A stretch of DNA of 64,000 nt from Bdellovibrio reynosensis (GTDB lineage Bacteria; Bdellovibrionota; Bdellovibrionia; Bdellovibrionales; Bdellovibrionaceae), in assembly GCF_022814725.1 (NCBI RefSeq), contig NZ_CP093442.1, positions 868,001-932,000 on the forward strand, read 5' to 3'. The position numbers were made by a program, and so were the translations under genes. Each line of letters starts with the position of its first letter. Position 1 is the first letter of the stretch. Below the pieces are notes generated by a model that saw only the letters and a list, made by a program, of their open reading frames with translations, searched no databases and was not told where the DNA came from. Positions 1 to 64,000 of this stretch are shown here, piece by piece.

Positions 1-1322
1 CCGTTCGATCCGTTGATCTTTATGAATTAAAAAATCCAAGGGAAATGCTTGCTGTTAATATGGAGTATTTTCTATTAGATTCCGAATTTAAATGCAGAAA
101 GCCATCGCTTTACCGTTTTCTAAAGGATTATTTTAAACATATTCCGTTTGAAAATCCGGCATGTACGACCCACTTCACTTTTATGAATTCCATTTCCCGT
201 GAAGATGTGCCGTTTATTTCCATAGATCCAAAACTAGTTTATCAAATTCACTATTTGATGGCAGGTCCGGGTAAAAAAACTATGAGCCGCTGGGGCCATA
301 CCTTCTTAAGAATCGTAACCTGTGATCCAGAACGGAAAGCCGTAGGACCTGAGTGTCTTAATGATGTTGCTCATCACGTGGTTTTTTCATTTCGTGGATT
401 TGTCGATGATTTCGTCGTGGATCAACTTAAAGGGATTAATGGCAGCTATCCATCTCGCCTCTTTGTTTTGTCCATGGGTCAAATCATCACAGAATACAAT
501 AAAACTGAAATGCGGGACCTACGCAGTTATCCCATGCAGCTTTCAGAAACTAAAAAGCTTAGATTACTTGAAAAGATTTTTGAAACCCATTGGACCTACG
601 ATGGCAAGTACAAGTTCTTTTCAAGCAACTGTGCCATTGAAACTTTAAATCTTCTTAAAGGTGCCCTTCCAGATACCGATCTTATCAAAGCACGCGCGTT
701 GACACCCAACGGAGTTTTAAAGGATTTAGCTAAGGCAGGTTTTATTCAATATACCGGTGATTTTTCAAGACGAGAATTGATCGAACGCGGTCTGCTATTT
801 GAATCCTATGCCCAACGTTTAAATCAGGCCTTGGATATTGCAGGAATGAGCCGTATCGTAGGGTACGATGATTATCTGAAATTAAAAACTTCCTACCTTA
901 ACAGGTATTTTCCTGCGGACCTTTCGCGCAAAAAAGCAGCTGCCTTTTATATCCTAGAATCAGCACGACAAAGAAAATACAGAAGTCGGCTGTATAATGT
1001 CGCTGTAAAGTCAGCAATGCAGGCAAAATCTGAAGGAAGAAAAAGTAGACTTGGCGACACTCCCACAAAGAATCTAGATTTAGCACGCTACTTTGCGTCC
1101 CCAGGGGCATCCCTTAATCAGAGGGGTTACGGAATTCCATCCCTTGAAGAACTTCAGAATTCAGCTTCAGATGTTTTAGATAAAAGCAGTTCAGGAAAGT
1201 TCTCTGAAACGGCCTTGAAAGAAAGCGCTAAGAACACAGAGTTTTCGTTTTTGGCTGAAGAACTGACTTTAATAGAAAATAATTTAGCATTTTTAAAAGA
1301 ACGAATGAAAAGCTCTAAATAG
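1..1322 (+). CDS. DUF4105-type (Lnb N-terminal-like) protein, 5' end outside window
   Basis: The reading frame stays open from the window edge into the first ATG at 45. The residues before that ATG (...DLYELKNPRE) run smoothly into the domain, so the true start probably lies upstream and this entry is partial. Counting from ATG 45, the DUF4105 signature appears as an R-W-G-H motif near residue 82 and an S-S-N-C motif near residue 193. The His and Cys are the likely functional residues of this domain, which is often periplasmic in Gram-negative bacteria. The C-terminal third is basic and alpha-helical looking and is not recognised. The gene stands alone on its strand and ends just before a strong hairpin. 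Substrate and role are unknown; the family call is fairly secure. Confidence 0.75.
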   Translation, partial: VRSVDLYELKNPREMLAVNMEYFLLDSEFKCRKPSLYRFLKDYFKHIPFENPACTTHFTFMNSISREDVPFISIDPKLVYQIHYLMAGPGKKTMSRWGHTFLRIVTCDPERKAVGPECLNDVAHHVVFSFRGFVDDFVVDQLKGINGSYPSRLFVLSMGQIITEYNKTEMRDLRSYPMQLSETKKLRLLEKIFETHWTYDGKYKFFSSNCAIETLNLLKGALPDTDLIKARALTPNGVLKDLAKAGFIQYTGDFSRRELIERGLLFESYAQRLNQALDIAGMSRIVGYDDYLKLKTSYLNRYFPADLSRKKAAAFYILESARQRKYRSRLYNVAVKSAMQAKSEGRKSRLGDTPTKNLDLARYFASPGASLNQRGYGIPSLEELQNSASDVLDKSSSGKFSETALKESAKNTEFSFLAEELTLIENNLAFLKERMKSSK

Positions 1323-1323
1323 G

Positions 1324-1353
1324 AAAACGAGCCCCCATGAAGGGCTCGTTTTT
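1324..1353 (+). terminator. Rho-independent terminator after the DUF4105 gene
   Basis: An 8-bp stem (ACGAGCCC / GGGCTCGT) with a short loop is followed by five Ts, two bases after the stop codon. Confidence 0.85.
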
Positions 1354-1402
1354 AAGCTTAATCGTCCCTCGACGTTCCCAGCAAAGCTCGATGCTGGTTA
1401 GC

Positions 1403-2290
1403 TTAAAGAAGACTTTCCAATTCAGATTCAGTTACTACTGGGATTGCACCGTCAACGATCGGAGTATAATCCCAACCATCATCTTCAGAAGAGTTTTCTT
1501 CTGGATCAGTCACTAGTTCTTCACCGCCCGTGTTATCACCACCAGTTGAAGTGTCACTGCCTTCATCTGAGCCAGTTTCTGTGTCCGAACCGTCATCTGA
1601 AGGAGTGCATGATCCAGTTTCACAACCAGGATTTGCTTGGTTGTCATCACCATCGCCAGAACCATCATCTGATTCTTCGTCATCTACTACGATGGGTGCT
1701 TTGTAAGCTGACTTCAACTTAAGCACTGGTTTTAACAAGCAACCACCGTTACCTTGAACAACCACTGATTTATGGGCATCAAAGTCCACAAGAATGTTGT
1801 ACTGGTGACCTGCTTCGAAAGCGATCTTATTAGTTAAGATGATTTTCACACCGGTTTTTTGAGCACTTGGAGTCTTAAGCTCACAGACTTCATCATTCGT
1901 CTTAACTGCATAGTGACCTTCAGATTTTAAAACCAAACGAATCTGCTGAATTTGAATGCCTTCGGGCGCTTCAATATCTTGCAATGGCATAGTCACACCA
2001 TTTTGCAACTTCAACAAATCCACAGGTCCTAATCCCTTAGCCAAAATCAAACGTCCTTGTTTGCCTTTACCTGCTACGAGCACTTCCATATGATCGATAT
2101 CAACAACTACAGATTTCACTTCTTTATTAGGGGCATCTGTAAGGTTGAACTTTACTAAAGCTTTTTCGCTATAATTTCCCGCTGAAGAACTGGAAACATC
2201 CGAAGTTCCAGTTTCTGATTGCCCCGATTGGTTACATCCCACCAAACTTGCAATCCCGAACACACCCATCAACAATAATCTCTTACTCAT
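1403..2290 (-). CDS. Lipoprotein with DUF4382 domain and acidic Ser/Thr/Gly tail
   Basis: The N-terminus is a lipoprotein signal with a lipobox ending in C19 (S-L-V-G-C). Residues of about 45-195 fit DUF4382: a beta-rich domain beginning with a V-K-F-N-L-T-D-A-P motif and a central I-D-H-M-E-V strand. DUF4382 proteins are cell-surface or periplasmic lipoproteins of unknown function. From about residue 203 the chain becomes an extreme low-complexity tail of Asp, Glu, Ser, Gly and Thr with a short Cys-containing segment (C-E-T-G-S-C). The tail is strongly acidic and could bind cations or act as a surface spacer (inference). The gene is monocistronic, its start is preceded by an AGGAGGG-like site, and it points away from the icmF side. 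Confidence 0.75.
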   Translation of the reverse strand: MSKRLLLMGVFGIASLVGCNQSGQSETGTSDVSSSSAGNYSEKALVKFNLTDAPNKEVKSVVVDIDHMEVLVAGKGKQGRLILAKGLGPVDLLKLQNGVTMPLQDIEAPEGIQIQQIRLVLKSEGHYAVKTNDEVCELKTPSAQKTGVKIILTNKIAFEAGHQYNILVDFDAHKSVVVQGNGGCLLKPVLKLKSAYKAPIVVDDEESDDGSGDGDDNQANPGCETGSCTPSDDGSDTETGSDEGSDTSTGGDNTGGEELVTDPEENSSEDDGWDYTPIVDGAIPVVTESELESLL

Positions 2291-2540
2291 CCTACCCTCC
2301 TGGCAGTTGATTTAACTCTTGAGACTAAAGTTACACCCGATTTGCAAAAAACAAAAAAATACCCTCTATGAGCCATTCAAAATGGGAGCACTGTAAAAAG
2401 CTTGGACAATATCTAAAACATTCCCTAGTCAAAAAACGAAAAATTCTGAGCCCATTCCACAACCCATGTCAGCGAGTTTTGCAGAATGAAAAACAAAGAA
2501 AAAAAAGAACTTAAAAATTTTCGCTAAGACACTGATCAAA

Positions 2541-2640
2541 AAAATGAAAAAAAGAGCGTCCCCGAAGGGAAGCCAAAAAAGGCAGTCAAAAAAGCGGAGC
2601 CCGAAAGGGCAAGCCCAAGAAGCGGCCCCCAAAGGGGCAG
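2541..2640. repeat. Cluster of three short tetraloop hairpins in an intergenic region
   Basis: Three small perfect stems follow each other at 2559-2570 (TCCC-CGAA-GGGA), 2599-2610 (GCCC-GAAA-GGGC) and 2625-2638 (GCCCC-CAAA-GGGGC), separated by A-rich linkers. They lie in the otherwise gene-free 2291-2798 region, just before the structured repeat at 2662. A 60-codon frame runs through them but is a Lys/Arg/Pro/Ala by-product of the repeats. Confidence 0.5.
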
Positions 2641-2661
2641 CGCGCCCTGAACTAAGAAGGA

Positions 2662-2788
2662 GGGCCGATCAAAAAGGTTCGAGCGCACGGCGGAGGATCT
2701 CGGCTGCAGCGGAGGCGTACCCGTAGGGTACGTTGGAGCGTAAGCCGAGACCGCACAACGCAGTCGATCGGGCCTTTTTCATCGGCCC
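2662..2788. repeat. Three-tier structured intergenic element, copy 1
   Basis: Nested inverted repeats are visible. The outer arms are GGGCCGATCAAAAAGG (2662-2677) and CCTTTTTCATCGGCCC (2773-2788), with one mismatch. The middle arms are TCTCGGCT (2698-2705) and AGCCGAGA (2743-2750). The inner hairpin is CGTACCC (2716-2722) and GGGTACG (2726-2732). A second copy with the same linkers (GGCGGAGGATCT, CGGAGGCGTACC, GACCGCACAACGCAGTC) but different stem bases is at 47651-47777. The right outer arm can instead fold locally (GATCGGGCC 2766-2774 with GGCCCGATC 2784-2792). It lies 11 bp beyond the icmF stop codon. It is either a structured RNA/3' element or a mobile repeat; function unknown. Confidence 0.75.
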
Positions 2789-2798
2789 GATCAGCGCG

Positions 2799-5700
2799 CT
2801 AAAGGTTGCGACGGTATTGGCCACCCACTTCGTACAACGCTTGTGTCATTTGATATAATGAGCAATGCCTTGCCGCAGTCATAAGCGCAGCGAAGATGTT
2901 TCCACCATTCAACACAGTATCTTTTAGCTTTTGAAGTTCACGCTCCCCTTGGGAAGAATGGTCCTTTTGATACTTATGAACGTTATCAAGCTGCGCATTT
3001 TTCTCTTCATAAGAAGCACGGGCTAGCTCAATCTTAGGTGGCACATAGTCCGTAGCCATTGTCTTAGGATCAATGAACGTATTCACACCAATGATCGGCA
3101 AAGTGCCATCGTGTTTAAGTCTTTCATAATATAAAGACTCTTCTTGGATTTTAGAGCGTTGGTATTGAGTTTCCATCGCACCTAAAACACCACCGCGTTC
3201 ATTGATTTTCTTAAACTCATTTAGAACTGCTTCTTCAACTAGATCCGTCAATTCTTCGGTGAAGTAAGAACCCTGCATTGGGTTTTCATTCATCGTCATA
3301 CCGAATTCACGGTTGATGATAAGCTGAATCGCCATGGCACGACGAACCGACTCTTCCGTCGGAGTCGTAATTGCTTCATCATAAGCGTTCGTATGAAGAC
3401 TGTTACAATTATCATAAAGCGCAATCAAAGCCTGCAAAGTCGTTCTGATGTCGTTGAAGTCAATTTCTTGAGCATGCAACGAACGACCTGAAGTCTGAAT
3501 GTGGTATTTCAATTTTTGAGAACGATCGTTACCTTTGTAAAGGTCACGCATTGCCACAGCCCAAATACGGCGGGCCACGCGTCCTAGAACTGAATACTCA
3601 GGATCTAGACCGTTACTAAAGAAGAACGAAAGATTCGGAGCAAAGTCGTCTACTTTTAATCCGCGGGCCAAATAATATTCTACGAAGGTGAAGCCGTTAG
3701 AAAGTGTGAAAGCCAATTGTGATATCGGATTCGCACCCGCTTCTGCAATGTGGTATCCGGAAATAGAAACGGAATAGAAGTTTCTGATTTTGCTGTTAAC
3801 AAAAAACTCTTGAATATCGCCCATCATCTTCAAAGCGAAGTTGATAGAGAAAATACAAGTGTTCTGACCTTGGTCTTCCTTAAGAATGTCAGCTTGAACC
3901 GTCCCGCGCACTTGTTGCAGTGTCCAGTTCGCTGTTGCGGCCCATTCTTCAGGAGATAGCTTACGACCCAGCTCCGCTTCTTTCTTTTCAACTTGCTGAT
4001 CAATGGCCGTGTTGAAGTAAAAAGCTAGAATCATCGGTGCCGGACCGTTGATGGTCATACTGACGGAAGTATTTGGATTGATCAAATCAAAGCCCGCATA
4101 AAGCTTTTTCATATCTTCCAAAGTACAAATACTTACGCCGGACTCACCGACTTTACCGAAGATATCCGGACGCTGATCAGGATCCTGTCCGTACAAAGTC
4201 ACAGAATCAAACGCGGTAGAAAGACGATGCGCGGTTTCACCCTTAGTTAAATAATGGAAACGGCGATTCGTACGTTCAGGGGTGCCTTCACCAGCGAACA
4301 TACGCTTCGGATCTTCATCAGCACGTTTTAATTGGAACACACCCGCCGTGTACGGGAATTCGCCAGGAACGTTTTCTAATTTTAAATATCTAAAGCGATC
4401 ACCCCAGTCTTTAAACTTAGGAACCACCACGCGGCGAATTTTTGTTCCAGACAGTGATTCACGCACCATAGGTTGGCGCAATTCTTTATCACGAACTTTA
4501 AACACCAATTCATCGCCAGAATAAGTTTCAATCAACTTATCAAAACCCTGAAGTTGATCTAATTCATCAGAAGTAAAGTCTGCAGAAAGTTCTGCTTCGA
4601 CTTTTTTAACTGAATCAGCAGGCGCATTTAATAATGGAGCGACCTTTTTAAGCCCCCCCAGTTGCGACGCTTTTTCCGCCAACACCTCTGTACGTTTTTT
4701 ATACTTATGAACCGTATTAACGATTTCAGCTAGATAGTTTTGGCGATCCGCTGGAATGATCACATGCTCTTCAGCCGAAAGAATGTTGGACTTAAAGTGG
4801 GCATCCACTTCCCATTTCTTCGCCTGACGGGTTTCAAGGATGTCGGCAAGCTTAAAGAACAATTTGTTCACGCCGCCATCGTTGAATTGCGAAGCTTGAG
4901 TTAAAAACACAGGAACTTGCGTTTTTTCATCAAAAATTTTGCGCGAGCGTTTGTACTGCTTCGTCACATCTCGAAGAGCATCCAAAGCCCCACGGCGATC
5001 GGCTTTATTGACGGCAATCAAATCCGCAAAGTCGATCATGTCGATTTTTTCTAACTGCGACTGGGCCCCGAAGTCCGAAGTCATAACGTACATAGAAATA
5101 TCACTGACTTCAGTGATGGCCATGTTGCCCTGACCGATACCAGAGGTTTCAGCAATGACGAAATCGAAGTCCAACTGCCGGATGAATTTTAAAATATCCG
5201 GCAATGAAGAGGCGATCTCACGACCTGAACCACGGGACGCGACAGAACGCATGTACACGCGGTTGCGTGACAACGAATTCATACGAATACGGTCACCTAG
5301 CAAAGAACCGCCGGTTTTTCGTTTTGATGGGTCCACGCAGATCACGGCGATCTTTTTATCTGGATAAGCGTTTAAATAACGCTGAACTAGTTCATCGATC
5401 AAAGAGGATTTACCAGCACCACCCGTACCCGTAATACCTAAAACTTGTGGTTCACCCGTCTTTGCTTTGAAAGATTGCAAACCATAGGTTTCTAAAGAAA
5501 TATCTTTTATGCCATTTTCAATAGCACTTAAAGCCACACCCAATTCCACAGAAGGTATGGTGTCGCCAGCAAAGATGTTCTTCTTAGTTTTAAATTCTTT
5601 TTGTTTTTCTAGGATATCAAAGTCACAACCACGGATGATCATTTCGATCATGCCTTCTAACCCCAACTTACGCCCGTCATCCGGGTGAAAGATCTGAGCA

Positions 5701-6041
5701 ATGCCGTAGGCTTCAAGCTCCTTTTTTTCATCGTGGACGATAACGCCGCCACCGCCGCCATAGATGCGCACGTACCCCGCGCCCGCTTCATCAAGAAGGT
5801 CCTTCATGTATTTGAAGTACTCCATGTGGCCGCCCTGATAAGAACTGATGCAGACACCTTGCGCGCCTTCTTGTAAAACGGCTTTCACCACATCACTGAC
5901 CGAGCGATTGTGACCTAGATGAATAACCTCAGCGCCCAGGTCTTGCAAAATTCTGCGCATGATATTGATACTAGCGTCGTGGCCGTCAAAAAGAGCGGCT
6001 GCAGTCACGATACGAATAGGATTCTTTAAAGCATATGCCAT
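2799..6041 (-). CDS. icmF: Fused isobutyryl-CoA mutase IcmF
   Basis: This 1080-residue protein has the full IcmF architecture. An N-terminal B12-binding domain carries D-G-H-D-A-S-I-N near residues 19-26. A MeaI/ArgK-type G-protein chaperone follows, with P-loop G-T-G-G-A-G-K-S at about 205-212 and N-K-A-D further on. The mutase TIM barrel occupies the C-terminal half. IcmF interconverts isobutyryl-CoA and n-butyryl-CoA using adenosylcobalamin. The segment P-Y-T-A-G-V-F has Phe where methylmalonyl-CoA mutases have Tyr (T-M-Y), which supports ICM-type specificity. It is the last gene of the hbd-crt-icmF operon, 6 bp after crt. Length matches the family (about 1090). A pivalyl- or isovaleryl-CoA-acting variant cannot be excluded. 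Confidence 0.93.
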   Translation of the reverse strand: MAYALKNPIRIVTAAALFDGHDASINIMRRILQDLGAEVIHLGHNRSVSDVVKAVLQEGAQGVCISSYQGGHMEYFKYMKDLLDEAGAGYVRIYGGGGGVIVHDEKKELEAYGIAQIFHPDDGRKLGLEGMIEMIIRGCDFDILEKQKEFKTKKNIFAGDTIPSVELGVALSAIENGIKDISLETYGLQSFKAKTGEPQVLGITGTGGAGKSSLIDELVQRYLNAYPDKKIAVICVDPSKRKTGGSLLGDRIRMNSLSRNRVYMRSVASRGSGREIASSLPDILKFIRQLDFDFVIAETSGIGQGNMAITEVSDISMYVMTSDFGAQSQLEKIDMIDFADLIAVNKADRRGALDALRDVTKQYKRSRKIFDEKTQVPVFLTQASQFNDGGVNKLFFKLADILETRQAKKWEVDAHFKSNILSAEEHVIIPADRQNYLAEIVNTVHKYKKRTEVLAEKASQLGGLKKVAPLLNAPADSVKKVEAELSADFTSDELDQLQGFDKLIETYSGDELVFKVRDKELRQPMVRESLSGTKIRRVVVPKFKDWGDRFRYLKLENVPGEFPYTAGVFQLKRADEDPKRMFAGEGTPERTNRRFHYLTKGETAHRLSTAFDSVTLYGQDPDQRPDIFGKVGESGVSICTLEDMKKLYAGFDLINPNTSVSMTINGPAPMILAFYFNTAIDQQVEKKEAELGRKLSPEEWAATANWTLQQVRGTVQADILKEDQGQNTCIFSINFALKMMGDIQEFFVNSKIRNFYSVSISGYHIAEAGANPISQLAFTLSNGFTFVEYYLARGLKVDDFAPNLSFFFSNGLDPEYSVLGRVARRIWAVAMRDLYKGNDRSQKLKYHIQTSGRSLHAQEIDFNDIRTTLQALIALYDNCNSLHTNAYDEAITTPTEESVRRAMAIQLIINREFGMTMNENPMQGSYFTEELTDLVEEAVLNEFKKINERGGVLGAMETQYQRSKIQEESLYYERLKHDGTLPIIGVNTFIDPKTMATDYVPPKIELARASYEEKNAQLDNVHKYQKDHSSQGERELQKLKDTVLNGGNIFAALMTAARHCSLYQMTQALYEVGGQYRRNL

Positions 6042-6047
6042 AGTGAT

Positions 6048-6848
6048 CTATTGACCTTTAAATTGAGGCTTTCTTTTTTCAATAAAGGCAGTAGTGCCTT
6101 CTTTAACGTCGTCAGATGTGAAAAGTTCCGCGAAGATTTTCGCTTCATTTTTCTGAGCTTCTTCCACATCTAAATCCCAAGCTTGGTTGATTGAAATCTT
6201 CGCCGATCCAACAGCGATAGGAGCCTTAGATAAAATCGCCTCCACTGTTTTCATTACTGTTGAAATCAGATCCGCTTGAGGAACAACCTTATTCACTAAA
6301 CCCATAGTCAATGCTTCAGAAGCGTTGATCATGTTGCCTGTGTAGGTAAGTTCGCGAGCACGTCGTTGACCGATAGCACGAGCCATTCTAACGGTTCCCC
6401 CGAAGCCTGGAATCAATCCCAAAGAAACTTCTGGAAGACCAAACTTTGCGTTTTCAGAAGCATAGATAAAATCACAGCCCAAAGCCAATTCACAGCCGCC
6501 GCCTAAAGCAAAACCATTAACAGCAGCGATCACGGGGATTTTTAGCAAAGTCAGCTCATGGAAAATACTTTGACCGCGTTCAGCGAACGTCAAAGCTTTT
6601 TCTTCATCAAGCTCATTGATTTCTTTAATATCAGCTCCGGCCACAAAAGCCTTTTCACCGGATCCAGTGATGATGAGGGCGCGCGCATCTTCATAGGGCA
6701 TTTCCCCGATTTGACGAAGAGCTTCGCCCATTTCATTTAATACTGTTGAATTCAAAGCATTCAAAGCTTCAGGACGGTTGACAGTCAGCACCCACACGCC
6801 TTGAGTTTTTTGTTCTAACAAAATTGTTTTGTAGCCGTTGTTACTCAT
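6048..6848 (-). CDS. crt: Enoyl-CoA hydratase (crotonase)
   Basis: This is a 266-residue crotonase-fold hydratase. The oxyanion-hole segments A-G-A-D-I-K-E and N-G-F-A-L-G-G-G-C-E are present. Both catalytic glutamates of true hydratases are visible, at about residues 120 (G-G-C-E-L) and 140 (L-P-E-V). It would hydrate short-chain 2-enoyl-CoA such as crotonyl-CoA to 3-hydroxyacyl-CoA in the cytosol. It lies between hbd (11 bp upstream) and icmF (6 bp downstream) on the same strand, so the three genes are almost certainly one transcript. Chain-length preference is inferred from its neighbours; it could also serve general beta-oxidation. Confidence 0.88.
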   Translation of the reverse strand: MSNNGYKTILLEQKTQGVWVLTVNRPEALNALNSTVLNEMGEALRQIGEMPYEDARALIITGSGEKAFVAGADIKEINELDEEKALTFAERGQSIFHELTLLKIPVIAAVNGFALGGGCELALGCDFIYASENAKFGLPEVSLGLIPGFGGTVRMARAIGQRRARELTYTGNMINASEALTMGLVNKVVPQADLISTVMKTVEAILSKAPIAVGSAKISINQAWDLDVEEAQKNEAKIFAELFTSDDVKEGTTAFIEKRKPQFKGQ

Positions 6849-6859
6849 ATATTTCTTTC

Positions 6860-7720
6860 TTACTTGGCAGCGTAGTTATAAAAACCACGGCCTGTCTTAC
6901 GACCCAACCAACCAGCTTCGACGTATTTTACTAGAAGCGGGCATGGACGGTATTTTGAATCACCCAAACCATCATGAAGTACGTTCATGATCGCTAGGCA
7001 CGTATCTAGACCGATGAAGTCGGCCAAAGTCAAAGGACCCATTGGTTGGTTTGTTCCCAATTTCATCGCAGCATCGATAGACTCTACTGAGGCAATGCCT
7101 TCATGAAGAGTATAAACAGCTTCATTGATCATCGGCATAAGCACGCGATTCACGATAAAGCCCGGCATGTCTTTAACTGACTCAACGAAAACTTTATCCA
7201 TTTTTTCAGACAACGCTTTTACCGTCGCAAAAGTTTCATCAGAAGTTTGCAAACCACGGATACCTTCAACAAGTTTCATCAAAGGAACTGGATTCATAAA
7301 GTGCATGCCAGCGACTTTGTCTGGACGTTTTGTTACGCCAGCGATCTTTGTGATAGAGATTGAAGAAGTATTTGAAACCAACAACGCTTCTGGTTTTACG
7401 TTAGCGTCTAGGTCTTTGAAGATTTTAAGTTTAAGGTCGATATTTTCTGTCGCTGCTTCGATCACGATATCGCAATCTTTCAAAGCGGCCGTTTCTTGCG
7501 CTGTCTTGATGCGACCAAGAAGAGCCGTTTTATCCGCTTCGCTCATCGCATTTTTTTTGATCAAACGATCACAGCTGCCAGCGATTGTCGCGATTCCTTT
7601 TTCAAGAGCTGCTCCGCTGACGTCCAACATGATGACGTTAAAACCGAAGTTCGCCGCTACTTGTGCAATTCCATTACCCATTTGACCTGCGCCGACGACG
7701 CCGATTGTTTTGATGTCCAT
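6860..7720 (-). CDS. hbd: 3-hydroxybutyryl-CoA dehydrogenase
   Basis: This 286-residue single-function 3-hydroxyacyl-CoA dehydrogenase has an N-terminal Rossmann fold (G-A-G-Q-M-G at about 10-15). The catalytic His lies in H-F-M-N-P-V, and the C-terminal helical domain carries the conserved G-P-L-x-L-x-D-F-I-G-L-D. It oxidises (S)-3-hydroxybutyryl-CoA to acetoacetyl-CoA, probably with NAD+. The length equals typical Hbd/PaaH/FadB2 proteins. It is the first gene of the operon with crt and icmF. The SD-like sequence GGGTGG precedes the ATG. The promoter must lie in the 115-bp region shared with the divergent gene at 7836. Confidence 0.92.
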   Translation of the reverse strand: MDIKTIGVVGAGQMGNGIAQVAANFGFNVIMLDVSGAALEKGIATIAGSCDRLIKKNAMSEADKTALLGRIKTAQETAALKDCDIVIEAATENIDLKLKIFKDLDANVKPEALLVSNTSSISITKIAGVTKRPDKVAGMHFMNPVPLMKLVEGIRGLQTSDETFATVKALSEKMDKVFVESVKDMPGFIVNRVLMPMINEAVYTLHEGIASVESIDAAMKLGTNQPMGPLTLADFIGLDTCLAIMNVLHDGLGDSKYRPCPLLVKYVEAGWLGRKTGRGFYNYAAK

Positions 7721-7835
7721 ATACCACCCTGCGTTAGTTAAACTATATTCAACGCCATACCAGTACTTTACTTTAGGCCAGAGGTCAAAAGTTCTGGTCT
7801 TGAGAGCACCACTTATTAACCTTCAAAATAGGTTG

Positions 7836-9209
7836 ATGCGGCCCGTATTTTCCATATTACTTCCATTGCTATTTTTAACGCCTTCTTCGTGGGCGGCGTT
7901 GTCCACCGATGCAGGTTCTGCGGTCGCTATCTTTCGCGACAAACGCAGTCTTTTTCCCTCTGGCCAGGTGAGTCGAAACGCCCTTGAAACAAAACTTCTT
8001 CGCTCAGAAACGGAAATTTCTTACCGCACTTCTTGGGACAGAAAAGAATATCTTCTGCTGGGGGCTCAACTTCTGCGCGACATTCAAGTGGCTCGCTTTG
8101 TTGAAACGAAAACACCAATCACTCTTTTAAGCCTGAACCGCAGCGATGCATCTGCCGTTAAAAATCTTGCTGCAAAAACAAGTTTGGAAATTCTGTCCGT
8201 GGATGATTATTGGGCTCGGGTGAAAGAAAGAAATTCCACAACTCAAGGCTGGCTGCCTTTGCATAATCTGCAATCCCGACACGATGATCTTGGTGTTTAT
8301 TCGAATTTGATTGAAACAGCTCTTCGTAAAGAGGCAAAAATTTCTGCTAAAGCGGTTACACAAATTCCGCCGCTCACCCGTGTCATCCCCCTAGAAGTCA
8401 CAAAAAGTTTTATCAAACTTCAGTACAACGGAATTATCGGTTATGCCGATACTACACACTTTGTTTCTAGAGCGGACTTTGCAAGCCTTGCTTATCATCC
8501 AAAGAAAAATTGGATGGCGGTTCTTTATCGCAATAACGATGTGCTGATCACCCAAAAAGGCGAAACGATCCCTTTATCTGAGGTTCTTGGTTACGTTCCG
8601 AATACCCATCGCGGTATTGTCGTAAAACCAGAGTCTTCATTCTATGGCCCGCCTTTACGCGCACGAGTTGAGATTCTAAAACCTGAAGCTTTAATTTGGG
8701 CGATCAGCGCTGTTGATGGACACGGCGAAGTTTGGTGGAAAAGAAAAAACTTGTTAATAGATGAATCTGAGAAAAACGCACCGGACACAGTTTCTACGGA
8801 TGCTCTTTTAAAAAGAGATATTTATTCCATCGCTTTTGAAAACAAAAACTCGGTGAAGGGTTTGGTTTCTTCTAAAGGTGTCTACCGCACTGAAGATGGC
8901 CTGACATGGACACAAATTCCCCTGTTCGGAAAAATGAATTTCCCGGTGAGCATTCATCCGAATGGCACTTGGTTTGTCGGCTCTTACAAAAGTACCAACC
9001 AAGGAAAAACTTTTGAACCGTTCATCCGCTGGGATAACATTGCTGAGGCCATTGAATCGGCTTACCATCGCAATCCCAAAATTTTAAGAATCACTCAGAT
9101 TGAGTCTTTGCCAAATGCCCAAGTTCAAATTCATGTTGATACCGGCGGAAGCTCGGTAAAACTTCGGTCTTCTGTAAATTCTTTTAATTGGAATGTCGTA
9201 AAAAACTAA
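7836..9209 (+). CDS. Secreted protein with SH3-like and BNR/Asp-box segments
   Basis: The open frame begins earlier, but the ATG at 7836 directly starts a clear signal peptide (M-R-P-V-F-S-I-L-L-P-L-L... S-S-W-A), so I use it; this gives 457 residues. The mature part contains a probable bacterial SH3-like region in the middle (around an I-G-Y-A-D strand). The C-terminal part has two Asp-box-like motifs (T-E-D-G-L-T-W and S-T-N-Q-G-K-T-F), typical of BNR/sialidase-type propeller blades. No catalytic residues are recognised. It is divergent from hbd and alone on its strand. The likely location is the periplasm or outer surface; function unknown. Confidence 0.65.
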   Translation: MRPVFSILLPLLFLTPSSWAALSTDAGSAVAIFRDKRSLFPSGQVSRNALETKLLRSETEISYRTSWDRKEYLLLGAQLLRDIQVARFVETKTPITLLSLNRSDASAVKNLAAKTSLEILSVDDYWARVKERNSTTQGWLPLHNLQSRHDDLGVYSNLIETALRKEAKISAKAVTQIPPLTRVIPLEVTKSFIKLQYNGIIGYADTTHFVSRADFASLAYHPKKNWMAVLYRNNDVLITQKGETIPLSEVLGYVPNTHRGIVVKPESSFYGPPLRARVEILKPEALIWAISAVDGHGEVWWKRKNLLIDESEKNAPDTVSTDALLKRDIYSIAFENKNSVKGLVSSKGVYRTEDGLTWTQIPLFGKMNFPVSIHPNGTWFVGSYKSTNQGKTFEPFIRWDNIAEAIESAYHRNPKILRITQIESLPNAQVQIHVDTGGSSVKLRSSVNSFNWNVVKN

Positions 9210-9322
9210 AATTCTCAAATTTCCCTGCTTGTGCCGAAATGAAACTTTGCTGGGCTAAGAGTCACCCAAAATATATTTCAGACGTAACTGTTGTTGCAAG
9301 ATACCGGGTATAAAATAAAGCC

Positions 9323-10141
9323 ATGAAGATCATAATATTTGCCTTAACCTTTATTATCTTCATTCTTGAACCCAGTTTTGCTGGGAAGTCGCGAATTATT
9401 GTCAAAGACGATCTGCCCCCAGTCACCTTCGTAGAAAATGGAAAGATCCAAGGTCTTGCCGTTGATGTCGTTAAAGAAATTCAAAAACGCATAGGTTCAA
9501 CGGAATCATGGGAAGTTCTACCTTGGAGTCGCGCCAATCGCATGGTGCAGGAACGAAGCAACATCATTCTGCTGACTTTAGCGCGAACGGATGAACGCAA
9601 AAAATTTCTGTATTACCTGGGCCCTATAGCTGCCACTGAAACCGCCCTATTTGCCCGCCAAGACTATATCAAGAAAATTCCCTATCTTGAGGCCGTTAAT
9701 GACGAAAAGGTCGCTGTGCGCTTTGATACGCACAGTGAAGCCACGATGTTACGTCATGGTTTCCAAAACTTGCAGACGACGACTTCCATTCGTCAAAATA
9801 TTCTTTTAGTGCTTTCTGGTCGTGTGCGCTTTATCTGCGATACGTCCATGGAAATTGAAGGCGCGACAAAAAAATACAATCTTCCGCCACTTAAGAAAGT
9901 TTACGTGGTGGGCACGACGGATTTACATATAGCATTTTCTAAAGACACTGATAAAAAAGTTTTGGAACAATGGAAAAGAACATTCAAGGCAATCAAAGAC
10001 GATGGCACTTTTAATGATATTTACGCCAAATGGCTTCCGAATGAAAAACCACCAATGGGAGTGGACTTTTATCCGCCAGGACGAAGAATCTCTCCGACAG
10101 GACCGCTGAATATTGGCCTTAATATCGACCTAGGCTTCTAA
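9323..10141 (+). CDS. Periplasmic solute-binding protein, family 3
   Basis: A signal peptide (to about residue 20, ...P-S-F-A-G) precedes a two-lobe SBP_bac_3 domain. The family start is seen as I-V-K-D-D-L-P-P-V-T-F-V-E-N-G, and the second lobe has the usual K-V-A-V-R-F-D-T-H-S-E-A motif. Such proteins normally bind polar amino acids or act as sensory modules. No ABC permease or ATPase gene is adjacent, so this is an orphan binding protein. It is clearly homologous to the next gene, which faces it and overlaps it by 12 bp. No good Shine-Dalgarno sequence precedes the ATG. The ligand cannot be told from sequence. Confidence 0.82.
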   Translation: MKIIIFALTFIIFILEPSFAGKSRIIVKDDLPPVTFVENGKIQGLAVDVVKEIQKRIGSTESWEVLPWSRANRMVQERSNIILLTLARTDERKKFLYYLGPIAATETALFARQDYIKKIPYLEAVNDEKVAVRFDTHSEATMLRHGFQNLQTTTSIRQNILLVLSGRVRFICDTSMEIEGATKKYNLPPLKKVYVVGTTDLHIAFSKDTDKKVLEQWKRTFKAIKDDGTFNDIYAKWLPNEKPPMGVDFYPPGRRISPTGPLNIGLNIDLGF

Positions 10142-10882
10142 AAGTTCAACCTGCATGGGTGGAGGCGCATCTTTCAACCATTTTTTATGAATCTTAATAA
10201 AAGTTCCGTCTTCCTTCATATCAGTCAGAGCTTTTTTCCATTCATTTAAAATTTTTTGCGAAGTGTCCTTTGAAAACACGATATACAAGTTTGTTTTTTC
10301 AAGGACATACACCTTTCGTAAGGGCGGAAGACCATACAGTTCCACAGTGCCTAAAGTTTGCACGGTGGTGTCGGCTAAAAATTTTGCCCTGCCCGAACGA
10401 ACCATTTGCACGTTCTGGGTGATGGAACCTGTGGGTTGCAGCTGCGTGAAATTCCGTTTTTGCAAAAGACGCTCTGTGTGGGTTCCGCCCCGCACGGCTA
10501 CTTTTTCATTTCTTAGATCTTTAAGACCTTTCACTTCGCCCTTGAATTCTTCAGTAGAAAAAAATCCCACCTCTGTCACAGCGATAGGACCAAGATAATA
10601 AAGAACCTTTTTTCGGTCATCTGAAGGAGTGAGGGTGACCATGATAGTTTTCTTGCGCAACTGAACCATTTTATTCCCCCGGGCCCAGGGTACGGGATGG
10701 ATGGGTTCGTTCGTCCCAAGGCGACGCTGAATTTCGTTAATGATGTCTATGGAAAATCCCTTTAGAACACCTTTTTCAACGTAATTTATCGGCGGCAAAT
10801 TATCTTTGGCGAAGATAGTGAAATCAGCCTTCGCAAAGCAAACGGAATTCAAAGAAAAGAGAATAAGTAAAATGATTCGCAC
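10130..10882 (-). CDS. Periplasmic solute-binding protein, family 3 (inverted paralogue)
   Basis: This 250-residue SBP_bac_3 protein has a signal peptide ending near residue 18 (...S-V-C-F-A-K-A). It parallels the neighbouring 9323-10141 product along its length: D-N-L-P-P-I-N-Y-V-E-K-G at the start, V-P-W-A-R-G-N-K-M-V-Q in lobe one, K-V-A-V-R-G-G-T-H-T-E in lobe two, and a matching P-P-L-R-K-V-Y-V stretch. The pair is tail to tail with a 12-bp overlap containing both stop codons, so it is an inverted duplication that has diverged. As with its partner, there is no transporter gene nearby. A scavenging or signalling role is possible but not shown. Confidence 0.82.
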   Translation of the reverse strand: MRIILLILFSLNSVCFAKADFTIFAKDNLPPINYVEKGVLKGFSIDIINEIQRRLGTNEPIHPVPWARGNKMVQLRKKTIMVTLTPSDDRKKVLYYLGPIAVTEVGFFSTEEFKGEVKGLKDLRNEKVAVRGGTHTERLLQKRNFTQLQPTGSITQNVQMVRSGRAKFLADTTVQTLGTVELYGLPPLRKVYVLEKTNLYIVFSKDTSQKILNEWKKALTDMKEDGTFIKIHKKWLKDAPPPMQVELLEA

Positions 10883-10933
10883 TTAGAAATGCTAGCGCAG
10901 ACTTAAAGCAAAACTTAGTTAAGAAAAGGCAAC

Positions 10934-11236
10934 CTAGCGGTCCTCTTTCCAAAGGCGTCCCATACACATGAGATAAAACATTTTAAAGTCACCGATCAGT
11001 GACCACAAAGGATACTTGAAAGTCGCAGGTCTATTTTTCTGCACGAAAAAATGTCCCACCCAAGCAAAGCCATAGCCCACAACCGGAAGCAACCACAACA
11101 AGCCCCAGTTTTGTTTTACAAGAGCAAACGCGACTATAACATGGACTAAGAAAGTTCCAACAAAATGAATTCGACGGTTTAAAGGATTTGAATGTTCCCC
11201 CAAATAGAAGGGCCAAAAATCTTTAAACGAATTCAT
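10934..11236 (-). CDS. Mpo1-like (DUF962) membrane protein
   Basis: This 100-residue protein matches the bacterial Mpo1-like/DUF962 family (yeast YGL010w relatives). It shows the N-terminal F-x-x-F-W-P-F-Y-L-x-E-H motif, R-R-I-H-F-V-G-T and G-H-F-F-V-Q-K-N-R-P-A-T-F, plus two to three hydrophobic segments. Yeast Mpo1 is an iron-dependent dioxygenase in alpha-oxidation of 2-hydroxy fatty acids; the conserved His residues (E-H, R-I-H, G-H) are the candidate metal ligands here. It follows plsC by 10 bp, which supports a lipid-related role. Activity in bacteria is an inference from family. Confidence 0.8.
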   Translation of the reverse strand: MNSFKDFWPFYLGEHSNPLNRRIHFVGTFLVHVIVAFALVKQNWGLLWLLPVVGYGFAWVGHFFVQKNRPATFKYPLWSLIGDFKMFYLMCMGRLWKEDR

Positions 11237-11246
11237 TAAGGACCTT

Positions 11247-11984
11247 TCAATTCATGGTGTTGTGGAAATAAGGCTCCATTAACTTTCTAACTTTTTCCTG
11301 CAACTGCGGGCGACTTTCAATGGAAAATTCCAAAGGATTTACGGATGGCAAAACTTCGATAGTTACAGTTCTGGTCCATACTCCCCAGTTTGGTAAAAAG
11401 GAATGCTTAGGCATAATGGCTGCCGCCCCCTTTACCACCACTGGTACGATGGGAGCTTTTGCATTGATCGCAAAAATGAATGGGCCTGATTTAAAGTTAC
11501 CAAGTTTCTCTTCTTTTTGGCGAGTACCTTCCGGCGCCAAAGCGAATCGTTCACCAGCCTTGATGCGGGCTTCAGCGGCTTGATACACTTTGAAAACTTC
11601 TTCGCGACGTTCACGGGCGATAGGCAGGATTCCAGCTCTTCTCATCGCAGCACCGAATACAGGAATTTTAAATAGCTCAATTTTCGCGCCGAAACGGAAG
11701 CTGGGCAACCACCCGTTCATCGCAAAAATATCAAAGAAGCTTGTGTGATTGAAAACGAAAAGACAGCCGCCAGCGGGAATATTTTCTTTTCCCTTCACGA
11801 CCACTTTTACACCAAACATGCGACAGGCATTACGAGTCCAAAACTCGACAATATGATCTTCAAGCTTTCTATTGTGAATAGTTAAATTCACAATCACCAT
11901 CGCTAATGAACAAAACATAGTGTGAATCGGCAGCAGAATTACACCTAATAAGGAACGAGGATATGAAAGCATTTTCCAAAACAT
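11247..11984 (-). CDS. plsC: 1-acyl-sn-glycerol-3-phosphate acyltransferase
   Basis: This is a 245-residue PlsC/LPLAT-family membrane acyltransferase. The catalytic N-H-x(4)-D block is at about residues 79-85 (N-H-T-S-F-F-D), and the phosphate-binding block E-G-T-R is at about 152-155. A hydrophobic N-terminal anchor precedes the domain. It transfers an acyl chain to the sn-2 position of lysophosphatidate at the inner membrane. It sits in a three-gene operon: 9 bp after the TIGR04552-like gene and 10 bp before the Mpo1-like gene. The length is usual. Some family members acylate ornithine or other lipids, so the substrate is probable rather than proven. Confidence 0.9.
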   Translation of the reverse strand: MFWKMLSYPRSLLGVILLPIHTMFCSLAMVIVNLTIHNRKLEDHIVEFWTRNACRMFGVKVVVKGKENIPAGGCLFVFNHTSFFDIFAMNGWLPSFRFGAKIELFKIPVFGAAMRRAGILPIARERREEVFKVYQAAEARIKAGERFALAPEGTRQKEEKLGNFKSGPFIFAINAKAPIVPVVVKGAAAIMPKHSFLPNWGVWTRTVTIEVLPSVNPLEFSIESRPQLQEKVRKLMEPYFHNTMN

Positions 11985-11993
11985 AATGAACTC

Positions 11994-13085
11994 TTATTCA
12001 GGGAACAAACGCTTACGAGCGGCGTTCCGTTGTCTTTCTTTATAGGCCTGATGTTCGGAAGGGCCTGAAAGAATTTTTTCGTGGGCCGATTGATCCATGA
12101 TTTGAACTTCAAAAGGATAAAAGAAACTGAAAGCTTCTTTGCCACCATGGGGTTTAATATGGATCAACTTGCGGGAAATAAATTTAATAAAACGATAGTC
12201 TTCGCCCGAAAAGAAATTTTCCTTGCGCAGGAATTTTACGTTCTCGCCTTGTTCTGCCATTTTTAAATCAAAGGCCGACTGAATGCTTTTTTCATCCAAG
12301 GTATCTAAGCGATGGGACAAATCATCACAGACTTCCATAAAAAGGCTGACCGGGTAAAGGTTATTCGAACTTTGATCAGGCATAATATGCGGAAAGCTAA
12401 TGACGTTTTCACGAATTAAAAAGCGCACGACTTGAAAAGTATCAAACAAATTGCGCGTCACAAATCGCACGCCCAGTTTATCAAAGATCTTCATAGCTAA
12501 AGCATCGGGCTTTGCAAGCAGCTTAATCACCGTGCTTGATGAAGTCTTAAATGGTTTTACTTCAAAACCTAAAAGCTCAATGGGTGGCAGTGGATCCCCA
12601 GGGCTTTTAAGAAATGTTCGGTGAGTCGTCCCATCGTGCAAGATACAATCTTGAAAGGGCGTCAAAATTTGCGATTGGATTTCTTCCGAAAAAGAACTGA
12701 ACAGATCATTTTCTGCATGCACAAAGACGTGCATACAGCGCAAGATCGCACACGCCCAACGTTGTAACTGCTGTTCCTGGGGGTCTTGTGAACTTGCATA
12801 AACTAGCAGCTTGCGAATGTCAGAAAGATTTCTGCGATCTAAAAACACCTCGGGAATTTCAGTTTCCAAAAAACCCAATTTTTCGATCATTAAAACCAAG
12901 GCGCGGCGGTGGTAGTACCAAAGTTTTTCAGAATCGCTTTCGCGGGAGATATCAAAACCGTAGCTTAACAAAAATGAGGTGGCTGCATCAATGTTGTGAA
13001 TATTCAGCTTGGGGATTTCGATGGCCGAATGCCCCCCAACGACGGAATCAAGAATAGAAGAATCAAATATGAAACGTTGAGGCAT
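11994..13085 (-). CDS. TIGR04552/TIGR04562-like protein of unknown function
   Basis: I recognise this 363-residue protein as resembling a family known from Bdellovibrio and myxobacteria-type genomes (TIGR04552/TIGR04562). The strongest region, residues about 100-260, contains a W-A-C-A-I-L-R-C-M-H-V stretch, a K-P-F-K-T-S-S-S-T-V-I-K-L motif and D-K-L-G-V-R-F-V-T followed by a helix with D-T-F. The last two resemble in order the synthetase-domain pattern of RelA/SpoT-like enzymes, but this is only a visual resemblance. There is no signal peptide or membrane segment, so it should be cytosolic. It is the first gene of the operon with plsC and the Mpo1-like gene. Function unknown. Confidence 0.6.
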   Translation of the reverse strand: MPQRFIFDSSILDSVVGGHSAIEIPKLNIHNIDAATSFLLSYGFDISRESDSEKLWYYHRRALVLMIEKLGFLETEIPEVFLDRRNLSDIRKLLVYASSQDPQEQQLQRWACAILRCMHVFVHAENDLFSSFSEEIQSQILTPFQDCILHDGTTHRTFLKSPGDPLPPIELLGFEVKPFKTSSSTVIKLLAKPDALAMKIFDKLGVRFVTRNLFDTFQVVRFLIRENVISFPHIMPDQSSNNLYPVSLFMEVCDDLSHRLDTLDEKSIQSAFDLKMAEQGENVKFLRKENFFSGEDYRFIKFISRKLIHIKPHGGKEAFSFFYPFEVQIMDQSAHEKILSGPSEHQAYKERQRNAARKRLFPE

Positions 13086-13130
13086 GCCCCTAGTTTAAAC
13101 CGGGGCAAGGTCGAAGCAAGACGCAGCGCT

Positions 13131-13760
13131 TTACTTAAAAAGCGCTGAAACTGGAATTCTAAATGAACCTAAGGTTCCTGACTCAGGCGTTCCGTTGTCA
13201 TAACGAACTTTATTTTCGTAAACAACGTGGCCTTGGGCTTCGCCACCTACAACTTGACCCTGAATGTCAAAGGTGCCGAAAGAATCTTCAAAGCGAACTT
13301 CGAAAGTTCTTGATTGAGTGTCATAGTGTCCAGACACAGCGTTCGTAAAGTTGATTTCATAGGGCTTAATAACTTGGCCTTCTGACATCTGACCAACAAG
13401 GCTATCAACGATTTGAATGAAAATCGCCGAACCATTCTTAACGACATTTCCACTGGTATCAAATTTCAAAGTAGCACTGAAGTTTGCCTTACAAATACCT
13501 TGGAAGTTTTTTGGATCTAAAGTCGCAGAGATTAAACCTAGGACTTCCACTTCCGTTGTATAAAGAGTGCCTGTTCCAGCAGCACCTTTAGAACAAGTCA
13601 CATCACCAGTATAAGGAGACGTTGGCACTGTTGTTTGCGTTACGTTATTGCCGCGGCCTGCGACGCGAGTTCCAGCAGTTTCTTTCTTAGCACAGCCACT
13701 AAAAAGGACTGCCGTTAAAAGCAAAGCGCTTACAGATTTATTAAAGAAAGTTGGATTCAT
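13131..13760 (-). CDS. Hypothetical lipoprotein
   Basis: This 209-residue protein has a lipoprotein signal (lipobox L-F-S-G-C, Cys23). A short low-complexity Thr/Ser linker is followed by a compact, probably beta-rich domain. One Cys pair (V-T-C-S and G-I-C-K) could form a disulphide in the periplasm. I recognise no family. It is monocistronic: its start is followed upstream by a terminator, and 45 bp separate its stop from the next gene in the same direction (11994-13085). The SD-like GGAGGC precedes the ATG. Many Bdellovibrio lipoproteins look like this; no function can be assigned. Confidence 0.6.
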   Translation of the reverse strand: MNPTFFNKSVSALLLTAVLFSGCAKKETAGTRVAGRGNNVTQTTVPTSPYTGDVTCSKGAAGTGTLYTTEVEVLGLISATLDPKNFQGICKANFSATLKFDTSGNVVKNGSAIFIQIVDSLVGQMSEGQVIKPYEINFTNAVSGHYDTQSRTFEVRFEDSFGTFDIQGQVVGGEAQGHVVYENKVRYDNGTPESGTLGSFRIPVSALFK

Positions 13761-13830
13761 AACTGCCTCCTACAATCAGTAGAGGCAAGGTTCGGACCAT
13801 TTCAAATTTAATATATAGGCTTTAATAAGC

Positions 13831-13859
13831 AAAAAGCCGTCTCAGAGTGAGACAGCTTT
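13831..13859 (-). terminator. Terminator for the metalloprotease gene
   Basis: The stem AAAGC-CGTCTC/GAGAC-A-GCTTT reads on the minus strand as a hairpin followed by a T-run (GGCTTTTTG). It is placed 40 bp past the stop of the 13899-16565 gene. Confidence 0.7.
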
Positions 13860-13898
13860 ATGAAAGAGACATTTTGCGGGCACTGTTGATCAGAGGGT

Positions 13899-16565
13899 TT
13901 ACAGAACGCGGTCAATGGCCTTTAGAACGTCGATTTCATTCTTAAGCCAAGTGTAGGCGCCGCTATCTAACCAACCCTTATCAGAAAGGGCTTTAGCTAC
14001 AGCCTCTGGATCCGCAGAGTTTAGATCAGCTAAAGGATCAGCCAGCTTCACAAATGCCGTTATTTTATCAAACTGATGCTGGCGAACTAAAGCTTTTTTA
14101 AGATGCATATCAAAGCTTAAACCTTTTGAAGACAGCAAAGACGCCCAAGTTGCTCTTTCCAAGGAATTTAGGAAGGGCTTCGGAACTGTCACTTCAGTTT
14201 GTTTTTCGCCGACTTTAACTTGAGCGGTTCCTACATGAGCTTGCAACAAATCTAGATAAAGCTGTACTAGGTCTGCTGCTTCTGATTCTTTCAATAAACC
14301 TTTGCCTAAGACTGCAGTGACAACATCGTTTTTTCCGTCAGGACTAGTGAGGTGTTCTTCCTTCGGCAAAAGAACGCGCATTGCAGAGTGAAGTGCTTTT
14401 GCATTCAACGGAATGATGGAGTTAAAGAAACCCAAGATCTTCCCTTGTTGATCATTGGTCAGAACATAATCACGGCCACCCAAGGTTTTTCCGCTGGTAA
14501 AATAAGGTGCGTTTTTAAGTTCATTGATTTGTTCTACAAGCCAATTTGTCGCAATTGAACCATCCGGATTTCTTAAAAGGGCATTTAACAAAGCGGCATA
14601 ACCGCCCGCCATTTTTAAAGAACGCATTCTTTCGTATTGAAGACCTGCATCCGTTCCCATTTTTGAAACAAGAACCTGGCCACTTTTAATGCTATCTAAA
14701 GAAGCAAATGTCCCAGTAAGCTCATTATTTTTTCTGATTTCAAATAAAAACTTACCGACAAATTTTAAAGGCTCAACATTGATTTTTCCGAACTTCAAAG
14801 TATCTGCCAAAACAGTATCAATTTCGTTTACTACGGTCGGAGCATCAGCGGGATAAATTCGGCCAATGATGGAAGCAAAAAGAACTTTAACAAAATTCTT
14901 TCTTTCTTTTTGTTGCGACAGAACTTCCTGCAACATCGGGTTGTTGCCGGCATCAAAACGGTCACAGCCATAGATTTGCATGCCGTTGACACCAGCAACA
15001 CTGATATCGTCGTCAGTGCAATATTTAGAAATTTTCTGATCCAAAGCTTTATCATCGGCAGAGTAAGCCCAGTCCATCGCCATTTTGTCATAGGCAAGCG
15101 GAGCCACCTTCAAACGAGCAGCCATCAGGATATTATCAATTCCTGAAGTGTAGTCCATGATGCTCGTGCTAGTTTCTAATCCCTGATGATTTGGGTCTTT
15201 CAAGTAATTTTTGGCTGCGGCTTCAATTTCTTGAACAGAAACTTTCGCGGAATAAGAACCGGCGAAATTATGGCGCATACCCAAAGCGTGACCAATTTCA
15301 TGGGCGACAGTGGCTCTGACGCTGTCACGGGCTAAACGCAGTCTTTGTGAATCACTAGCTTCGTTGGAAATTGTCTGTAAGGCAGCAAGCGTCGGCTTAA
15401 GGTCACAAGCGATAGCTCCGCCAACTACTGGTGAATCACCGTTAAGCCCTACAAGGTCAGTACTTCCAACCTTAGTGAACACCGAAGGCATAAATACTTG
15501 AGCACGCAAAAGCTCTCCCGTTAGTGGATCTGATTGGCCGATGGCATAGGCTGCCCCCGCATCCAACCAAGGAATCCATCTGATCATGATGCTGCGATCT
15601 TGGGGACCTTCTGCTGGATTAACACCTGTTTTTACGGCGATAATCTCTTTACCGAAAACATGATTCCAGTATAGGGCCGCCTCTTTAACAGCATCCAAGT
15701 ACAAAGCTGGAACTGAAGAAGAAATACGAACAGTGATAGGCCCTTTTTCAAGGGAGGTGTCCCACTTCGTAATAAGGTTCACAGGCTCTGTGCTAAAACC
15801 TTCTTTTGAAATCTTAGTGACGAAGAAACCGGCTCTGCGGGATTTGTCGTATTCTTTTTTATGGAAGCTTGAAGATAAATTATAAGCGCGGATTTGAATG
15901 TTCATCGCTAAAGTTTCTTCGCGATTTTCAATATCCATGGATTTTTCAGAAGAAGCTTTAATAACACCGCTATTGATTTTAGCGATTTGCTCTAGCTCAA
16001 TATTTTTTTCGTCGTATTTGATATTGCGAACAAAAGAATCAATAACTGGTAACGAAGTAAATGAGCTTTCCACAAGATTGTTATTCTTGCCACGAACTGC
16101 ATCCACATCATAGGAAGATTGCAGAATGAAAGTTTTTAAACCTTGGCCCCAATTGAAAGTGATGGTCTTTGCATCTTCGGATACAACTTCAAAAGTTTGA
16201 ATCAGATTCACCGTCTGAATTTCACTGTAAATGCTGGTAAAATTTTGACCCAAGATGGCAATGCGGTTTCCTGATTTTTCAAAGCTTACAACAAGGGGTT
16301 TTAGATCGTACCACTGCGGAGTCGCTCCGGAAGTTTTGCCAGAAGCGATAAGTAAAAAGATTTTACCTAAAGAATCTTTTTGAATCGTGATGCAAGATTC
16401 ACAGTTGCTTGCGCTTGGAGCGAACGTTTCAAGCATATTGAGTGGAGCTTGTTTAGCTTCAACGTTGATAACTTTTTCTTTAATGATGGTTTCTTTGGTG
16501 CAAGCTGCGAGACTTAAAATCGCCAACAAGGACGCAATCACAAACGGTGTGTTTTTCAAGCGCAT
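13899..16565 (-). CDS. Zinc metalloprotease lipoprotein (metzincin-like, DUF5117/DUF4953 type)
   Basis: I start at the ATG at 16565, which opens a lipoprotein signal peptide (M-R-L-K-N-T-P-F... L-S-L-A-A-C), giving 888 residues. The frame extends 12 codons further but without a signal there. The zinc-binding signature H-E-I-G-H-A-L-G-M-R-H is at about residue 420, with the third His spaced as in metzincins (HExxHxxGxxH). Upstream lies the family's I-T-V-R-I-S and N-H-V-F-G-K region. It is probably an outer-membrane-anchored endopeptidase. It is divergent from the peptide transporter at 16682 across 116 bp, which suggests linked protein degradation and peptide uptake. Cleavage specificity is unknown. 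Confidence 0.82.
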   Translation of the reverse strand: MRLKNTPFVIASLLAILSLAACTKETIIKEKVINVEAKQAPLNMLETFAPSASNCESCITIQKDSLGKIFLLIASGKTSGATPQWYDLKPLVVSFEKSGNRIAILGQNFTSIYSEIQTVNLIQTFEVVSEDAKTITFNWGQGLKTFILQSSYDVDAVRGKNNNLVESSFTSLPVIDSFVRNIKYDEKNIELEQIAKINSGVIKASSEKSMDIENREETLAMNIQIRAYNLSSSFHKKEYDKSRRAGFFVTKISKEGFSTEPVNLITKWDTSLEKGPITVRISSSVPALYLDAVKEAALYWNHVFGKEIIAVKTGVNPAEGPQDRSIMIRWIPWLDAGAAYAIGQSDPLTGELLRAQVFMPSVFTKVGSTDLVGLNGDSPVVGGAIACDLKPTLAALQTISNEASDSQRLRLARDSVRATVAHEIGHALGMRHNFAGSYSAKVSVQEIEAAAKNYLKDPNHQGLETSTSIMDYTSGIDNILMAARLKVAPLAYDKMAMDWAYSADDKALDQKISKYCTDDDISVAGVNGMQIYGCDRFDAGNNPMLQEVLSQQKERKNFVKVLFASIIGRIYPADAPTVVNEIDTVLADTLKFGKINVEPLKFVGKFLFEIRKNNELTGTFASLDSIKSGQVLVSKMGTDAGLQYERMRSLKMAGGYAALLNALLRNPDGSIATNWLVEQINELKNAPYFTSGKTLGGRDYVLTNDQQGKILGFFNSIIPLNAKALHSAMRVLLPKEEHLTSPDGKNDVVTAVLGKGLLKESEAADLVQLYLDLLQAHVGTAQVKVGEKQTEVTVPKPFLNSLERATWASLLSSKGLSFDMHLKKALVRQHQFDKITAFVKLADPLADLNSADPEAVAKALSDKGWLDSGAYTWLKNEIDVLKAIDRVL

Positions 16566-16681
16566 TACAAGGACCCCCCAAATCTGAAAATCAGATAGCA
16601 TTTATGCCAAAGAATTGTAAAGATCGAAAGGCACCTGAAAAAAAAGTACTTAGTGTTAACAACCTCGACACAGGAGCCCCT

Positions 16682-18076
16682 ATGCAGGCCAATAAAACCT
16701 TCTTCGGTCACCCTCGCCCGCTTTTCACCTTGTTTTTTACCGAGATGTGGGAACGTTTTTCATTCTATGGGATGAGGGCGCTTCTGGTGCTTTATATGAC
16801 CCAATACCTTTTTAACGAAGCCCAGGCCGGTAAAGAGGTGTGGGGATATGCTGCAATTCGTGGTGCGATTGAATATTTTTTCGGGCCTTTGAATAACCAA
16901 GCGCTGTCTTCTCAAATATACGGCCTTTATACGGGACTCGTGTATTTTACGCCTTTCTTCGGCGGCCTTATTGCTGACCGTTATTGGGGACAAAAACGCT
17001 CAGTTTACGTGGGCGGAGTATTGATGGCCATCGGCCACTTCCTTATGGCGGTGGAAAGCCTGTTCTTCCCGGCCCTGCTGTTTTTAATCCTAGGGAACGG
17101 TTTCTTTAAACCCAACATTTCAACCCAAGTGGGCGGCCTTTATCAAGAGGGCGACTCTCGCCGCGATCGCGCCTTTACTTTATTTTATATGGGCATCAAC
17201 CTGGGGGCCTTCTTTTCGCCGCTGGTGTGCGGAACCCTGGGACAAAAAGTGGGCTGGCACTGGGGCTTTGGCGCCGCGGGTATCGGGATGTTGATTTCTT
17301 TAGTCGTTTATCACTTTGGTGGAAAGAACCTGCCGGAATCAAAAACTTTTTATGCAAAAGCGCAAGAGTTAAAATCAGACACCAAACTGACTCGCACAGA
17401 GTGGGTTCGCACTTGCGCATTAACTTTTCTTTGCTTAGTGACGATTTTTTTCTGGGGCGTTTACGAGCAACAAGGAAACACGTTGCAACTATGGGCTGAT
17501 CAAAGCACCGACTGGAATTTCTTTGGTTGGGAGATTCCATCGACGTGGTATCAATCGTTCAATCCATTTATTATTTTCTTAGCGGCTCCGCTTTTGGATC
17601 GTTACTGGGGTTGGCAAGCACGCAGAAATAAAGAAGCTTCTACCGTTACAAAAATGGCCATTGGCTGCGTGATGGGTACGTTAGCTTTGGCGGTGATGCT
17701 TGTTGCTGCAAAAAATGTTGGCGATGGACGTGGCAGCGTTTTATGGCTTCTTGGATCTACGTTCCTGTTAACAATGGGTGAGCTTTATATTTCACCCATT
17801 GGTTTGTCTTTAGTGACGAAGGTTTCACCAACTAAAATCGTTTCGATGATGATGGGTGTTTGGTTCCTAGCGACTTTCTTTGGAAACTACATCGCAGGAT
17901 ACATCGGCAGCTACTATGACAGAATGCCGAAGGAAAACTTCTTCTTATTGCTCGCGGTCCTTAGCCTTGCGCCGGCGATTTTATTCCTGGTGAGCCATAA
18001 GGTCCTTACTAAAGCGTTAAGCAAAGAGGGTTTGAACAATCCAGCTCCAGGTGCCCAGCGCACAGTGGAAGTTTAG
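16682..18076 (+). CDS. POT/PTR-family proton-coupled oligopeptide transporter
   Basis: The ATG at 16682 has an SD (CAGGAGCCCCT) directly upstream; the open frame starts 45 codons earlier but overlaps the divergent gene. The product has 464 residues. The PTR2 signature F-F-T-E-M-W-E-R-F-S-F-Y-G-M near the N-terminus contains the family's ExxER proton-coupling motif. About 12-14 hydrophobic segments follow, and a G-L-Y-x-G-L-V-Y-x-x-P segment lies near helix 2. It imports di- and tripeptides with protons at the inner membrane. It is divergent from the metalloprotease gene. The exact peptide range cannot be read from sequence. Confidence 0.9.
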   Translation: MQANKTFFGHPRPLFTLFFTEMWERFSFYGMRALLVLYMTQYLFNEAQAGKEVWGYAAIRGAIEYFFGPLNNQALSSQIYGLYTGLVYFTPFFGGLIADRYWGQKRSVYVGGVLMAIGHFLMAVESLFFPALLFLILGNGFFKPNISTQVGGLYQEGDSRRDRAFTLFYMGINLGAFFSPLVCGTLGQKVGWHWGFGAAGIGMLISLVVYHFGGKNLPESKTFYAKAQELKSDTKLTRTEWVRTCALTFLCLVTIFFWGVYEQQGNTLQLWADQSTDWNFFGWEIPSTWYQSFNPFIIFLAAPLLDRYWGWQARRNKEASTVTKMAIGCVMGTLALAVMLVAAKNVGDGRGSVLWLLGSTFLLTMGELYISPIGLSLVTKVSPTKIVSMMMGVWFLATFFGNYIAGYIGSYYDRMPKENFFLLLAVLSLAPAILFLVSHKVLTKALSKEGLNNPAPGAQRTVEV

Positions 18077-18157
18077 GTGGAAGTTTAGGCTGTATCTTCA
18101 CAAGGGATCTTGAAACAGAACCATGCTTGCAATGACAATATCGTTAAGGATGGTTCT

Positions 18158-18361
18158 ATGGAATGCAAAGTTCATTGTCCCTTCTGTCGCGAAAAATTTT
18201 CGATCGAAGTTCTTAAAGAAGACGGCGATGATCAGGATTTTATCTGGGATTGCGAAATCTGCTGTCATCCCATTGATATCCATGCCCGTTGGGATGCTGA
18301 TCACGAGAAGTTTGCGATCTCCGTCAGTCGTGGCGAAGGCTATGACGAAATGCCTATTTAA
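18158..18361 (+). CDS. CPXCG-motif small cysteine-rich protein
   Basis: The chosen ATG at 18158 follows AAGGA by seven bases; an earlier in-frame start lacks an SD. The 67-residue product begins M-E-C-K-V-H-C-P-F-C and has a second pair C-E-I-C-C. That is the layout of the Cys_rich_CPXG family, in which the cysteines probably bind one zinc or iron atom. It ends in an acidic, Gly-containing tail (R-G-E-G-Y-D-E). It lies 36 bp before a GNAT gene on the same strand. Function unknown; probably cytosolic. Confidence 0.75.
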   Translation: MECKVHCPFCREKFSIEVLKEDGDDQDFIWDCEICCHPIDIHARWDADHEKFAISVSRGEGYDEMPI

Positions 18362-18397
18362 TTGACTTTTCCATCGGGTCCATGAGCTTATGGGCCT

Positions 18398-18955
18398 ATG
18401 CAAATCCGGCCACTTTCTAAATCAGATCTGCCTGCGGTAAAAACTTTTACCGATAAAACCATTGGGCTTAATTATTTTAGCCTTCAAGAACTGCAAGAGT
18501 GTCATGACAAATCCCTTTCAAGTGGGATCATGTGCTCGTTTGTTTTAGAAAATGAAAGTGGCATTCAAGGATTTCGCTTGGCTTATCCACCAGGAACTTG
18601 GAGCAAAGGTAAAGGCAGTAAACTGCGCTCGGACTTGTGGCAGGTTCCGCTTGAATCAGTAGGCTACTTTCAAAGTTTATTTCTAGCTGATTCAGCACAA
18701 GGACAAGGTTGGGGGCCGCGCTTATCTGAGGCTTCAATTGAAAGTTTTAAAAAATTAAACACCAAAGCCATCATCACTCACGCTTGGAAAGAATCTCCGA
18801 ATAATTCTTCGATTCGATATTTAACGAAATTTGGTTTTAAAAGTGTGACAACCCATCCTGAATATTGGGTGGATGTGGATTATGAGTGTGTTTTAGATGG
18901 AAAACCTTGTCGTTGCACCGCTGAAGAAATGATTAAATATCTAGAGGAAGCATGA
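18398..18955 (+). CDS. GNAT-family N-acetyltransferase
   Basis: This 185-residue GNAT protein has the acetyl-CoA-binding segment seen as Q-G-Q-G-W-G-P-R-L (around residue 107), after a strand V-G-Y-F-Q-S-L-F-L. A C-terminal L-T-K-F-G-F-K-S motif (helix alpha4/beta6) is typical of the family. The last 20 residues add a Cys pair (C-V-L-D-G-K-P-C-R-C) that GNATs do not usually carry. The gene overlaps the following FAD oxidoreductase by 4 bp (ATGA), so the two are translationally coupled. Acceptor substrate unknown; coupling to an amine-oxidase-like partner hints at an amino compound (inference). Confidence 0.78.
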   Translation: MQIRPLSKSDLPAVKTFTDKTIGLNYFSLQELQECHDKSLSSGIMCSFVLENESGIQGFRLAYPPGTWSKGKGSKLRSDLWQVPLESVGYFQSLFLADSAQGQGWGPRLSEASIESFKKLNTKAIITHAWKESPNNSSIRYLTKFGFKSVTTHPEYWVDVDYECVLDGKPCRCTAEEMIKYLEEA

Positions 18956-20142
18956 GCATTTCTTATTGGCTGACTCACAAGGATAGCTTTAATTCTTCGG
19001 CAGCTTCGTCGTCCCATTATGATTTTATTATTGTCGGCGCGGGTATTGCGGGACTTTCAACGGCGTACTGGTTGCTTCAAGAAAATCCAAATTCAAAGAT
19101 AGCCATTCTTGAAAGAAACACGGTGGGCTTCGGTGCTTCAGGCAGAAATGCAGGTTTTGTGACTTGTGGATCGACTGAACATTTTATCAAACTTTATGAA
19201 CAATTCGGATTGCAAAAAGCTTCGGAAATTTGGAAGTTTTCAGAGGATAACCGCCGACTTCTATTAGAGCATATCGTGCAAGATCAGACAGATCTTGTAG
19301 ATTATAGACATACTGGCTCTTGCACTGTTGCTCCGAGTTCTGCCCATTGGTCTAAATACAAAAAAACCGCAGACCTGATGAAGGTCTGTGGCATTGATGT
19401 TCATGAAGTTGATCCTCAAAATTTAGAAGCTGATTATGGTGTGACAGGATTTGAAGGTGGCATTCAGTATACTGGTGACGGTTATATTCATCCGATTAAA
19501 CTTTTGCAGCTATTACGATCAAAAATCAAAGTTGACATTTTTGAACACACTGAAGTTCTTAAGATCGAATCTGCTGGGGATGAAAAGGTTCATACTTCTG
19601 CAGGCGTTTTCACGGCCGATAAAATTATTTTTACCGTGAACGCCTATTTGCCACTGCTTTTAAATAATTTTTCAGATGTGATCAAACCTGGGCGTGGTCA
19701 GATTTTAGTAACCGAACCGCTTCCCGCCTTCGTTAAAGGTCCTTGCTATCTTACCAAGCACCTTTGTTATTTTAGACAACTTCCGACAGGACATTTACTT
19801 GTTGGTGGTTTTAGAAATCTAGATTTAGACAAAGAAAACACCCACGAAGATCAAATCACCAACCTTATTCAGACGGCGATTTTTGATTTTATTAAAAGCC
19901 ATTTCAAATTTGGGCCGCAGGCTAAGATTGCCTACCAATGGTCAGGCATTATGGGATTCACCCCGGATGGTCAGATGATGATTGGAAGCTTGCCTGAAAA
20001 TAAAAACATTCATGTGATGGCAGGCTGTTCAGGCCATGGGATGGGACTTAGTTTCAACGCGGCCCACACCCTGGTGAAGTCCTTACATGGAATACCAGTA
20101 CCTGAACATTTGTCGTTAGGTCGTTTTTTTTTAAAGAGCTAG
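18952..20142 (+). CDS. FAD-dependent amine/amino-acid oxidoreductase (DAO family)
   Basis: This is a 396-residue DAO-fold flavoenzyme. The Rossmann dinucleotide motif I-V-G-A-G-I-A-G-L-S lies near residues 27-36, preceded by a short Ser-rich N-terminus. The second FAD contact G-F-G-A-S-G-R-N-A-G is the motif of gamma-glutamylputrescine oxidase (PuuB)- and glycine/sarcosine oxidase-like proteins. The C-terminal G-C-S-G-H-G-M-G-L-S-F-N-A-A closes the FAD site. It probably oxidises a secondary or primary amine in the cytosol. It is coupled to the upstream GNAT gene and overlaps the convergent ABC exporter gene by 12 bp. The substrate remains open. Confidence 0.85.
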   Translation: MSISYWLTHKDSFNSSAASSSHYDFIIVGAGIAGLSTAYWLLQENPNSKIAILERNTVGFGASGRNAGFVTCGSTEHFIKLYEQFGLQKASEIWKFSEDNRRLLLEHIVQDQTDLVDYRHTGSCTVAPSSAHWSKYKKTADLMKVCGIDVHEVDPQNLEADYGVTGFEGGIQYTGDGYIHPIKLLQLLRSKIKVDIFEHTEVLKIESAGDEKVHTSAGVFTADKIIFTVNAYLPLLLNNFSDVIKPGRGQILVTEPLPAFVKGPCYLTKHLCYFRQLPTGHLLVGGFRNLDLDKENTHEDQITNLIQTAIFDFIKSHFKFGPQAKIAYQWSGIMGFTPDGQMMIGSLPENKNIHVMAGCSGHGMGLSFNAAHTLVKSLHGIPVPEHLSLGRFFLKS

Positions 20143-21921
20143 TTCCGGTTTTCTAATTTGCAAATTCCACAACTGCGCATATGTTTGGCCCTTTTGCAGC
20201 AACGCTTCGTGAGTTCCCTCTTCCGCAATTTCACCGTTCACCACGACACAGATTTTATCTGCATGGGTGACGGTAGAAAGTCTATGGGCAATGATGATCG
20301 TCGTTCTATCCTTGGAAATCTCTGCTAAAGATTTTTGAATCACAGCTTCTGTTTCATTATCCACAGCTGAGGTTGCTTCATCCAAAATAAGCACCGGCGG
20401 ATTTTTTAATATCACACGGGCGATGGACAGTCTTTGTCTTTGACCACCCGAAAGCTTCTGACCTCGTTCACCGATGATCGTATCAATTCCCTGTGGCAGC
20501 TTATCAATAAACTCATCAGCGTAAGCCTTTTTTGCAGCAGCAAGGACTTCTTCCCGAGTAGCTCCAGGTGCCCCGTAGGAGATGTTTTCATAGATAGTCC
20601 CATGAAACAAAAATACATCCTGACTGACAACACCGATTTGTCCACGCAGATTCCGGGGATCACAAGTTTCGATATCAAGACCACCCAACAGAATTTTCCC
20701 TTGGGTTGCTTGATAAAATCTTAAAAGAAGTTTTGTAATCGTGCTTTTTCCTGATCCCGTAGGCCCCACAATGGCGACGGTTTTTCCGGCTGGAACTTGA
20801 AGGTCGATATTTTTAAGAACCGGAATCCCGTTAGCATAAGAAAAACTAAGATTTTTAAAATCAATAGACATGTCTTTATTGAACATGACTGAAGGTTTCA
20901 ACGTTTCTAACTGAATTTTTGCTGATAACAAATCCAGGACGCGATCTGCAGAGGCCATGGCTCTTTCAAAAAGATCCACGGTGTTTGCTAAGCCCGTTAA
21001 AGGCCACAGTAAACGTTGAGTTAAAAACACCAAAACGCCATAAGAACCCACATTCAGTTCCCCATTTAAGGTCATCATCCCACCCATCACAAACGTGGAA
21101 ATAAACCCCATAAGAACAGCCATGCGAATCAGCGGATTAAATCGCGATGAAATCTTAATCGCTTTAGAATTTGATTCGACATAGTTATGGCTATCTTCAG
21201 ATACTCTTTTTGCTTCACGGGCTTCAGCCACAAAACTGCGAATAGTCGCAATTCCACTGATGTTATTGGCTAACCTTGCACCAATAAGTCCAGCCCGGTC
21301 ACGAACTTCTAAATACAAAGGTGCCGCCTGCTTTTGAAAATAAAAGGCGCCCGCCAAGATAATCGGAATTGGCAGAAAAGCAAAAATGGCGATCTTGGGC
21401 GCGATAAAGAAAAACACGGCTCCGATAAGAACCACAGCCGTAAATACTTGAATAAGACTGTTCATGCCTTCATTTAAGAATCTTTCTAACTGATTGATAT
21501 CGTCATTCAGAATAGACACCAATCCGCCTGTACTGCGATCCTCAAAATACGCCATATCTAACTTTTGCAGATGGGTGTAAGCATCAACACGGAATTCGTG
21601 CTGCAAGGATTGCGCTAATCCTCGCCACTTCACTAAAAGAAGATACTCAAACAACGACTCAAAACCCCAAATGGCCAAGGTAAGAACAGACAATAAAATC
21701 AGTTGGTGCAGCGGCGTTTCTACACCCCATTGAGCCAAAAAAGACTTTTCCTGATTCACTACCACGTCAATAGCAATCCCGATCAGGATTTCAGGAGCGA
21801 TATCAAAAAGTTTATTTAAAAAGGAATACAACGACCCAAGATAAAAATCTTTTTTGTGATTAGCGCTATACTTAAACAATCGCGCGAAGGATTTAAATGA
21901 ACTTTTATGCAAGGCAGACAT
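20131..21921 (-). CDS. ABC exporter, fused permease-ATPase
   Basis: The start at 21921 is chosen because AAAGGAA precedes it; the frame extends 17 codons upstream without an SD. The 596-residue product has an ABC_membrane domain of six helices (residues about 20-310) followed by an ATPase with Walker A G-P-T-G-S-G-K-S-T, ABC signature L-S-G-G-Q-R-Q-R, Walker B V-L-I-L-D-E-A and the H-loop I-A-H-R-L-S. It is a homodimeric half-exporter of the MsbA/LmrA type. The substrate could be lipid, peptide or drug; nothing nearby decides. It is transcribed away from the fadJ terminator and overlaps the convergent FAD oxidoreductase by 12 bp. Confidence 0.9.
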   Translation of the reverse strand: MSALHKSSFKSFARLFKYSANHKKDFYLGSLYSFLNKLFDIAPEILIGIAIDVVVNQEKSFLAQWGVETPLHQLILLSVLTLAIWGFESLFEYLLLVKWRGLAQSLQHEFRVDAYTHLQKLDMAYFEDRSTGGLVSILNDDINQLERFLNEGMNSLIQVFTAVVLIGAVFFFIAPKIAIFAFLPIPIILAGAFYFQKQAAPLYLEVRDRAGLIGARLANNISGIATIRSFVAEAREAKRVSEDSHNYVESNSKAIKISSRFNPLIRMAVLMGFISTFVMGGMMTLNGELNVGSYGVLVFLTQRLLWPLTGLANTVDLFERAMASADRVLDLLSAKIQLETLKPSVMFNKDMSIDFKNLSFSYANGIPVLKNIDLQVPAGKTVAIVGPTGSGKSTITKLLLRFYQATQGKILLGGLDIETCDPRNLRGQIGVVSQDVFLFHGTIYENISYGAPGATREEVLAAAKKAYADEFIDKLPQGIDTIIGERGQKLSGGQRQRLSIARVILKNPPVLILDEATSAVDNETEAVIQKSLAEISKDRTTIIIAHRLSTVTHADKICVVVNGEIAEEGTHEALLQKGQTYAQLWNLQIRKPELAL

Positions 21922-22010
21922 CGGAATTCCTTTGGTTGTGCACCTTATAGTAAAGCAATTCAAAAAAGTCATTACTCAGCCAGGAAATAACAACCAAGTG
22001 AAAGAAAATA

Positions 22011-22040
22011 AAAAAGGCCCACCATCTGGCAGGCCTTTTT
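22011..22040. terminator. Terminator between fadJ and the ABC exporter gene
   Basis: The arms AAAAAGGCC (22011-22019) and GGCCTTTTT (22032-22040) form a 9-bp stem with T-runs on both strands. It lies just beyond the fadJ stop. Confidence 0.88.
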
Positions 22041-22063
22041 AAGCTTATCTATCCTAGAAACTC

Positions 22064-24217
22064 CTATTTGTAGAACTTCGAGTTCGATTTCGCCATATTA
22101 CTTAGAGGCACAGAAGGTTTCAAACGCGGCGCTTTTCTGTTAGCAGCGTAGGTCGCCAATTGGTCAGCCACGTATTGGCTTCCCACAGAGTCAGCGTACT
22201 TCATCAAACCACCACGGAATGGTGGGAATCCAGTGCCCATGATCATCGCTAGATCCACTTCATGCGGAGTTTCAACGATACGGTCTTCAATCAAAGCCAA
22301 AGAACACTCATTCACCATGGCAAACACACCCCGCTCAATGCACTCTTTAGTGTCGTGCGGATTCGTTGGTTGCCCTAAGCCTAAAGCAGCATACACCGAT
22401 TGATCTACATCACCGCGTTTGCCGTCTTCAGAATAATGATAGAAACCTTTTCCATTTTTACGGCCCAGTCTTCCAGATTTTTCTAAAGCCACCATACAGT
22501 CAGCAAGCTCAATACGATCCCCGAAAGCTTTCTTGAAGATTTTTAGAACCTTGATACAAACATCAAGACCGACTTCATCCATCAACTCAAACGGTCCCAT
22601 TGGCATACCAAATTCTTTTACGTACGCTTTATCAACCACTTCGATGCTCATACCTTCTTGCATTAAGAAAGCAGCTTCAGCCATGTATGGAAGTAACAAG
22701 CGATTTACCAAGAAGCCCGGTCCGTCTTTCACAACAACAGGCATTTTGCCCATTTTTTTAGAAAGTTCGTAAATCGTCGCAATAGTTTCATCCGAAGTTT
22801 TTTCACCACGAATAACTTCAACCAGTGGCATCTTATTTACCGGGTTAAAGAAGTGCATGCCTGCAAAATACTCTGGGCGTGGATGACCTTTGGCCATTTC
22901 AGTCACAGATAAAGAACTTGTGTTCGTCGCGATGATGGCGTCAGGGCGCATTTGGCCAGCGCACTCACCGATCACTTTTTGCTTGATACCCATGTCTTCA
23001 ACGATCGCCTCTACAACCACATCAAGATTTTTAAATCCTGAATAGTCCGTCGTTACAGAAACGGCGTCGATCTTTTGTTGATATTGATATTTATCGATGG
23101 ATTTACGTTTTAATAACTTCATCCACAGGTCACTAGCGTGTTTAAGACCCTTACCAAGAGCTTCTTGATTTAAGTCTTTCATTCGCACTTGGATACCTTT
23201 ATCCGCAGCCACGTAAGCGATACCACCGCCCATTGTACCTGCACCTAAGATACCAAGACCTTTAACGTCACGAGGTTTTACATCCACCCCAGGAACGCCA
23301 TTTTGTTTTTTCACCATTTCCGTTAAGTAAAAAACATGAATCAGATTTTTTGAAATATCCGTCGTGCCAAGTTCACAGAAGCCTTCACGTTCAATGCGCA
23401 TTCCTGCTTCGCGGTCTGACATGCCGTAGGTTTTTTGAATTACTTCCAACGCTTTTAGTGGCGCTGGGTAATGACCTTTTGTCGCTTTAAGAACGCCTTC
23501 TTTCGCTTTCTTAAACACGATTCCGCGACCCAAAGGACCTTCTAAGATACCATTTACTAAACCTTGCGGTTTAAATTTCTTACGGCGTTTACGAGAACCA
23601 CCCGCGATAATTTCTTTAGCCCATTTGATGGCTTGTTCTTGCAGAAGATTCTGGTGAACCACTTTATCAACAAGACCGATCTTCAAAGCTTTTTTAGAGT
23701 TTACTGACTTACCAGCTAGGATGATATCCAAGGCCGCTTGCAAACCCATCACGCGTGGCCCACGTTGAGTCCCGCCGAAACCAGGCAAGATGCCTAATTG
23801 AATTTCTGGAAGACCTATTTTGGTCGAAGAATCATCGGAAGCAATACGGTAATCACATGCAAGGATGAATTCACAACCACCACCCATACAAGCTCCGTTA
23901 ATCGCAGAGATTGTTGGCATTGGCAGATCTTCAACTAGATTCATCACATCCTGACCACCTTTTACGGCAGCATCAAACTGCTCTTTAGTAGTCATAGCTT
24001 TGATTTCTTCGATATCCGCACCTGCGATAAAAATCTTAGGCTTATTGGATTTAAAGATAACTGCTTTATAAGAAGAATTTTTAAGTTCACCTAAAACTTC
24101 TTTTAGGCGCATCATCACAGGCGTAGAAAATTTATTAACTTTTTCACCAACAAGATCAAATTCAACAATGGCAATTTCACCTTCTGGAACAATCTTGATG
24201 CTTTCTTGAATAGACAT
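22064..24217 (-). CDS. fadJ: Fatty-acid oxidation complex alpha subunit (FadJ-like)
   Basis: This 717-residue bifunctional enzyme has an N-terminal crotonase domain (A-G-A-D-I-E-E; G-G-G-C-E-F; P-E-I-Q-L-G) with both hydratase glutamates. A 3-hydroxyacyl-CoA dehydrogenase follows, with Rossmann motif G-A-G-T-M-G-G-G-I at about residue 330 and H-F-F-N-P-V. It hydrates enoyl-CoA and oxidises the 3-hydroxyacyl-CoA. The length matches FadJ (about 714). The gene follows fadI on the same strand, the same order as the E. coli fadIJ pair, but the 139-bp spacer contains strong hairpins. A FadB-type assignment is possible; the length of the partner thiolase favours FadJ. Confidence 0.92.
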   Translation of the reverse strand: MSIQESIKIVPEGEIAIVEFDLVGEKVNKFSTPVMMRLKEVLGELKNSSYKAVIFKSNKPKIFIAGADIEEIKAMTTKEQFDAAVKGGQDVMNLVEDLPMPTISAINGACMGGGCEFILACDYRIASDDSSTKIGLPEIQLGILPGFGGTQRGPRVMGLQAALDIILAGKSVNSKKALKIGLVDKVVHQNLLQEQAIKWAKEIIAGGSRKRRKKFKPQGLVNGILEGPLGRGIVFKKAKEGVLKATKGHYPAPLKALEVIQKTYGMSDREAGMRIEREGFCELGTTDISKNLIHVFYLTEMVKKQNGVPGVDVKPRDVKGLGILGAGTMGGGIAYVAADKGIQVRMKDLNQEALGKGLKHASDLWMKLLKRKSIDKYQYQQKIDAVSVTTDYSGFKNLDVVVEAIVEDMGIKQKVIGECAGQMRPDAIIATNTSSLSVTEMAKGHPRPEYFAGMHFFNPVNKMPLVEVIRGEKTSDETIATIYELSKKMGKMPVVVKDGPGFLVNRLLLPYMAEAAFLMQEGMSIEVVDKAYVKEFGMPMGPFELMDEVGLDVCIKVLKIFKKAFGDRIELADCMVALEKSGRLGRKNGKGFYHYSEDGKRGDVDQSVYAALGLGQPTNPHDTKECIERGVFAMVNECSLALIEDRIVETPHEVDLAMIMGTGFPPFRGGLMKYADSVGSQYVADQLATYAANRKAPRLKPSVPLSNMAKSNSKFYK

Positions 24218-24260
24218 TTTTGTAAACTCCTAGTTGCGAAATAAATCTGTTTCAAATTTT

Positions 24261-24354
24261 GGAGCAGCTCCGCAAGGAGCTACTCCAGCTTTTGCGGCCC
24301 TTCGGCCGCTGCAGCACTGTGGCCTGCCGGCCGCAGCACTGTGGCCTGCAGGCC
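24261..24354. repeat. Hairpins and tandem 22-bp repeat in the fadI-fadJ spacer
   Basis: Four stems lie in series: 24261-24286 (GGAG-c-AGCTCC/GGAGCT-a-CTCC), 24294-24309 (GCGGCC/GGCCGC), and two tandem 22-bp units (24311-24332 and 24333-24354) that differ at one base and each end in a GGCC-N4-GGCC palindrome. They sit between the stop of fadI and the start of fadJ, so they would be in the operon mRNA. Confidence 0.75.
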
Positions 24355-24356
24355 GC

Positions 24357-25700
24357 TTACCCTTCATTTTCTAGTATCAGCGCGCCGCCTTGGCCTCCGC
24401 CGATACATAAAGTAGAAAGACCGTATTGTACGTTTCTGCGTTTCATTTCTTTAGCCAATGTAAGAACGATACGTGTTCCAGTTGCACCCACAGGGTGACC
24501 GAAAGCGATTGCTCCACCGTTCACATTCAAGATGTCATCACGGATTTCACCGACTTTAGAATTCAATCCCAATTTTTCCTGAGCGAACTTGTCTGAATCC
24601 ATCGCTTTTTGGCAGGCCATAACTTGCGCAGCGAAAGCTTCATTCAATTCAACCAAACCAATGTCTTTCATACCAAGACCCGCACGTTTCAATGCTAACG
24701 GACTTGCGTAAGCCGGTCCTAATCCCATGCGCTCTGGTTCTAAACCAGCAAAGCCATAAGATCGGATAGTTGCAAGTGGCTTGTAACCAAGCGCTTCAGC
24801 TTTTTCACGAGACATCAATAAAACCATCGCCGCACCATCTGTGATCGGGCAAGAGTTACCTGCCGTGATCGAACCAGTGGCTTTATCAAAGAATGGTTTT
24901 AGTTTTGCCAAAGCTTCCATCGTTTGCGTGTCACGAGGACCGATGTCTTCAGAAACAACTTCCTTAAATTCAGGCGAAAGATAAAGCGGAGTGATTTCAT
25001 CCTTCAATCTTCCATCCTTCATCGCTTTAGAAGCCAACATGTGGGAACGAAGAGCGAAGCGGTCTTGCATCTCGCGAGACAAGCCCCACTCTTTAGCAAG
25101 AATCTCTGCAGTTTGACCCATGTTGATTCCAACAAATGGATCCGTCAGACCTAGCATCACAGAAATTTGCGGGAAGTATTCACTGCGCATATTTCCTTGT
25201 AACAAGGCTTTGATTTGATTCATGTCAGCTTTTAAAAGCTTCCATAAAAGAGGTAACGCTTGCTTTGGACCTTTTGCTGCGAAAAGTTTTTCATAGATTT
25301 CTTGATGCTTTTTAGGCGGCAATGTCGGCATTTGCGACATGCTTTCTGTTCCACCCGCGATCACGATATCCATTGTGCCAGATTTGATTTTCTCAAAACC
25401 GTTTGTGATCGACTCTAACGCTGAAGCACAGTTGCGGTGAACTGTGTAAGCAGAAGTTTTAAGTGGAATGCCCGCATTCAAAGCAACCACGCGGGAAATG
25501 TTAACAGCGTCAGGCGGATTTCCGGTGTTACCGATTATCACTTCATCTACTGAATTCACGTCTAAGTTTGTTTGAGCGATAAGTTGTTTAAGCGCAACTT
25601 TTCCAAGTTCAGCGGGATGAACTTTTTTAAGTTTTGTTCCTGCTTTTGCAAACGGCGTTCTAACGCCTTCAACAAGAACTACATCACGTGGTGATTTCAT
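24357..25700 (-). CDS. fadI: Acetyl-CoA C-acyltransferase (FadI-like thiolase)
   Basis: This 447-residue thiolase has the nucleophilic Cys in N-C-A-S-A-L-E (around residue 95), the G-H-P-V-G-A-T-G His motif and the C-terminal C-I-G-G-G-Q-G-G-A Cys motif. It cleaves 3-ketoacyl-CoA to acetyl-CoA and a shortened acyl-CoA. The length and the N-terminal K-A-G-T-K-L-K-K segment fit FadI rather than the shorter FadA. It is the first gene of the fadI-fadJ operon; AAGGAG precedes its ATG. It may also supply the thiolase step for the hbd-crt-icmF operon, which has none (inference). Confidence 0.92.
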   Translation of the reverse strand: MKSPRDVVLVEGVRTPFAKAGTKLKKVHPAELGKVALKQLIAQTNLDVNSVDEVIIGNTGNPPDAVNISRVVALNAGIPLKTSAYTVHRNCASALESITNGFEKIKSGTMDIVIAGGTESMSQMPTLPPKKHQEIYEKLFAAKGPKQALPLLWKLLKADMNQIKALLQGNMRSEYFPQISVMLGLTDPFVGINMGQTAEILAKEWGLSREMQDRFALRSHMLASKAMKDGRLKDEITPLYLSPEFKEVVSEDIGPRDTQTMEALAKLKPFFDKATGSITAGNSCPITDGAAMVLLMSREKAEALGYKPLATIRSYGFAGLEPERMGLGPAYASPLALKRAGLGMKDIGLVELNEAFAAQVMACQKAMDSDKFAQEKLGLNSKVGEIRDDILNVNGGAIAFGHPVGATGTRIVLTLAKEMKRRNVQYGLSTLCIGGGQGGALILENEG

Positions 25701-26219
25701 GTCAGATCTCCTTAGCTGTATAAGCCTTTAAAATCATATGCCTTTTCGGCTGTTCCACCAAATATAAATAGAGGCAAATATGAGAGCATTCCTCGCTGAC
25801 GCGCTGCCGATACAGTCCTGGACCAGGAGCAAATCCCCGAGGATGCAGGGAATGACGCAGAGAATAGTATTTTTACTCTAGATTTGAGGGAAGATCGCCT
25901 GACGAAAAAATCTTTCTGCTCAGAGGGGCCTTCACCTTTCCTCGCGTCCGTAACTCCCTCGACAGCGTCTCAATCAAAGAATGGTGGGACAAAAACAACA
26001 CTCTTGATGCAAAAATTTTTTTTTGCAAAAGTCATCAGCATTTTCTGCATTTTCAGAGCGAAAAAGGCGTATTTCATATGATTGCCAACTGCGTAAACTC
26101 CCCCATTGTTTGACCCTTTTTATTGGGCCACTGTAGAGTAAGCCATCTAGTGAAAGAGATTGATTGGTACTTCGGCGCAAGCCGGAGTGTAGACCAGTAG
26201 AATCATCAAAGGAGTATCC
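25701..26219. promoter_or_regulatory. Divergent region between fadI and maeB, with candidate maeB promoter
   Basis: This is 519 bp without a gene. An imperfect hairpin (CATTCCTCG 25788-25796 with CGAGG 25838-25842 and GGAATG 25848-25853) encloses the palindrome TCCTGGACCAGGA. A candidate sigma-70 promoter for maeB is TTGACC (26110-26115), an 18-base spacer and TAGAGT (26134-26139), 80 bp before the start codon. The SD AAAGGAG is at 26208-26214. Short frames here look spurious. Confidence 0.45.
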
Positions 26220-28541
26220 TTGGATACAAAAACAGAAACAAAGGGCATGAGCACTTTAGATCAAGAAGCTCTCGTTTATCACCAACAACCTAAGCCTGGT
26301 AAAATTGAAGTTATCTCTTCAAAACCATGCATGACTGAAAAAGACTTAGCTCTTGCTTACTCTCCTGGGGTGGCAGCACCTTGTAAAGAGATCGCAAAGG
26401 ATCCAGCAAAAGTTTACGACTACACGGCAAAAGGAAATCTGGTCGCGGTTATCTCGAATGGTACAGCCGTTCTTGGTCTTGGCGACATCGGTCCTGCCGC
26501 TGGTAAGCCGGTGATGGAAGGTAAAGGAATTCTATTTAAGCAGTTTGCGGGTATCGATGTTTTCGATATCGAAGTTGCCACTAAAAACGTGGATGAATTC
26601 TGTAACGCCGTTCGCGTGCTTGAGCCTACTTTCGGCGGTATCAACCTTGAAGACATCAAAGCGCCAGAGTGTTTTGAAATCGAAGAGCGTTTGAAAAAAG
26701 AAATGAAAATCCCCGTTTTCCATGACGACCAACATGGAACTGCGATTGTTTCTGGGGCTGCACTTTTAAATGCTTGTGCTATCACCAACCGCAAAATGTC
26801 TGACGTGCGCATCGTCGTTAATGGCGCTGGTGCTTCTGCAAATTCTTGCGCTAAAATCTTTATCGCATTGGGCGCTCGCAGAGAAAACATCATCATGTGT
26901 GACTCGCAAGGTGTGATCTACAAAGGTCGTACTAACGGCATGAACAAGTACAAAGAATACTTCGCTTCTGAAACTGAAGCGCGTTCATTGACTGAAGCTT
27001 TGAAAGGCGCTGACGTATTCGTTGGTCTTTCAGTCGCAGGCGCTTTGACTCCTGAAATGCTTAAAGACATGTCCAAAGATCCAATCATCTTTGCCATGGC
27101 AAATCCAGAACCAGAAATCACTCCGGATAAAGCAAGAGCAGCCCGCCCTGACGCGATCATCGCTACAGGCCGATCTGACTATCCTAACCAGGTAAATAAC
27201 GTATTGGGCTTCCCTTCTATCTTCCGTGGAGCTTTGGACACACGCTCTACTCAGATCAACGAAGAGATGAAGTTGGCTGCGGTTCACGCCTTGGCTAAAT
27301 TAGCCCGTGAAGACGTTCCAGAAAAAGTTTCTGCTACCTATGGTGGTAAAGCCTTTAAATTCGGTCGTGAGTATTTAATTCCAAAACCTTTCGACACTCG
27401 TGTGTTGATGTGGGTTGCGCCAGCAGTTGCTAAAGCTGCGATTGATACTGGTGTTGCAACCAGAAAAATCGAAGACTGGGATTCTTACCGTGATACTTTA
27501 GAAGCCCTTCAAGGTCCTTCTAAAGTTTTCATCCGTTCGGCAATCAACCGCGTTCATCAGAATGCGGAAGCCAACGGGGGCGAGTTACCAAAAATCGTAT
27601 TCCCAGAGGGAACTAGCACGAAGATTCTTAAAGCCCTTGCGACTTTGGTTGACGAAAGAATCTGTCAACCAATCCTTTTGGGTTACCCAGATCGCGTGAA
27701 AGAAAAAATCAATGCTTTAGAAATTCACGCTCTAAAAGACGTGCCGGTGATTCACCCCTCGAATCACCCTGCCTATGCGAAGTACGTTGAAAGATTGTAT
27801 TCGCTAAGACAGCGCAAAGGTGTTTCTTTGCGTGAAGCAGAACGCTTGATGGCAGATCCGAACTATTTCGCAGCGATGATGGTTCATATGGGTGAAGCTG
27901 ATGGTATGGTCACTGGATCATCTATCAACTACGCTGATGCTGTTCGTCCAATTTTACAAACTATTGGTGTTTATCAAAACGGCGTACCAGCTGGTCTGAA
28001 CTTTATCTTACTTGAAGATAAATTCCTAGTTCTTGCAGACACGACGGTTAACTTCAATCCAACAGCTGAACAATGTGCGGCTATTGCATTGCAAGCGGCA
28101 AAAATTGTTGAGTACTTTGGAATTGAACCGCGCATTTCTATGCTGAGCTATTCTAACTTCACTGGTGCTCCGGGTACCCCAGCGAAGATGAAAAAAGCAG
28201 CTGAAATCGTCAAAAGCCTTCGCCCTAACATGATCGTTGATGGCGATATGCAAGCAGACACAGCGGTAAATGCAGAGATCATGGAAAGACTATTCCCATT
28301 CTCAAACCTTAAAGGTGGCGCGAATGTGTTAGTATTCCCGAACTTGGAATCTGCAAACATCACATACAAATTGATTCAACAAATCGGTAAAGTAGAGGTC
28401 ATTGGGCCTTTCTTGATGGGTGTAAGAAGATCAGCCAACGTTCTTCAACGCACGACAACTGTTGATGGTATCGTGAACTCTGTTGTGTTCACAGCACTTG
28501 AGGCACAGTTCATCAAAGACGTTTTGAAACACCGTGGTTGA
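26220..28541 (+). CDS. maeB: NADP-dependent malic enzyme with phosphotransacetylase-like domain
   Basis: I use the TTG at 26220, because AAAGGAG ends five bases upstream; the ATG at 26247 has no SD. The 773-residue product has an N-terminal malic domain (Y-S-P-G-V-A-A-P near residue 48; F-H-D-D-Q-H-G-T-A) and a Rossmann NADP-binding region (V-N-G-A-G-A-S-A-N-S). A C-terminal phosphate acetyl/butyryltransferase-like domain begins around residue 440 (P-K-I-V-F-P-E-G). It decarboxylates malate to pyruvate with NADPH formation. In MaeB the PTA domain is regulatory, binding acetyl-CoA. It overlaps the downstream transporter gene by 8 bp. Length and order match MaeB. Confidence 0.93.
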   Translation: MDTKTETKGMSTLDQEALVYHQQPKPGKIEVISSKPCMTEKDLALAYSPGVAAPCKEIAKDPAKVYDYTAKGNLVAVISNGTAVLGLGDIGPAAGKPVMEGKGILFKQFAGIDVFDIEVATKNVDEFCNAVRVLEPTFGGINLEDIKAPECFEIEERLKKEMKIPVFHDDQHGTAIVSGAALLNACAITNRKMSDVRIVVNGAGASANSCAKIFIALGARRENIIMCDSQGVIYKGRTNGMNKYKEYFASETEARSLTEALKGADVFVGLSVAGALTPEMLKDMSKDPIIFAMANPEPEITPDKARAARPDAIIATGRSDYPNQVNNVLGFPSIFRGALDTRSTQINEEMKLAAVHALAKLAREDVPEKVSATYGGKAFKFGREYLIPKPFDTRVLMWVAPAVAKAAIDTGVATRKIEDWDSYRDTLEALQGPSKVFIRSAINRVHQNAEANGGELPKIVFPEGTSTKILKALATLVDERICQPILLGYPDRVKEKINALEIHALKDVPVIHPSNHPAYAKYVERLYSLRQRKGVSLREAERLMADPNYFAAMMVHMGEADGMVTGSSINYADAVRPILQTIGVYQNGVPAGLNFILLEDKFLVLADTTVNFNPTAEQCAAIALQAAKIVEYFGIEPRISMLSYSNFTGAPGTPAKMKKAAEIVKSLRPNMIVDGDMQADTAVNAEIMERLFPFSNLKGGANVLVFPNLESANITYKLIQQIGKVEVIGPFLMGVRRSANVLQRTTTVDGIVNSVVFTALEAQFIKDVLKHRG

Positions 28542-29637
28542 GCTTTTCTGGCTCTTCCTTAAGCTTGGGGCCACCTCTTTTGGTGGCCCAGCTGCGCACA
28601 TTGCGATGATGGAAGAAGAGTTTGTCCATCGTCGCCAATGGCTTACGCGCGAAAAATTCCTGCAGCTCATGGCATTGACGAATTTAATTCCAGGCCCTAA
28701 TTCCACCGAGCTTGCCATTCATATTGGTTATCAAAAAGCCGGCTGGCGCGGGTTTTTTATCGCAGGTTTATCTTTTATTTTTCCGGCATTTATCTTAGTC
28801 ACAGCCATTGCTTGGTTTTATCAAACCTATTCAAGTCTTCCCCAAGTGCAGGATTTTTTATGGGGCGTAAAGGCTGTGGTCTTTGCCCTGATCCTGATTG
28901 CCACTGAAAGATTCTTGAAACAGATTTTAAAAATCGAAAAGTACAAGGAACTCACAGAATCTTTTTTTTGGTCCCGTAAACAACGGGTTCTGATCTTTTT
29001 CATCCTCTTCGTCAGTCTTTACTTGGCATCTACAAACGTAAATGAAGTAGCTATTCTATTTAACTGTGGAATGATTTCGTTTTTTATCTCTCGCCGTCTT
29101 TCACCCAACACTTCCCGCGACCTGGGATCTCTGTTTTTAATTTTTCTAAAAATCGGTTCCATTCTTTTTGGAAGTGGCTACGTGCTAATGAGTTTTCTGC
29201 AAAGGGAACTTGTTTTAAATCGGGGATGGATCACGCAAGCTCAGTTATTAGATGCGATTTCGGTAGGACAATTCACGCCTGGCCCGGTCTTCACCACCGC
29301 GAGTTTTGTAGGCTATCTGCTGCATGGAGTACCCGGCGCCATCGTCGCGACTTTGGGTATCTTCCTGCCCGCTTTCATATTCGTAGCTTTAAGTATTTGG
29401 CTTTATAAGAAAGTCGCTGATTCCTTGGTATTAGTCGAAATTCTGAATGGTGTCGTCGCCGGGTCCGTGGGACTTTTGATTTATACTTTGTGGGTGATGG
29501 GACAGGATTTTTCAAAAAATTTAAGCTCCATTTTAATTTTTATATCGGCGTTTTTAATATTAAAATTCTCCCGCATTTCCTCTCCCATCCTGATTTTGGT
29601 GGGTGGCCTTTTATCCTTATTAGCTGCAAAAATTTAA
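28534..29637 (+). CDS. chrA: Chromate-transporter-family (CHR) membrane protein
   Basis: The start is the GTG at 28534, inside the end of maeB (8-bp overlap), giving 367 residues. Two CHR domains are in tandem. Each has the F-G-G-P/G-S-G-Y region after the first helix and the P-G-P motif (L-I-P-G-P-N-S at about residue 53, F-T-P-G-P-V-F in the second half), with about 10-12 hydrophobic segments. Known ChrA members export chromate using the proton-motive force, but many CHR proteins have unknown anions as substrates. Overlap with maeB predicts translational coupling, an unusual partnership. The family is secure; chromate as substrate is not. Confidence 0.85.
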   Translation: MVELFWLFLKLGATSFGGPAAHIAMMEEEFVHRRQWLTREKFLQLMALTNLIPGPNSTELAIHIGYQKAGWRGFFIAGLSFIFPAFILVTAIAWFYQTYSSLPQVQDFLWGVKAVVFALILIATERFLKQILKIEKYKELTESFFWSRKQRVLIFFILFVSLYLASTNVNEVAILFNCGMISFFISRRLSPNTSRDLGSLFLIFLKIGSILFGSGYVLMSFLQRELVLNRGWITQAQLLDAISVGQFTPGPVFTTASFVGYLLHGVPGAIVATLGIFLPAFIFVALSIWLYKKVADSLVLVEILNGVVAGSVGLLIYTLWVMGQDFSKNLSSILIFISAFLILKFSRISSPILILVGGLLSLLAAKI

Positions 29638-29696
29638 CTTTGTGTAAGCGCACTGCTATGATAGCCTTTAATTAGACCAAGGGAGGGTTAAGCGTT

Positions 29697-30962
29697 TTGA
29701 CTAATCAAGCCCATGTAACAGCCCAGGATAGAGCGATCGTAATCGGTGTCGGATTAAAATCTGAGCCCCTCAGTGAGATCAAAGAAAATCTTTTCGAACT
29801 TGAGGAACTTGTATCTGCCGCCGGAGGCGAAGTCGTAGGTTCGATTATCCAAGTCCTTCCCCAATGGAATCCCGCCACCTTAATCGGCACCGGAAAAGTT
29901 GAAGAAGTTGCTGAAATGGTTCGCGATAGCGGTGCTAATATCGTCGTGATGGACCACCAACTTTCAGGCGTGCAACAAAGAAACTTAGCTCAAATAGTTA
30001 AAGCCCGCGTGATTGATCGCAATCAATTGATCTTGGATATTTTCGCGCAACGTGCACAGACCTTTGAAGGAAAACTTCAAGTGGAACTTGCACAGCTTCT
30101 GGATCAAATGCCCCGCATGGTCGGTGCTTGGTTAGAATCCTTATCACGCCAAGGTGGTGGTATCGGCACCCGAGGTCCCGGTGAAACGGCCTTAGAAAAT
30201 GACCGTCGCCGTATTCGCGAAAGAGTCGCGATCATTAAGAACAAACTTGAAGGTGTTCGTAAAAATCGCGCGCAACACAGACAATCCCGTCGCCGCCACG
30301 AAATTCCATCGTTTGCTTTGATTGGTTATACCAACTCTGGAAAAAGCTCGATTTTAAATAAGCTCACGGGTGCCCAGGTCTTAGCGAAAAACCAAGTGTT
30401 TGCAACCTTGGATCCAACAACAAGAAAGATCTTCTTACCGGATGGACCGCCTGCTGTCGTGACCGACACCGTAGGATTCATTCGCAAACTTCCTACGCAA
30501 TTGATTGAAGCCTTTAAAGCAACACTTGAAGAATCGTCAGAAGCTGATGTTTTACTTCACGTCATCGACCTATCGTCCCCGAATATGGAACGCCAAGTCG
30601 AAGTAGTTGAAGCTTTGATTAAAGAATTCAACTGGGCCGATAAGAAGATCATCCATGTTTATAATAAGTGTGATGTCGCACCTTTAGAACGCCAATTTAG
30701 AGTGAAGCACTACCCTAGAGTATTCGTGAGCGCGCTTACTGGCCAGGGCATGGAACAGCTTAAAAAGCTTATGGCGACCACTGTGAGCGAGATGCAAACC
30801 GACGTGCAACTCTACTTCCCACGCTCTGAAGAATACAAAATCTTTGATTTGGGACGCGAGGCTAACATTATCCGAAAAGAAACAGCGACGGAAGGAACAG
30901 TTTGCTACACGCAACTCACCCCGGCTCTGATCAACCGCTGGAAAGATTATCTGGTTAAATAA
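29697..30962 (+). CDS. hflX: GTPase HflX
   Basis: The start is the TTG at 29697, preceded by GGGAGGG. The 421-residue product has the HflX N-terminal domain (I-G-T-G-K-V-E-E at about 62-69 and the G-G-G-I-G-T-R-G-P-G-E motif), a coiled-coil linker rich in Arg, and a Ras-like G domain with P-loop G-Y-T-N-S-G-K-S-S, D-T-V-G-F switch II and N-K-C-D. HflX binds 50S/70S ribosomes and splits stalled ribosomes under stress. It follows the CHR gene by 59 bp and ends in its own terminator. Confidence 0.95.
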   Translation: MTNQAHVTAQDRAIVIGVGLKSEPLSEIKENLFELEELVSAAGGEVVGSIIQVLPQWNPATLIGTGKVEEVAEMVRDSGANIVVMDHQLSGVQQRNLAQIVKARVIDRNQLILDIFAQRAQTFEGKLQVELAQLLDQMPRMVGAWLESLSRQGGGIGTRGPGETALENDRRRIRERVAIIKNKLEGVRKNRAQHRQSRRRHEIPSFALIGYTNSGKSSILNKLTGAQVLAKNQVFATLDPTTRKIFLPDGPPAVVTDTVGFIRKLPTQLIEAFKATLEESSEADVLLHVIDLSSPNMERQVEVVEALIKEFNWADKKIIHVYNKCDVAPLERQFRVKHYPRVFVSALTGQGMEQLKKLMATTVSEMQTDVQLYFPRSEEYKIFDLGREANIIRKETATEGTVCYTQLTPALINRWKDYLVK

Positions 30963-30988
30963 AAAAGGGCTTCTTAAAGAAGCCCTTT
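30963..30988 (+). terminator. Terminator after hflX
   Basis: The perfect stem AAAGGGCTTCTT/AAGAAGCCCTTT begins directly after the hflX stop; the A/T flanks could serve both strands. Confidence 0.85.
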
Positions 30989-31011
30989 AACTTTTTAGAA
31001 TTTAAAATCAA

Positions 31012-31482
31012 TTATCTAGCTTTGTTTGCAAGCCGCACTTCGCGACGTTTCTTTGCGTCTTCGTATCGACGTTTGTCATCGTCTGTCTGCAAGGTAAGTT
31101 CTGGAATTTCACTGGGCTTACCGTTTGATCCTAAAGCAACGAAAGTACAATAAGCAGAAGCGGTATGAAATACCTCCCCTGTCTTAGGGTTTTCCGCATC
31201 CACGCGAACACCGACTTCCATTGAAGTTCTAGAAGTATAATTAACACTCGCTTTTAAGTTCACCACCCAGCCCGTGTAAACAGGAGCGATAAAATCCAAG
31301 CGATCAATACTTGCCGTGACAACTTCACGGTTTGAGTGACGTTGGGCGCTGATGGCTGCGGCAATATCAATCCAAGACATGATGGTGCCACCGAAAATAG
31401 TTCCAAGAGAGTTTGTATGTGAGGGAAGTACTAATTGAGTCATGATGACTTTAGAGGCTGCTACGGGCTTGCTGGTTTTCAA
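31012..31482 (-). CDS. Acyl-CoA thioesterase, hotdog fold (YciA/BACH-like)
   Basis: The start is the TTG at 31482, eight bases after the SD GGAGG (complement of 31491-31495). The longer frame to 31509 would run into the neighbouring terminator. The 156-residue product is a hotdog acyl-CoA thioesterase: L-G-T-I-F-G-G-T-I-M-S-W-I-D contains the catalytic Asp and central helix, followed by D-F-I-A-P-V-Y-T-G. The C-terminal tail is long, Lys/Arg-rich and helical, as in YciA/ACOT relatives. It hydrolyses acyl-CoAs, releasing CoA in the cytosol. It may balance the acyl-CoA pools fed by the fad and icm genes (inference). Confidence 0.87.
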   Translation of the reverse strand: MKTSKPVAASKVIMTQLVLPSHTNSLGTIFGGTIMSWIDIAAAISAQRHSNREVVTASIDRLDFIAPVYTGWVVNLKASVNYTSRTSMEVGVRVDAENPKTGEVFHTASAYCTFVALGSNGKPSEIPELTLQTDDDKRRYEDAKKRREVRLANKAR

Positions 31483-31507
31483 GATGATTCCTCCGGTTTT
31501 AAAAAAC

Positions 31508-31543
31508 AAAAAGCGCAGTACCTTTTCAGGCCTGCGCTTTTTT
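31508..31543. terminator. Bidirectional terminator between the LuxR-type and thioesterase genes
   Basis: AAAAGCGCAG and CTGCGCTTTTTT pair around a 13-base loop, with T-runs on both strands. On the minus strand it ends the 31565-31957 gene. Confidence 0.85.
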
Positions 31544-31564
31544 AGAACATTCTAGTTAAAAAAA

Positions 31565-31957
31565 CTAGATGCCACCCATACCAATGTCAGAATTACCACC
31601 ACGGTTTAATCCGCCACCTGGAAGAGTCGTTGTTCCTGCAACTGTCGCAGATCCCGCAGGGATAGTTTGAGTCGCATTGTTATTGAATGCTTGTGCTGCA
31701 CCCGCGTTTTGGTTGTTACCTTCAGCGCGAACTTCGGTTTCAACGAAGCCAAGGTGAGGTAAGCACCAAACGATCAATTGTGCACGAGACTTCACATTCA
31801 TTTTTTTATAAATGTTAGTAAGGTGAAATTTTACTGTTTTTTCAGTAACAAAAAGCTGGTTCGCAACTTCCTTGTTGGACAAGCCCTTTGAAACAAGTTC
31901 AGCAACTTCTGCCTCTCTGTTTGAAAGACCTTTTTGAATCAGGACATCTCTGAGCAT
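31565..31957 (-). CDS. Stand-alone LuxR-type HTH regulator with Gly/Asn-rich tail
   Basis: The 130-residue protein begins almost at once with the GerE/LuxR DNA-binding domain (residues about 8-66: S-N-R-E-A-E-V-A-E-L-V, V-A-N-Q-L-F-V-T-E-K-T-V-K-F-H-L). There is no receiver or ligand-binding domain ahead of it. The remaining half is low-complexity Asn, Ala, Gly and Thr, ending G-G-N-S-D-I-G-M-G-G-I, and is probably disordered. It should be a DNA-binding regulator whose activity is set by amount or by partner proteins. It is divergent from cheY, with a perfect palindrome in between. The SD GGGAGGGAG precedes the ATG. Confidence 0.85.
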   Translation of the reverse strand: MLRDVLIQKGLSNREAEVAELVSKGLSNKEVANQLFVTEKTVKFHLTNIYKKMNVKSRAQLIVWCLPHLGFVETEVRAEGNNQNAGAAQAFNNNATQTIPAGSATVAGTTTLPGGGLNRGGNSDIGMGGI

Positions 31958-32098
31958 CCTTGCTCCCTCCCGCTAAATTGTTTTTGTTTTAAATCCGTCT
32001 AAACCTTGTACGCTGCCTAGGACTCATGTCCAAAATGCAGCACGACCACCTGTAATAAAGTCTGACAAGGTTTTAGAAACTTCGCAATACCTTTGGAC

Positions 32099-32118
32099 TC
32101 TAGTTTTTAAAAACTAGA
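32099..32118. promoter_or_regulatory. Perfect 20-bp palindrome upstream of cheY
   Basis: TCTAGTTTTTAAAAACTAGA is fully self-complementary and lies in the divergent luxR-type/cheY intergenic region, 49 bp before the cheY start. A related broken palindrome (TCTAGTT-N5-AACTAGA, 31551-31569) overlaps the other end of the LuxR-type gene. An operator is likely, but the binding protein is unknown. Confidence 0.5.
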
Positions 32119-32166
32119 CCGATACATATGTGGATTTTACACGATCATATCTTATCAGGAGATATT

Positions 32167-32589
32167 ATGTTTCCCACAAGTACACGTTTTTTAGTCGTCG
32201 ATGACTTCTCAACTATGCGAAAAATCATCAAAAAAGTGCTTTTGGAGCTTGGTTATACCAACGTCCAGGAGGCCGATGATGGCAAAACGGCCCTGCCCAT
32301 GATCCAGGCTGCCCATGATGCAGGCCAGCCTTTTGAATTTATTATTTCAGATTGGAACATGCCTGGAATGCAGGGCATCGACCTTTTAAAGAACTGCAAA
32401 ATGGATCCTCGATTTAAGTCAGTTCCATTCATGCTCGTCACAGCTGAATCTGAGCAAAAACATATTCTTGAAGCAGCCAAAGCCGGCGTTTCTGATTACG
32501 TGGTGAAACCATTTAATTCAGCAACTCTGAAAGGCAAGCTTGAGAGATGTTGGGCAAAACACAATTCACCAGTAACTAAGACCGCATAG
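32167..32589 (+). CDS. cheY: CheY-like single-domain response regulator
   Basis: The ATG at 32167 follows AGGAGAT; an in-frame ATG 39 bp earlier lacks an SD. The 140-residue receiver has the acidic pair D11-D12 at its start (V-V-D-D), the phospho-acceptor D62 in I-I-S-D-W-N-M-P-G, T92 (V-T-A-E) and K114 (V-V-K-P-F), so it should be phosphorylated. The W-N-M-P and K-P-F context and lack of an output domain fit CheY. It leads an operon with cheX (18 bp downstream) and a degenerate HD protein. Phosphorylated CheY binds the flagellar switch in other bacteria. Confidence 0.9.
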   Translation: MFPTSTRFLVVDDFSTMRKIIKKVLLELGYTNVQEADDGKTALPMIQAAHDAGQPFEFIISDWNMPGMQGIDLLKNCKMDPRFKSVPFMLVTAESEQKHILEAAKAGVSDYVVKPFNSATLKGKLERCWAKHNSPVTKTA

Positions 32590-32606
32590 TCGGGAGAAAT
32601 TAGAAC

Positions 32607-33104
32607 ATGTCTGCTGCTCCAACTCCAATGAACCCCCTCTTTGATAAACGCCTTATCACGGCTTTTGTAAATGGAGTTCAAAGAACATTAAAAGAGATTG
32701 CTTCCACAGATGCTACTCCCGGCAAGCCTTTCATCGAACCAACATTTGCGCCTAAGGGTGACATCGCTGGTATGGTGGGAATGGTGGCTCCTCCTATGAA
32801 GGGAAGCTTGATCATCTCTTTCAAAAAACAAACGATCTTCGCAATCATCGAAAACATGCTTGGCGAAAAATACGAAGAGATCACTCCGGAAGTTTCTGAC
32901 GCTGTCGGTGAACTTACGAACATGATCTATGGTTGCGCTAAGACCAGCCTGAACGAACTTGGTTATAAGTTTGAAATGGCTATTCCTACGGTGATCTCCG
33001 GAACTTTCAATATCACCCACGCTGAAAAAGGTGCCACTCTTGTCATTCCATTTAATGTGACAGACGGTTCAACTTTCCACGTGGAGATCATGGTTCAGCA
33101 ATAA
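32607..33104 (+). CDS. cheX: CheX-type CheY-phosphate phosphatase
   Basis: This 165-residue CheC/CheX/FliY-fold protein carries one ExxN active-site motif (E102-L-T-N105, in D-A-V-G-E-L-T-N-M-I). A G-T-F-N-I and P-F-N-V-T-D-G-S strand pair lies at the C-terminus. CheX dimers dephosphorylate CheY-P. It sits directly after cheY and overlaps the next start by one base (TAATG), so the adaptor pair is made together. The length is typical (about 155). The phosphatase call is based on the motif and cheY linkage. Confidence 0.87.
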   Translation: MSAAPTPMNPLFDKRLITAFVNGVQRTLKEIASTDATPGKPFIEPTFAPKGDIAGMVGMVAPPMKGSLIISFKKQTIFAIIENMLGEKYEEITPEVSDAVGELTNMIYGCAKTSLNELGYKFEMAIPTVISGTFNITHAEKGATLVIPFNVTDGSTFHVEIMVQQ

Positions 33105-34480
33105 TGAGCCAGGCCGCAGTGACCGTCGACATTCTTGTCGGTTCTTCGCAAGATTCCTTCTGGAATTCGGTCACTGCCATACTTAAAGGGTACTATCCCT
33201 ACCAACTTAAAAAATTCTCGGACCCCAGCGACATGCTGGACGAGGATGAAGCGACATTCGATCCCCTGCTTGCTTTGGTTGATGGACAAGCGGGCTTTGA
33301 TGTCACGAATGAGTGGGTGCAATCCACAAAAATGAAATACCCAAAGGCCCGCGTGATCGTTTTGCACGCCTTTCAACAGCCGTTGGATTTCAACGTCCTT
33401 AGAAAAAATGGCTGTGACGAAATCATGCACATCTCTTTTGATCGCGAATTCATTTCAGACATGGTTTTGCAATTAGCACCCATTGAAATGACTGGGGATC
33501 ACATCCCGATCACCGCTTTAATGCCAGTGGATTTGCGCGACTTGGATTCTGAGGTTGAAATCAACTTTGATGTTTTCGTCCATCTGCCTGCCAATCACCG
33601 CTCTGTCTTAATCAGAAAAAAAGGCGGATTAGTTGAAGAAAAGCAGCTTGAAAAATTCCATAGCCTAAAACAGCAAATGTACATTCGAAAAACAGAGATG
33701 AAAGCGTTTTTCGAATATGCTAGGCAGGTTTTGACTTTAAGAAATGGGCAATTTCCGATTTCGATGACGGAAAAGTTTCATCGCACTAAGAAGTCCATCT
33801 ACGAAATCATGACTCAGTTTTTCAACAATGCGCCGACGGATTTCCAAGAGGGTCGCATCATTACTGAAAAGTGCAAAGGCATCATCGCCGAGCTTGAGCT
33901 GTGTAAAGATATGAACACTGACGAACTTGCTAAAGAGATCTTTCGCTATGCTGGCAACTCTCGCTCGAATTATCATGATTGTATTTGTCTAGCGGCCTAT
34001 GGCGCCTTTTTTGCCCAGCTATTAGGTTGGAATGCTGAAAAACGCGAAAACATCGCTATGGCAGGATTACTTCACAATATTGGTCTTTCGCAAATGCATC
34101 CGACCACAGCTGAAAAAGATTTTAAACAGTATACGCCGGAAGAAAAGGATCAATTTCATCTTTACCCGGACCGTTCTGTGATAATGGTGAAAAGTAAAAA
34201 GGTTCCATTGAACGTGGAAACATCTGAAGCCATCGGTCAACACCGTGAACTGTGCAACGGTAGCGGATTCCCGAAGAAATTAAACCAACAAACCATGAGT
34301 GACGTTAGCAAACTTTTAAGTTTTGCCTTTCGTTTCCACGAACTGACGGCTCTTCAAGATAAGATGCAGGCAGCCACTCCCCTTCAGGCATTAGCTCTTT
34401 TAAAAGAAAATGCAGTTCAAGGCAGCGGAGACGTGGATCTAATTTCTGCCACACAAATTTTCAAAAAACTAAAAGCCTGA
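33104..34480 (+). CDS. Pseudo-receiver plus degenerate HD-GYP-like domain protein
   Basis: The 458-residue protein starts with a receiver-like domain (residues about 8-120; candidate acceptor Asp in L-A-L-V-D-G-Q). A linker with a PilZ- or YcgR-like feel (F-V-H-L-P, residues 140-190) follows, then an HD-GYP-type region. In the latter, the first His (N-Y-H-D-C) and H-L-Y-P are kept. The HD pair, however, reads L-L-H-N-I-G at about residue 320, and the GYP motif reads N-G-S-G-F-P at about 385. The D-to-N change should weaken metal binding. It is the last gene of the cheY-cheX operon. It may be a c-di-GMP sensor rather than a phosphodiesterase (inference). Confidence 0.72.
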   Translation: MSQAAVTVDILVGSSQDSFWNSVTAILKGYYPYQLKKFSDPSDMLDEDEATFDPLLALVDGQAGFDVTNEWVQSTKMKYPKARVIVLHAFQQPLDFNVLRKNGCDEIMHISFDREFISDMVLQLAPIEMTGDHIPITALMPVDLRDLDSEVEINFDVFVHLPANHRSVLIRKKGGLVEEKQLEKFHSLKQQMYIRKTEMKAFFEYARQVLTLRNGQFPISMTEKFHRTKKSIYEIMTQFFNNAPTDFQEGRIITEKCKGIIAELELCKDMNTDELAKEIFRYAGNSRSNYHDCICLAAYGAFFAQLLGWNAEKRENIAMAGLLHNIGLSQMHPTTAEKDFKQYTPEEKDQFHLYPDRSVIMVKSKKVPLNVETSEAIGQHRELCNGSGFPKKLNQQTMSDVSKLLSFAFRFHELTALQDKMQAATPLQALALLKENAVQGSGDVDLISATQIFKKLKA

Positions 34481-35083
34481 TTCCCTTTGTTCCATCAGCT
34501 CATCTAAAGCTTCTGTATCAACCAAAGCGCGCACATTTAAAGTTTTAGTCTTAAAATCCACCGTCTTCAAGAAACCTTGGGCCGAGATGATTCCTTCGTA
34601 AATATAGAAAAGCAAAAATAATGTTCCCACAAACCAACGGATACGCGGGCGATTGATGCGCGGATTAAACTGCACCACCCGTGTTTCCGCCACCCAGTCA
34701 GCCAAATGGGTGCGATCATATCTAAAGAACGCTAATGCATAAATCGCCAGGGAAAAAAACAGGCTCAGACGCTGCACAAGTGGGCGCAGAACACATTGTT
34801 GCCAATCAAGCTTTTCATAAGGGTTATTAAAAGGGACAACCTTCAACCCTAAAAGCCACTTTCCGGGTGTCGCCTGCATCATCATCAAAAAGACCATCTC
34901 ATAGATGGCAGGGATCAATAAAAATAAACCTAGCTGCAAAAATGAAATATGAACTTCGTCATCGGTAAAAATCAAAAGATAAAACACTTTGATAAACGGA
35001 AGATAAAAAATCACGCGGATCATTTGATCGATAAAATGCGCAATCAGGCGCTTCCACGTGCTGGGAACAAAAACCTTATCCAT
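34469..35083 (-). CDS. RDD-family membrane protein
   Basis: The 204-residue protein has the RDD signature: the first helix carries R-L-I-A-H-F-I-D (Arg and Asp), and T-P-G-K-W-L-L-G-L-K-V-V precedes the third. There are four hydrophobic segments in total, so it should be in the inner membrane. RDD proteins are often transport- or stress-linked but mechanistically unclear. It overlaps the cca gene upstream by 8 bp and the convergent HD protein by 12 bp. The C-terminal soluble tail is Glu/Asp-rich (residues about 180-204). Confidence 0.82.
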   Translation of the reverse strand: MDKVFVPSTWKRLIAHFIDQMIRVIFYLPFIKVFYLLIFTDDEVHISFLQLGLFLLIPAIYEMVFLMMMQATPGKWLLGLKVVPFNNPYEKLDWQQCVLRPLVQRLSLFFSLAIYALAFFRYDRTHLADWVAETRVVQFNPRINRPRIRWFVGTLFLLFYIYEGIISAQGFLKTVDFKTKTLNVRALVDTEALDELMEQRESGF

Positions 35084-36281
35084 TTGACTCTTTCTTTAAA
35101 TAATCCTGCAACCAATTCAGTGCCGAATCACGAGTTGTAATTTTAGATTCCAATTGCAAACAGTAAGCTTCAGTCAGGCAAATTCCTATCGACTTTCCTT
35201 GCAGATGGCCTTTCACATCTTCACCTGTTAATAGCGGCGCAGGCAAAGTTCCTAAGGTCTTATAAGCTTGCAAAAGATTCTTCATTTCAGCAGCTTTTGC
35301 GTGTTGCTCTTGAATTAAAACTTCAAACACAAAAGCGATACCGGGGTCTTGCATGGCTTGCAGTTGTAAGCCCAAACGCAAATGCAAAAACTCTTCAGGT
35401 CGTTGAAACGTTGTCCATGCTCTTAAGATAGCACGCAAATCTTTGGTTGATAAACGCAGCATCTGCAAACTGCTTTGCACTTCCTGAATTTCAGCTTTTC
35501 TAAAGAACAAAGACAATAGCTGCCAATCTTCAGTGCCACCGAAAGTGCCCTGCCAAGAATTATCCCTTTCGCGAAACGGAAATAGATGACGAAGAAGGCC
35601 TGAATCCGACATGATCTTTAAGCCCTTTGCTACGGCTTTAGACTTTAAAAGCTTGATCATTTCATCTCTTAAACGCTCTCCACTGACTGTCTTTACTTCC
35701 GCTGCCATGGTCTGCAAAGCTAGGTAAGTTTTATTTTCTAAAGTAAAATCCAGTTGCGCAACAAAGCGAGCGGCCCGCAGCAAGCGTAAGTGATCTTCTT
35801 TAAATCTCTGCTCTGCAATTCCCACCGTGCGCAAGGTGTGCGCTTTAAGATCCTCTTGCCCTTGTACGAAATCCAAAACCTTGTTTTGCGCCAAATCGTA
35901 GAACAGAGCATTCACGGTAAAATCACGGCGTTTGGCATCTTCTTCAGGGGATGAAAAATGGACTTCGTCAGGGCGGCGCCCATCAGCATAGGTGCCATCG
36001 GTGCGGAAGGTGGCAACCTCAATATCCGCTCCATCTTGCAAAACCCGCATGACCCCGAAAACTTTACCAACGTTCACGGTTTTATCAAAAAGGGCCTCTA
36101 TTTGATCTGGAGTCGCATCTGTTGCCACATCCAGGTCATTGGCAGGAATGGAAAGCAAAGCATCGCGCACGCAGCCCCCGGCTAAAAAGGCCTTGTAGCC
36201 ATGACTATCCAGTTTATGGTAGATAGCCTTCACCGCGGGCCAATGGGGATGGGATTCTAGAAGCTCTTGCACCTTTGACAT
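35076..36281 (-). CDS. cca: CCA tRNA nucleotidyltransferase / poly(A) polymerase family
   Basis: The 401-residue protein has the class II nucleotidyltransferase head (G-G-C-V-R-D at about residue 36; D-L-D-V-A-T-D-A with the metal-binding Asp pair) and the R-R-D-F-T-V-N-A motif. The neck follows, with D-P-x-x-x-large helices (E-D-H-L-R-L-L-R-A-A-R-F-V). It adds or repairs the 3' CCA of tRNA. It overlaps the RDD gene by 8 bp. A poly(A) polymerase role cannot be ruled out by eye. Its start is 47 bp from divergent queG. Confidence 0.92.
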   Translation of the reverse strand: MSKVQELLESHPHWPAVKAIYHKLDSHGYKAFLAGGCVRDALLSIPANDLDVATDATPDQIEALFDKTVNVGKVFGVMRVLQDGADIEVATFRTDGTYADGRRPDEVHFSSPEEDAKRRDFTVNALFYDLAQNKVLDFVQGQEDLKAHTLRTVGIAEQRFKEDHLRLLRAARFVAQLDFTLENKTYLALQTMAAEVKTVSGERLRDEMIKLLKSKAVAKGLKIMSDSGLLRHLFPFRERDNSWQGTFGGTEDWQLLSLFFRKAEIQEVQSSLQMLRLSTKDLRAILRAWTTFQRPEEFLHLRLGLQLQAMQDPGIAFVFEVLIQEQHAKAAEMKNLLQAYKTLGTLPAPLLTGEDVKGHLQGKSIGICLTEAYCLQLESKITTRDSALNWLQDYLKKESNG

Positions 36282-36328
36282 TCCACTATCTTAAAAAAAC
36301 TGCGGCCTGAAAGAAAGAGAAGATTCGC

Positions 36329-37387
36329 GTGACGCCACAGGAGATAAAATCTCTGATTGATGAAAATCTGGAAGATTTGGGTTTTTCCCATTTCGGCTTC
36401 ACGGCATTGGACAAACCTTTAAGTTTTGAATTTTATAAAAGTTGGATCGCCGAAGGACTTCATGGCGATATGAAATACCTAGAAGACCACGCCCCGATCA
36501 AAGAAGATCCTACAAGCAAATGGCCTCGGGCCCAAAGCGCATTGGTTTTCGCCATCCCCTACTATCCACATCCAGAAAAGAAGACCGATTTCCCGATAAA
36601 GAATGCGCGAGTTAGTTTGTATGCCCAAGGGATGGACTACCATTTCTGGTTTAAAGAAAGAATGCTTTCTGTTTGTAAAAGCCTTCAGGAAATTTTTCCG
36701 GCAGAGGAATTTTTGCCATTTACCGATAGCAGTCCCGTGCTTGAAAGGGATTTAGCAAAAAGAGCCGGCCTTGGCTGGGTGGGGAAAAACACCTGTCTGA
36801 TCCATCCGAAAAAAGGCAGTCTGTTTTTCATCGGCGAAATTTACACTTCTTTGCAGCTTAAAACCGAGATCGAACCGCTTCCTGATTTTTGCGGCACCTG
36901 CACTCGATGTATTGATATTTGCCCGACCGGCGCACTTTTAGAGCCTAAAAGGATGGATGCACGAAAATGTATTTCCTATTTAACCATTGAATCCCGCCAA
37001 GTTCCTGCCGAAGAACTGCGTCCCATGATCGGTGATTGGTTTTTTGGTTGCGACCTTTGCCAAACCGTCTGCCCTTGGAATCAAAAAGTTTTTAAAGGGC
37101 AATTAAACATCGACAAAGTACTTTCTTTAGACAGTTCAAGTGAATCTTTACTAGCGGATGACCTAAAGTACATCCTTAGCTCTTCAGGGAAAAAACTAAC
37201 CAAGGATTTTAACGGTACTCCGCTTGCACGGGCAGGTTCTTTTGGTTTAAAGCGCAATGCCTTGATTGTCGTGGCAAATCGCAAATTAAAGAATCTTTCA
37301 GAAGAAGTTAAGGCATTACTTGAACATGAAAAACTGGGCGAACTCGCCCAGTGGACTTTAAAAAAATTGGCTGACGATAACGTCTAA
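36329..37387 (+). CDS. queG: Epoxyqueuosine reductase QueG
   Basis: The start is the GTG at 36329, giving 352 residues. Two ferredoxin-type [4Fe-4S] motifs are visible: C-G-T-C-T-R-C-I-D-I-C-P near residue 187 and C-D-L-C-Q-T-V-C-P near 241. The N-terminal cobalamin-binding region includes Y-A-Q-G-M-D-Y-H and D-S-S-P-V-L-E-R-D. QueG reduces epoxyqueuosine in tRNA to queuosine using B12. It is divergent from cca, so two tRNA-maturation genes share a 47-bp regulatory region. It overlaps the convergent gene by 4 bp. Confidence 0.94.
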   Translation: MTPQEIKSLIDENLEDLGFSHFGFTALDKPLSFEFYKSWIAEGLHGDMKYLEDHAPIKEDPTSKWPRAQSALVFAIPYYPHPEKKTDFPIKNARVSLYAQGMDYHFWFKERMLSVCKSLQEIFPAEEFLPFTDSSPVLERDLAKRAGLGWVGKNTCLIHPKKGSLFFIGEIYTSLQLKTEIEPLPDFCGTCTRCIDICPTGALLEPKRMDARKCISYLTIESRQVPAEELRPMIGDWFFGCDLCQTVCPWNQKVFKGQLNIDKVLSLDSSSESLLADDLKYILSSSGKKLTKDFNGTPLARAGSFGLKRNALIVVANRKLKNLSEEVKALLEHEKLGELAQWTLKKLADDNV

Positions 37388-37896
37388 AGACCGAGTTTTT
37401 TCAGCAAATCGTCGATATCGGTCTGCGCCATCTTCTGACTACTTCCCGCCCCCACGCTTGATTTATATTCCTCGCTAAATTGGCTAGAAACCCATCTTAA
37501 TCTTTCGATGAAAGCCTCTGGGATATTTTGCTTTAATTCAGAAGTGCTTTGATTGATGTTCTCTAGCAAAACTTCTAAAGTTTCTGTGGCATCCAGTAAT
37601 AATCCCACACACACATTAAAAAACTGTTTATTCGCTGTTATTTGGGAAGCCTTGTAGCCGACCGCTTTACAAACTGCCGAGTAATCAGCAATCATGTGCA
37701 AAGCGTGATCTTCAGAAGCCATCAATGCCAAACTTTTTGCTCCACCCATAATGCGGTCAACAAGGTTACCATAATCTGCAAGTTTTAATACTTGCGTGAA
37801 GTCCCCTTCAATACTTTCCAATAAGTCGAGCATCTCTGGAATTAAGGTCTTTGACTCATCAACGAAATCTTCTACAATTGCTTTATCTATAGACAT
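37384..37896 (-). CDS. HPt-like protein without His, with CheZ-like C-terminal tail
   Basis: The start at 37896 (M-S-I-D-K-A-I) avoids overlap with the divergent gene; the frame extends 12 codons further. The 170-residue product looks all-helical. Its N-terminal half follows the HPt pattern (F-V-D-E-S-x-x-L-I-P-E-M-L-D-L-L-E-S-I-E), but the usual H-x-x-K-G is replaced by I-M-G-G-A-K-S-L. The last 15 residues (A-Q-T-D-I-D-D-L-L-K-K-L-G-L) closely resemble the CheY-P-docking helix that ends E. coli CheZ (D-Q-V-D-D-L-L-D-S-L-G-F), joined by a Gly/Ser linker. I infer a CheY-binding protein; catalytic activity is unknown. It is divergent from the HD-GYP gene. Confidence 0.6.
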   Translation of the reverse strand: MSIDKAIVEDFVDESKTLIPEMLDLLESIEGDFTQVLKLADYGNLVDRIMGGAKSLALMASEDHALHMIADYSAVCKAVGYKASQITANKQFFNVCVGLLLDATETLEVLLENINQSTSELKQNIPEAFIERLRWVSSQFSEEYKSSVGAGSSQKMAQTDIDDLLKKLGL

Positions 37897-37931
37897 ACAA
37901 AAACGATAGCAATTGAAGGACACTCTAGGCA

Positions 37932-38858
37932 ATGGATTATGTTTCTATTCGTGTAAGCACTCTCAGAGGCGATCAGAAAATTGATTTTAATGCTTACATT
38001 AAGATCAACGAGAAAATGGTACTTTACCTTCGTCGTGGGGACAGCTTTGAGGGCGATCGTTTAAAACGTCTCGTAGACAAAAAACTTCGAAAAATGTACA
38101 TCCTTTCTGCCGAGGAATTGAACTATCGCGGTTACCTTCAACGCAATATCGAAGGCGCTTATGATGACAATTCAAAAAACGATTTAAAAACCCGCGCAGA
38201 AATCATTCAAGGGTCCCAACAAAGCAATGTCGAAGAAGTTTTTGAAAATCCAGAAAACGTGGAAGCGTATAATTACGCGAAAGACTCTGCTGGCAAATAC
38301 GTCAACTTTATTACTACGAATGCTCAAGCCGTCTCTAATATTCTGAACATTGATAATGCTGATAAAAACATTGCCCATCATGGGGTTACAGTAAGTACGC
38401 TTTCTGTGGCTTTAGCTCAGAAACTGGGAATCACCGATAGCAAGAAAATGCAGCTACTAACCTTAGGCGCGCTATTGCATGATTATGGCCATCAAGGCTC
38501 AGCTTTGAACGTGAATCAGCCATTGGATAAAATGTCTGCGAGCGATAAAGACATGTGGCAGAAACACCCTGTCGACGGCGCACATAAGGTTCGCGACAAG
38601 AAACACTTTGATACTTCAGTCATTAACATCATTGCGCAGCATGAAGAGACAATTAATGGATCTGGCCCCCAAGGACTTAAAGAAAAAGATCAAGATCCAT
38701 TGGCAATGATCGTTTCGTCAGCGAATGCTTTGGACCGTTTGATTACTTTTGAAAACGTGGCGAAAAACGAAGCCGCAAAAAAGTTGATGTTGGATCACGT
38801 GGGTAAACATCCACTGCAACACATTCAATTTTTAGGTGAAATTATCAAAGGGGTTTAG
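37932..38858 (+). CDS. Tyr-less HD-GYP protein (Bd1817-like)
   Basis: The 308-residue protein has an N-terminal region with a DUF3391-like look (Y-L-R-R-G-D-S-F at about 38-45) and a C-terminal HD-GYP domain. The H-D pair is intact in L-L-H-D-Y-G-H (around residue 181), H-P-V-D-G-A-H is present, and the GYP loop reads N-G-S-G-P-Q-G-L near residue 245, so the Tyr is missing. Length and this feature match B. bacteriovorus Bd1817, whose crystal structure is known to lack the active-site Tyr (recalled). Binuclear metal binding is expected; c-di-GMP hydrolysis is plausible. It lies 35 bp from the divergent CheZ-tailed gene. Confidence 0.82.
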   Translation: MDYVSIRVSTLRGDQKIDFNAYIKINEKMVLYLRRGDSFEGDRLKRLVDKKLRKMYILSAEELNYRGYLQRNIEGAYDDNSKNDLKTRAEIIQGSQQSNVEEVFENPENVEAYNYAKDSAGKYVNFITTNAQAVSNILNIDNADKNIAHHGVTVSTLSVALAQKLGITDSKKMQLLTLGALLHDYGHQGSALNVNQPLDKMSASDKDMWQKHPVDGAHKVRDKKHFDTSVINIIAQHEETINGSGPQGLKEKDQDPLAMIVSSANALDRLITFENVAKNEAAKKLMLDHVGKHPLQHIQFLGEIIKGV

Positions 38859-38871
38859 CGCCCCTTTTGAA

Positions 38872-39711
38872 TTATCGAACCAAGAAGCCACCGTCGGCTA
38901 AAGCTTGCACTTTATTTTGCCAGCGACTTTTATCTAATGCTTCTGGCAGGCCTTCACTGATCATAGCAGCTTCGATCAATTGATCTTCCGTGTACTTGCG
39001 ATCTTCATGCAAAAGATCCAGAAGCTTTGCTTCATAGATATCTAAAGTTCGCTCGGAAATATTTTTTGCGTTTTTCTTGTAAGCCAGGCCATACATGCCA
39101 GCATCCCGTGCAAGATAGCTATTATTCGTTGTCAGGGTCACAATCTGCAAACTGGTGCTGGTCGAAATCAATCCCGATTCTAAAACTTCCGTATCAAAGG
39201 GCTGTACTTCAAGCCAAGCTTGCTCCCACTCCCAATGTGCAAGTTCTAGAATTTCTTTTTTCTCTGGGAATTTGCCGCGCAAGAATCCTACGAAATAGCG
39301 CCAATGATCTTGTAAAAGCCAACTGCTCCAGTCCATTTCTTGTAGATAGGCCGTGCAGATTTTATTTCCCGTAAAGCCCAAGGCTTTTTGCGTGCGCGGA
39401 AAAATTCGCGCAAACATCTTCTTATGCTCTTCTTCTAAATCAAGATCAGACCCTATCACGGACTGTAAAGGGCGAAGCCATTGTAAAGTTCGTAAAAGCT
39501 CTGCGCGATAAATCTCTAGAACAGAATCACTGATCAAGTCTTCGTAGGTCTGCAAAATAAATTGTTTGGTTTTTTGCAGTTCCTCAATTTGTTGGCGGCG
39601 CAAAGAACCTACGCCCACAACGTCAAGATCACGCACAATGAGCACTTCAGAATCCGGAATGGGACCTTGCAAAGGAAAACATAACTGACTTGTTTCGTTA
39701 TCTGTAGACAT
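38872..39711 (-). CDS. Hypothetical protein
   Basis: I start at the ATG at 39711 because 14 further upstream codons would overlap the divergent operon start; no strong SD decides it. The 279-residue product is largely helical, rich in Trp and Leu, with no signal peptide or membrane span. The middle (residues 85-185) weakly resembles the HvfC/BufC (DUF2063) layout, with a W-E-W-E-Q-A-W-L-E helix, but I would not assign it. The C-terminal 70 residues look like a small winged-helix fold (Y-T-E-D-Q-L-I-E-A-A-M). It is convergent with the HD-GYP gene (13 bp apart). Confidence 0.55.
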   Translation of the reverse strand: MSTDNETSQLCFPLQGPIPDSEVLIVRDLDVVGVGSLRRQQIEELQKTKQFILQTYEDLISDSVLEIYRAELLRTLQWLRPLQSVIGSDLDLEEEHKKMFARIFPRTQKALGFTGNKICTAYLQEMDWSSWLLQDHWRYFVGFLRGKFPEKKEILELAHWEWEQAWLEVQPFDTEVLESGLISTSTSLQIVTLTTNNSYLARDAGMYGLAYKKNAKNISERTLDIYEAKLLDLLHEDRKYTEDQLIEAAMISEGLPEALDKSRWQNKVQALADGGFLVR

Positions 39712-39752
39712 TTGCGGATATCTTAGTTGCACTGAAGGCACTGGAGCAAGCA

Positions 39753-40472
39753 ATGTCGATGAATCTGCAAGAAAAAACCTGGGTGCAAGTTGAAGAATAT
39801 CTAAAATCTAACAAACACATCATCGTTCCCGTGGGATCCACGGAACAACACGGCCCTACGGGACTCATCGGTATCGATTACCTTTCATCATGGGAAATTG
39901 CGAAAGCTGTCGGCGAAAAAACAAAAACCATGGTAGCTCCGCCACTGTGTTTTGGAATGGCCGTTCATCACATGGCTTTCCCGGGAACCATCAGCTTTTC
40001 ACCGATCACTTACATCCAAGTGATCACTGAAATCATACAAAGCTTGGGAAAGCATGGTTTCAGCAAATTTACTTTCATCAACGGCCATGGCGGCAATATC
40101 GCGCCATTGACTTCCGCTTTCTGCCAAGCCAAACAAGACAAAGAAACTTTTGATATTAAATTATTCAACTGGTGGCATTTACCAGAAGTGACTGCTTACG
40201 AAAGCAAAGTTTTTGGTAACGAAAATGGTTTCCACGCTACTTGCGGCGAAATCTCTGTGACAATGTACACTCACCCTGAAGCGTACCAAGAAATTCCCGC
40301 GATGAGCTTTCAACCAACCAAAGATCGCCCGCATTGGCCAATGGCTCCAAAAGAGTTTCGCGAAGCCTTTCCCGATGGAAGAATGGGTTCAAATCCCAGC
40401 CTGTGCACGCCCGAACACGGCAAAATGCTATTTAATTTAGCAGTTGACTCTATCTGTCAAAAGCTCGAGTAG
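39753..40472 (+). CDS. Creatininase-family amidohydrolase
   Basis: The 239-residue creatininase-fold enzyme has the metal ligands visible as E and H in G-S-T-E-Q-H-G (around residue 29), D in G-I-D-Y, H in N-G-H-G-G-N and E in C-G-E-I-S. The family includes creatinine amidohydrolase, MftE and the archaeal ArfB deformylase, so it cleaves amide-type bonds with Zn/Mn/Fe. It heads an operon that ends in tryptophan 2,3-dioxygenase and has no classical kynurenine formamidase. It is therefore a candidate N-formylkynurenine deformylase (inference). Otherwise substrate unknown. Confidence 0.87.
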   Translation: MSMNLQEKTWVQVEEYLKSNKHIIVPVGSTEQHGPTGLIGIDYLSSWEIAKAVGEKTKTMVAPPLCFGMAVHHMAFPGTISFSPITYIQVITEIIQSLGKHGFSKFTFINGHGGNIAPLTSAFCQAKQDKETFDIKLFNWWHLPEVTAYESKVFGNENGFHATCGEISVTMYTHPEAYQEIPAMSFQPTKDRPHWPMAPKEFREAFPDGRMGSNPSLCTPEHGKMLFNLAVDSICQKLE

Positions 40473-40516
40473 AAATACTATTGACCCGACTCACGAGCCA
40501 TGGAACAAGGTGGGGC

Positions 40517-41104
40517 ATGAGACTATTGCTTTTCGTCCTCAGCCTTACTGTTTCAGTTGGTGCTTTCGCATCTCAACCTCTTGTTGGGAATGTTGAACGT
40601 AACACCAATGGCGTGGTGTTGATCACTAATTCTGCCACTTGTTATCGTTATACAATCAATGCACAAACAGAAGATGCTGCCATCAGCATTCGCAAACTTT
40701 CAACTGGCGATGCCGTGACTGCTTCGGGCGTTTTAAACGACGACAGCTGCACAGCTCATATCGACAGCATTGATTACGTCGGTCTTCGCAAAATGTTGGG
40801 TTACTGGTACAGCGATGAAGGCATCATCACTGTGAAGGATTTTAATTCTTTAAGCTACTACCCAATCAAGTTAAAAGAATTCCAATTGGGCATTTCATTT
40901 AGAACTGCGGATCCAATTAATTACCGTTACAGCGTGACTCCGTCTGTGGGTAAGGAATGGGTTGTTTTTCTTTCTGATACAAAAAGTACGACCTTTGCGA
41001 CGATTCAATTCAACAAAGGAACAGCTGTTATGAAGATCTATGATCCAGATAACGGCGAAGTGACTAAAACCCTGCGCTTAGCTAAGTGGGGCGACCTGAA
41101 ATAA
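40517..41104 (+). CDS. Hypothetical periplasmic protein in the TDO operon
   Basis: The ATG at 40517 follows AAGGTGG and begins a signal peptide (M-R-L-L-L-F-V-L... G-A-F-A-S); an in-frame start 36 bp earlier would spoil it. The mature part of about 175 residues is beta-rich, with two Cys (A-T-C-Y and D-S-C-T) that could pair outside the cytosol. I recognise no family. Its stop codon overlaps the next start by one base (TAATG), so it is part of the operon with the amidohydrolase, arginase-like enzyme, aldolase and TDO. A secreted protein is odd in a cytosolic amino-acid pathway. Confidence 0.68.
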   Translation: MRLLLFVLSLTVSVGAFASQPLVGNVERNTNGVVLITNSATCYRYTINAQTEDAAISIRKLSTGDAVTASGVLNDDSCTAHIDSIDYVGLRKMLGYWYSDEGIITVKDFNSLSYYPIKLKEFQLGISFRTADPINYRYSVTPSVGKEWVVFLSDTKSTTFATIQFNKGTAVMKIYDPDNGEVTKTLRLAKWGDLK

Positions 41105-42063
41105 TGAGCTGGTTTCATCCCATCGACAAACATCTTCTTTTCACCAAAAACGATAAAGAAGATCCACGTCTTGGTGAATGCGTCCAGGTCCTTCATAAGG
41201 GCGACCTGTCTCAACTCTCTCTACACGACTACGACTTCGCCATCATCGGCTTTCCCGATGACGAAGGTATTTCGCTTAATGGCGGCCGGCCAGGCGCTCA
41301 ACAAGCTCCCCGTGAAATTCGCACTTATCTTTACAAAATGACTCCTCACTTACAGTCGACAACTCTTCCAAAAATTTTGGATATTGGCGATTTGGTGGAT
41401 AAAGAAAAGAAAATTGGCGAACGCCACGAAAAGGCCCGCGAAACCACAAGAACTATCGCCCAGTCTGGCAAACGCTGGATTTCTTTAGGTGGGGGTCATG
41501 ACTATGGTTACTGCGATGGCGCTGGCTTTCTAGATGTCTTTAAGAACGATGCTGTCTTGATCAATTTTGATGCCCACATGGATGTTCGCCCGACTGATAA
41601 GGGCTTTAACTCTGGCACTCCTTTTCATCGCGTGCTTTCAGAATTTAACGGCCAAGTGGACTTTGCGGAAGTTGGCATTCAAAACCAGTGCAACAGCAAA
41701 GCGCACATCAAGTGGGCCGAAGATAAAGGCGCTAGCATCTTTACTTTGGATCACATCAATGAACAGGGACTGCAAAAAACTTTGCAACAGTATATGCAAG
41801 GCAAAGAGCAGAAAAAAGTTTTCCTTAGTGTCGACATTGATGCTTTCACTTCTAGTGAAGCTCCTGGCTGCAGCCAATCTTGGACGACGGGGCTCTTCAC
41901 CAAAGATTTCTTAGTTTCTTTAAATTGGTTGATTGCCAATTTTGATGTGCGTGGAGTCGGTATCTATGAAGTGTCGCCCCCTTTAGACCAAGACAATCGC
42001 ACCAGCAAATTGGCTGCGTTGATCCTGCATAACTATATCTTTAATTCTCTTCGTAAGGCCTAG
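41104..42063 (+). CDS. Arginase/agmatinase/formiminoglutamase-family enzyme
   Basis: The start at 41104 overlaps the upstream stop (TAATG); 319 residues. The ureohydrolase metal motifs are all present: G-G-G-H-D near residue 131, N-F-D-A-H-M-D-V-R near 154-162 and S-V-D-I-D-A-F near 244, followed by E-A-P-G. These coordinate two Mn ions. The family hydrolyses guanidino or formimino groups (arginine, agmatine, formiminoglutamate). The spacing of the A-F-T-S-S-E-A-P-G segment departs from the arginase D-P-x-x-A-P-G, so HutG-like or another substrate is more likely. It is in an amino-acid-degradation operon with TDO. Confidence 0.87.
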   Translation: MSWFHPIDKHLLFTKNDKEDPRLGECVQVLHKGDLSQLSLHDYDFAIIGFPDDEGISLNGGRPGAQQAPREIRTYLYKMTPHLQSTTLPKILDIGDLVDKEKKIGERHEKARETTRTIAQSGKRWISLGGGHDYGYCDGAGFLDVFKNDAVLINFDAHMDVRPTDKGFNSGTPFHRVLSEFNGQVDFAEVGIQNQCNSKAHIKWAEDKGASIFTLDHINEQGLQKTLQQYMQGKEQKKVFLSVDIDAFTSSEAPGCSQSWTTGLFTKDFLVSLNWLIANFDVRGVGIYEVSPPLDQDNRTSKLAALILHNYIFNSLRKA

Positions 42064-42066
42064 AAC

Positions 42067-43092
42067 ATGAAGCGCGGCTTTGGCAGTGACAATCATGCTG
42101 GCACTCACCCGCAGATCCTGGCGGCATTGCAGGCAGCCAATGTCGAGCATGCCCCGGCTTATGGCACAGATGAATGGACAGAAAAAGCCAATCAAGAGTT
42201 TCGTGCGCAGTTTGGCTCTGAAGCCCAAGTGTTTTTTGTATTTAACGGAACTGCCGCCAACGTAACCGCTTTAAGAGCTTTGGCAAAGCCCCATCAATCT
42301 GTATTTTGTTCTGACGTGTCCCACATTAATGTTGATGAATGTGGTGCCCCTGAATACATGGCCGGTTGCAAATTGATCGCACTTCCTTCGGTGAATGGAA
42401 AGCTGACTGTGGAAGAGCTTGAAAAAGCCTTCATCCGCAGAGGCGACCAACACTATTCACAAACTCAAGTTTTAAGTCTGACCCAACCTACGGAATTAGG
42501 AACCACTTATTCCATGGAAGAATTAAAAACTCTGATCACTTGGGCGAAAGATCGTAAGCTTTATGTGCATGTTGATGGAGCTCGTTTAGCGAACGCCGCC
42601 ATTCACTTAAAAAAATCATTTAAAGAATTCACGACCGAACTAGGCGTCGATGCCGTTTCTTTCGGTGGAACCAAAAATGGTTTGATGATGGGCGAGGCTG
42701 TGGTGTTCTTAAACAAGTCCTTAAGCCTTGATTTTAAGTACATCCGTAAACAGTGCGCGCAACTGCCTTCTAAAACCCGCTTTATCGCTGCGCAATTTGA
42801 AGCCTATTTCAAACAAGATCTTTGGCAAAAGATCGCGAATCATTCTTACGAGATGGCCCATTATCTTTATAATGCCGTCAAAGATATTCCAGGCGTGGAA
42901 ATTCGCGAGGTCCCGCAAAGCAATGCGGTCTTCGCTAAAGTACCAAGTGCTTGGGTAAAGACCTTACGAGAACATTATTTTTTCTATGTGTGGGACGAAA
43001 ACACATTTGAATGCCGTTGGATGACTTCTTGGGACACCCAAAAAGAAGACATCGACGGATTTGCTAAAATTTTAAAGGAGCTGGCACGATGA
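42067..43092 (+). CDS. ltaE: PLP-dependent L-threonine aldolase-family enzyme
   Basis: The 341-residue fold-type I PLP enzyme is of the beta-eliminating lyase/threonine aldolase family. The N-terminal S-D-N-H-A-G-T-H-P motif, F-V-F-N-G-T-A-A-N for phosphate binding, V-D-G-A-R-L-A-N and the lysine in S-F-G-G-T-K-N-G are visible. It would split threonine or allo-threonine to glycine and acetaldehyde in the cytosol. It lies 3 bp after the arginase-like gene and overlaps TDO by 4 bp. Because the operon lacks a kynureninase, a different PLP reaction is conceivable, though the sequence gives no direct sign. Confidence 0.88.
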   Translation: MKRGFGSDNHAGTHPQILAALQAANVEHAPAYGTDEWTEKANQEFRAQFGSEAQVFFVFNGTAANVTALRALAKPHQSVFCSDVSHINVDECGAPEYMAGCKLIALPSVNGKLTVEELEKAFIRRGDQHYSQTQVLSLTQPTELGTTYSMEELKTLITWAKDRKLYVHVDGARLANAAIHLKKSFKEFTTELGVDAVSFGGTKNGLMMGEAVVFLNKSLSLDFKYIRKQCAQLPSKTRFIAAQFEAYFKQDLWQKIANHSYEMAHYLYNAVKDIPGVEIREVPQSNAVFAKVPSAWVKTLREHYFFYVWDENTFECRWMTSWDTQKEDIDGFAKILKELAR

Positions 43093-44168
43093 AATATCCT
43101 CCGGTGCATTATCATAAATATTTGGGCCTAGATGCTTTGTTAAATTCGCAACATCCAAAGAGTGTTGAATACAAAAAGCCTGCCCATGATGAAATGCTTT
43201 TCATCGTCGTTCACCAAACCTACGAACTTTGGTTTAAGCAAATTATTTTCGAATTAGATGCTGTCCTTAAGACATTTCAGAAAGATCAAATCGAAGAAAC
43301 TGAAATGGGCATGGCAAGTTCCCGCCTAGAAAGAATCGTTAGCATTTTAAAATTGATCATTGGCCAAGTGGATGTTTTAGAAACTATGACTCCGCTGGAT
43401 TTCCTAGATTTCCGCGACATGCTTTATCCAGCTTCTGGCTTTCAAAGCTTTCAATGGCGTTTGATTGAAACGAAGTTAGGTCTGCGCATCGGCGATCGCC
43501 TTGCTTACAATCAAGCACCGTTCTTTAAGTCTTTAACGGAAGAACAACAAAACGAAATTCAATCCGTTTTAAATTCTTCTTCATTATTTGATTCTTTAGA
43601 AAAATGGTTAGCACGCACACCATTCCTGCAGGATGAAAACTTCAATTTCTGGGATACGTACAAAAATGCAGTGACTACGATGTTTAACGAAGACATCGCC
43701 ACTGTGAACAACAACACTCGTTTGAGTGATGAAGATAAAAAAAGAAACATCGAAGGTCTAACAAATACACTTAGAAGTTTTGACGCCCTTTTTGATGAAT
43801 CCGCTTTTGAAAAATTGCGTGGCGAAGGCCAATTCCGTCTTAGTTACAAAGCTATGCATGCGGCCTTGTTAATTCAGCTTTATCGCGATCAACCGATTCT
43901 TCAAACTCCGTTTAGAATCATCCGTGCTCTTTTAGATATCGATGAGACGATGACTACATGGCGCTATCGTCATGCGCTGATGGCGATGCGCATGTTAGGT
44001 CAAAAGATTGGAACTGGCGGTTCTTCAGGTCACAAGTACTTGGCAGAAGCCACAGCGAAGCACAAGATCTTTGGGGATTTCTTTAACTTGACGACGTTCT
44101 TTATTCCGCGCTCACAGGTGCCACCGTTACCGAAATCTATGAGCGATCGCATGAGCTTCCATTACTAA
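43089..44168 (+). CDS. kynA: Tryptophan 2,3-dioxygenase
   Basis: The 359-residue TDO-fold haem enzyme is easily recognised. F-I-V-V-H-Q-T-Y-E-L-W-F-K-Q (around residue 53) holds the active-site His, and the C-terminal W-R-Y-R-H-A-L-M-A-M-R holds the proximal haem His. G-T-G-G-S-S-G-H follows, contacting substrate. It opens the indole ring of L-Trp with O2 to N-formylkynurenine in the cytosol. It is coupled to the aldolase gene by a 4-bp overlap (ATGA) and closes a five-gene operon before a strong terminator. The length is slightly above the bacterial norm (about 280-300). Confidence 0.95.
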   Translation: MKYPPVHYHKYLGLDALLNSQHPKSVEYKKPAHDEMLFIVVHQTYELWFKQIIFELDAVLKTFQKDQIEETEMGMASSRLERIVSILKLIIGQVDVLETMTPLDFLDFRDMLYPASGFQSFQWRLIETKLGLRIGDRLAYNQAPFFKSLTEEQQNEIQSVLNSSSLFDSLEKWLARTPFLQDENFNFWDTYKNAVTTMFNEDIATVNNNTRLSDEDKKRNIEGLTNTLRSFDALFDESAFEKLRGEGQFRLSYKAMHAALLIQLYRDQPILQTPFRIIRALLDIDETMTTWRYRHALMAMRMLGQKIGTGGSSGHKYLAEATAKHKIFGDFFNLTTFFIPRSQVPPLPKSMSDRMSFHY

Positions 44169-44206
44169 ATCGCCAACAACAGGCTTCGCCGGAATGTTAC
44201 CTTAGG

Positions 44207-44236
44207 AAAAAGGGAGTCGAATGACTCCCTTTTTTT
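44207..44236. terminator. Terminator between kynA and bcp
   Basis: AAAGGGAGTC-GAAT-GACTCCCTTT is a perfect 10-bp stem with a T-run on the plus strand and an A-run in front that serves the convergent bcp transcript. Confidence 0.92.
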
Positions 44237-44248
44237 TCCAAGAAGTTC

Positions 44249-44722
44249 CTATTTCAAAGTTTTGATAAACTTTAGCATCTCTGCCGCGTGGCCTTGCGCT
44301 TTGATTTTACGAAACTCACCCACAAGCTTCTGATCTTCGTCGATGATGAAAGTGCTACGCTCAATACCCATCACTTTTTTGCCGTACATGTTCTTTTCTT
44401 TAATCACGTCAAAGATTTTACACAGCTCTTCGCTTTCATCAGACAGAAGCTCGAACTTAAAGTCATACTTACAAATAAACTTATCGTGGGACTTTAAAGT
44501 GTCTCTTGAAATACCGTACACCTCAGTGTTTTGCTTTTTAAACTGGGACAACAGTTCATTAAACTCAATTCCTTCCGTCGTACAACCCGGCGTGCTGTCT
44601 TTGGGATAAAAATAAAGAAGAATTTTTTTTCCCTTTTTTGAAGACAAGCTGAAATCTTCACCGGTGGAAGATGGGATTTTGAAATTAGGAACTTTTTTAC
44701 CGAGTTCAATCTTAGCGGGCAC
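44249..44722 (-). CDS. bcp: Thioredoxin-dependent peroxiredoxin (Bcp/PrxQ)
   Basis: I start at the GTG at 44722, which has a GAGGAG SD seven bases upstream; the frame continues to 44770 without one. The 157-residue product is a PrxQ-type peroxiredoxin. The active-site motif F-Y-P-K-D-S-T-P-G-C-T-T-E carries the peroxidatic Cys; there is no second Cys five residues on (C-T-T-E-G-I-E), so it is 1-Cys or uses a distant partner (C-K-Y, residue about 90). It reduces H2O2 and organic peroxides. It is preceded by a lipoprotein gene with an 11-bp overlap. Confidence 0.9.
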   Translation of the reverse strand: MPAKIELGKKVPNFKIPSSTGEDFSLSSKKGKKILLYFYPKDSTPGCTTEGIEFNELLSQFKKQNTEVYGISRDTLKSHDKFICKYDFKFELLSDESEELCKIFDVIKEKNMYGKKVMGIERSTFIIDEDQKLVGEFRKIKAQGHAAEMLKFIKTLK

Positions 44723-45764
44723 GTGGAATCTCCTCAGTTCCTGGTGGTTGTACCAACGGAACCATCTCATTATTTTGTCGCTGCATTAATACATCAGGAT
44801 CCACACCAGGCAACGGAGTAATCAATGGCGCCCCCGTTTCATCCTGCGCAGGATCACCAGGCTCTAACACCGCAGGCCCTGCATTTTGATCTTCTGGCTT
44901 CGCAGAAGGCGATGGCGACGATGCTGGCGGCGGACTTTGACTGGATGACGGCGTCGCTGCAGGCGTTGCAACGGGTGTAGCTTCGGGAGCGTATAGTTCA
45001 GTTTCTAAAACTTTAATTTTTCCCTCTAAAGGAATATCCACTTCGATTTTACGTATGTCAGAAAGGTTTTCATAAACTTTACCGCGCAGTTTGATGAGAT
45101 TCTTACCTTCTTTTTCATAATCGTATATATCAAGGCGCACCATCTGCTCTTTGCTGCGATCCTGGGCCCAGTCTTTACATTTAAGACTGACTATTTGATT
45201 TTTTTCGTTACCCTTAAAATCACAGCGAATGTTTTTATTTAGAATTGTGGCACCAAGACCTAACACTTCTTCAAGGTTTTCAGAATAGAAGGTCGCATAG
45301 AAATCCGCTTCTTTTGCTGCAAACACTTCCGCAATTCTTTTTGCATCGGTCTTAGTACTGCACTTTTCAAAAATTTCAAATTTTTGCGGGAACCCGGTCA
45401 GACTTTGAATGTCTCTTTTCACCAAGTAACGATCACAGCTAAAAAGAGACTTGTTAGATAATTTAATTCCATTTGAGGACAATAAAGCTCTTTGAATTTT
45501 ACCAAAAGGAGATTTCCCCATGGGGCGACGCTCATTAGAAAGGACCCACCAGGCTTCACGGTGAATCGCATCGGCTTGTTCAAAGTAGCGAGCGAAATTT
45601 TCAAGGGATTTATCACCGGGTTTTACCTCTGGCACCACGGACTTTGCTGCATTATTAGTCATTCCCGTCAGAGGAAGCGTTGAAATGGCCTTAGGCTCTT
45701 CCTTCAGTGTGCAAGAAAGTAAAATTAAGAAAAACGCCAAAGATAAGACCACGCAAAGCTTCAT
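44712..45764 (-). CDS. Hypothetical lipoprotein with Pro/Ala-rich C-terminus
   Basis: The 350-residue protein has a lipoprotein signal with lipobox L-L-S-C (Cys18). Residues 40-250 form a globular part with several Cys, including C-D-R-Y, F-E-K-C and L-K-C-K. The rest is low-complexity Pro, Ala, Ser and Thr (A-T-P-A-A-T-P-S-S-S-Q-S-P-P) followed by an acidic stretch, probably disordered and surface-reaching. The family is not recognised. Its 3' end overlaps the bcp start by 11 bp, so the two may be one operon. It is divergent from fadD across an inverted repeat. Confidence 0.62.
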   Translation of the reverse strand: MKLCVVLSLAFFLILLSCTLKEEPKAISTLPLTGMTNNAAKSVVPEVKPGDKSLENFARYFEQADAIHREAWWVLSNERRPMGKSPFGKIQRALLSSNGIKLSNKSLFSCDRYLVKRDIQSLTGFPQKFEIFEKCSTKTDAKRIAEVFAAKEADFYATFYSENLEEVLGLGATILNKNIRCDFKGNEKNQIVSLKCKDWAQDRSKEQMVRLDIYDYEKEGKNLIKLRGKVYENLSDIRKIEVDIPLEGKIKVLETELYAPEATPVATPAATPSSSQSPPPASSPSPSAKPEDQNAGPAVLEPGDPAQDETGAPLITPLPGVDPDVLMQRQNNEMVPLVQPPGTEEIPRAR

Positions 45765-45769
45765 TCCCT

Positions 45770-45790
45770 AAGTCTTGCAAATCAAGACTT
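45770..45790. promoter_or_regulatory. Inverted repeat in the lipoprotein/fadD divergent region
   Basis: AAGTCTTG-CAAAT-CAAGACTT has perfect 8-bp arms spaced by five bases, centred about 98 bp before fadD and 15 bp before the lipoprotein start. The size and symmetry suit a dimeric repressor such as a TetR-type fatty-acid regulator, but this is inference. Confidence 0.5.
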
Positions 45791-45878
45791 TGAAAACAAG
45801 AATTTCCTTTACCACCTTTAAGCCCATACTCTAGACTTTTCTAAGGAATCAAAACTGTATTTTTGAAGGGATCTGAAG

Positions 45879-47540
45879 ATGGAAAAAATCTGGCTAAAAA
45901 ACTACCCAAAAGAGGTCTCTGCCACGACAGACCTTTCTAAATACAAGTCGTTGTATGATCTTTACGAAGAATCCGTGCAAATGTTCGGTCCGCGCAAAGC
46001 TTTCACGAATATGGGAGTTTCCTTAACTTTCTCAAAATTAAACGAAGAAGTAGAAAGATTCGCTTCTTTCCTGCAACACGAACTGAAACTAAAAAAAGGC
46101 GATCGCATCGCCATTCAGATGCCAAATCTTTTGCAATTCCCCGTCGTGGCGTTTGCAGCTATGCGCAGCGGTTTAACCATCGTTAATACAAATCCTTTGT
46201 ACACCGCTAAAGAGATGCAGCATCAGTTCAAAGACTCTGGTGCCAAAGCCGTGGTGATTTTAGCTAACTATGCTCATCTACTTGAACAGATCATCAAAGA
46301 CACGGAAATTGAATCCGTTGTGATCACTGAAATCGGTGACCATTTCCCAGCACCAAAAAGATTGTTGGTAAATTCAGTAGTTAAATACATCAAAAAAATG
46401 GTCCCGGCTTATAGCATTCCGCAGGCCTACACGTATTTGCAGGCGATGCAATTAGGCGCGATGAAACCATCACAAAAAATCGAAACCACGCAAGAAGACA
46501 TCGCGTTCCTTCAGTATACAGGGGGCACGACGGGCGTCGCGAAAGGTGCGATGCTTTTACATAAAAACGTTCTTGCTAACGTTTTACAAATTCGCGACTG
46601 GATGAAACCAAAATTGCGCGAAGGCCAAGAAATCGCCATCGCAGCCCTGCCGCTTTATCACATCTTTGCCTTAACATTGAATTGCTTGGGTCTGCTTCGT
46701 TATGGCGCTGAAAACGTTCTGATCACGAATCCAAGAGACATCCCTGGCTTCATCAAAGATCTTAAGAAAACTCCATTCACAGTGATGGCTGGCGTAAACA
46801 CTTTGTTTAACGCTTTGATGAACAATCCAGAATTCACAACCATCGATTTCAGTAAAGTAAAAATCAGCGTTGCCGGCGCAATGACCTTGCAAAAATCCGT
46901 GGCTGAAAAATGGATGACATTAACAAGCTCAACCATCGTTGAAGGTTACGGCTTAACAGAAGCATCACCCGTTGTGTGTTGCAACCCTATCGACGGCACA
47001 GACCGCGTAGGCACCATTGGCCTTCCATTCCCAGATACAGACGTAAAATTAGTTAATGATGATGACCAAGAAGTACCCATGGGCGAACCGGGCGAACTTC
47101 TATGCCAAGGACCGCAAGTCATGGCAGGCTACTGGAACAAACAAGAAGAAACAGACAAAGTTCTAACCAACGGCTGGTTAAGAACCGGCGACATCGCCGT
47201 CGTCGATAAAGATGGATTCTTCAAAATCGTAGACCGCAAAAAAGACATGATCCTAGTATCGGGCTTTAACGTCTATCCAAACGAAGTCGAAGAAGCCATC
47301 GCAAGCCACCCGGGCGTGCTAGAAGTAGCAGCCATCGGCGTACCCGACGAACACAGCGGTGAAATCGTAAAAGCAGTGGTAGTCAAAAAAGACCCAGGTT
47401 TAACTCCTGAAGACGTAATCGCCCACGCAAGAAAAACACTAACAAACTATAAAGTTCCAAAATTAGTAGAATTCAGAACCGAACTACCAAAAACAAACGT
47501 AGGCAAAATCCTAAGAAGAGCCCTAAGAGATCAAAAATAA
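45879..47540 (+). CDS. fadD: Long-chain fatty-acid-CoA ligase FadD
   Basis: The 553-residue ANL-superfamily adenylating enzyme has Y-T-G-G-T-T-G-V-A-K-G-A (P-loop-like AMP motif, about residue 211-222), G-Y-G-L-T-E-A, the hinge R-K-K-D-M-I-L-V-S-G-F-N-V-Y-P-N-E-V-E and the catalytic Lys in T-N-V-G-K-I. It activates fatty acids to acyl-CoA with ATP, feeding fadI-fadJ elsewhere in the window. The length equals typical FadD (about 560). It is monocistronic, with an inverted repeat upstream and a strong terminator. The last 150 codons are noticeably richer in CTA/ATA/AAA than the start, cause unknown. Confidence 0.94.
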   Translation: MEKIWLKNYPKEVSATTDLSKYKSLYDLYEESVQMFGPRKAFTNMGVSLTFSKLNEEVERFASFLQHELKLKKGDRIAIQMPNLLQFPVVAFAAMRSGLTIVNTNPLYTAKEMQHQFKDSGAKAVVILANYAHLLEQIIKDTEIESVVITEIGDHFPAPKRLLVNSVVKYIKKMVPAYSIPQAYTYLQAMQLGAMKPSQKIETTQEDIAFLQYTGGTTGVAKGAMLLHKNVLANVLQIRDWMKPKLREGQEIAIAALPLYHIFALTLNCLGLLRYGAENVLITNPRDIPGFIKDLKKTPFTVMAGVNTLFNALMNNPEFTTIDFSKVKISVAGAMTLQKSVAEKWMTLTSSTIVEGYGLTEASPVVCCNPIDGTDRVGTIGLPFPDTDVKLVNDDDQEVPMGEPGELLCQGPQVMAGYWNKQEETDKVLTNGWLRTGDIAVVDKDGFFKIVDRKKDMILVSGFNVYPNEVEEAIASHPGVLEVAAIGVPDEHSGEIVKAVVVKKDPGLTPEDVIAHARKTLTNYKVPKLVEFRTELPKTNVGKILRRALRDQK

Positions 47541-47583
47541 AAAAGGGAAAAGCGCAGCGATCCCTCCCCAAAGCGACAAAAAT

Positions 47584-47617
47584 AAAAAACCCGGAGCGAA
47601 AGCGACCGGGTTTTTTA
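47584..47617 (+). terminator. Terminator after fadD
   Basis: AAAAAACCCGG and CCGGGTTTTTT pair around an 11-base loop, 44 bp after the fadD stop, with poly-T on the plus strand. Confidence 0.92.
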
Positions 47618-47650
47618 TTTTTTAGCCAAGTAAAACAAAACGAGGACCGA

Positions 47651-47777
47651 GGGTTGGCGAGAAGGGTTCATATGCAAGGCGGAGGATCTTTCGCGAAACG
47701 GAGGCGTACCTGCAAGGTACGTCGCAGTGAAGCGAAAGACCGCACAACGCAGTCAGATGAGCCCTTATCGGCGACCC
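47651..47777. repeat. Three-tier structured intergenic element, copy 2
   Basis: This is the second copy of the 2662-2788 element. The outer arms 47651-47671 and 47757-47777 pair over about 21 positions with two G-U wobbles and two mismatches. The middle stem is TCTTTCGC (47687-47694) with GCGAAAGA (47732-47739). The inner hairpin is CGTACC (47705-47710) with GGTACG (47716-47721). Linkers GGCGGAGGATCT and GACCGCACAACGCAGTC are identical to copy 1, while the stems differ in sequence but keep pairing. It lies between the ends of fadD and the HiPIP gene, touching the HiPIP stop codon. Confidence 0.75.
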
Positions 47778-47778
47778 G

Positions 47779-48156
47779 CTAAGCTTTTTTGTTCCAGCTG
47801 GAGCACCATGCGTCCGCATACACCAATTTACCAGCGAAGATTGTGCAAGTTCCTGCTTCTTTGCCGTTACGAGTTTCTTTTTTCGCATAGAAACTGCAAG
47901 TCAGGCATTTGTTGCCTTTTGAATCGGGCGTCTTCTTGAAGTCCTCAACGTACTTTACAGCCTTCGCTACAGCGTCATTGGGGTCAACCATTGGCATTGC
48001 TCCGCCAGCCGCTGCCGGGGCTGCGCCACGCTTTTTCTGAGCTTCTGCAGTTGAAGTTAAAACAGAATTGATAACCGTAGGTGCGACTACAAATGCGCCC
48101 GCTACCTTAACCAGTGTCGAGAAAAATCCACGACGGTTCATATTAGAATTGTTCAC
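47779..48156 (-). CDS. High-potential iron-sulfur protein (HiPIP)
   Basis: The start is the GTG at 48156: GGAGG lies four bases before it, whereas the ATG nearer the Tat motif is too far from that SD. The 125-residue product has a twin-arginine signal (N-R-R-G-F-F, about residues 7-12), then an Ala/Gly-rich spacer and a C-terminal HiPIP domain with the four cluster cysteines in C-L-T-C, G-T-C-T and D-A-W-C-S. It is a small periplasmic electron carrier holding one [4Fe-4S] cluster. Its length matches the family after the signal is removed. The partner is unknown; the di-haem peroxidase at 60638 is one possibility (inference). Confidence 0.9.
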   Translation of the reverse strand: MNNSNMNRRGFFSTLVKVAGAFVVAPTVINSVLTSTAEAQKKRGAAPAAAGGAMPMVDPNDAVAKAVKYVEDFKKTPDSKGNKCLTCSFYAKKETRNGKEAGTCTIFAGKLVYADAWCSSWNKKA

Positions 48157-48241
48157 GATGCCTCCCATTGAATTTTCAATTAACAATACTATTACCTTTC
48201 ATTTAGTTTTCAATTGGAAAATTTAATCCAACACCCCAAAA

Positions 48242-48290
48242 GCGCCACTATTTTCAATTTCTTTCAAAATGTGGCGCAACCTTCCGTTGC
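48242..48290. promoter_or_regulatory. Two adjacent hairpins upstream of the HiPIP and L,D-transpeptidase genes
   Basis: GCGCCAC (48242-48248) pairs with GTGGCGC (48271-48277), with inner ATTTT/AAAAT pairs. A second stem, GCAAC (48276-48280) with GTTGC (48286-48290), follows. They lie in the 216-bp divergent region. Confidence 0.45.
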
Positions 48291-48372
48291 GTTAATGCTC
48301 ATTTCTTTACCGAAATTAGACTTTTCAAATGCACTCCTAATAAAAATTTAGAAGCAACAAATGAGGATCAAC

Positions 48373-49185
48373 ATGAAAAACATTTTCGTATTAACAGTTC
48401 TTTTACTTTTGGCAGTTCAGGGCTTAGCAGCAGAAAAAGAGTCGGCAAAAGAAGTCGATAAACAAACTTTATTTCAACGCTACGCCGATCAAGGTGTTCC
48501 ATTAGATGCCCTGCGCAGGACTTTTGAGTTTCTGGAAAAGAATGCGGAAGCCAGCTTCAAAGTGAAGCTTCATGATGAAACGACAAAGAAAACAATCCTA
48601 AATAAAAACTATGCCGTTATTATTAATTACAATCAGCCCTCGTCAGAACGCCGGCTTTATCTTTTAAACCTAAAGACCGGAGAGATTAATAAGTACTTTG
48701 TTGCCCATGCGATAAATACCGGCGGCAATGTCGCAAAATATTTCTCCAATACAGTCGATTCAAAAAAAAGCTCTTTAGGATTTTACATCACAGGCTCATC
48801 ATTTCCCGGGAAACACGGAAACACCTTGTACTTGCACGGCTTAGAAAAAACCAACGACAACGCCTATGTTCGCGATATCGTGATGCATGGGGCGTCCTAT
48901 GTTTCTCTGGACTTTCTTGAATCGAATGGTCGATTAGGCCGCAGCTGGGGCTGCCCCGCAGTTTCTGAAGCTATTGCTGAAAAAGTCATTCCGCTAATTA
49001 AAAACGGAGCCCTTTACTATATTCACCACAATAGCTTAATGACGGTGGCAGAGACAGGCGCGCCGATTGAGGACATGGGCTGTGACCAGCAAGATGCTTC
49101 CTGCAATGGTAACGACGTCGTGGCTGAAGAGGTGCTCCAAGAAATGGGGCGCCATCAATCCGCTAGCGACCAAACAAATCCCTAG
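48373..49185 (+). CDS. Murein L,D-transpeptidase-like (YkuD_2) secreted protein
   Basis: The start at 48373 is chosen because GAGGAT sits five bases upstream; an in-frame ATG 12 bp earlier contains that SD. A signal peptide (M-K-N-I-F-V... G-L-A-A-E) precedes a YkuD_2-type domain with I-V-M-H-G-A-S-Y-V-S and the catalytic-site segment R-S-W-G-C-P-A-V (Cys around residue 193). The family cross-links or trims peptidoglycan through a cysteine acyl-enzyme. The domain ends near I-H-H-N-S-L-M. The last 45 residues (two Cys, acidic) lie entirely in the 150-bp overlap with the convergent merC gene, so the tail may be recently gained. Confidence 0.85.
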   Translation: MKNIFVLTVLLLLAVQGLAAEKESAKEVDKQTLFQRYADQGVPLDALRRTFEFLEKNAEASFKVKLHDETTKKTILNKNYAVIINYNQPSSERRLYLLNLKTGEINKYFVAHAINTGGNVAKYFSNTVDSKKSSLGFYITGSSFPGKHGNTLYLHGLEKTNDNAYVRDIVMHGASYVSLDFLESNGRLGRSWGCPAVSEAIAEKVIPLIKNGALYYIHHNSLMTVAETGAPIEDMGCDQQDASCNGNDVVAEEVLQEMGRHQSASDQTNP

Positions 49186-49503
49186 GATACCTAAAGCAAA
49201 AACTTTGATTTGACGGTGATGTTTGTAGCCTGACCAGAATGCAAAAAGACCTACAGGTACTACAAACATTGCCAATAATAAGTGAACCCATTCTTGCTCA
49301 AAGAACTCGCCCATGACCGGAGCAGCAAGGGCCACCATCGGTGTAGCTAGACAGTGAATAGTACAGATACCAGACAGAATAATTCCGATTTTATCCCAGC
49401 GATCCGTGGTCTGTTCAAATGTTTCATGGGCAGAGTGATCCACCTCACAACATGCTGCTTCGTCTTTTTTTACTTCCACTAACGGATCTAACTGCTCGTC
49501 CAC
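49036..49503 (-). CDS. MerC-domain membrane protein
   Basis: The 155-residue protein has four hydrophobic helices of the MerC family, with the metal-associated I-C-T-I-H-C-L-A-T-P-M motif (Cys pair around the first helix). A Cys/His-rich N-terminus (A-A-C-C-E-V-D-H-S-A-H) and C-terminus (R-A-C-L-C-H-R-H) flank the core. MerC imports or handles mercuric ions at the inner membrane; chromosomal homologues often have other metals. There is no mer regulator nearby, but an inverted repeat lies at its 5' side. Its 3' 150 bp run antisense to the L,D-transpeptidase tail. Confidence 0.85.
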   Translation of the reverse strand: MDEQLDPLVEVKKDEAACCEVDHSAHETFEQTTDRWDKIGIILSGICTIHCLATPMVALAAPVMGEFFEQEWVHLLLAMFVVPVGLFAFWSGYKHHRQIKVFALGILGICLVASGLMAPHFLEHLFSHDVVTIAGSILLVTAHVLNRRACLCHRH

Positions 49504-49517
49504 GGTACCACCTTAAA

Positions 49518-49557
49518 AGCTAGTTGTGTCCTAAATGCAAGTTACTGTCAACTAGCT
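49518..49557. promoter_or_regulatory. Inverted repeat upstream of merC
   Basis: AGCTAGTTG (49518-49526) and CAACTAGCT (49549-49557) are perfect 9-bp arms, 15 bp before the merC start. On the minus strand the distal arm runs into a consensus-like TTGACA. Candidate operator/promoter; no clear -10 seen. Confidence 0.5.
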
Positions 49558-49616
49558 GTTAGGGCAAACATGCCGTCCCTATAAGAAAAACCGGCAAAAC
49601 CGAGGAATTAACAAAT

Positions 49617-49643
49617 AAAAAAGGAGTCTTTCGACTCCTTTTT
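49617..49643 (-). terminator. Terminator after the RND efflux gene
   Basis: AAAAAGGAGTC-TTTC-GACTCCTTTTT is a strong stem with T-runs on both strands, 5 bp beyond the RND stop. Confidence 0.92.
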
Positions 49644-49647
49644 AGCT

Positions 49648-52600
49648 TTAGGCTTGATAACCCGTGAACTTAGCTAGTTTCGCCCTAAACCACATTTTAA
49701 AGTCTTCGATGAATCCGAAGGCTGCTGGCACGATAAGCAATGTTAAAAGCGTTGAGCTTATCAAACCACCAATGATCGCAATCCCCATCGAGGTGCGCAT
49801 TGCTGACGCTTCATTCAGACCAATAGCAATTGGAATCATCCCGGCAATCAAAGCCAAAGACGTCATCAGAATGGGACGAAGACGCGTGCGGCAGGCTTTT
49901 AAAATCGCCGCATTTCGTTCCAGCCCTTCATGAATTAACTGATTGGTATAATCGACAAGCAAGATAGAGTTCTTCGCCACAACCCCTAACAACAACACAA
50001 TCCCGATAAGCGAGAAAATATCGATGGTCTTACCAAAGATCAATAACGCTAAGAATGCACCCGTCATAGCAAGCGGTAAAGCTAAAAGTATCGAAAATGG
50101 TGTGATGAAACTTTCATACAAGCTCGCTAGAACTAGATAAATGAAAGTAACACCTAGGAAGATCGCTAATAACATATTGGCGATCAATTCTTTAAAGTCA
50201 TCGGCCTGACCTTGAAAAGCGTATTCCACACCTTGCGGTGGCGGCAGATCTTTTTTCACGATGTTTTCAATTTCCGTAGAAATAGAACCTAAGGCGCCGC
50301 CCTTGGCGATATTTCCAGAAATTTGAATGTAACGACCTTTATTCTGACGATTGATTTGCGAATAACCAAAGGCGTCTTCGCCTTGGGCAATCCTCGCTAA
50401 AGGAATCATGTTGTAATTTGAATTCGGCACAAGAGTCGTAGAGAATTGGTTACGCAGATCGCGGTACATTTCTTCAAAACGCACACGGATTTTATAATCG
50501 ATTCCTTTTTCACGATAAATCGCTTGTTCGTTACCTTCCGTGCGGTTACGAAGTTCAGCACCTGCTGTCACGGTAGAAACACCCAAGGCTTCTGACTTCT
50601 GGCGATCAAAGACCACATGGAATTCCGGTTTACCGGAACGGAAGTTCGTATCAACATCCACAAGGCCCGGAATCTTTTTCATTCTTTCAACAAGCTTCGC
50701 TGCGTATGCATTTAGCTCTTCTAGATTTTCACCTTGAATATTTAAGTTCAAAGGTTTTTGTCCTGAGTTCACAGCATCGATATCACCAATTGATACGATC
50801 GCTTGCTTTTCAAATTCTTTTAACTTTTCACGCACGGATTCTTTATAGTCTGTCGTCGTCATGCTGCGATTTTTACGCTCGACTAGACGAACGAACAACG
50901 AAGCTTTGTTGGATTCATTGTTGGTATTTCCGATGATCGCAAGTACCATATCAACGGCACTGTCCCCTTCGAAAAGTTTTTCAACTTTTTCAGTGAAGTT
51001 GCTAGTCGCCAATAAAGAAGAACCCACTGGCAGCTCAATCGTCACCGCGAACTCCCCGTTATCCGGGGACGGCAAGAAAGTTTTCGGAATGAAAGCGATG
51101 GACACCAATGATCCAAAGAAGATCACAGTCCCCGCCAATAAAACTTTCTTCGGATTGAACAAGGTGTATTTCAATGTTCTTTCATAGAAGTCTTCAAGGC
51201 GAGTTTGGAAGCGATCAAATGCTTTCAACATGCGGCCGATAATGCCATTTCCCTTATCATGCTCATTTGGATGAGCAAGGTAAGCAGACAACATGGGCGC
51301 CACCGTGAAGGCATCAAACAATGAAATTAACATTGTAAATACGATGGTTAAACCGAACTGCATAAAGAACTGACCGATAATCCCTTGCAAGAAAGAGATC
51401 GGACCAAACACCGCAATAACAACTAAGGTGGTTGCGATCACGGCCATGGCTACTTCTTTTGTTCCCTCTAAAGCAGCATCTTTTGGTTTTTTACCCATTT
51501 CCAAGTGCCGGAAAATATTTTCCCGCACGACGATGGCATCGTCGATAAGAAGACCTACCGCCAACGAAAGAGCCAAAAGAGTCATAATATTAATAGTGAA
51601 GCCCATGGCATACATGATCACAAATCCGCCTAAAAGCGAGTTTGGTAAAGCCATGGCAGTAATGAATGTCGAACGACCAGAGCCTAGGAAGAAAAACACC
51701 ACGATTACGCAAAGAATAATACCGATGATGATAGATTCTTGAACGTCATAAACGTTCATACGGATTGGAATAGAAGTATCACGCACTAAAGTAACTTCGG
51801 CCTTCAAGTTCTTTTCTTGAAGGAACTTATTCACCTTTTCAATGTTCTGCTTAACACTGTCGGCAACAGCCACAGTATTTGAACCACGCTGTTTATAAAC
51901 GTTCATCAAAAGGGCTTTTTTACCTTTGATACGACCCATAGTTTTTTGGTCTTCAAGACTTCTAACCACGCGGCCCACGTTTTTAACTTGAACGGCTTTA
52001 TCAGAACCTACGAAGCTGACGTTCACATCAGAAATTTGCTTTAGGTCCGTGAACTCCCCGGAAGTTCTTAGCGTGGTTTCATTTTTAGGATTTTCAATTT
52101 TCCCAATAGGAATATCTTTAGAGGTTTCAATAATTCTTTGTGAAACCTGAAGCATCGAAATCTTACGATCTTGAAGTTTATTTTTATCAATAAGAACGTG
52201 AATTTCTTGCTTACGACCACCGAAGATATCCACCTGACCGATGTCGTTTAAGCGTTCAAATTGGGGCTTAATGAGCTCGCTCGCAATATCGTAAGCTTCA
52301 CCTTCTGGAAGTTCAGAAGTAACAGCCAAGGTAATTACGGGCTGATCGGCAGGGTCAAAGCGGCGGATCACGGGCTCATAAATATCCGCTGGCAAATCTC
52401 TGCGGATATTGCCGATACGGTTACGAACTTCTTGTTCAACTTCTTTGATGTCCGTGCCTAACTTAAACTCCAAGATTATAACCGCTACGCTATCAAGATT
52501 GTTTGAAGTCAGAGTTTTAAGACCTGATATACTTCCCACTTCATCTTCGATGGGCTTGGAAACTTGCTTTTCTAAATCCAGTGGCGAAGCACCAGGGTAA

Positions 52601-52749
52601 GTCACTTGCACAAACAGAACCGGAAATGTCACATCCGGAAACATATCCACTGGCATTTTCTTTAACGAGAAAAAACCCAGGATCAGCATCAACAATACGA
52701 TACAAGTAATAAAAATAGGTCGTTTAATCGACAGACTAGGCAAATTCAT
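49648..52749 (-). CDS. RND multidrug efflux transporter (HAE1/AcrB family)
   Basis: The 1033-residue inner-membrane RND transporter has 12 hydrophobic helices and two large periplasmic loops. The N-terminal start (S-I-K-R-P-I-F-I-T) is typical. The proton-relay Asp pair of helix 4 is seen in G-L-L-I-D-D-A-I-V-V (about residues 402-403), as in AcrB. It pumps hydrophobic compounds out using protons, normally in a tripartite complex with TolC and a periplasmic adaptor. It lies 2 bp after the TolC-like gene in a TetR-TolC-RND operon, and no adaptor gene is present in the window. Substrates unknown. Confidence 0.93.
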   Translation of the reverse strand: MNLPSLSIKRPIFITCIVLLMLILGFFSLKKMPVDMFPDVTFPVLFVQVTYPGASPLDLEKQVSKPIEDEVGSISGLKTLTSNNLDSVAVIILEFKLGTDIKEVEQEVRNRIGNIRRDLPADIYEPVIRRFDPADQPVITLAVTSELPEGEAYDIASELIKPQFERLNDIGQVDIFGGRKQEIHVLIDKNKLQDRKISMLQVSQRIIETSKDIPIGKIENPKNETTLRTSGEFTDLKQISDVNVSFVGSDKAVQVKNVGRVVRSLEDQKTMGRIKGKKALLMNVYKQRGSNTVAVADSVKQNIEKVNKFLQEKNLKAEVTLVRDTSIPIRMNVYDVQESIIIGIILCVIVVFFFLGSGRSTFITAMALPNSLLGGFVIMYAMGFTINIMTLLALSLAVGLLIDDAIVVRENIFRHLEMGKKPKDAALEGTKEVAMAVIATTLVVIAVFGPISFLQGIIGQFFMQFGLTIVFTMLISLFDAFTVAPMLSAYLAHPNEHDKGNGIIGRMLKAFDRFQTRLEDFYERTLKYTLFNPKKVLLAGTVIFFGSLVSIAFIPKTFLPSPDNGEFAVTIELPVGSSLLATSNFTEKVEKLFEGDSAVDMVLAIIGNTNNESNKASLFVRLVERKNRSMTTTDYKESVREKLKEFEKQAIVSIGDIDAVNSGQKPLNLNIQGENLEELNAYAAKLVERMKKIPGLVDVDTNFRSGKPEFHVVFDRQKSEALGVSTVTAGAELRNRTEGNEQAIYREKGIDYKIRVRFEEMYRDLRNQFSTTLVPNSNYNMIPLARIAQGEDAFGYSQINRQNKGRYIQISGNIAKGGALGSISTEIENIVKKDLPPPQGVEYAFQGQADDFKELIANMLLAIFLGVTFIYLVLASLYESFITPFSILLALPLAMTGAFLALLIFGKTIDIFSLIGIVLLLGVVAKNSILLVDYTNQLIHEGLERNAAILKACRTRLRPILMTSLALIAGMIPIAIGLNEASAMRTSMGIAIIGGLISSTLLTLLIVPAAFGFIEDFKMWFRAKLAKFTGYQA

Positions 52750-52751
52750 TT

Positions 52752-54182
52752 TTAGTTCTCCTCAATGACGACAAACATTCGTCCTTGAGCCTCCATCTTT
52801 CTTTGTTCAGATTTCAGTCGTGTCAGCATCAATTCCGCTTCGGCAGCGTCTTCTTCAGCTTTAATAACATTGGCCGTGATTGAACGGCCTTTATTAAATA
52901 AATCTGCCTGGGCTTTTGCTGCTGCCACTTGAAGTTTCGCAATTTCAGAAGCTGTTTCAATTCTTTTGCTCATTTCAGAATAACGGCGGTTGAGTTCAAT
53001 CCAAGCGCTTTCACTGTCGAGCATTTTTCTTTCGCTTTGCAGTTTGGCCGCTAAAGCGTTCTTACGGGCTGCGGATTGAGCAGAGTTTTTAACGTCAGTA
53101 TCGAAATCGTACGTCAAGTTCAAACCCACTTTCCATGTCGGAAGAGATGAATCAGTCCACTTTGCAGTTGCTTCAGAAATCGTCTTATCCTGTTGCAAAT
53201 TATTTGTATTATAGGAGCCTGAAAGGACTATATCAGGCCGAAAGTTATCTTCGATCTCGCGGGACTCTAAAGCTCGCGCTTTTGCAGTTAATGCAGCCAA
53301 GTAGGCATCCAGAGCCATAACTTTGCCGCCTTTTGCATTCACCATTGAATTTAAACTGCGAGATGAAGAAATATCCCCGGTTATTTCAGGCAAATTTTCT
53401 GAATCAGAAAGTTCAAGAAAATCCCGAATTTTTCTTTTAGCCGCTGCAAAATCATCTTCAGCAGAAATAACCGCCAATTGGCGGGCCCCCACCAAAGCTT
53501 GTGTTGATAAAAGATCGGCACGCTCACTGATCCCATCATTCACTCGGCGTCGGGTCCAAGCTTCAATGCGTTTCGCACGCTCTAAGGAAGCACGCCCGAT
53601 TTTTAAATATTCATCTAAATAAATATAATCCCAATATGCTTTTTCCGCTTCGATCAAGAGCTGCTTTCTATTTAGGTCAAAGCTACCGACTTCAGCTTCC
53701 GTTGCGGCATCCTGACGCTCCCAACGCAGTCTTGTAGCGCGACCAAACGAATCTTTCCAAAGTGACTGGGAAATACCGACTCCCAAAGAGCCATAAGAAA
53801 ACTTCTGTAATGAAGGAACAAACAAAGTTCCTTCATTTTCAACTTCATTGGCGGCGGCATCTACGCTGACTGAAGTACCGGTTGAAAACTTTTTGGCAAG
53901 TCCTAGCTTTAGATCTTTAGCCGTCGTCTCTGTGGCCCCCAACATCGCAAATTGTCCTAATGGGCTCTTGTCACTTAAATAACCCAAACCCGCTGTCAGA
54001 CGCGGATTGAGCTCTAAATCTGCGCTAAGTCTGCGCTCTTGCGCAGCCTCCGTAGAAACAGAGAAAGACTTAATCAATCTATGGTTGCTTTCGACAGCCT
54101 TAAGATACTCTTGAAGATTCATTGCAAGAGCTGGAGGTTGCCATAGTGCTAATAGTATTCCTACAAAGGCTCCCTTTTTCAT
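52752..54182 (-). CDS. TolC-like outer-membrane efflux protein
   Basis: The 476-residue OEP-family protein has a signal peptide (to about residue 20, P-P-A-L-A) followed by two repeated halves of long heptad-rich helices and short beta segments, as in the TolC trimer. Characteristic R-x-x-x-A segments (E-K-A-Y-W-D-Y-I; R-K-Q-L-L-I-E) can be seen. It forms the outer-membrane exit duct for the adjacent RND pump. It is coupled to the upstream TetR gene by a 4-bp overlap and to the RND gene by a 2-bp gap. Confidence 0.88.
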   Translation of the reverse strand: MKKGAFVGILLALWQPPALAMNLQEYLKAVESNHRLIKSFSVSTEAAQERRLSADLELNPRLTAGLGYLSDKSPLGQFAMLGATETTAKDLKLGLAKKFSTGTSVSVDAAANEVENEGTLFVPSLQKFSYGSLGVGISQSLWKDSFGRATRLRWERQDAATEAEVGSFDLNRKQLLIEAEKAYWDYIYLDEYLKIGRASLERAKRIEAWTRRRVNDGISERADLLSTQALVGARQLAVISAEDDFAAAKRKIRDFLELSDSENLPEITGDISSSRSLNSMVNAKGGKVMALDAYLAALTAKARALESREIEDNFRPDIVLSGSYNTNNLQQDKTISEATAKWTDSSLPTWKVGLNLTYDFDTDVKNSAQSAARKNALAAKLQSERKMLDSESAWIELNRRYSEMSKRIETASEIAKLQVAAAKAQADLFNKGRSITANVIKAEEDAAEAELMLTRLKSEQRKMEAQGRMFVVIEEN

Positions 54183-54826
54183 TTCAATATCCCTTCTACA
54201 AACAACAATGATACTTGCTTAACAAACTGTTCTTTTTTTTGCGGCAAACTATAAAGCTTGCTATTCCAGGTGCACTTACAGTCAAACATATTAAAATATC
54301 CCAACAACCCTTCCACCAGATACACCATGAAAAAATGCGGATTGATGTTCTTACTTACGACGCCGGCTTTTTGTCCCTTTGTGATAATGGCAATCATTTT
54401 ATCACCTGCGTTCGTCAGAAGATGCTCTTGAATCTCTCGACAAAATGGCAAACCTTCTAGCTTTTCGCGAGTCATGATTTTAGCCATGTTAGGATTTGCA
54501 ACCCGCATATCGATAAAATTATTTACCAGGGTCATGATGGCGCGCTGAATGGACTTTGCACTGACTTCATCTTGTTCGAATTCGTCGGTGACTTCTTGAA
54601 TCTGGGCAAATATTTTTCCGCTGAATTCTTGAATGGCGGTTTTATACAAGCCTTCTTTACCACCAAAATAATAACTTATAAGACTTAGATTTAATCCCGA
54701 AGCTTTGGCAATATCCCGGGTGCTGACGCCATGAAGTCCATCTCGAGCAAAAAGCTCAATGGCAGCGTCCATTATTTTTTGTCGGGCGCCCAACTCTTCA
54801 GGGCTGAAGGATTTGTTGGAATTCAT
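54179..54826 (-). CDS. TetR/AcrR-family repressor of the efflux operon
   Basis: The 215-residue protein has an N-terminal TetR HTH (I-M-D-A-A-I-E-L-F-A-R-D-G-L-H-G-V-S-T-R-D-I-A, residues about 14-60) and a larger helical ligand domain resembling the CerR (DUF1956) type, with C-K-C near the end. It is the first gene of the operon and overlaps the TolC gene by 4 bp, so it most likely represses its own transcript until an effector binds. The AT-rich sequence upstream (TTAATCAATTGATTAA region, 54857-54872) is a near-palindrome and a plausible operator. Confidence 0.87.
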   Translation of the reverse strand: MNSNKSFSPEELGARQKIMDAAIELFARDGLHGVSTRDIAKASGLNLSLISYYFGGKEGLYKTAIQEFSGKIFAQIQEVTDEFEQDEVSAKSIQRAIMTLVNNFIDMRVANPNMAKIMTREKLEGLPFCREIQEHLLTNAGDKMIAIITKGQKAGVVSKNINPHFFMVYLVEGLLGYFNMFDCKCTWNSKLYSLPQKKEQFVKQVSLLFVEGILK

Positions 54827-54915
54827 GGCATTAACGTTATGTCAGGGAAAAAAGTTAATCAATTGATTAAATCAAACGATTAAATATATACATGTTTTTA
54901 TTTACGCGCGCATTC

Positions 54916-54942
54916 AAAAAAAGCCCCGTTGTATGGGGGCTT
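54916..54942 (-). terminator. Terminator of the small Cys-rich lipoprotein gene
   Basis: AAGCCCC (54921-54927) pairs with GGGGCTT (54936-54942); on the minus strand the stem is followed by seven or more Ts. It separates the small gene from the TetR operon. Confidence 0.8.
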
Positions 54943-54971
54943 ATTGAAATCGCACTTTTATTTGGCCAGAA

Positions 54972-55151
54972 CTATTTAGATTCAGCCGCGCAATCTGCGC
55001 AGGTTTTCCCAGTCTCACACTCTCCAGAGCAGCCCTTTTTCGCAGTCTTGTGTTGTGCACAATCACAACCTTCATGACCTGCATGTTTATGCGCACATGC
55101 GCCCATCATAAATACTGCCGAAGCTGCCAAAAGAATCATTTTAAAGTTCAT
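54972..55151 (-). CDS. Small cysteine-rich lipoprotein (59 residues)
   Basis: This short frame has all the marks of a gene. An AAGGAG SD lies before the ATG at 55151, and a lipoprotein signal ends in M-M-G-A-C with lipid Cys19. The mature 41-residue part is very Cys/His-rich: H-K-H-A-G-H, C-D-C, C-S-G-E-C and C-A-D-C. It has a matching downstream terminator. The mature peptide has seven cysteines and four histidines, so metal (Cu/Zn/Hg) binding or redox buffering at the outer membrane is likely (inference). I recognise no named family. It stands between the efflux operon and a divergent nuclease, flanked by inverted repeats. Confidence 0.82.
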   Translation of the reverse strand: MNFKMILLAASAVFMMGACAHKHAGHEGCDCAQHKTAKKGCSGECETGKTCADCAAESK

Positions 55152-55197
55152 GCCTTACTCCTTGTTAGACATCAAAAGCTTAACGAAATGCTTTGGT

Positions 55198-55273
55198 TTG
55201 AACAATAAATACAATGTTGCACCCTGCCTTTTTTGGACATCCCAGGCCTATATATTGTTCAATGCTTAAGCAT
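55198..55273. promoter_or_regulatory. Inverted repeats between the small lipoprotein and nuclease genes
   Basis: TTGAACAATA (55198-55207) is perfectly mirrored by TATTGTTCAA (55253-55262), 45 bp apart. The palindrome ATGCTTAAGCAT (55262-55273) adjoins it. Candidate paired operator in the divergent promoter region. Confidence 0.5.
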
Positions 55274-55395
55274 ATTTGGCGTCTTTAATGGACTTAATGC
55301 ACAGCCCACGATGGTAACGAAACCCTAACATAATGATTTGTTGAAACTATCTACGAACTAAGGCTTAATGACTTCGATTCGCGGAGGGGACCGGA

Positions 55396-56274
55396 ATGAC
55401 TAAACTAACGGGATTGATTTTATGGGGAGTGTTTTCAGCACTGTCCGCCTATGCCCGCCCTTCCGACACTGCACATGTTGCCCGACCAGTTCCAGTCTAT
55501 AACGAATACCTGACCATCAACGAAAAAACTCAATCAGAAGTGGATTCAAAAAAAAGAACCACAGAAAATGCTTTTGATTATTCTGCAGAGTTTGCTGTTG
55601 AAAAGTTTGTGACGACAGTAAAAAAAGTCATCAGTTTGTTAAACTGGCAACTTCATAATTTACAACGCCCTATTCCAACCGAAGCCTACATTCGAAAACT
55701 TCATTTCGGCCGTTGGATTAACGATCCTACCGATGACACCTGCATGAACACGCGAGCTAAAGTATTGGTTCGTGATAGCGCAGACGACGTCACCTACCGT
55801 GGCAATAAACAATGCGTGGTCGATACGGGACGTTGGACAGATCCGTATTCAAGTATTGAAACCACTGATTCCCGCGAGATTCAAATCGATCACATGGTTC
55901 CGTTAAAGCATGCCTATATGGCGGGTGCGTGGAAATGGGATTATAAAACTCGCTGCCTTTATGCGAACTACCTTGGATATAAAAATCATCTTGTGCCAGC
56001 AACAGTCCACGAAAACACTTCAAAAGGTGATCGCGGCCCTGAACAATATCTTCCGCCTGAATTAAACTATCGCTGCGAATACGTAAAAAATTGGCTGATG
56101 ATAAAACTTATTTGGCAATTAAACATGACCATGGATGAGGCTCAGACCATCCACGAAGTTGTAACTAATTATGGCTGCGATGCCGGCCGCTATAAAGTCA
56201 GCAAAGAAGAACTTTCCCAGCAGCGCCAATATATTCAAGACAATCTTGAATTCTGCATGATCAACAAACGATGA
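55396..56274 (+). CDS. Secreted HNH-type nuclease (DUF1524)
   Basis: The 292-residue protein has a signal peptide (M-T-K-L-T-G... S-A-Y-A) followed by a DUF1524/GmrSD_C-type HNH nuclease domain. The beta-beta-alpha metal motif reads I-Q-I-D-H-M-V-P-L (about residue 162-170), and the matching H/N segment reads N-H-L-V-P-A-T-V-H-E-N-T-S-K-G-D. Cys pairs suggest disulphides in a periplasmic or exported enzyme. It should cut DNA, perhaps prey DNA or extracellular DNA (inference). It is translationally coupled to a pseudouridine synthase (4-bp overlap). The SD GGAGGGG precedes the ATG. Confidence 0.85.
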   Translation: MTKLTGLILWGVFSALSAYARPSDTAHVARPVPVYNEYLTINEKTQSEVDSKKRTTENAFDYSAEFAVEKFVTTVKKVISLLNWQLHNLQRPIPTEAYIRKLHFGRWINDPTDDTCMNTRAKVLVRDSADDVTYRGNKQCVVDTGRWTDPYSSIETTDSREIQIDHMVPLKHAYMAGAWKWDYKTRCLYANYLGYKNHLVPATVHENTSKGDRGPEQYLPPELNYRCEYVKNWLMIKLIWQLNMTMDEAQTIHEVVTNYGCDAGRYKVSKEELSQQRQYIQDNLEFCMINKR

Positions 56275-56945
56275 TGTTTAAAATCCTCTTTGAGGATGAA
56301 TACTTCCTCGTCGCAGAAAAGCCTTCAGGACTTCCTTCACAGCCCACAGTGGACAAGCGTCGTCCTGATTTTTTCACGCAATTAAAAAAGCAACTGACTG
56401 AAGAACGCGGCCCGAATTACTTGGGTCTGCATCATCGCTTAGACCGCGATACTTCAGGTCTGATGATTTTTGCGAAGGTCAAAGAAGCCAACGAACCGTT
56501 AGCGAACCTTTTTAAAAAGCATCTGATTCAGAAGACCTATCTTTGCTTCACCAAAAAACAAAAATGCCCAGATGCTTGGGAAGTAAAAAACCACTTAGCT
56601 GAAACCCGCGATGCCGAACTAAAGAAAATGAAAATGCACTCGGTTCGCTCGGGCGGAGTCAAAGCCCACACTCTTTTTAAAAAGCTTCAAGAATTTCCAA
56701 AGGCATTGCTGGTTGAGGCAAAACCTTTAACAGGACGAATGCATCAGATCCGAGTTCATTTAGCCGAACAAGGCCTTGGAATCTATGGCGATGATATTTA
56801 TGCTGCTCCAAAAAAACCAGCTCCGCCAAGACTTATGTTACACGCTTTGCGCTTAGAATTCACCCATCCCTTCAACCAAGAAAAAATGAACATTGAATGT
56901 CCCCTTCCCCCCGACATGGAAGATTTCCAAAAATCCTTAAGTTAA
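56271..56945 (+). CDS. RluA-family pseudouridine synthase
   Basis: The 224-residue protein has the family catalytic motif H-R-L-D-R-D-T-S-G (about residues 52-60), whose Asp attacks the uridine. It has G-R-M-H-Q-I-R-V-H near residue 160 and a C-terminal L-H-A-L-R-L-E-F. It lacks an S4 domain, so it is of the short RluA/TruC-like type that modifies rRNA or tRNA. The 5' end overlaps the nuclease gene by 4 bp, giving an RNA-modification gene an unexpected partner. The target site cannot be told. Confidence 0.88.
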   Translation: MMFKILFEDEYFLVAEKPSGLPSQPTVDKRRPDFFTQLKKQLTEERGPNYLGLHHRLDRDTSGLMIFAKVKEANEPLANLFKKHLIQKTYLCFTKKQKCPDAWEVKNHLAETRDAELKKMKMHSVRSGGVKAHTLFKKLQEFPKALLVEAKPLTGRMHQIRVHLAEQGLGIYGDDIYAAPKKPAPPRLMLHALRLEFTHPFNQEKMNIECPLPPDMEDFQKSLS

Positions 56946-56951
56946 AACATT

Positions 56952-56980
56952 TTGAAGTTAACAAATTCACATTATATGAT
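56952..56980 (+). promoter_or_regulatory. Candidate sigma-70 promoter placing transcription at the GNAT start codon
   Basis: TTGAAG (56952-56957), a 17-base spacer and TATGAT (56975-56980) form a good sigma-70 promoter. The expected transcription start is 56987, the A of the gene's ATG, and no SD is seen. This predicts a leaderless mRNA. Confidence 0.5.
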
Positions 56981-56986
56981 TTAAGA

Positions 56987-57421
56987 ATGCCACCTTATTC
57001 AACTCGTAAGGCCCTTTCGTCGGACCTGAATTTTTTAACGCAAGTTCATCACACGACTTTAAAACAATACGTAGAAAAAATTTGGCACTGGGAAGAATCC
57101 ATACAGGATGAATTCGTGAAAAGAGAATTCGAAACAGGACGAATTGAAATTATTCAAGCCGGGAATACAGACTTCGGCTATTTACACCTGGCCAAGACAG
57201 AAGAAAAAGTACAAATCGTAAATATCTTGATACTTCCGGAACATCAAGGAAAGGGCTTAGGCACAACCATTATAAAAGACCTCATAGCTAAAACAAAATC
57301 AGCAAACATGACCCTAGAACTCGGCGTTTTCAAAATAAACACCAAAGCTAAATCCCTCTACGAAAAATTAGGCTTCAAAACATTCAACGAAACCAAAACC
57401 CACTATCAAATGAGAATCTAA
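56987..57421 (+). CDS. GNAT-family N-acetyltransferase
   Basis: The frame starts further upstream inside rluA, but the ATG at 56987 starts the domain (M-P-P-Y-S-T-R-K-A) and has a promoter immediately before it; 144 residues. The acetyl-CoA motif E-H-Q-G-K-G-L-G-T-T follows the I-L-I-L-P strand, and Y-E-K-L-G-F-K-T closes the domain. The acceptor is unknown. Codon use is unusually A-rich (many ATA, CTA, AAA) for the window. No SD is seen, consistent with leaderless translation (inference). Confidence 0.8.
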   Translation: MPPYSTRKALSSDLNFLTQVHHTTLKQYVEKIWHWEESIQDEFVKREFETGRIEIIQAGNTDFGYLHLAKTEEKVQIVNILILPEHQGKGLGTTIIKDLIAKTKSANMTLELGVFKINTKAKSLYEKLGFKTFNETKTHYQMRI

Positions 57422-57455
57422 CAAAAAAGACCAAAGCACAGCCCAAAAAAAGCCA

Positions 57456-57600
57456 GGCACCATTTCCTCTTCTTTCGCAAGTTCCGCAGCAATGCGCAGC
57501 TAAACGAAGCCAAAGAATACCGACGAACCAGTATAAACCTTAATTAGTACAAATAAAAAAGAGCGAGGACTGTCTGAAGCGAAAGAAGAGGAAATGGTGC
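57456..57600. repeat. 23-bp perfect inverted repeat, one arm inside tRNA-Leu
   Basis: The left arm 57456-57478 and right arm 57578-57600 are exact reverse complements with a 99-base loop. The right arm's last seven bases are the 3' end of the tRNA gene (minus strand reading GGCACCA). On the minus strand the second arm is followed closely by TTTTTTT, so the whole may act as a very long terminator that uses the tRNA 3' end. Confidence 0.75.
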
Positions 57601-57686
57601 CCCGGGCCGGACTTGAACCGGCACGCCCCTGTAAAGGAAGCTCAGGATTTTAAGTCCTGTGCGTCTACCAGTTTCGCCACCGGGGC
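57594..57686 (-). tRNA. tRNA-Leu (anticodon UAA)
   Basis: A 93-nt tRNA on the minus strand with encoded CCA. The 5' acceptor arm is GCCCCGG, the D-arm G-C-G-A-A-A-C-T-G-G-T-A-G-A-C-G-C, the anticodon stem CAGGA/TCCTG with loop CTTAAAA (anticodon TAA), and a long class II variable arm follows. The T-arm is GCCGG-TTCAAGT-CCGGC. By my count the 3' acceptor strand has one G more (CCGGGGGC) than needed to match the 5' strand, giving a bulge; this should be rechecked. Confidence 0.93.
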
Positions 57687-57767
57687 ACATCGTGAAGAAC
57701 AAAACTAATCATTTCTTTGGTAAAGGTCAATGAATTGACCCCTTCGCCAAGCCGCGTTTAGTCAATG

Positions 57768-58589
57768 CTAGTCAGTTAGGACTGTTTTCATTTGTTCGAA
57801 TTGATGGGCTGTGATTTCCCACGGGTGTTCAGTTAGAAGATGAACATTTAGGTTTAGGATGTCTTTTGCTAATACCATGGCACTGAAGAATGAACCTTGG
57901 GCTGATGGATGGTAGCTGTCAGGGTGGTACAGAGTGGAATCAGGGATCTTTGTCATTAGCGCTTGCCACTTAGTGCCCACCAAGGATTTTATGGCATTGG
58001 GACTGTGAATTGCGGCTAAGGAATAGCCCTCGTTAAGCATCAGCTGGTATTCTAGCAGATTAATACCGTACCAATTTTTCCCGGCGTTGAATTCGTTACT
58101 TTCAAATTTCAAGCACACAAAATCATCTTTAAAAAAAGGGTGATCTTGCTTATAAGTCCAATGGGCAAAAATAACGGGCTTAGCTCCGTTAAGGGCGATA
58201 AGATCCAACAATTTTTTCGAGTATTCTAGAAACTCAGGGCGTCCTACGGGGCCACCCTTTTCATGGAAGCATCTTGGTAACTCTAAGGCTTCAAGGCTTT
58301 GAGATTGCAAAACTACGTAGTCGTATTTTTTTGATGAAAGCTTCATAGCTACCTCGCCCTCATCGTAGTGTTTCTTCAATGTTTGACCGGGCTTTACTAC
58401 GAAATCGATTTCTACCTCTGTGTTTAAGGCTAGCGCGATATCTTTAAAGTGATTAGGTAAAGCGGGATTCGTTGTTCCGCCAGGAACGAAGGTAAAAGAG
58501 TTTCCGATAAATAAGATCTTAATAGGATTCGCTACTGCAACTGCCGATAGGAGTAACGTAAGAACAAGCGCGAAACTATTTCTGATCAT
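57768..58589 (-). CDS. SGNH-hydrolase-like secreted protein (DUF4886-like)
   Basis: The start at 58589 is chosen for the GGAGAG SD and a following signal peptide (M-I-R-N-S-F... V-A-V-A-N-P); the frame goes eight codons further. The 273-residue product has an SGNH-type block I F-I-G-N-S-F-T-F (serine just after the signal), and a C-terminal D-S-Y-H-P-S-A-Q-G block V with Asp and His. Between these are N-A-L-type and Y-D-Y-V-V-L-Q-S-Q-S strands. It is probably a periplasmic esterase acting on carbohydrate or lipid esters. The gene is monocistronic, downstream of the tRNA-Leu gene's start side. Confidence 0.78.
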   Translation of the reverse strand: MIRNSFALVLTLLLSAVAVANPIKILFIGNSFTFVPGGTTNPALPNHFKDIALALNTEVEIDFVVKPGQTLKKHYDEGEVAMKLSSKKYDYVVLQSQSLEALELPRCFHEKGGPVGRPEFLEYSKKLLDLIALNGAKPVIFAHWTYKQDHPFFKDDFVCLKFESNEFNAGKNWYGINLLEYQLMLNEGYSLAAIHSPNAIKSLVGTKWQALMTKIPDSTLYHPDSYHPSAQGSFFSAMVLAKDILNLNVHLLTEHPWEITAHQFEQMKTVLTD

Positions 58590-59032
58590 TTTGAACTCTC
58601 CGATACGAACCAAAGTAGCGACTTATAGTCCAAAGATGAAATAAATGTCTTCTAGTTTTTTAAGATGCATATCTATTTACGGGGTTCTGACATAAAAACA
58701 CTTTCCTTTCGCTCTATGCTAAAAATCTACGTTTTAATTCGGTACGGTCGAAATTATATGGGGGAATTGGTGAACTGTAAGAAGGGCTTTGGGATTGATT
58801 TTATCCGTTTCATCAACCCTGCTCCTGAACTAGATTAGGCTAAAACCAAATGTCGGTAGTCAGCTTGGGAAGTAAGTAAAGGATCGTCTAAAAGATCGAC
58901 AGATTTTTTTTGCCTTGAATTCCGCTAGGTTAATAAAACTTTGTCTAAGACTTACACGGGCCTTCTTTTGGGGAAGTAAAAATTTCCAAGTTTTACACCT
59001 GTCCCCGAAGGTTTTCCGGTATAACCAGCTTC
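58590..59032. other. Gene-free region before the trypsin-like gene
   Basis: 443 bp with no supported gene. It contains an AT-rich stretch with a TATAAC box (59020-59025) just before the protease ATG, and a weak hairpin-like GATCGTCTAAAAGATC followed by a T-run near 58883-58913. No longer repeat is seen. Confidence 0.4.
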
Positions 59033-59899
59033 ATGAAAAAACATTATACCTCACTCATTGTTGCTGTAGCTGCCCTTCTTACTGCTTGTGCTCCGGGCGC
59101 TGTTTATTCAAACCTTGAAATAGATGGCAATTCATCTGCTATTATTAATGGCTCCAAAGTTACTTCCCGTGCTGATGACGGCTCCCGTGGAGTGGTGCTG
59201 TTTCTTCCAGTAAATGGTTTGGGAATGGCAGTGGGAATTTGTACTGCGACTTTGATTAGTGATCGCAGCATTCTTACAGCGGCACACTGTTTTGATAAAT
59301 CTAGCAAAACAATTGCTGGCTTTAAAATTATCTTCGCGGATCACAAAGGCATTGCGACTCGCGATGCCTATAAGCGCGAAGGAGGTAGAGAAGATGTCAT
59401 CATTCATGAAAACTTCCGCACCACTAAAATTGGCTTATTAAATGACGTCGCTGTTGCTTTTTTTGATGGTGGCATTCCTGAGGGTTTTGCACCTGTGGAA
59501 ATCGAACGCGATAAAACCGTGAACTACCAAAACAGCACATTAAGCATCTATGGCTATGGTAAGAAAAGAGACTCTCGCGAGATCTTTGCTATCGGCCACG
59601 GCAGCGCCGGTGACCTACGTAAAGCGGTAGTTACGTTAAACGGTGCTTATGGATTGATGCAAGATCGTTATCAAATTATGAGCAAAGGAAACACTCAATT
59701 CATTTGCAGCGGAGATTCTGGTTCTGGTCAATTCGTAAAAGTGAACGGCAAAACCCGCGTGATTGGTGTAACTTCGTTTGTGACTGGCAAAAAAGATATG
59801 TTCGGTCACGTTCCTTGCACTGAGGGCCGTTCAACAGCGATGAAGGTAGCCTTCTTCGCTGACTGGATTGATCAAGTTCACGCTAAATACGATCGTTAA
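59033..59899 (+). CDS. Trypsin-like serine protease lipoprotein (S1 family)
   Basis: The 288-residue protein has a lipoprotein signal with lipobox L-L-T-A-C (Cys19). The chymotrypsin-fold catalytic triad is visible: His in T-A-A-H-C (about residue 83), Asp in N-D-V-A-V (about 137) and Ser in C-S-G-D-S-G-S-G (about 227). The specificity-pocket region is less clear. It is a secreted endopeptidase anchored to the outer membrane or released, fitting prey-protein digestion (inference). It overlaps the convergent coiled-coil gene by 4 bp. No SD is apparent. Confidence 0.9.
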   Translation: MKKHYTSLIVAVAALLTACAPGAVYSNLEIDGNSSAIINGSKVTSRADDGSRGVVLFLPVNGLGMAVGICTATLISDRSILTAAHCFDKSSKTIAGFKIIFADHKGIATRDAYKREGGREDVIIHENFRTTKIGLLNDVAVAFFDGGIPEGFAPVEIERDKTVNYQNSTLSIYGYGKKRDSREIFAIGHGSAGDLRKAVVTLNGAYGLMQDRYQIMSKGNTQFICSGDSGSGQFVKVNGKTRVIGVTSFVTGKKDMFGHVPCTEGRSTAMKVAFFADWIDQVHAKYDR

Positions 59900-60510
59900 T
59901 TTAACGTCAGCTCTGTTTTTTGGAAGGTTTCTAATCTAGCTCTAATGGCTGTTAGTCTTTGCACCAAAGAGTCAGCACTGTGCTCGAGAGTCTTAATCTT
60001 AGATTCTTGGGCACTTGTTCTTAAGTCTCTCGCTTCTTGAATGAGAGGCTCTAATTGCACATCAAAATCTGTTAGACGCTTAGAAAGACTCACGCGATCT
60101 TCATCGCTTAACGTAGAGCCTTCTGGGCGCTTTAAATCGCTAAGAGACAGCGTGAGCTCACTCACTTTTTCACCTAGAATACGAAACGCATCCATCTTTT
60201 GTTGGTGTTCGTTGTGTCTTGCCTCAAGGATCGCGGCACGGGCTGCCACCTGCTCGGCTGCGGCTTCTGCTTTGGCTCTGGCTTCATTTAAGGTTTGTGA
60301 TAAGTGGACAACTTGATCAGAAACACCCTGCCCGCATTCAGCGAAACGACTCATTAGTTTTTGCGCCTGCTCGAAATCGAAATCAGATTTTAAATCCATG
60401 GTTTGGATTTTATCGCCAAGGCGTACGATCTCTGAAAGATAGCTATCTAATCTTAAAACGGCTTCAACTAATGGGGATGGATCTTTGATTTTGTTTGTCA
60501 TGGCAGACAT
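59896..60510 (-). CDS. Coiled-coil protein of unknown function
   Basis: The 204-residue protein is almost wholly helical, with heptads of Leu, Ala and Glu and few Pro or Gly, suggesting a long coiled coil. An Ala-rich segment (E-A-R-A-K-A-E-A-A-A-E-Q-V-A-A-R-A) sits near residue 80. There is no signal peptide or membrane span. Two in-frame Mets (1 and 4) are possible starts and neither has a strong SD. The family is not recognised. It is convergent with the trypsin-like gene (4-bp overlap) and transcribed from the region next to the CCP terminator. Confidence 0.58.
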   Translation of the reverse strand: MSAMTNKIKDPSPLVEAVLRLDSYLSEIVRLGDKIQTMDLKSDFDFEQAQKLMSRFAECGQGVSDQVVHLSQTLNEARAKAEAAAEQVAARAAILEARHNEHQQKMDAFRILGEKVSELTLSLSDLKRPEGSTLSDEDRVSLSKRLTDFDVQLEPLIQEARDLRTSAQESKIKTLEHSADSLVQRLTAIRARLETFQKTELTLN

Positions 60511-60570
60511 ATGTCACAGAGGTCGTTTTTCTGTCATGGGATCTTTTATTACAAACGGTTAAAAAATAAA

Positions 60571-60598
60571 AAAGACTCGGGCTTAGTTCCGAGTCTTC
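60571..60598 (-). terminator. Terminator of the di-haem peroxidase gene
   Basis: AAGACTCGG (60572-60580) pairs with CCGAGTCTT (60589-60597); the minus strand continues with TTTTTT. It lies 40 bp beyond the peroxidase stop. Confidence 0.88.
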
Positions 60599-60637
60599 TT
60601 AAATTTACTCTTACAGTTCTTTGATGAACGAAAGATC

Positions 60638-61789
60638 TTATCTTCCGTCAGTCAGAGTTTTTAGGAAGGCGATAAGGTCTTTTTGCTCTTGGGCTGTCAT
60701 CTTCAAATTGCCCAGCTCTTCTGTATTTTTATTCGCAGCCACTTCCGCTCTTGGCCAGCAGTTTTGGGCGGTGGCTTCCTCAGCTGTTAAGTTTCCTTTA
60801 CAAACTGGTTTCACATCGCGGCTGTTATAGAAATCCACGATCTGCTCTAAGGTTTTAAAATAACCATTATGCCCGTATGGAGCCGTGAAAGCGATGTTTC
60901 TAAGGGTAGGAACGCGGAAAGCGCCTTTATCTTCTTTACGACCCGTCGTAGCCGCTAAGCCAACATCCACTGCTGTGTGACCTAGGAACTTTAATTCTGG
61001 ATTTTTCGGAATACCCAAGTTGTCGTATGTGAAATCAGTAAACAACGCTTTGCCTGCTGCATTTTCAGTATCCAGCACGTGGCAGGCTGCGCACTTTCCC
61101 TTGTTTTCATCTTGGAATACTTGAAAGCCACGCAGTTCTTCTTCCGTGAAAGTGTCTTCTTTAGCCATCACTCGATCAAACTTCGAGGCAAATGGAGAAA
61201 AGAACTCAGTCGATTCAAAACTTGCGATAGCTTTCGCAACTAAGTGATAAACCTTATCTACGCGTGCCGCTGTCCAATTTTTAACGCAGGCTTTTTCACC
61301 GAAAACTTTTTTAACTAAATCACCGTAGGTAGGTGATGAACACACTTGGCTGACAACGTATTCTTTCGTAGATCCCATTTCCAAGTGATTCAAGAAAGGT
61401 CCTTTAGCTTGTTCAATAAGGTTGTTTGCTCTGCCATCCCAGAACAGTCCACCGATATAGGACTGCTCGCCGTCTTCTTCGATAAGTGTCAGTTCAGGAA
61501 CAAACTGAGCGTACATCGCTGAAGGCGCATTACGACCACCGAAGTTAGATTCAGTCGCTCCTTGTGATACCGGCAAACCACGGCGAGGGTCCGAAAAAGC
61601 CGCTCTGGGGTGATGGCAACTCATGCAGGATTGCCCTTGCGGCGAAGACAGTCTTGGATCAGAGAAAATGCGCGCGCCAAGAAGTTCTTCTTCCGTCAAA
61701 GTCACTTGTTTCACTGGAGCTTTTGCAGGAGCTGCGATGGCTACAGAACTTACTAACGCCAATAGAAAGATACAGACATAACTTCTCAT
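60638..61789 (-). CDS. Di-haem cytochrome c peroxidase (MauG/CCP family)
   Basis: The 383-residue protein has a signal peptide (M-R-S-Y-V-C-I-F... A-I-A-A-P) and two c-type haem sites, C-M-S-C-H (about residues 55-59) and C-A-A-C-H (about 235). The conserved W-D-G-R-A and P-L-N-x-x-E-M-like (F-L-N-H-L-E-M) segments are seen. Periplasmic CCPs reduce H2O2 using electrons from small carriers such as cytochrome c or HiPIP. Its C-terminal Y-G-H-N-G-Y-F-K-T-L is characteristic. It is monocistronic with its own terminator. Confidence 0.92.
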   Translation of the reverse strand: MRSYVCIFLLALVSSVAIAAPAKAPVKQVTLTEEELLGARIFSDPRLSSPQGQSCMSCHHPRAAFSDPRRGLPVSQGATESNFGGRNAPSAMYAQFVPELTLIEEDGEQSYIGGLFWDGRANNLIEQAKGPFLNHLEMGSTKEYVVSQVCSSPTYGDLVKKVFGEKACVKNWTAARVDKVYHLVAKAIASFESTEFFSPFASKFDRVMAKEDTFTEEELRGFQVFQDENKGKCAACHVLDTENAAGKALFTDFTYDNLGIPKNPELKFLGHTAVDVGLAATTGRKEDKGAFRVPTLRNIAFTAPYGHNGYFKTLEQIVDFYNSRDVKPVCKGNLTAEEATAQNCWPRAEVAANKNTEELGNLKMTAQEQKDLIAFLKTLTDGR

Positions 61790-62123
61790 GGGGATCCTCG
61801 CTTACTTTGGACTCATAAGTAATGTAAAAAAGGGTTTAAGGTCAATAGCAGCGCCCCTTTATATCTTTTACTTGTAGCGATTATCTCCCCGTCAAATTCT
61901 TCGACATATACTTAGCGCACTCAGCACATTGTCAAACGAAATGCTTGTTTTAGGTGACATGCATAGCTTTTGTTAACCAAAACACTTTGTTGAAAAGCGA
62001 TAGGATCATAAGTCCTAGAAAGGATTTTTTTAGTACTCAATCTTCACAAACGAGCATCTAATAAATCTCAGGTTCACGCGCGTTGTTTTGCTGAAAGTAT
62101 GCCTTGGATTTAAAGGAGCGCTT
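61790..62123. other. Divergent gene-free region
   Basis: 334 bp between the peroxidase and collagen-like genes, AT-rich. Nothing beyond the GGGGATCC near the peroxidase start and the AAAGGAG SD of the lipoprotein can be named. Confidence 0.4.
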
Positions 62124-63362
62124 ATGCAACTCAATTTTTCCAACACGGTTCTTGGGTTTTTAGTTTTTATGGCTCTTGGCTGCTCCGATTCGGGGCTGAC
62201 TAAGAAGATCAATGTCGGGACGGACAATCAATCACAGAACAATCCCGACGGCAACATTTACCCAGAGGGCATCGCTGTTTCACTTAACAAGGTTGAAGAG
62301 CTCGATGAAAAGCAAAAAAACTTTTCGGGTTTCAAAAACAATCTCAACATCTACGAAGCGATGATTTCCATTCGTAAGGAAAACTTCTCTGACAATTTAG
62401 AAATTCGTCGCAGCTTTAATGCGGAAGAAGAAAAACCCACCTATCATGTCTTATCAAAATCTTCGGCCCAATTAATTAAAGGTTACTACGTGATCCGAGA
62501 AAGACTGAATCTTTGGGCGAAGGATCTTAATAAAAAAACGGTGAGCTACATCATAACAGTGAATGGAAAGAATGTCGGTGAACGAAAAGCCATCTTAGTT
62601 CCTGATCTTATCATTAAGGATGGTATTTCCCTATCATTGCTTGGTTTGAATAATAAAAAATATGAATTCGACGACATCGTCTTTGAAAAAGGAGCAAGCC
62701 TAAGAACCCACGGAGCAGACATTGAATTCGTAGCCACCCGTGTTTTTGCAAACGACGGCGCTATTGAAACATTCTCCGCCTCCGATGCTGAAGCAACCCC
62801 AGCGGGACAAAACGGAAGAAACGGCGGAAAGATTTTGCTCACAGCTGAAACCGGCGTTGGTAAGCTGACGGTAAATCTGCGCGGCACCAGGGGTGGCAAA
62901 GGTGCAAAAGGAACTTCGCGTACTTCCTCCGAAAAAGGGGCTGACGGAGCAGACGGTACAAGTGCCGAATGGAGAACTGAATGGGGATTCCCTCCCCGCC
63001 TAGTTTGTACGAAAAAAGCGACCAGTGGCTTACCTGGACAAAAAGGTCCTAACGGAGACCCAGGCCATAACGGCGGAAACGGCGGAAATTCGGGATCAGC
63101 TTTTTTATTCTTTGAAACCGTCAGTAACTTTAACCTCACCGTAAATCGTTTTCCTGGAAGAGCCGGCGAAGGTGGAGATGGCGGTGATGGTGGCCCGGGC
63201 GGAAAAGGCGGAGCTCCTGGATATGATATCTTTGAATGTTCCAGCAACGTCACCCCCGGTGCCGATGGCCCTTACGGTGACCCAGGCGCCCGAGGCCAAG
63301 ATGGCAAACCTGGCGCGAGCGAGAAAAGTTCAGCTATCGTTGCAGGTAAAGAAATTTTATAA
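62124..63362 (+). CDS. Lipoprotein with collagen-like Gly-X-Y region
   Basis: The start at 62124 has a perfect AAAGGAG SD and opens a lipoprotein signal (lipobox M-A-L-G-C); the earlier in-frame codon lacks these. The 412-residue product has an N-terminal globular domain (to about residue 215) with K-E-N-F-S-D-N-L. A long Gly-rich section follows with repeated G-X-Y-like triplets (G-K-G-A-K-G; G-A-D-G-A-D-G; G-L-P-G-Q-K-G; G-D-P-G-A-R-G-Q-D-G-K-P-G), interrupted by a Cys-bearing loop. It is probably surface-exposed, perhaps a spacer or adhesin. It is convergent with the UdgX gene. Confidence 0.78.
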   Translation: MQLNFSNTVLGFLVFMALGCSDSGLTKKINVGTDNQSQNNPDGNIYPEGIAVSLNKVEELDEKQKNFSGFKNNLNIYEAMISIRKENFSDNLEIRRSFNAEEEKPTYHVLSKSSAQLIKGYYVIRERLNLWAKDLNKKTVSYIITVNGKNVGERKAILVPDLIIKDGISLSLLGLNNKKYEFDDIVFEKGASLRTHGADIEFVATRVFANDGAIETFSASDAEATPAGQNGRNGGKILLTAETGVGKLTVNLRGTRGGKGAKGTSRTSSEKGADGADGTSAEWRTEWGFPPRLVCTKKATSGLPGQKGPNGDPGHNGGNGGNSGSAFLFFETVSNFNLTVNRFPGRAGEGGDGGDGGPGGKGGAPGYDIFECSSNVTPGADGPYGDPGARGQDGKPGASEKSSAIVAGKEIL

Positions 63363-63383
63363 TCAAAGAGTTTTAAAACATCG

Positions 63384-63420
63384 GATCTTAAGTAAGTTTT
63401 TTCTTTGCGAGCTTAAGATC
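63384..63420. terminator. Inverted repeat at the collagen-like/UdgX junction
   Basis: GATCTTAAG (63384-63392) and CTTAAGATC (63412-63420) are perfect 9-bp arms, and the UdgX stop codon lies in the left arm. The loop is T-rich. It may act as a terminator for the convergent pair, but T-tract placement is not classical. Confidence 0.45.
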
Positions 63421-64000
63421 TGCAATCAATTGGGCTCTTTTTAGATCACTGTCCTCAAGATCATATCCACGCAAAATAGCCGAAGGATGCCAGGAGATAA
63501 TAATCATATCTCCTGTTTTATCATCCTGAATAACTTTTCCTCTTTCAGTCGATATTTTCGGCACACGCCCTAAAACACTGGTCGCAGCTGTAGCGCCAAG
63601 CGCGATAATTATTTTTGGTTTTATCGCTTCCATTTCTTTTTCTAACCAAGGATGACAGGCTCTGATCTCAGTTAATGATGGTTTTTGATGAAGCCGCACT
63701 TTCCCCGCAGGCTTCCACTTAAAATGTTTCACGGCGTTTGTAAGATAAATATCATCAATGGAAAGTCCCGCTTCAGTAATACAGTGACGCAAAAGTTCCC
63801 CCGCGGGGCCGACAAAGGGTAAGCCTGCAAGATCTTCTTTATCTCCCGGTTGTTCCCCCACAATCATGATTTTTGCTTTTTTAGATCCTTGCCCAAACAC
63901 TGCTTGGCTAGCGTTTTTATATAAATCACACCCCGTGCATTCCTGCGCGGCTTGAGCTAATTTTTTTAACGAAGTCGTATCAGGCGGATTTGCCTGTCGC
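63388..64000 (-). CDS. Uracil-DNA glycosylase-like UdgX, 5' end outside window
   Basis: A family-4 uracil-DNA glycosylase fold. The usual in-frame GTG is at about 63900, but the open frame extends to the window edge with C-T-G-C-D-L-Y-K-N-A-S-Q-A-V directly before it, the normal N-terminal Fe-S cysteine motif. The gene therefore starts outside. Motif A reads G-E-Q-P-G-D-K-E-D, motif B H-P-S-A-I-L-R, and the UdgX-specific loop reads G-K-V-R-L-H-Q-K-P, with the His that forms a covalent link to the abasic site in known UdgX. This sets it apart from ordinary UDG. Mechanistic call is from family knowledge. Confidence 0.88.
   Translation of the reverse strand, partial: RQANPPDTTSLKKLAQAAQECTGCDLYKNASQAVFGQGSKKAKIMIVGEQPGDKEDLAGLPFVGPAGELLRHCITEAGLSIDDIYLTNAVKHFKWKPAGKVRLHQKPSLTEIRACHPWLEKEMEAIKPKIIIALGATAATSVLGRVPKISTERGKVIQDDKTGDMIIISWHPSAILRGYDLEDSDLKRAQLIADLKLAKKKLT

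Follow-up and report, generated by a model that had tools for sequence, protein, structure and literature searches.

A dispersed hairpin repeat in Bdellovibrio and other bacteria with a covarying one-strand fold, replication polarity and stop-codon placement

Two copies of the repeat and their neighborhood

The DNA analyzed here, hereafter the window, is a 64,000-nucleotide stretch of the Bdellovibrio reynosensis chromosome (C1:868001-932000 of the 3,582,323 bp home genome, denoted G000). It contains two copies of a repeat that folds into nested stems (Table 1). We denote as T the strand on which the repeat was originally described, and as B its complement. Both loci lie where the original prediction had placed them, with the linkers and stems it described, and a search of the window with R1, a covariance model based on 23 copies, returned exactly these two. 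The claim that copy 1 sits 11 bp past icmF is likewise correct: icmF is encoded on the minus strand, co-directional with the replication fork, and its stop codon faces the 3' end of the element, about 11 bp away.

Table 1. The two copies of the repeat, the structural parts of copy 1 and the adjacent genes (window coordinates)
Feature	Positions	Strand	Evidence or remark
Copy 1 of the repeat (T strand = + strand)	2662..2788	+	R1 match 2660-2783, 129.6 bits; outermost pairs 2662/2788
Copy 1 outer stem, 5' arm; partner 2779-2788	2662..2671	+	helix 1; covarying columns 4-10 with 123-129
Copy 1 second stem, 5' arm; partner 2768-2777	2673..2682	+	columns 14-23 with 110-119
Copy 1 conserved linker GCACGGCGGAGGA	2685..2697	+	near-invariant in copy alignments; family consensus GCAAGGCGGAGGA
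Copy 1 middle stem, 5' arm TCTCGGCT; partner 2743-2750	2698..2705	+	helix 2
Copy 1 apical hairpin GGCGTACCC-GTA-GGGTACGTT	2714..2734	+	helix 4, 99.7% paired
Copy 1 middle stem, 3' arm AGCCGAGA	2743..2750	+	covariation analysis
Copy 1 conserved linker CCGCACAACGCAGTC, core CAACGCAG	2751..2765	+	pattern scan; copy and cross-phylum alignments
Copy 1 second stem, 3' arm	2768..2777	+	covariation analysis
Copy 1 outer stem, 3' arm; partner 2662-2671	2779..2788	+	covariation analysis
icmF, fused isobutyryl-CoA mutase/GTPase	2799..6041	-	NF045497, 1774.5 bits
AMP-binding fatty-acid CoA ligase; convergent, 5' side of copy 2	45879..47540	+	
Copy 2 of the repeat (T strand = + strand)	47651..47777	+	R1 match 47649-47772, 143.0 bits
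HiPIP-like gene; stop codon abuts copy 2 3' end	47779..48186	-	PF01355, 61.6 bits

No intrinsic-terminator pattern was found at copy 1 itself, and a terminator reading was dropped on this ground. Elsewhere in the window, an exact 23-bp inverted repeat with arms 100 bp apart (57456-57478 / 57579-57601) overlaps the edge of a tRNA gene (57598-57686, minus strand).

A multicopy family in the genus and across phyla

Scanning G000 with a 16-base core pattern gave 28 matches, namely 27 true copies and one coding false match; BLAST recovered 42 pieces, and the R1 model search at least 59 matches. Among the 56 copies put on the replication map of this genome, 54 lie between two called genes. The covariance-model search of Bdellovibrio genomes that had been proposed as a check found copies in 21 of the 24 (1-59 each); three genomes have none and others only 1-5. 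Few copies were found by the same model in other members of the family and order. Full copies are approximately 122-130 nt long. In some places, two or three whole copies follow one another on the same strand as tandem arrays with a spacing of approximately 125-155 bp (G013:C1 685355-685612, 768910-769573, 942354-942600 and 961280-961537; G096:C1 1258518-1258945). Three copies are interrupted by another hairpin element, about 60 bp long (CAAAAATGCC..GGCATTTTTGCGCG..CAGGAGCC..), always inserted within the CCGCACAACGCA linker (L047, ~1595-1660; L056, G000 ~1,700,055-1,700,120; and L026). Palindromes nested in a similar way are present in the cross-phylum copies L159 and L170.

A second model, R2, detected copies in 24 of 38 Desulfuromonadales genomes, with a range from none to at least 93, the latter reached in two genomes. 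Beyond these, a two-gap pattern run over species genomes matched at least 120 stretches in many phyla. The matches listed include Desulfobacterales, Geobacteraceae (contigs L136, L139, L194 and L202), Syntrophaceae, Nitrospirae, Methylomirabilota and Peptococcaceae, as well as Syntrophomonas, Chlamydiae, Myxococcales, Gemmatimonadetes, Binatia and others; because they come mostly from metagenome bins, single odd phyla may represent binning errors. The occurrence of similar GGCGTAC...GTACG hairpins in other proteobacteria, which the original prediction tentatively suggested, is borne out by the scan. Fifty cross-phylum copies align over approximately 124 positions and share the linkers GCAAGGCG, GAGGCGTAC and CAACGC, the first of which is the initial part of the 5' linker of the Bdellovibrio copies. 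Plasmids and phages, searched with one cross-phylum query, gave no match, and none of the Rfam covariance models matched the repeat.

Covariation and the strand that keeps the fold

The folds of both window copies are far more stable than those of dinucleotide shuffles, for RNA (z of -7.4 and -6.4) as well as for DNA. To the 45 aligned G000 copies (44 distinct rows) fits a nested structure of 46 pairs, 93.6% paired, and the column pairs with the highest mutual information are members of this structure. Changes on both sides were found in 31 of the 46 pairs and 312 cells, compared to 23 and 93 in shuffles, and the covariation score was 0.455, whereas shuffles gave 0.175 and slid registers no more than 0.096. 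The shuffles leave the kinship among rows in place, whereas slid registers remove it; for all five covariation measures, the observed value was reached by none of 500 shuffles and exceeded every slid register. In the middle stem (helix 2), nine of ten pairs changed on both sides, and in the second stem, columns 20-113 and 16-117 each display five pair types. Covariation in the repeat family is unambiguously real, and the case of only two copies without significant covariation, on which the original prediction would have fallen, does not apply to this multicopy family.

Palindrome arms can template each other's correction at replication, so covariation is weaker proof of function here than usual. 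Such arm-to-arm correction fails to account for the mismatches, however. On the T strand, the non-Watson-Crick cells comprise 167 G-T and 17 A-C, and counted by pair, G-T is in excess in 23 pairs versus 4 (p 3e-4). Because G-T on T is A-C on the complement, it is on T that the fold has been maintained, whether in RNA or in single-stranded DNA (ssDNA). As DNA, T also folds more stably than B in both window copies (-36.3 v -33.6 kcal/mol in copy 1 and -32.3 v -22.7 kcal/mol in copy 2). In cross-phylum copies, the mismatch asymmetry is 35 to 22 and non-significant. The claim of selection on a folded nucleic acid is strongly supported by the covariation, by the 167:17 ratio and by one compensatory orthologous pair described below.

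Covariation with one strand preferred is expected equally of a structured RNA and of folded ssDNA. Under the former explanation, the T transcript would fold and act in mRNA 3' ends, through stability, termination or shielding of a fork-directed gene from head-on or antisense transcription, and the copies would be kept for that role; both the changes on two sides and the G-U type mismatches tolerated on T alone agree with it. Against it, no gene runs into the element on T in 22 of 54 G000 contexts, so that T would need its own promoter there, and no sigma-70 promoter-like site was found around copy 1. The spread from 0 to 59 copies within one genus and the lack of an Rfam match also count against it.

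The variability of the outer stem bears on a different alternative, that the repeat is a MITE of an insertion sequence with a DDE transposase and terminal inverted repeats. The outer arms are perfect or near-perfect inverted repeats, as this explanation would have them, but they differ wholesale within one genome (GGTTGGCG, GGCGAATC, GGCCGATC), so a single transposase would be unable to recognize them by sequence; what is kept between copies is the pairing, and no conserved terminal inverted repeat was found. Target-site duplications of 2-8 nt did not occur above the level of shuffles. Together with the polarity to the fork described next, these features make a MITE very improbable.

Orientation relative to the replication fork

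In G000, dnaA is located at 2.535 Mb, and the GC skew flips nearby and near 0.71 Mb. With the origin of each closed genome set at dnaA and the terminus at the opposite point, 193 of the 204 copies among the matches listed for six closed Bdellovibrio genomes oppose the fork (p ~4e-44), including, again among the matches listed, all 26 and all 42 copies of two of these genomes. In the opposing orientation, T serves as the template for the leading strand and B as that for the lagging strand. Only 61% of genes are co-directional with the fork. Convergent gene pairs, which balance out gene direction, enclose 23 copies, of which 22 oppose the fork; gene direction alone is therefore insufficient to explain the polarity. 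In the unrelated Desulfuromonadales genome G096, this polarity is shared by 34 of 35 copies when scored by hand against the GC skew, and in this genome, as in the six closed ones, the polarity switches at the origin and the terminus. By the same hand count, only 12 of 20 copies are concordant in another member of this order, G110. On cross-phylum metagenome contigs, 55 of 100 copies agree with the local GC skew, which is weak over 8 kb. Two of the few fork-co-directional copies each have a normal, oppositely oriented copy no more than about 1.3 kb away (G000 834968/836242 and 1158707/1159530).

Polarity of this kind is not a property of RNA. It could instead mark a polar site of chromosome function, read by a nucleoid, segregation or fork-linked factor and comparable to a larger KOPS or Chi, for which a switch at origin and terminus would be natural. 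A chromosome-wide role is hard to reconcile with three genomes of the genus that lack copies and others with 1-5, as well as with the weak polarity in G110, and it leaves the anchoring to stop codons (see below) unaccounted for. We regard such a role as quite improbable.

Alternatively, the polarity could stem from purifying selection rather than from insertion, which would be compatible with mobility: copies with T on the lagging-strand template would be unstable, and those with T on the leading-strand template would persist. The more stable DNA fold of T in both window copies fits this possibility, as does the precedent of sedentary chromosomal integrons, in 25 of 30 of which the recombinogenic attC strand is on the leading-strand template (PMC5371416). 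In copy 1, however, the energy difference between the strands is small, yet the bias is near-total, and here too the stop-codon anchor is left unexplained. As the cause of the polarity, selection of this kind appears somewhat unlikely.

Placement behind stop codons and orthologous sites

Distances to stop codons of open reading frames of at least 70 codons were measured from element ends set by fixed anchors; the group of 'other' copies comprised only eight. Among 36 copies of the genus, the stop codon of such a frame lies 0-6 nt from the element on the B side in 29 and on the T side in two (p 5e-11). In genome G080, a stop codon is found 0-7 nt from the model end in 22 of 28 copies (0-1 nt in 17), and in G000, within 11 nt in 25 of 50, with a mode of 3. 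A stop triplet serving as a plain DNA target word was considered and rejected, because in copies not behind a gene, such triplets occur near the end at the background frequency (8 of 25, background 0.23); hence it is gene ends that matter, not a stop-like DNA word.

Behind some genes, the element follows the stop codon in two to four species. At these orthologous sites the linkers are kept, and the stems are sometimes wholly different yet paired. One orthologous pair, L083/L082, has a single difference inside the element, a compensatory change from C-G to G-C. Where the stems differ wholesale, another copy may have taken the place of the first, the element may have inserted anew, or one arm may have been corrected from the other inside the hairpin.

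Both observations fit a structured RNA: its site and fold would be retained while the stems change, and its placement right behind stop codons resembles that of E. coli REPs, which stall ribosomes when located within 15 nt of a stop codon (PMC12306157). By analogy, a role at mRNA 3' ends may add to the persistence of copies. As the explanation of the family as a whole, a structured RNA nevertheless seems unlikely to us, considering the contexts without a gene reading into T, the uneven copy numbers and the replication polarity.

Relationship to known repeats

The family appears to have been noticed before. In 2009, 24 'predicted short RNA elements' of the Gmet_R1005 family were reported from Geobacter, and noted in G. 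sulfurreducens, G. uraniireducens and Desulfotalea as well (Aklujkar et al. 2009, PMC2700814). Those elements, as presented in the part of that account devoted to them, are intergenic and multicopy like the repeat described here, and seven of our copies contain their central palindrome, GRCGTAGCGCTGCTACGCC, without a single difference on the B strand. The same part of the account mentions neither a test of structure nor a preferred strand and is silent on replication polarity, a stop-codon anchor and any wide distribution, and a literature search for the breadth, strand choice, fork polarity and stop-codon anchor of the family found no report.

Among mobile repeats, the closest resemblance is to REPs and REPINs, which are likewise dispersed, multicopy, intergenic, non-autonomous palindromes, often close behind stop codons, and one clade of RAYT genes adjoins some copies (see below). 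REP super-families consist of 20-40 bp units with a GTAG or CGTC tag (PMC3733652). Unlike these, the present repeat is about 125 bp long and has three conserved linkers, and its home genome contains no RAYT of the adjoining clade; at its ends, no unpaired GTAG or CGTC tag was found, the flanking letters vary, and GGAG is internal only.

Elements of the IS200/IS605 family (IS608, ISDra2) use the lagging-strand template for both excision and insertion, and their orientation follows replication (PMC5371812, PMC6006769). The repeat shares with them the fork-set orientation and the lack of a target duplication, but contains no tnpA, and a fixed short target word 5' of the element was not found in the flanks. 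Furthermore, the active folded strand of IS200/IS605 is the lagging-strand template. In the present repeat that position belongs to B, whereas the strand that keeps the fold is T.

Integron attC sites carry the core words RYYYAAC/GTTRRRY. None were recognized by eye in the repeat, and unlike attC sites, its copies form no cassette array and are placed singly behind many genes.

Search for a mobilizing enzyme

The repeat contains no gene of its own, so copies are non-autonomous. The neighboring genes of cross-phylum copies were compared and none is common to them; a shared neighbor was accordingly dropped as the mobilizer. G000 encodes one Y1 transposase, apart from the copies and flanked by other repeats. 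This only RAYT-like gene of the genome (L029:1138-1815, minus strand, ~1.96 Mb) lies between two flagellin-like genes, is flanked by the inverted repeat GGTGCCTGCTTCTTTTTTGGGTCTACACTGCATC and adjoins a run of GAGTGAT repeats. It belongs to clade B of the two deep RAYT clades, and was rejected as the mobilizer given its own flanking inverted repeat and the lack of an element nearby.

Of the roughly 45 RAYT genes in the genus, seven have an element 43-290 bp downstream, on the same strand and on one side only. All seven belong to clade A, and genomes with a clade A RAYT carry more copies (p 0.014). Judged by shared flanks, the seven cases collapse to about three independent loci, many of these RAYTs have a flanking repeat of their own, GGGTATCGGTCA, and clade A is absent from G000 (at least 59 copies) and from G013 (43 copies). 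We therefore reject the RAYT as a proven mobilizer and treat it as a suspect, the association being only suggestive. Across phyla, 3 of 16 hosts, one of them multicopy, had no Y1 transposase match.

Around the clade A RAYTs of L289, L290, L294, L306, L315 and others, a short repeat, GGGGTATCGGTCA / TGACCGATACCCC, occurs in both orientations and is a candidate REP of its own. L291, L317, L323 and L310 represent one RAYT locus with the same convergent neighbor; three variants of the element are present there in three species, and none in the fourth.

Interpretation

Considering these observations together, we favor, with a probability of roughly 0.58, the interpretation that the repeat is a REP-like mobile hairpin of DNA, approximately 125 bp long, dispersed and non-autonomous. 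The original prediction left the choice between a structured RNA and a mobile hairpin family. The second part fits better, with 0-59 copies per genome, an orientation set by replication and no constant neighbor; the RNA role fits less well. Copies would spread by means of a trans-acting enzyme that handles ssDNA at the fork; the most likely candidate is a RAYT-like Y1/HUH transposase. Insertions would persist chiefly at the ends of genes, a place at which a hairpin directly behind the stop codon may be tolerated or even useful.

Several observations run against mobility. In an IS608-type element that folds on its active strand, the folded strand would be the lagging-strand template, and for T the reverse holds. 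The element occupies orthologous sites in several species, which also fits a kept function; polarity is weak in one Desulfuromonadales genome; and no Y1 match was found in some cross-phylum hosts, nor a clade A RAYT in G000 and G013. The strand paradox has two conceivable exits: copies that place T on the lagging-strand template may be selected against, in parallel to sedentary integrons, or T itself may be taken up into the nascent lagging strand. Since the T sequence is that of the nascent lagging strand, the observed polarity would follow directly from such uptake. A bolder form of the mobile reading, which we consider rather doubtful, is that the family is an ancient cross-phylum class of mobile hairpins distinct from REPs, IS200/IS605 and attC, in which the folded T strand, as DNA or as RNA copied to DNA, moves into the nascent lagging strand by the ends of fork-directed genes.

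The repeat, whose family extends over many phyla, unites three traits that are rarely met together, namely a covarying fold of one strand, near-total fork polarity and placement at stop codons. The 'predicted short RNA elements' of Geobacter become part of a defined family with a searchable model, and the spread of REP-like hairpins, an old question, becomes directly testable in culturable hosts.
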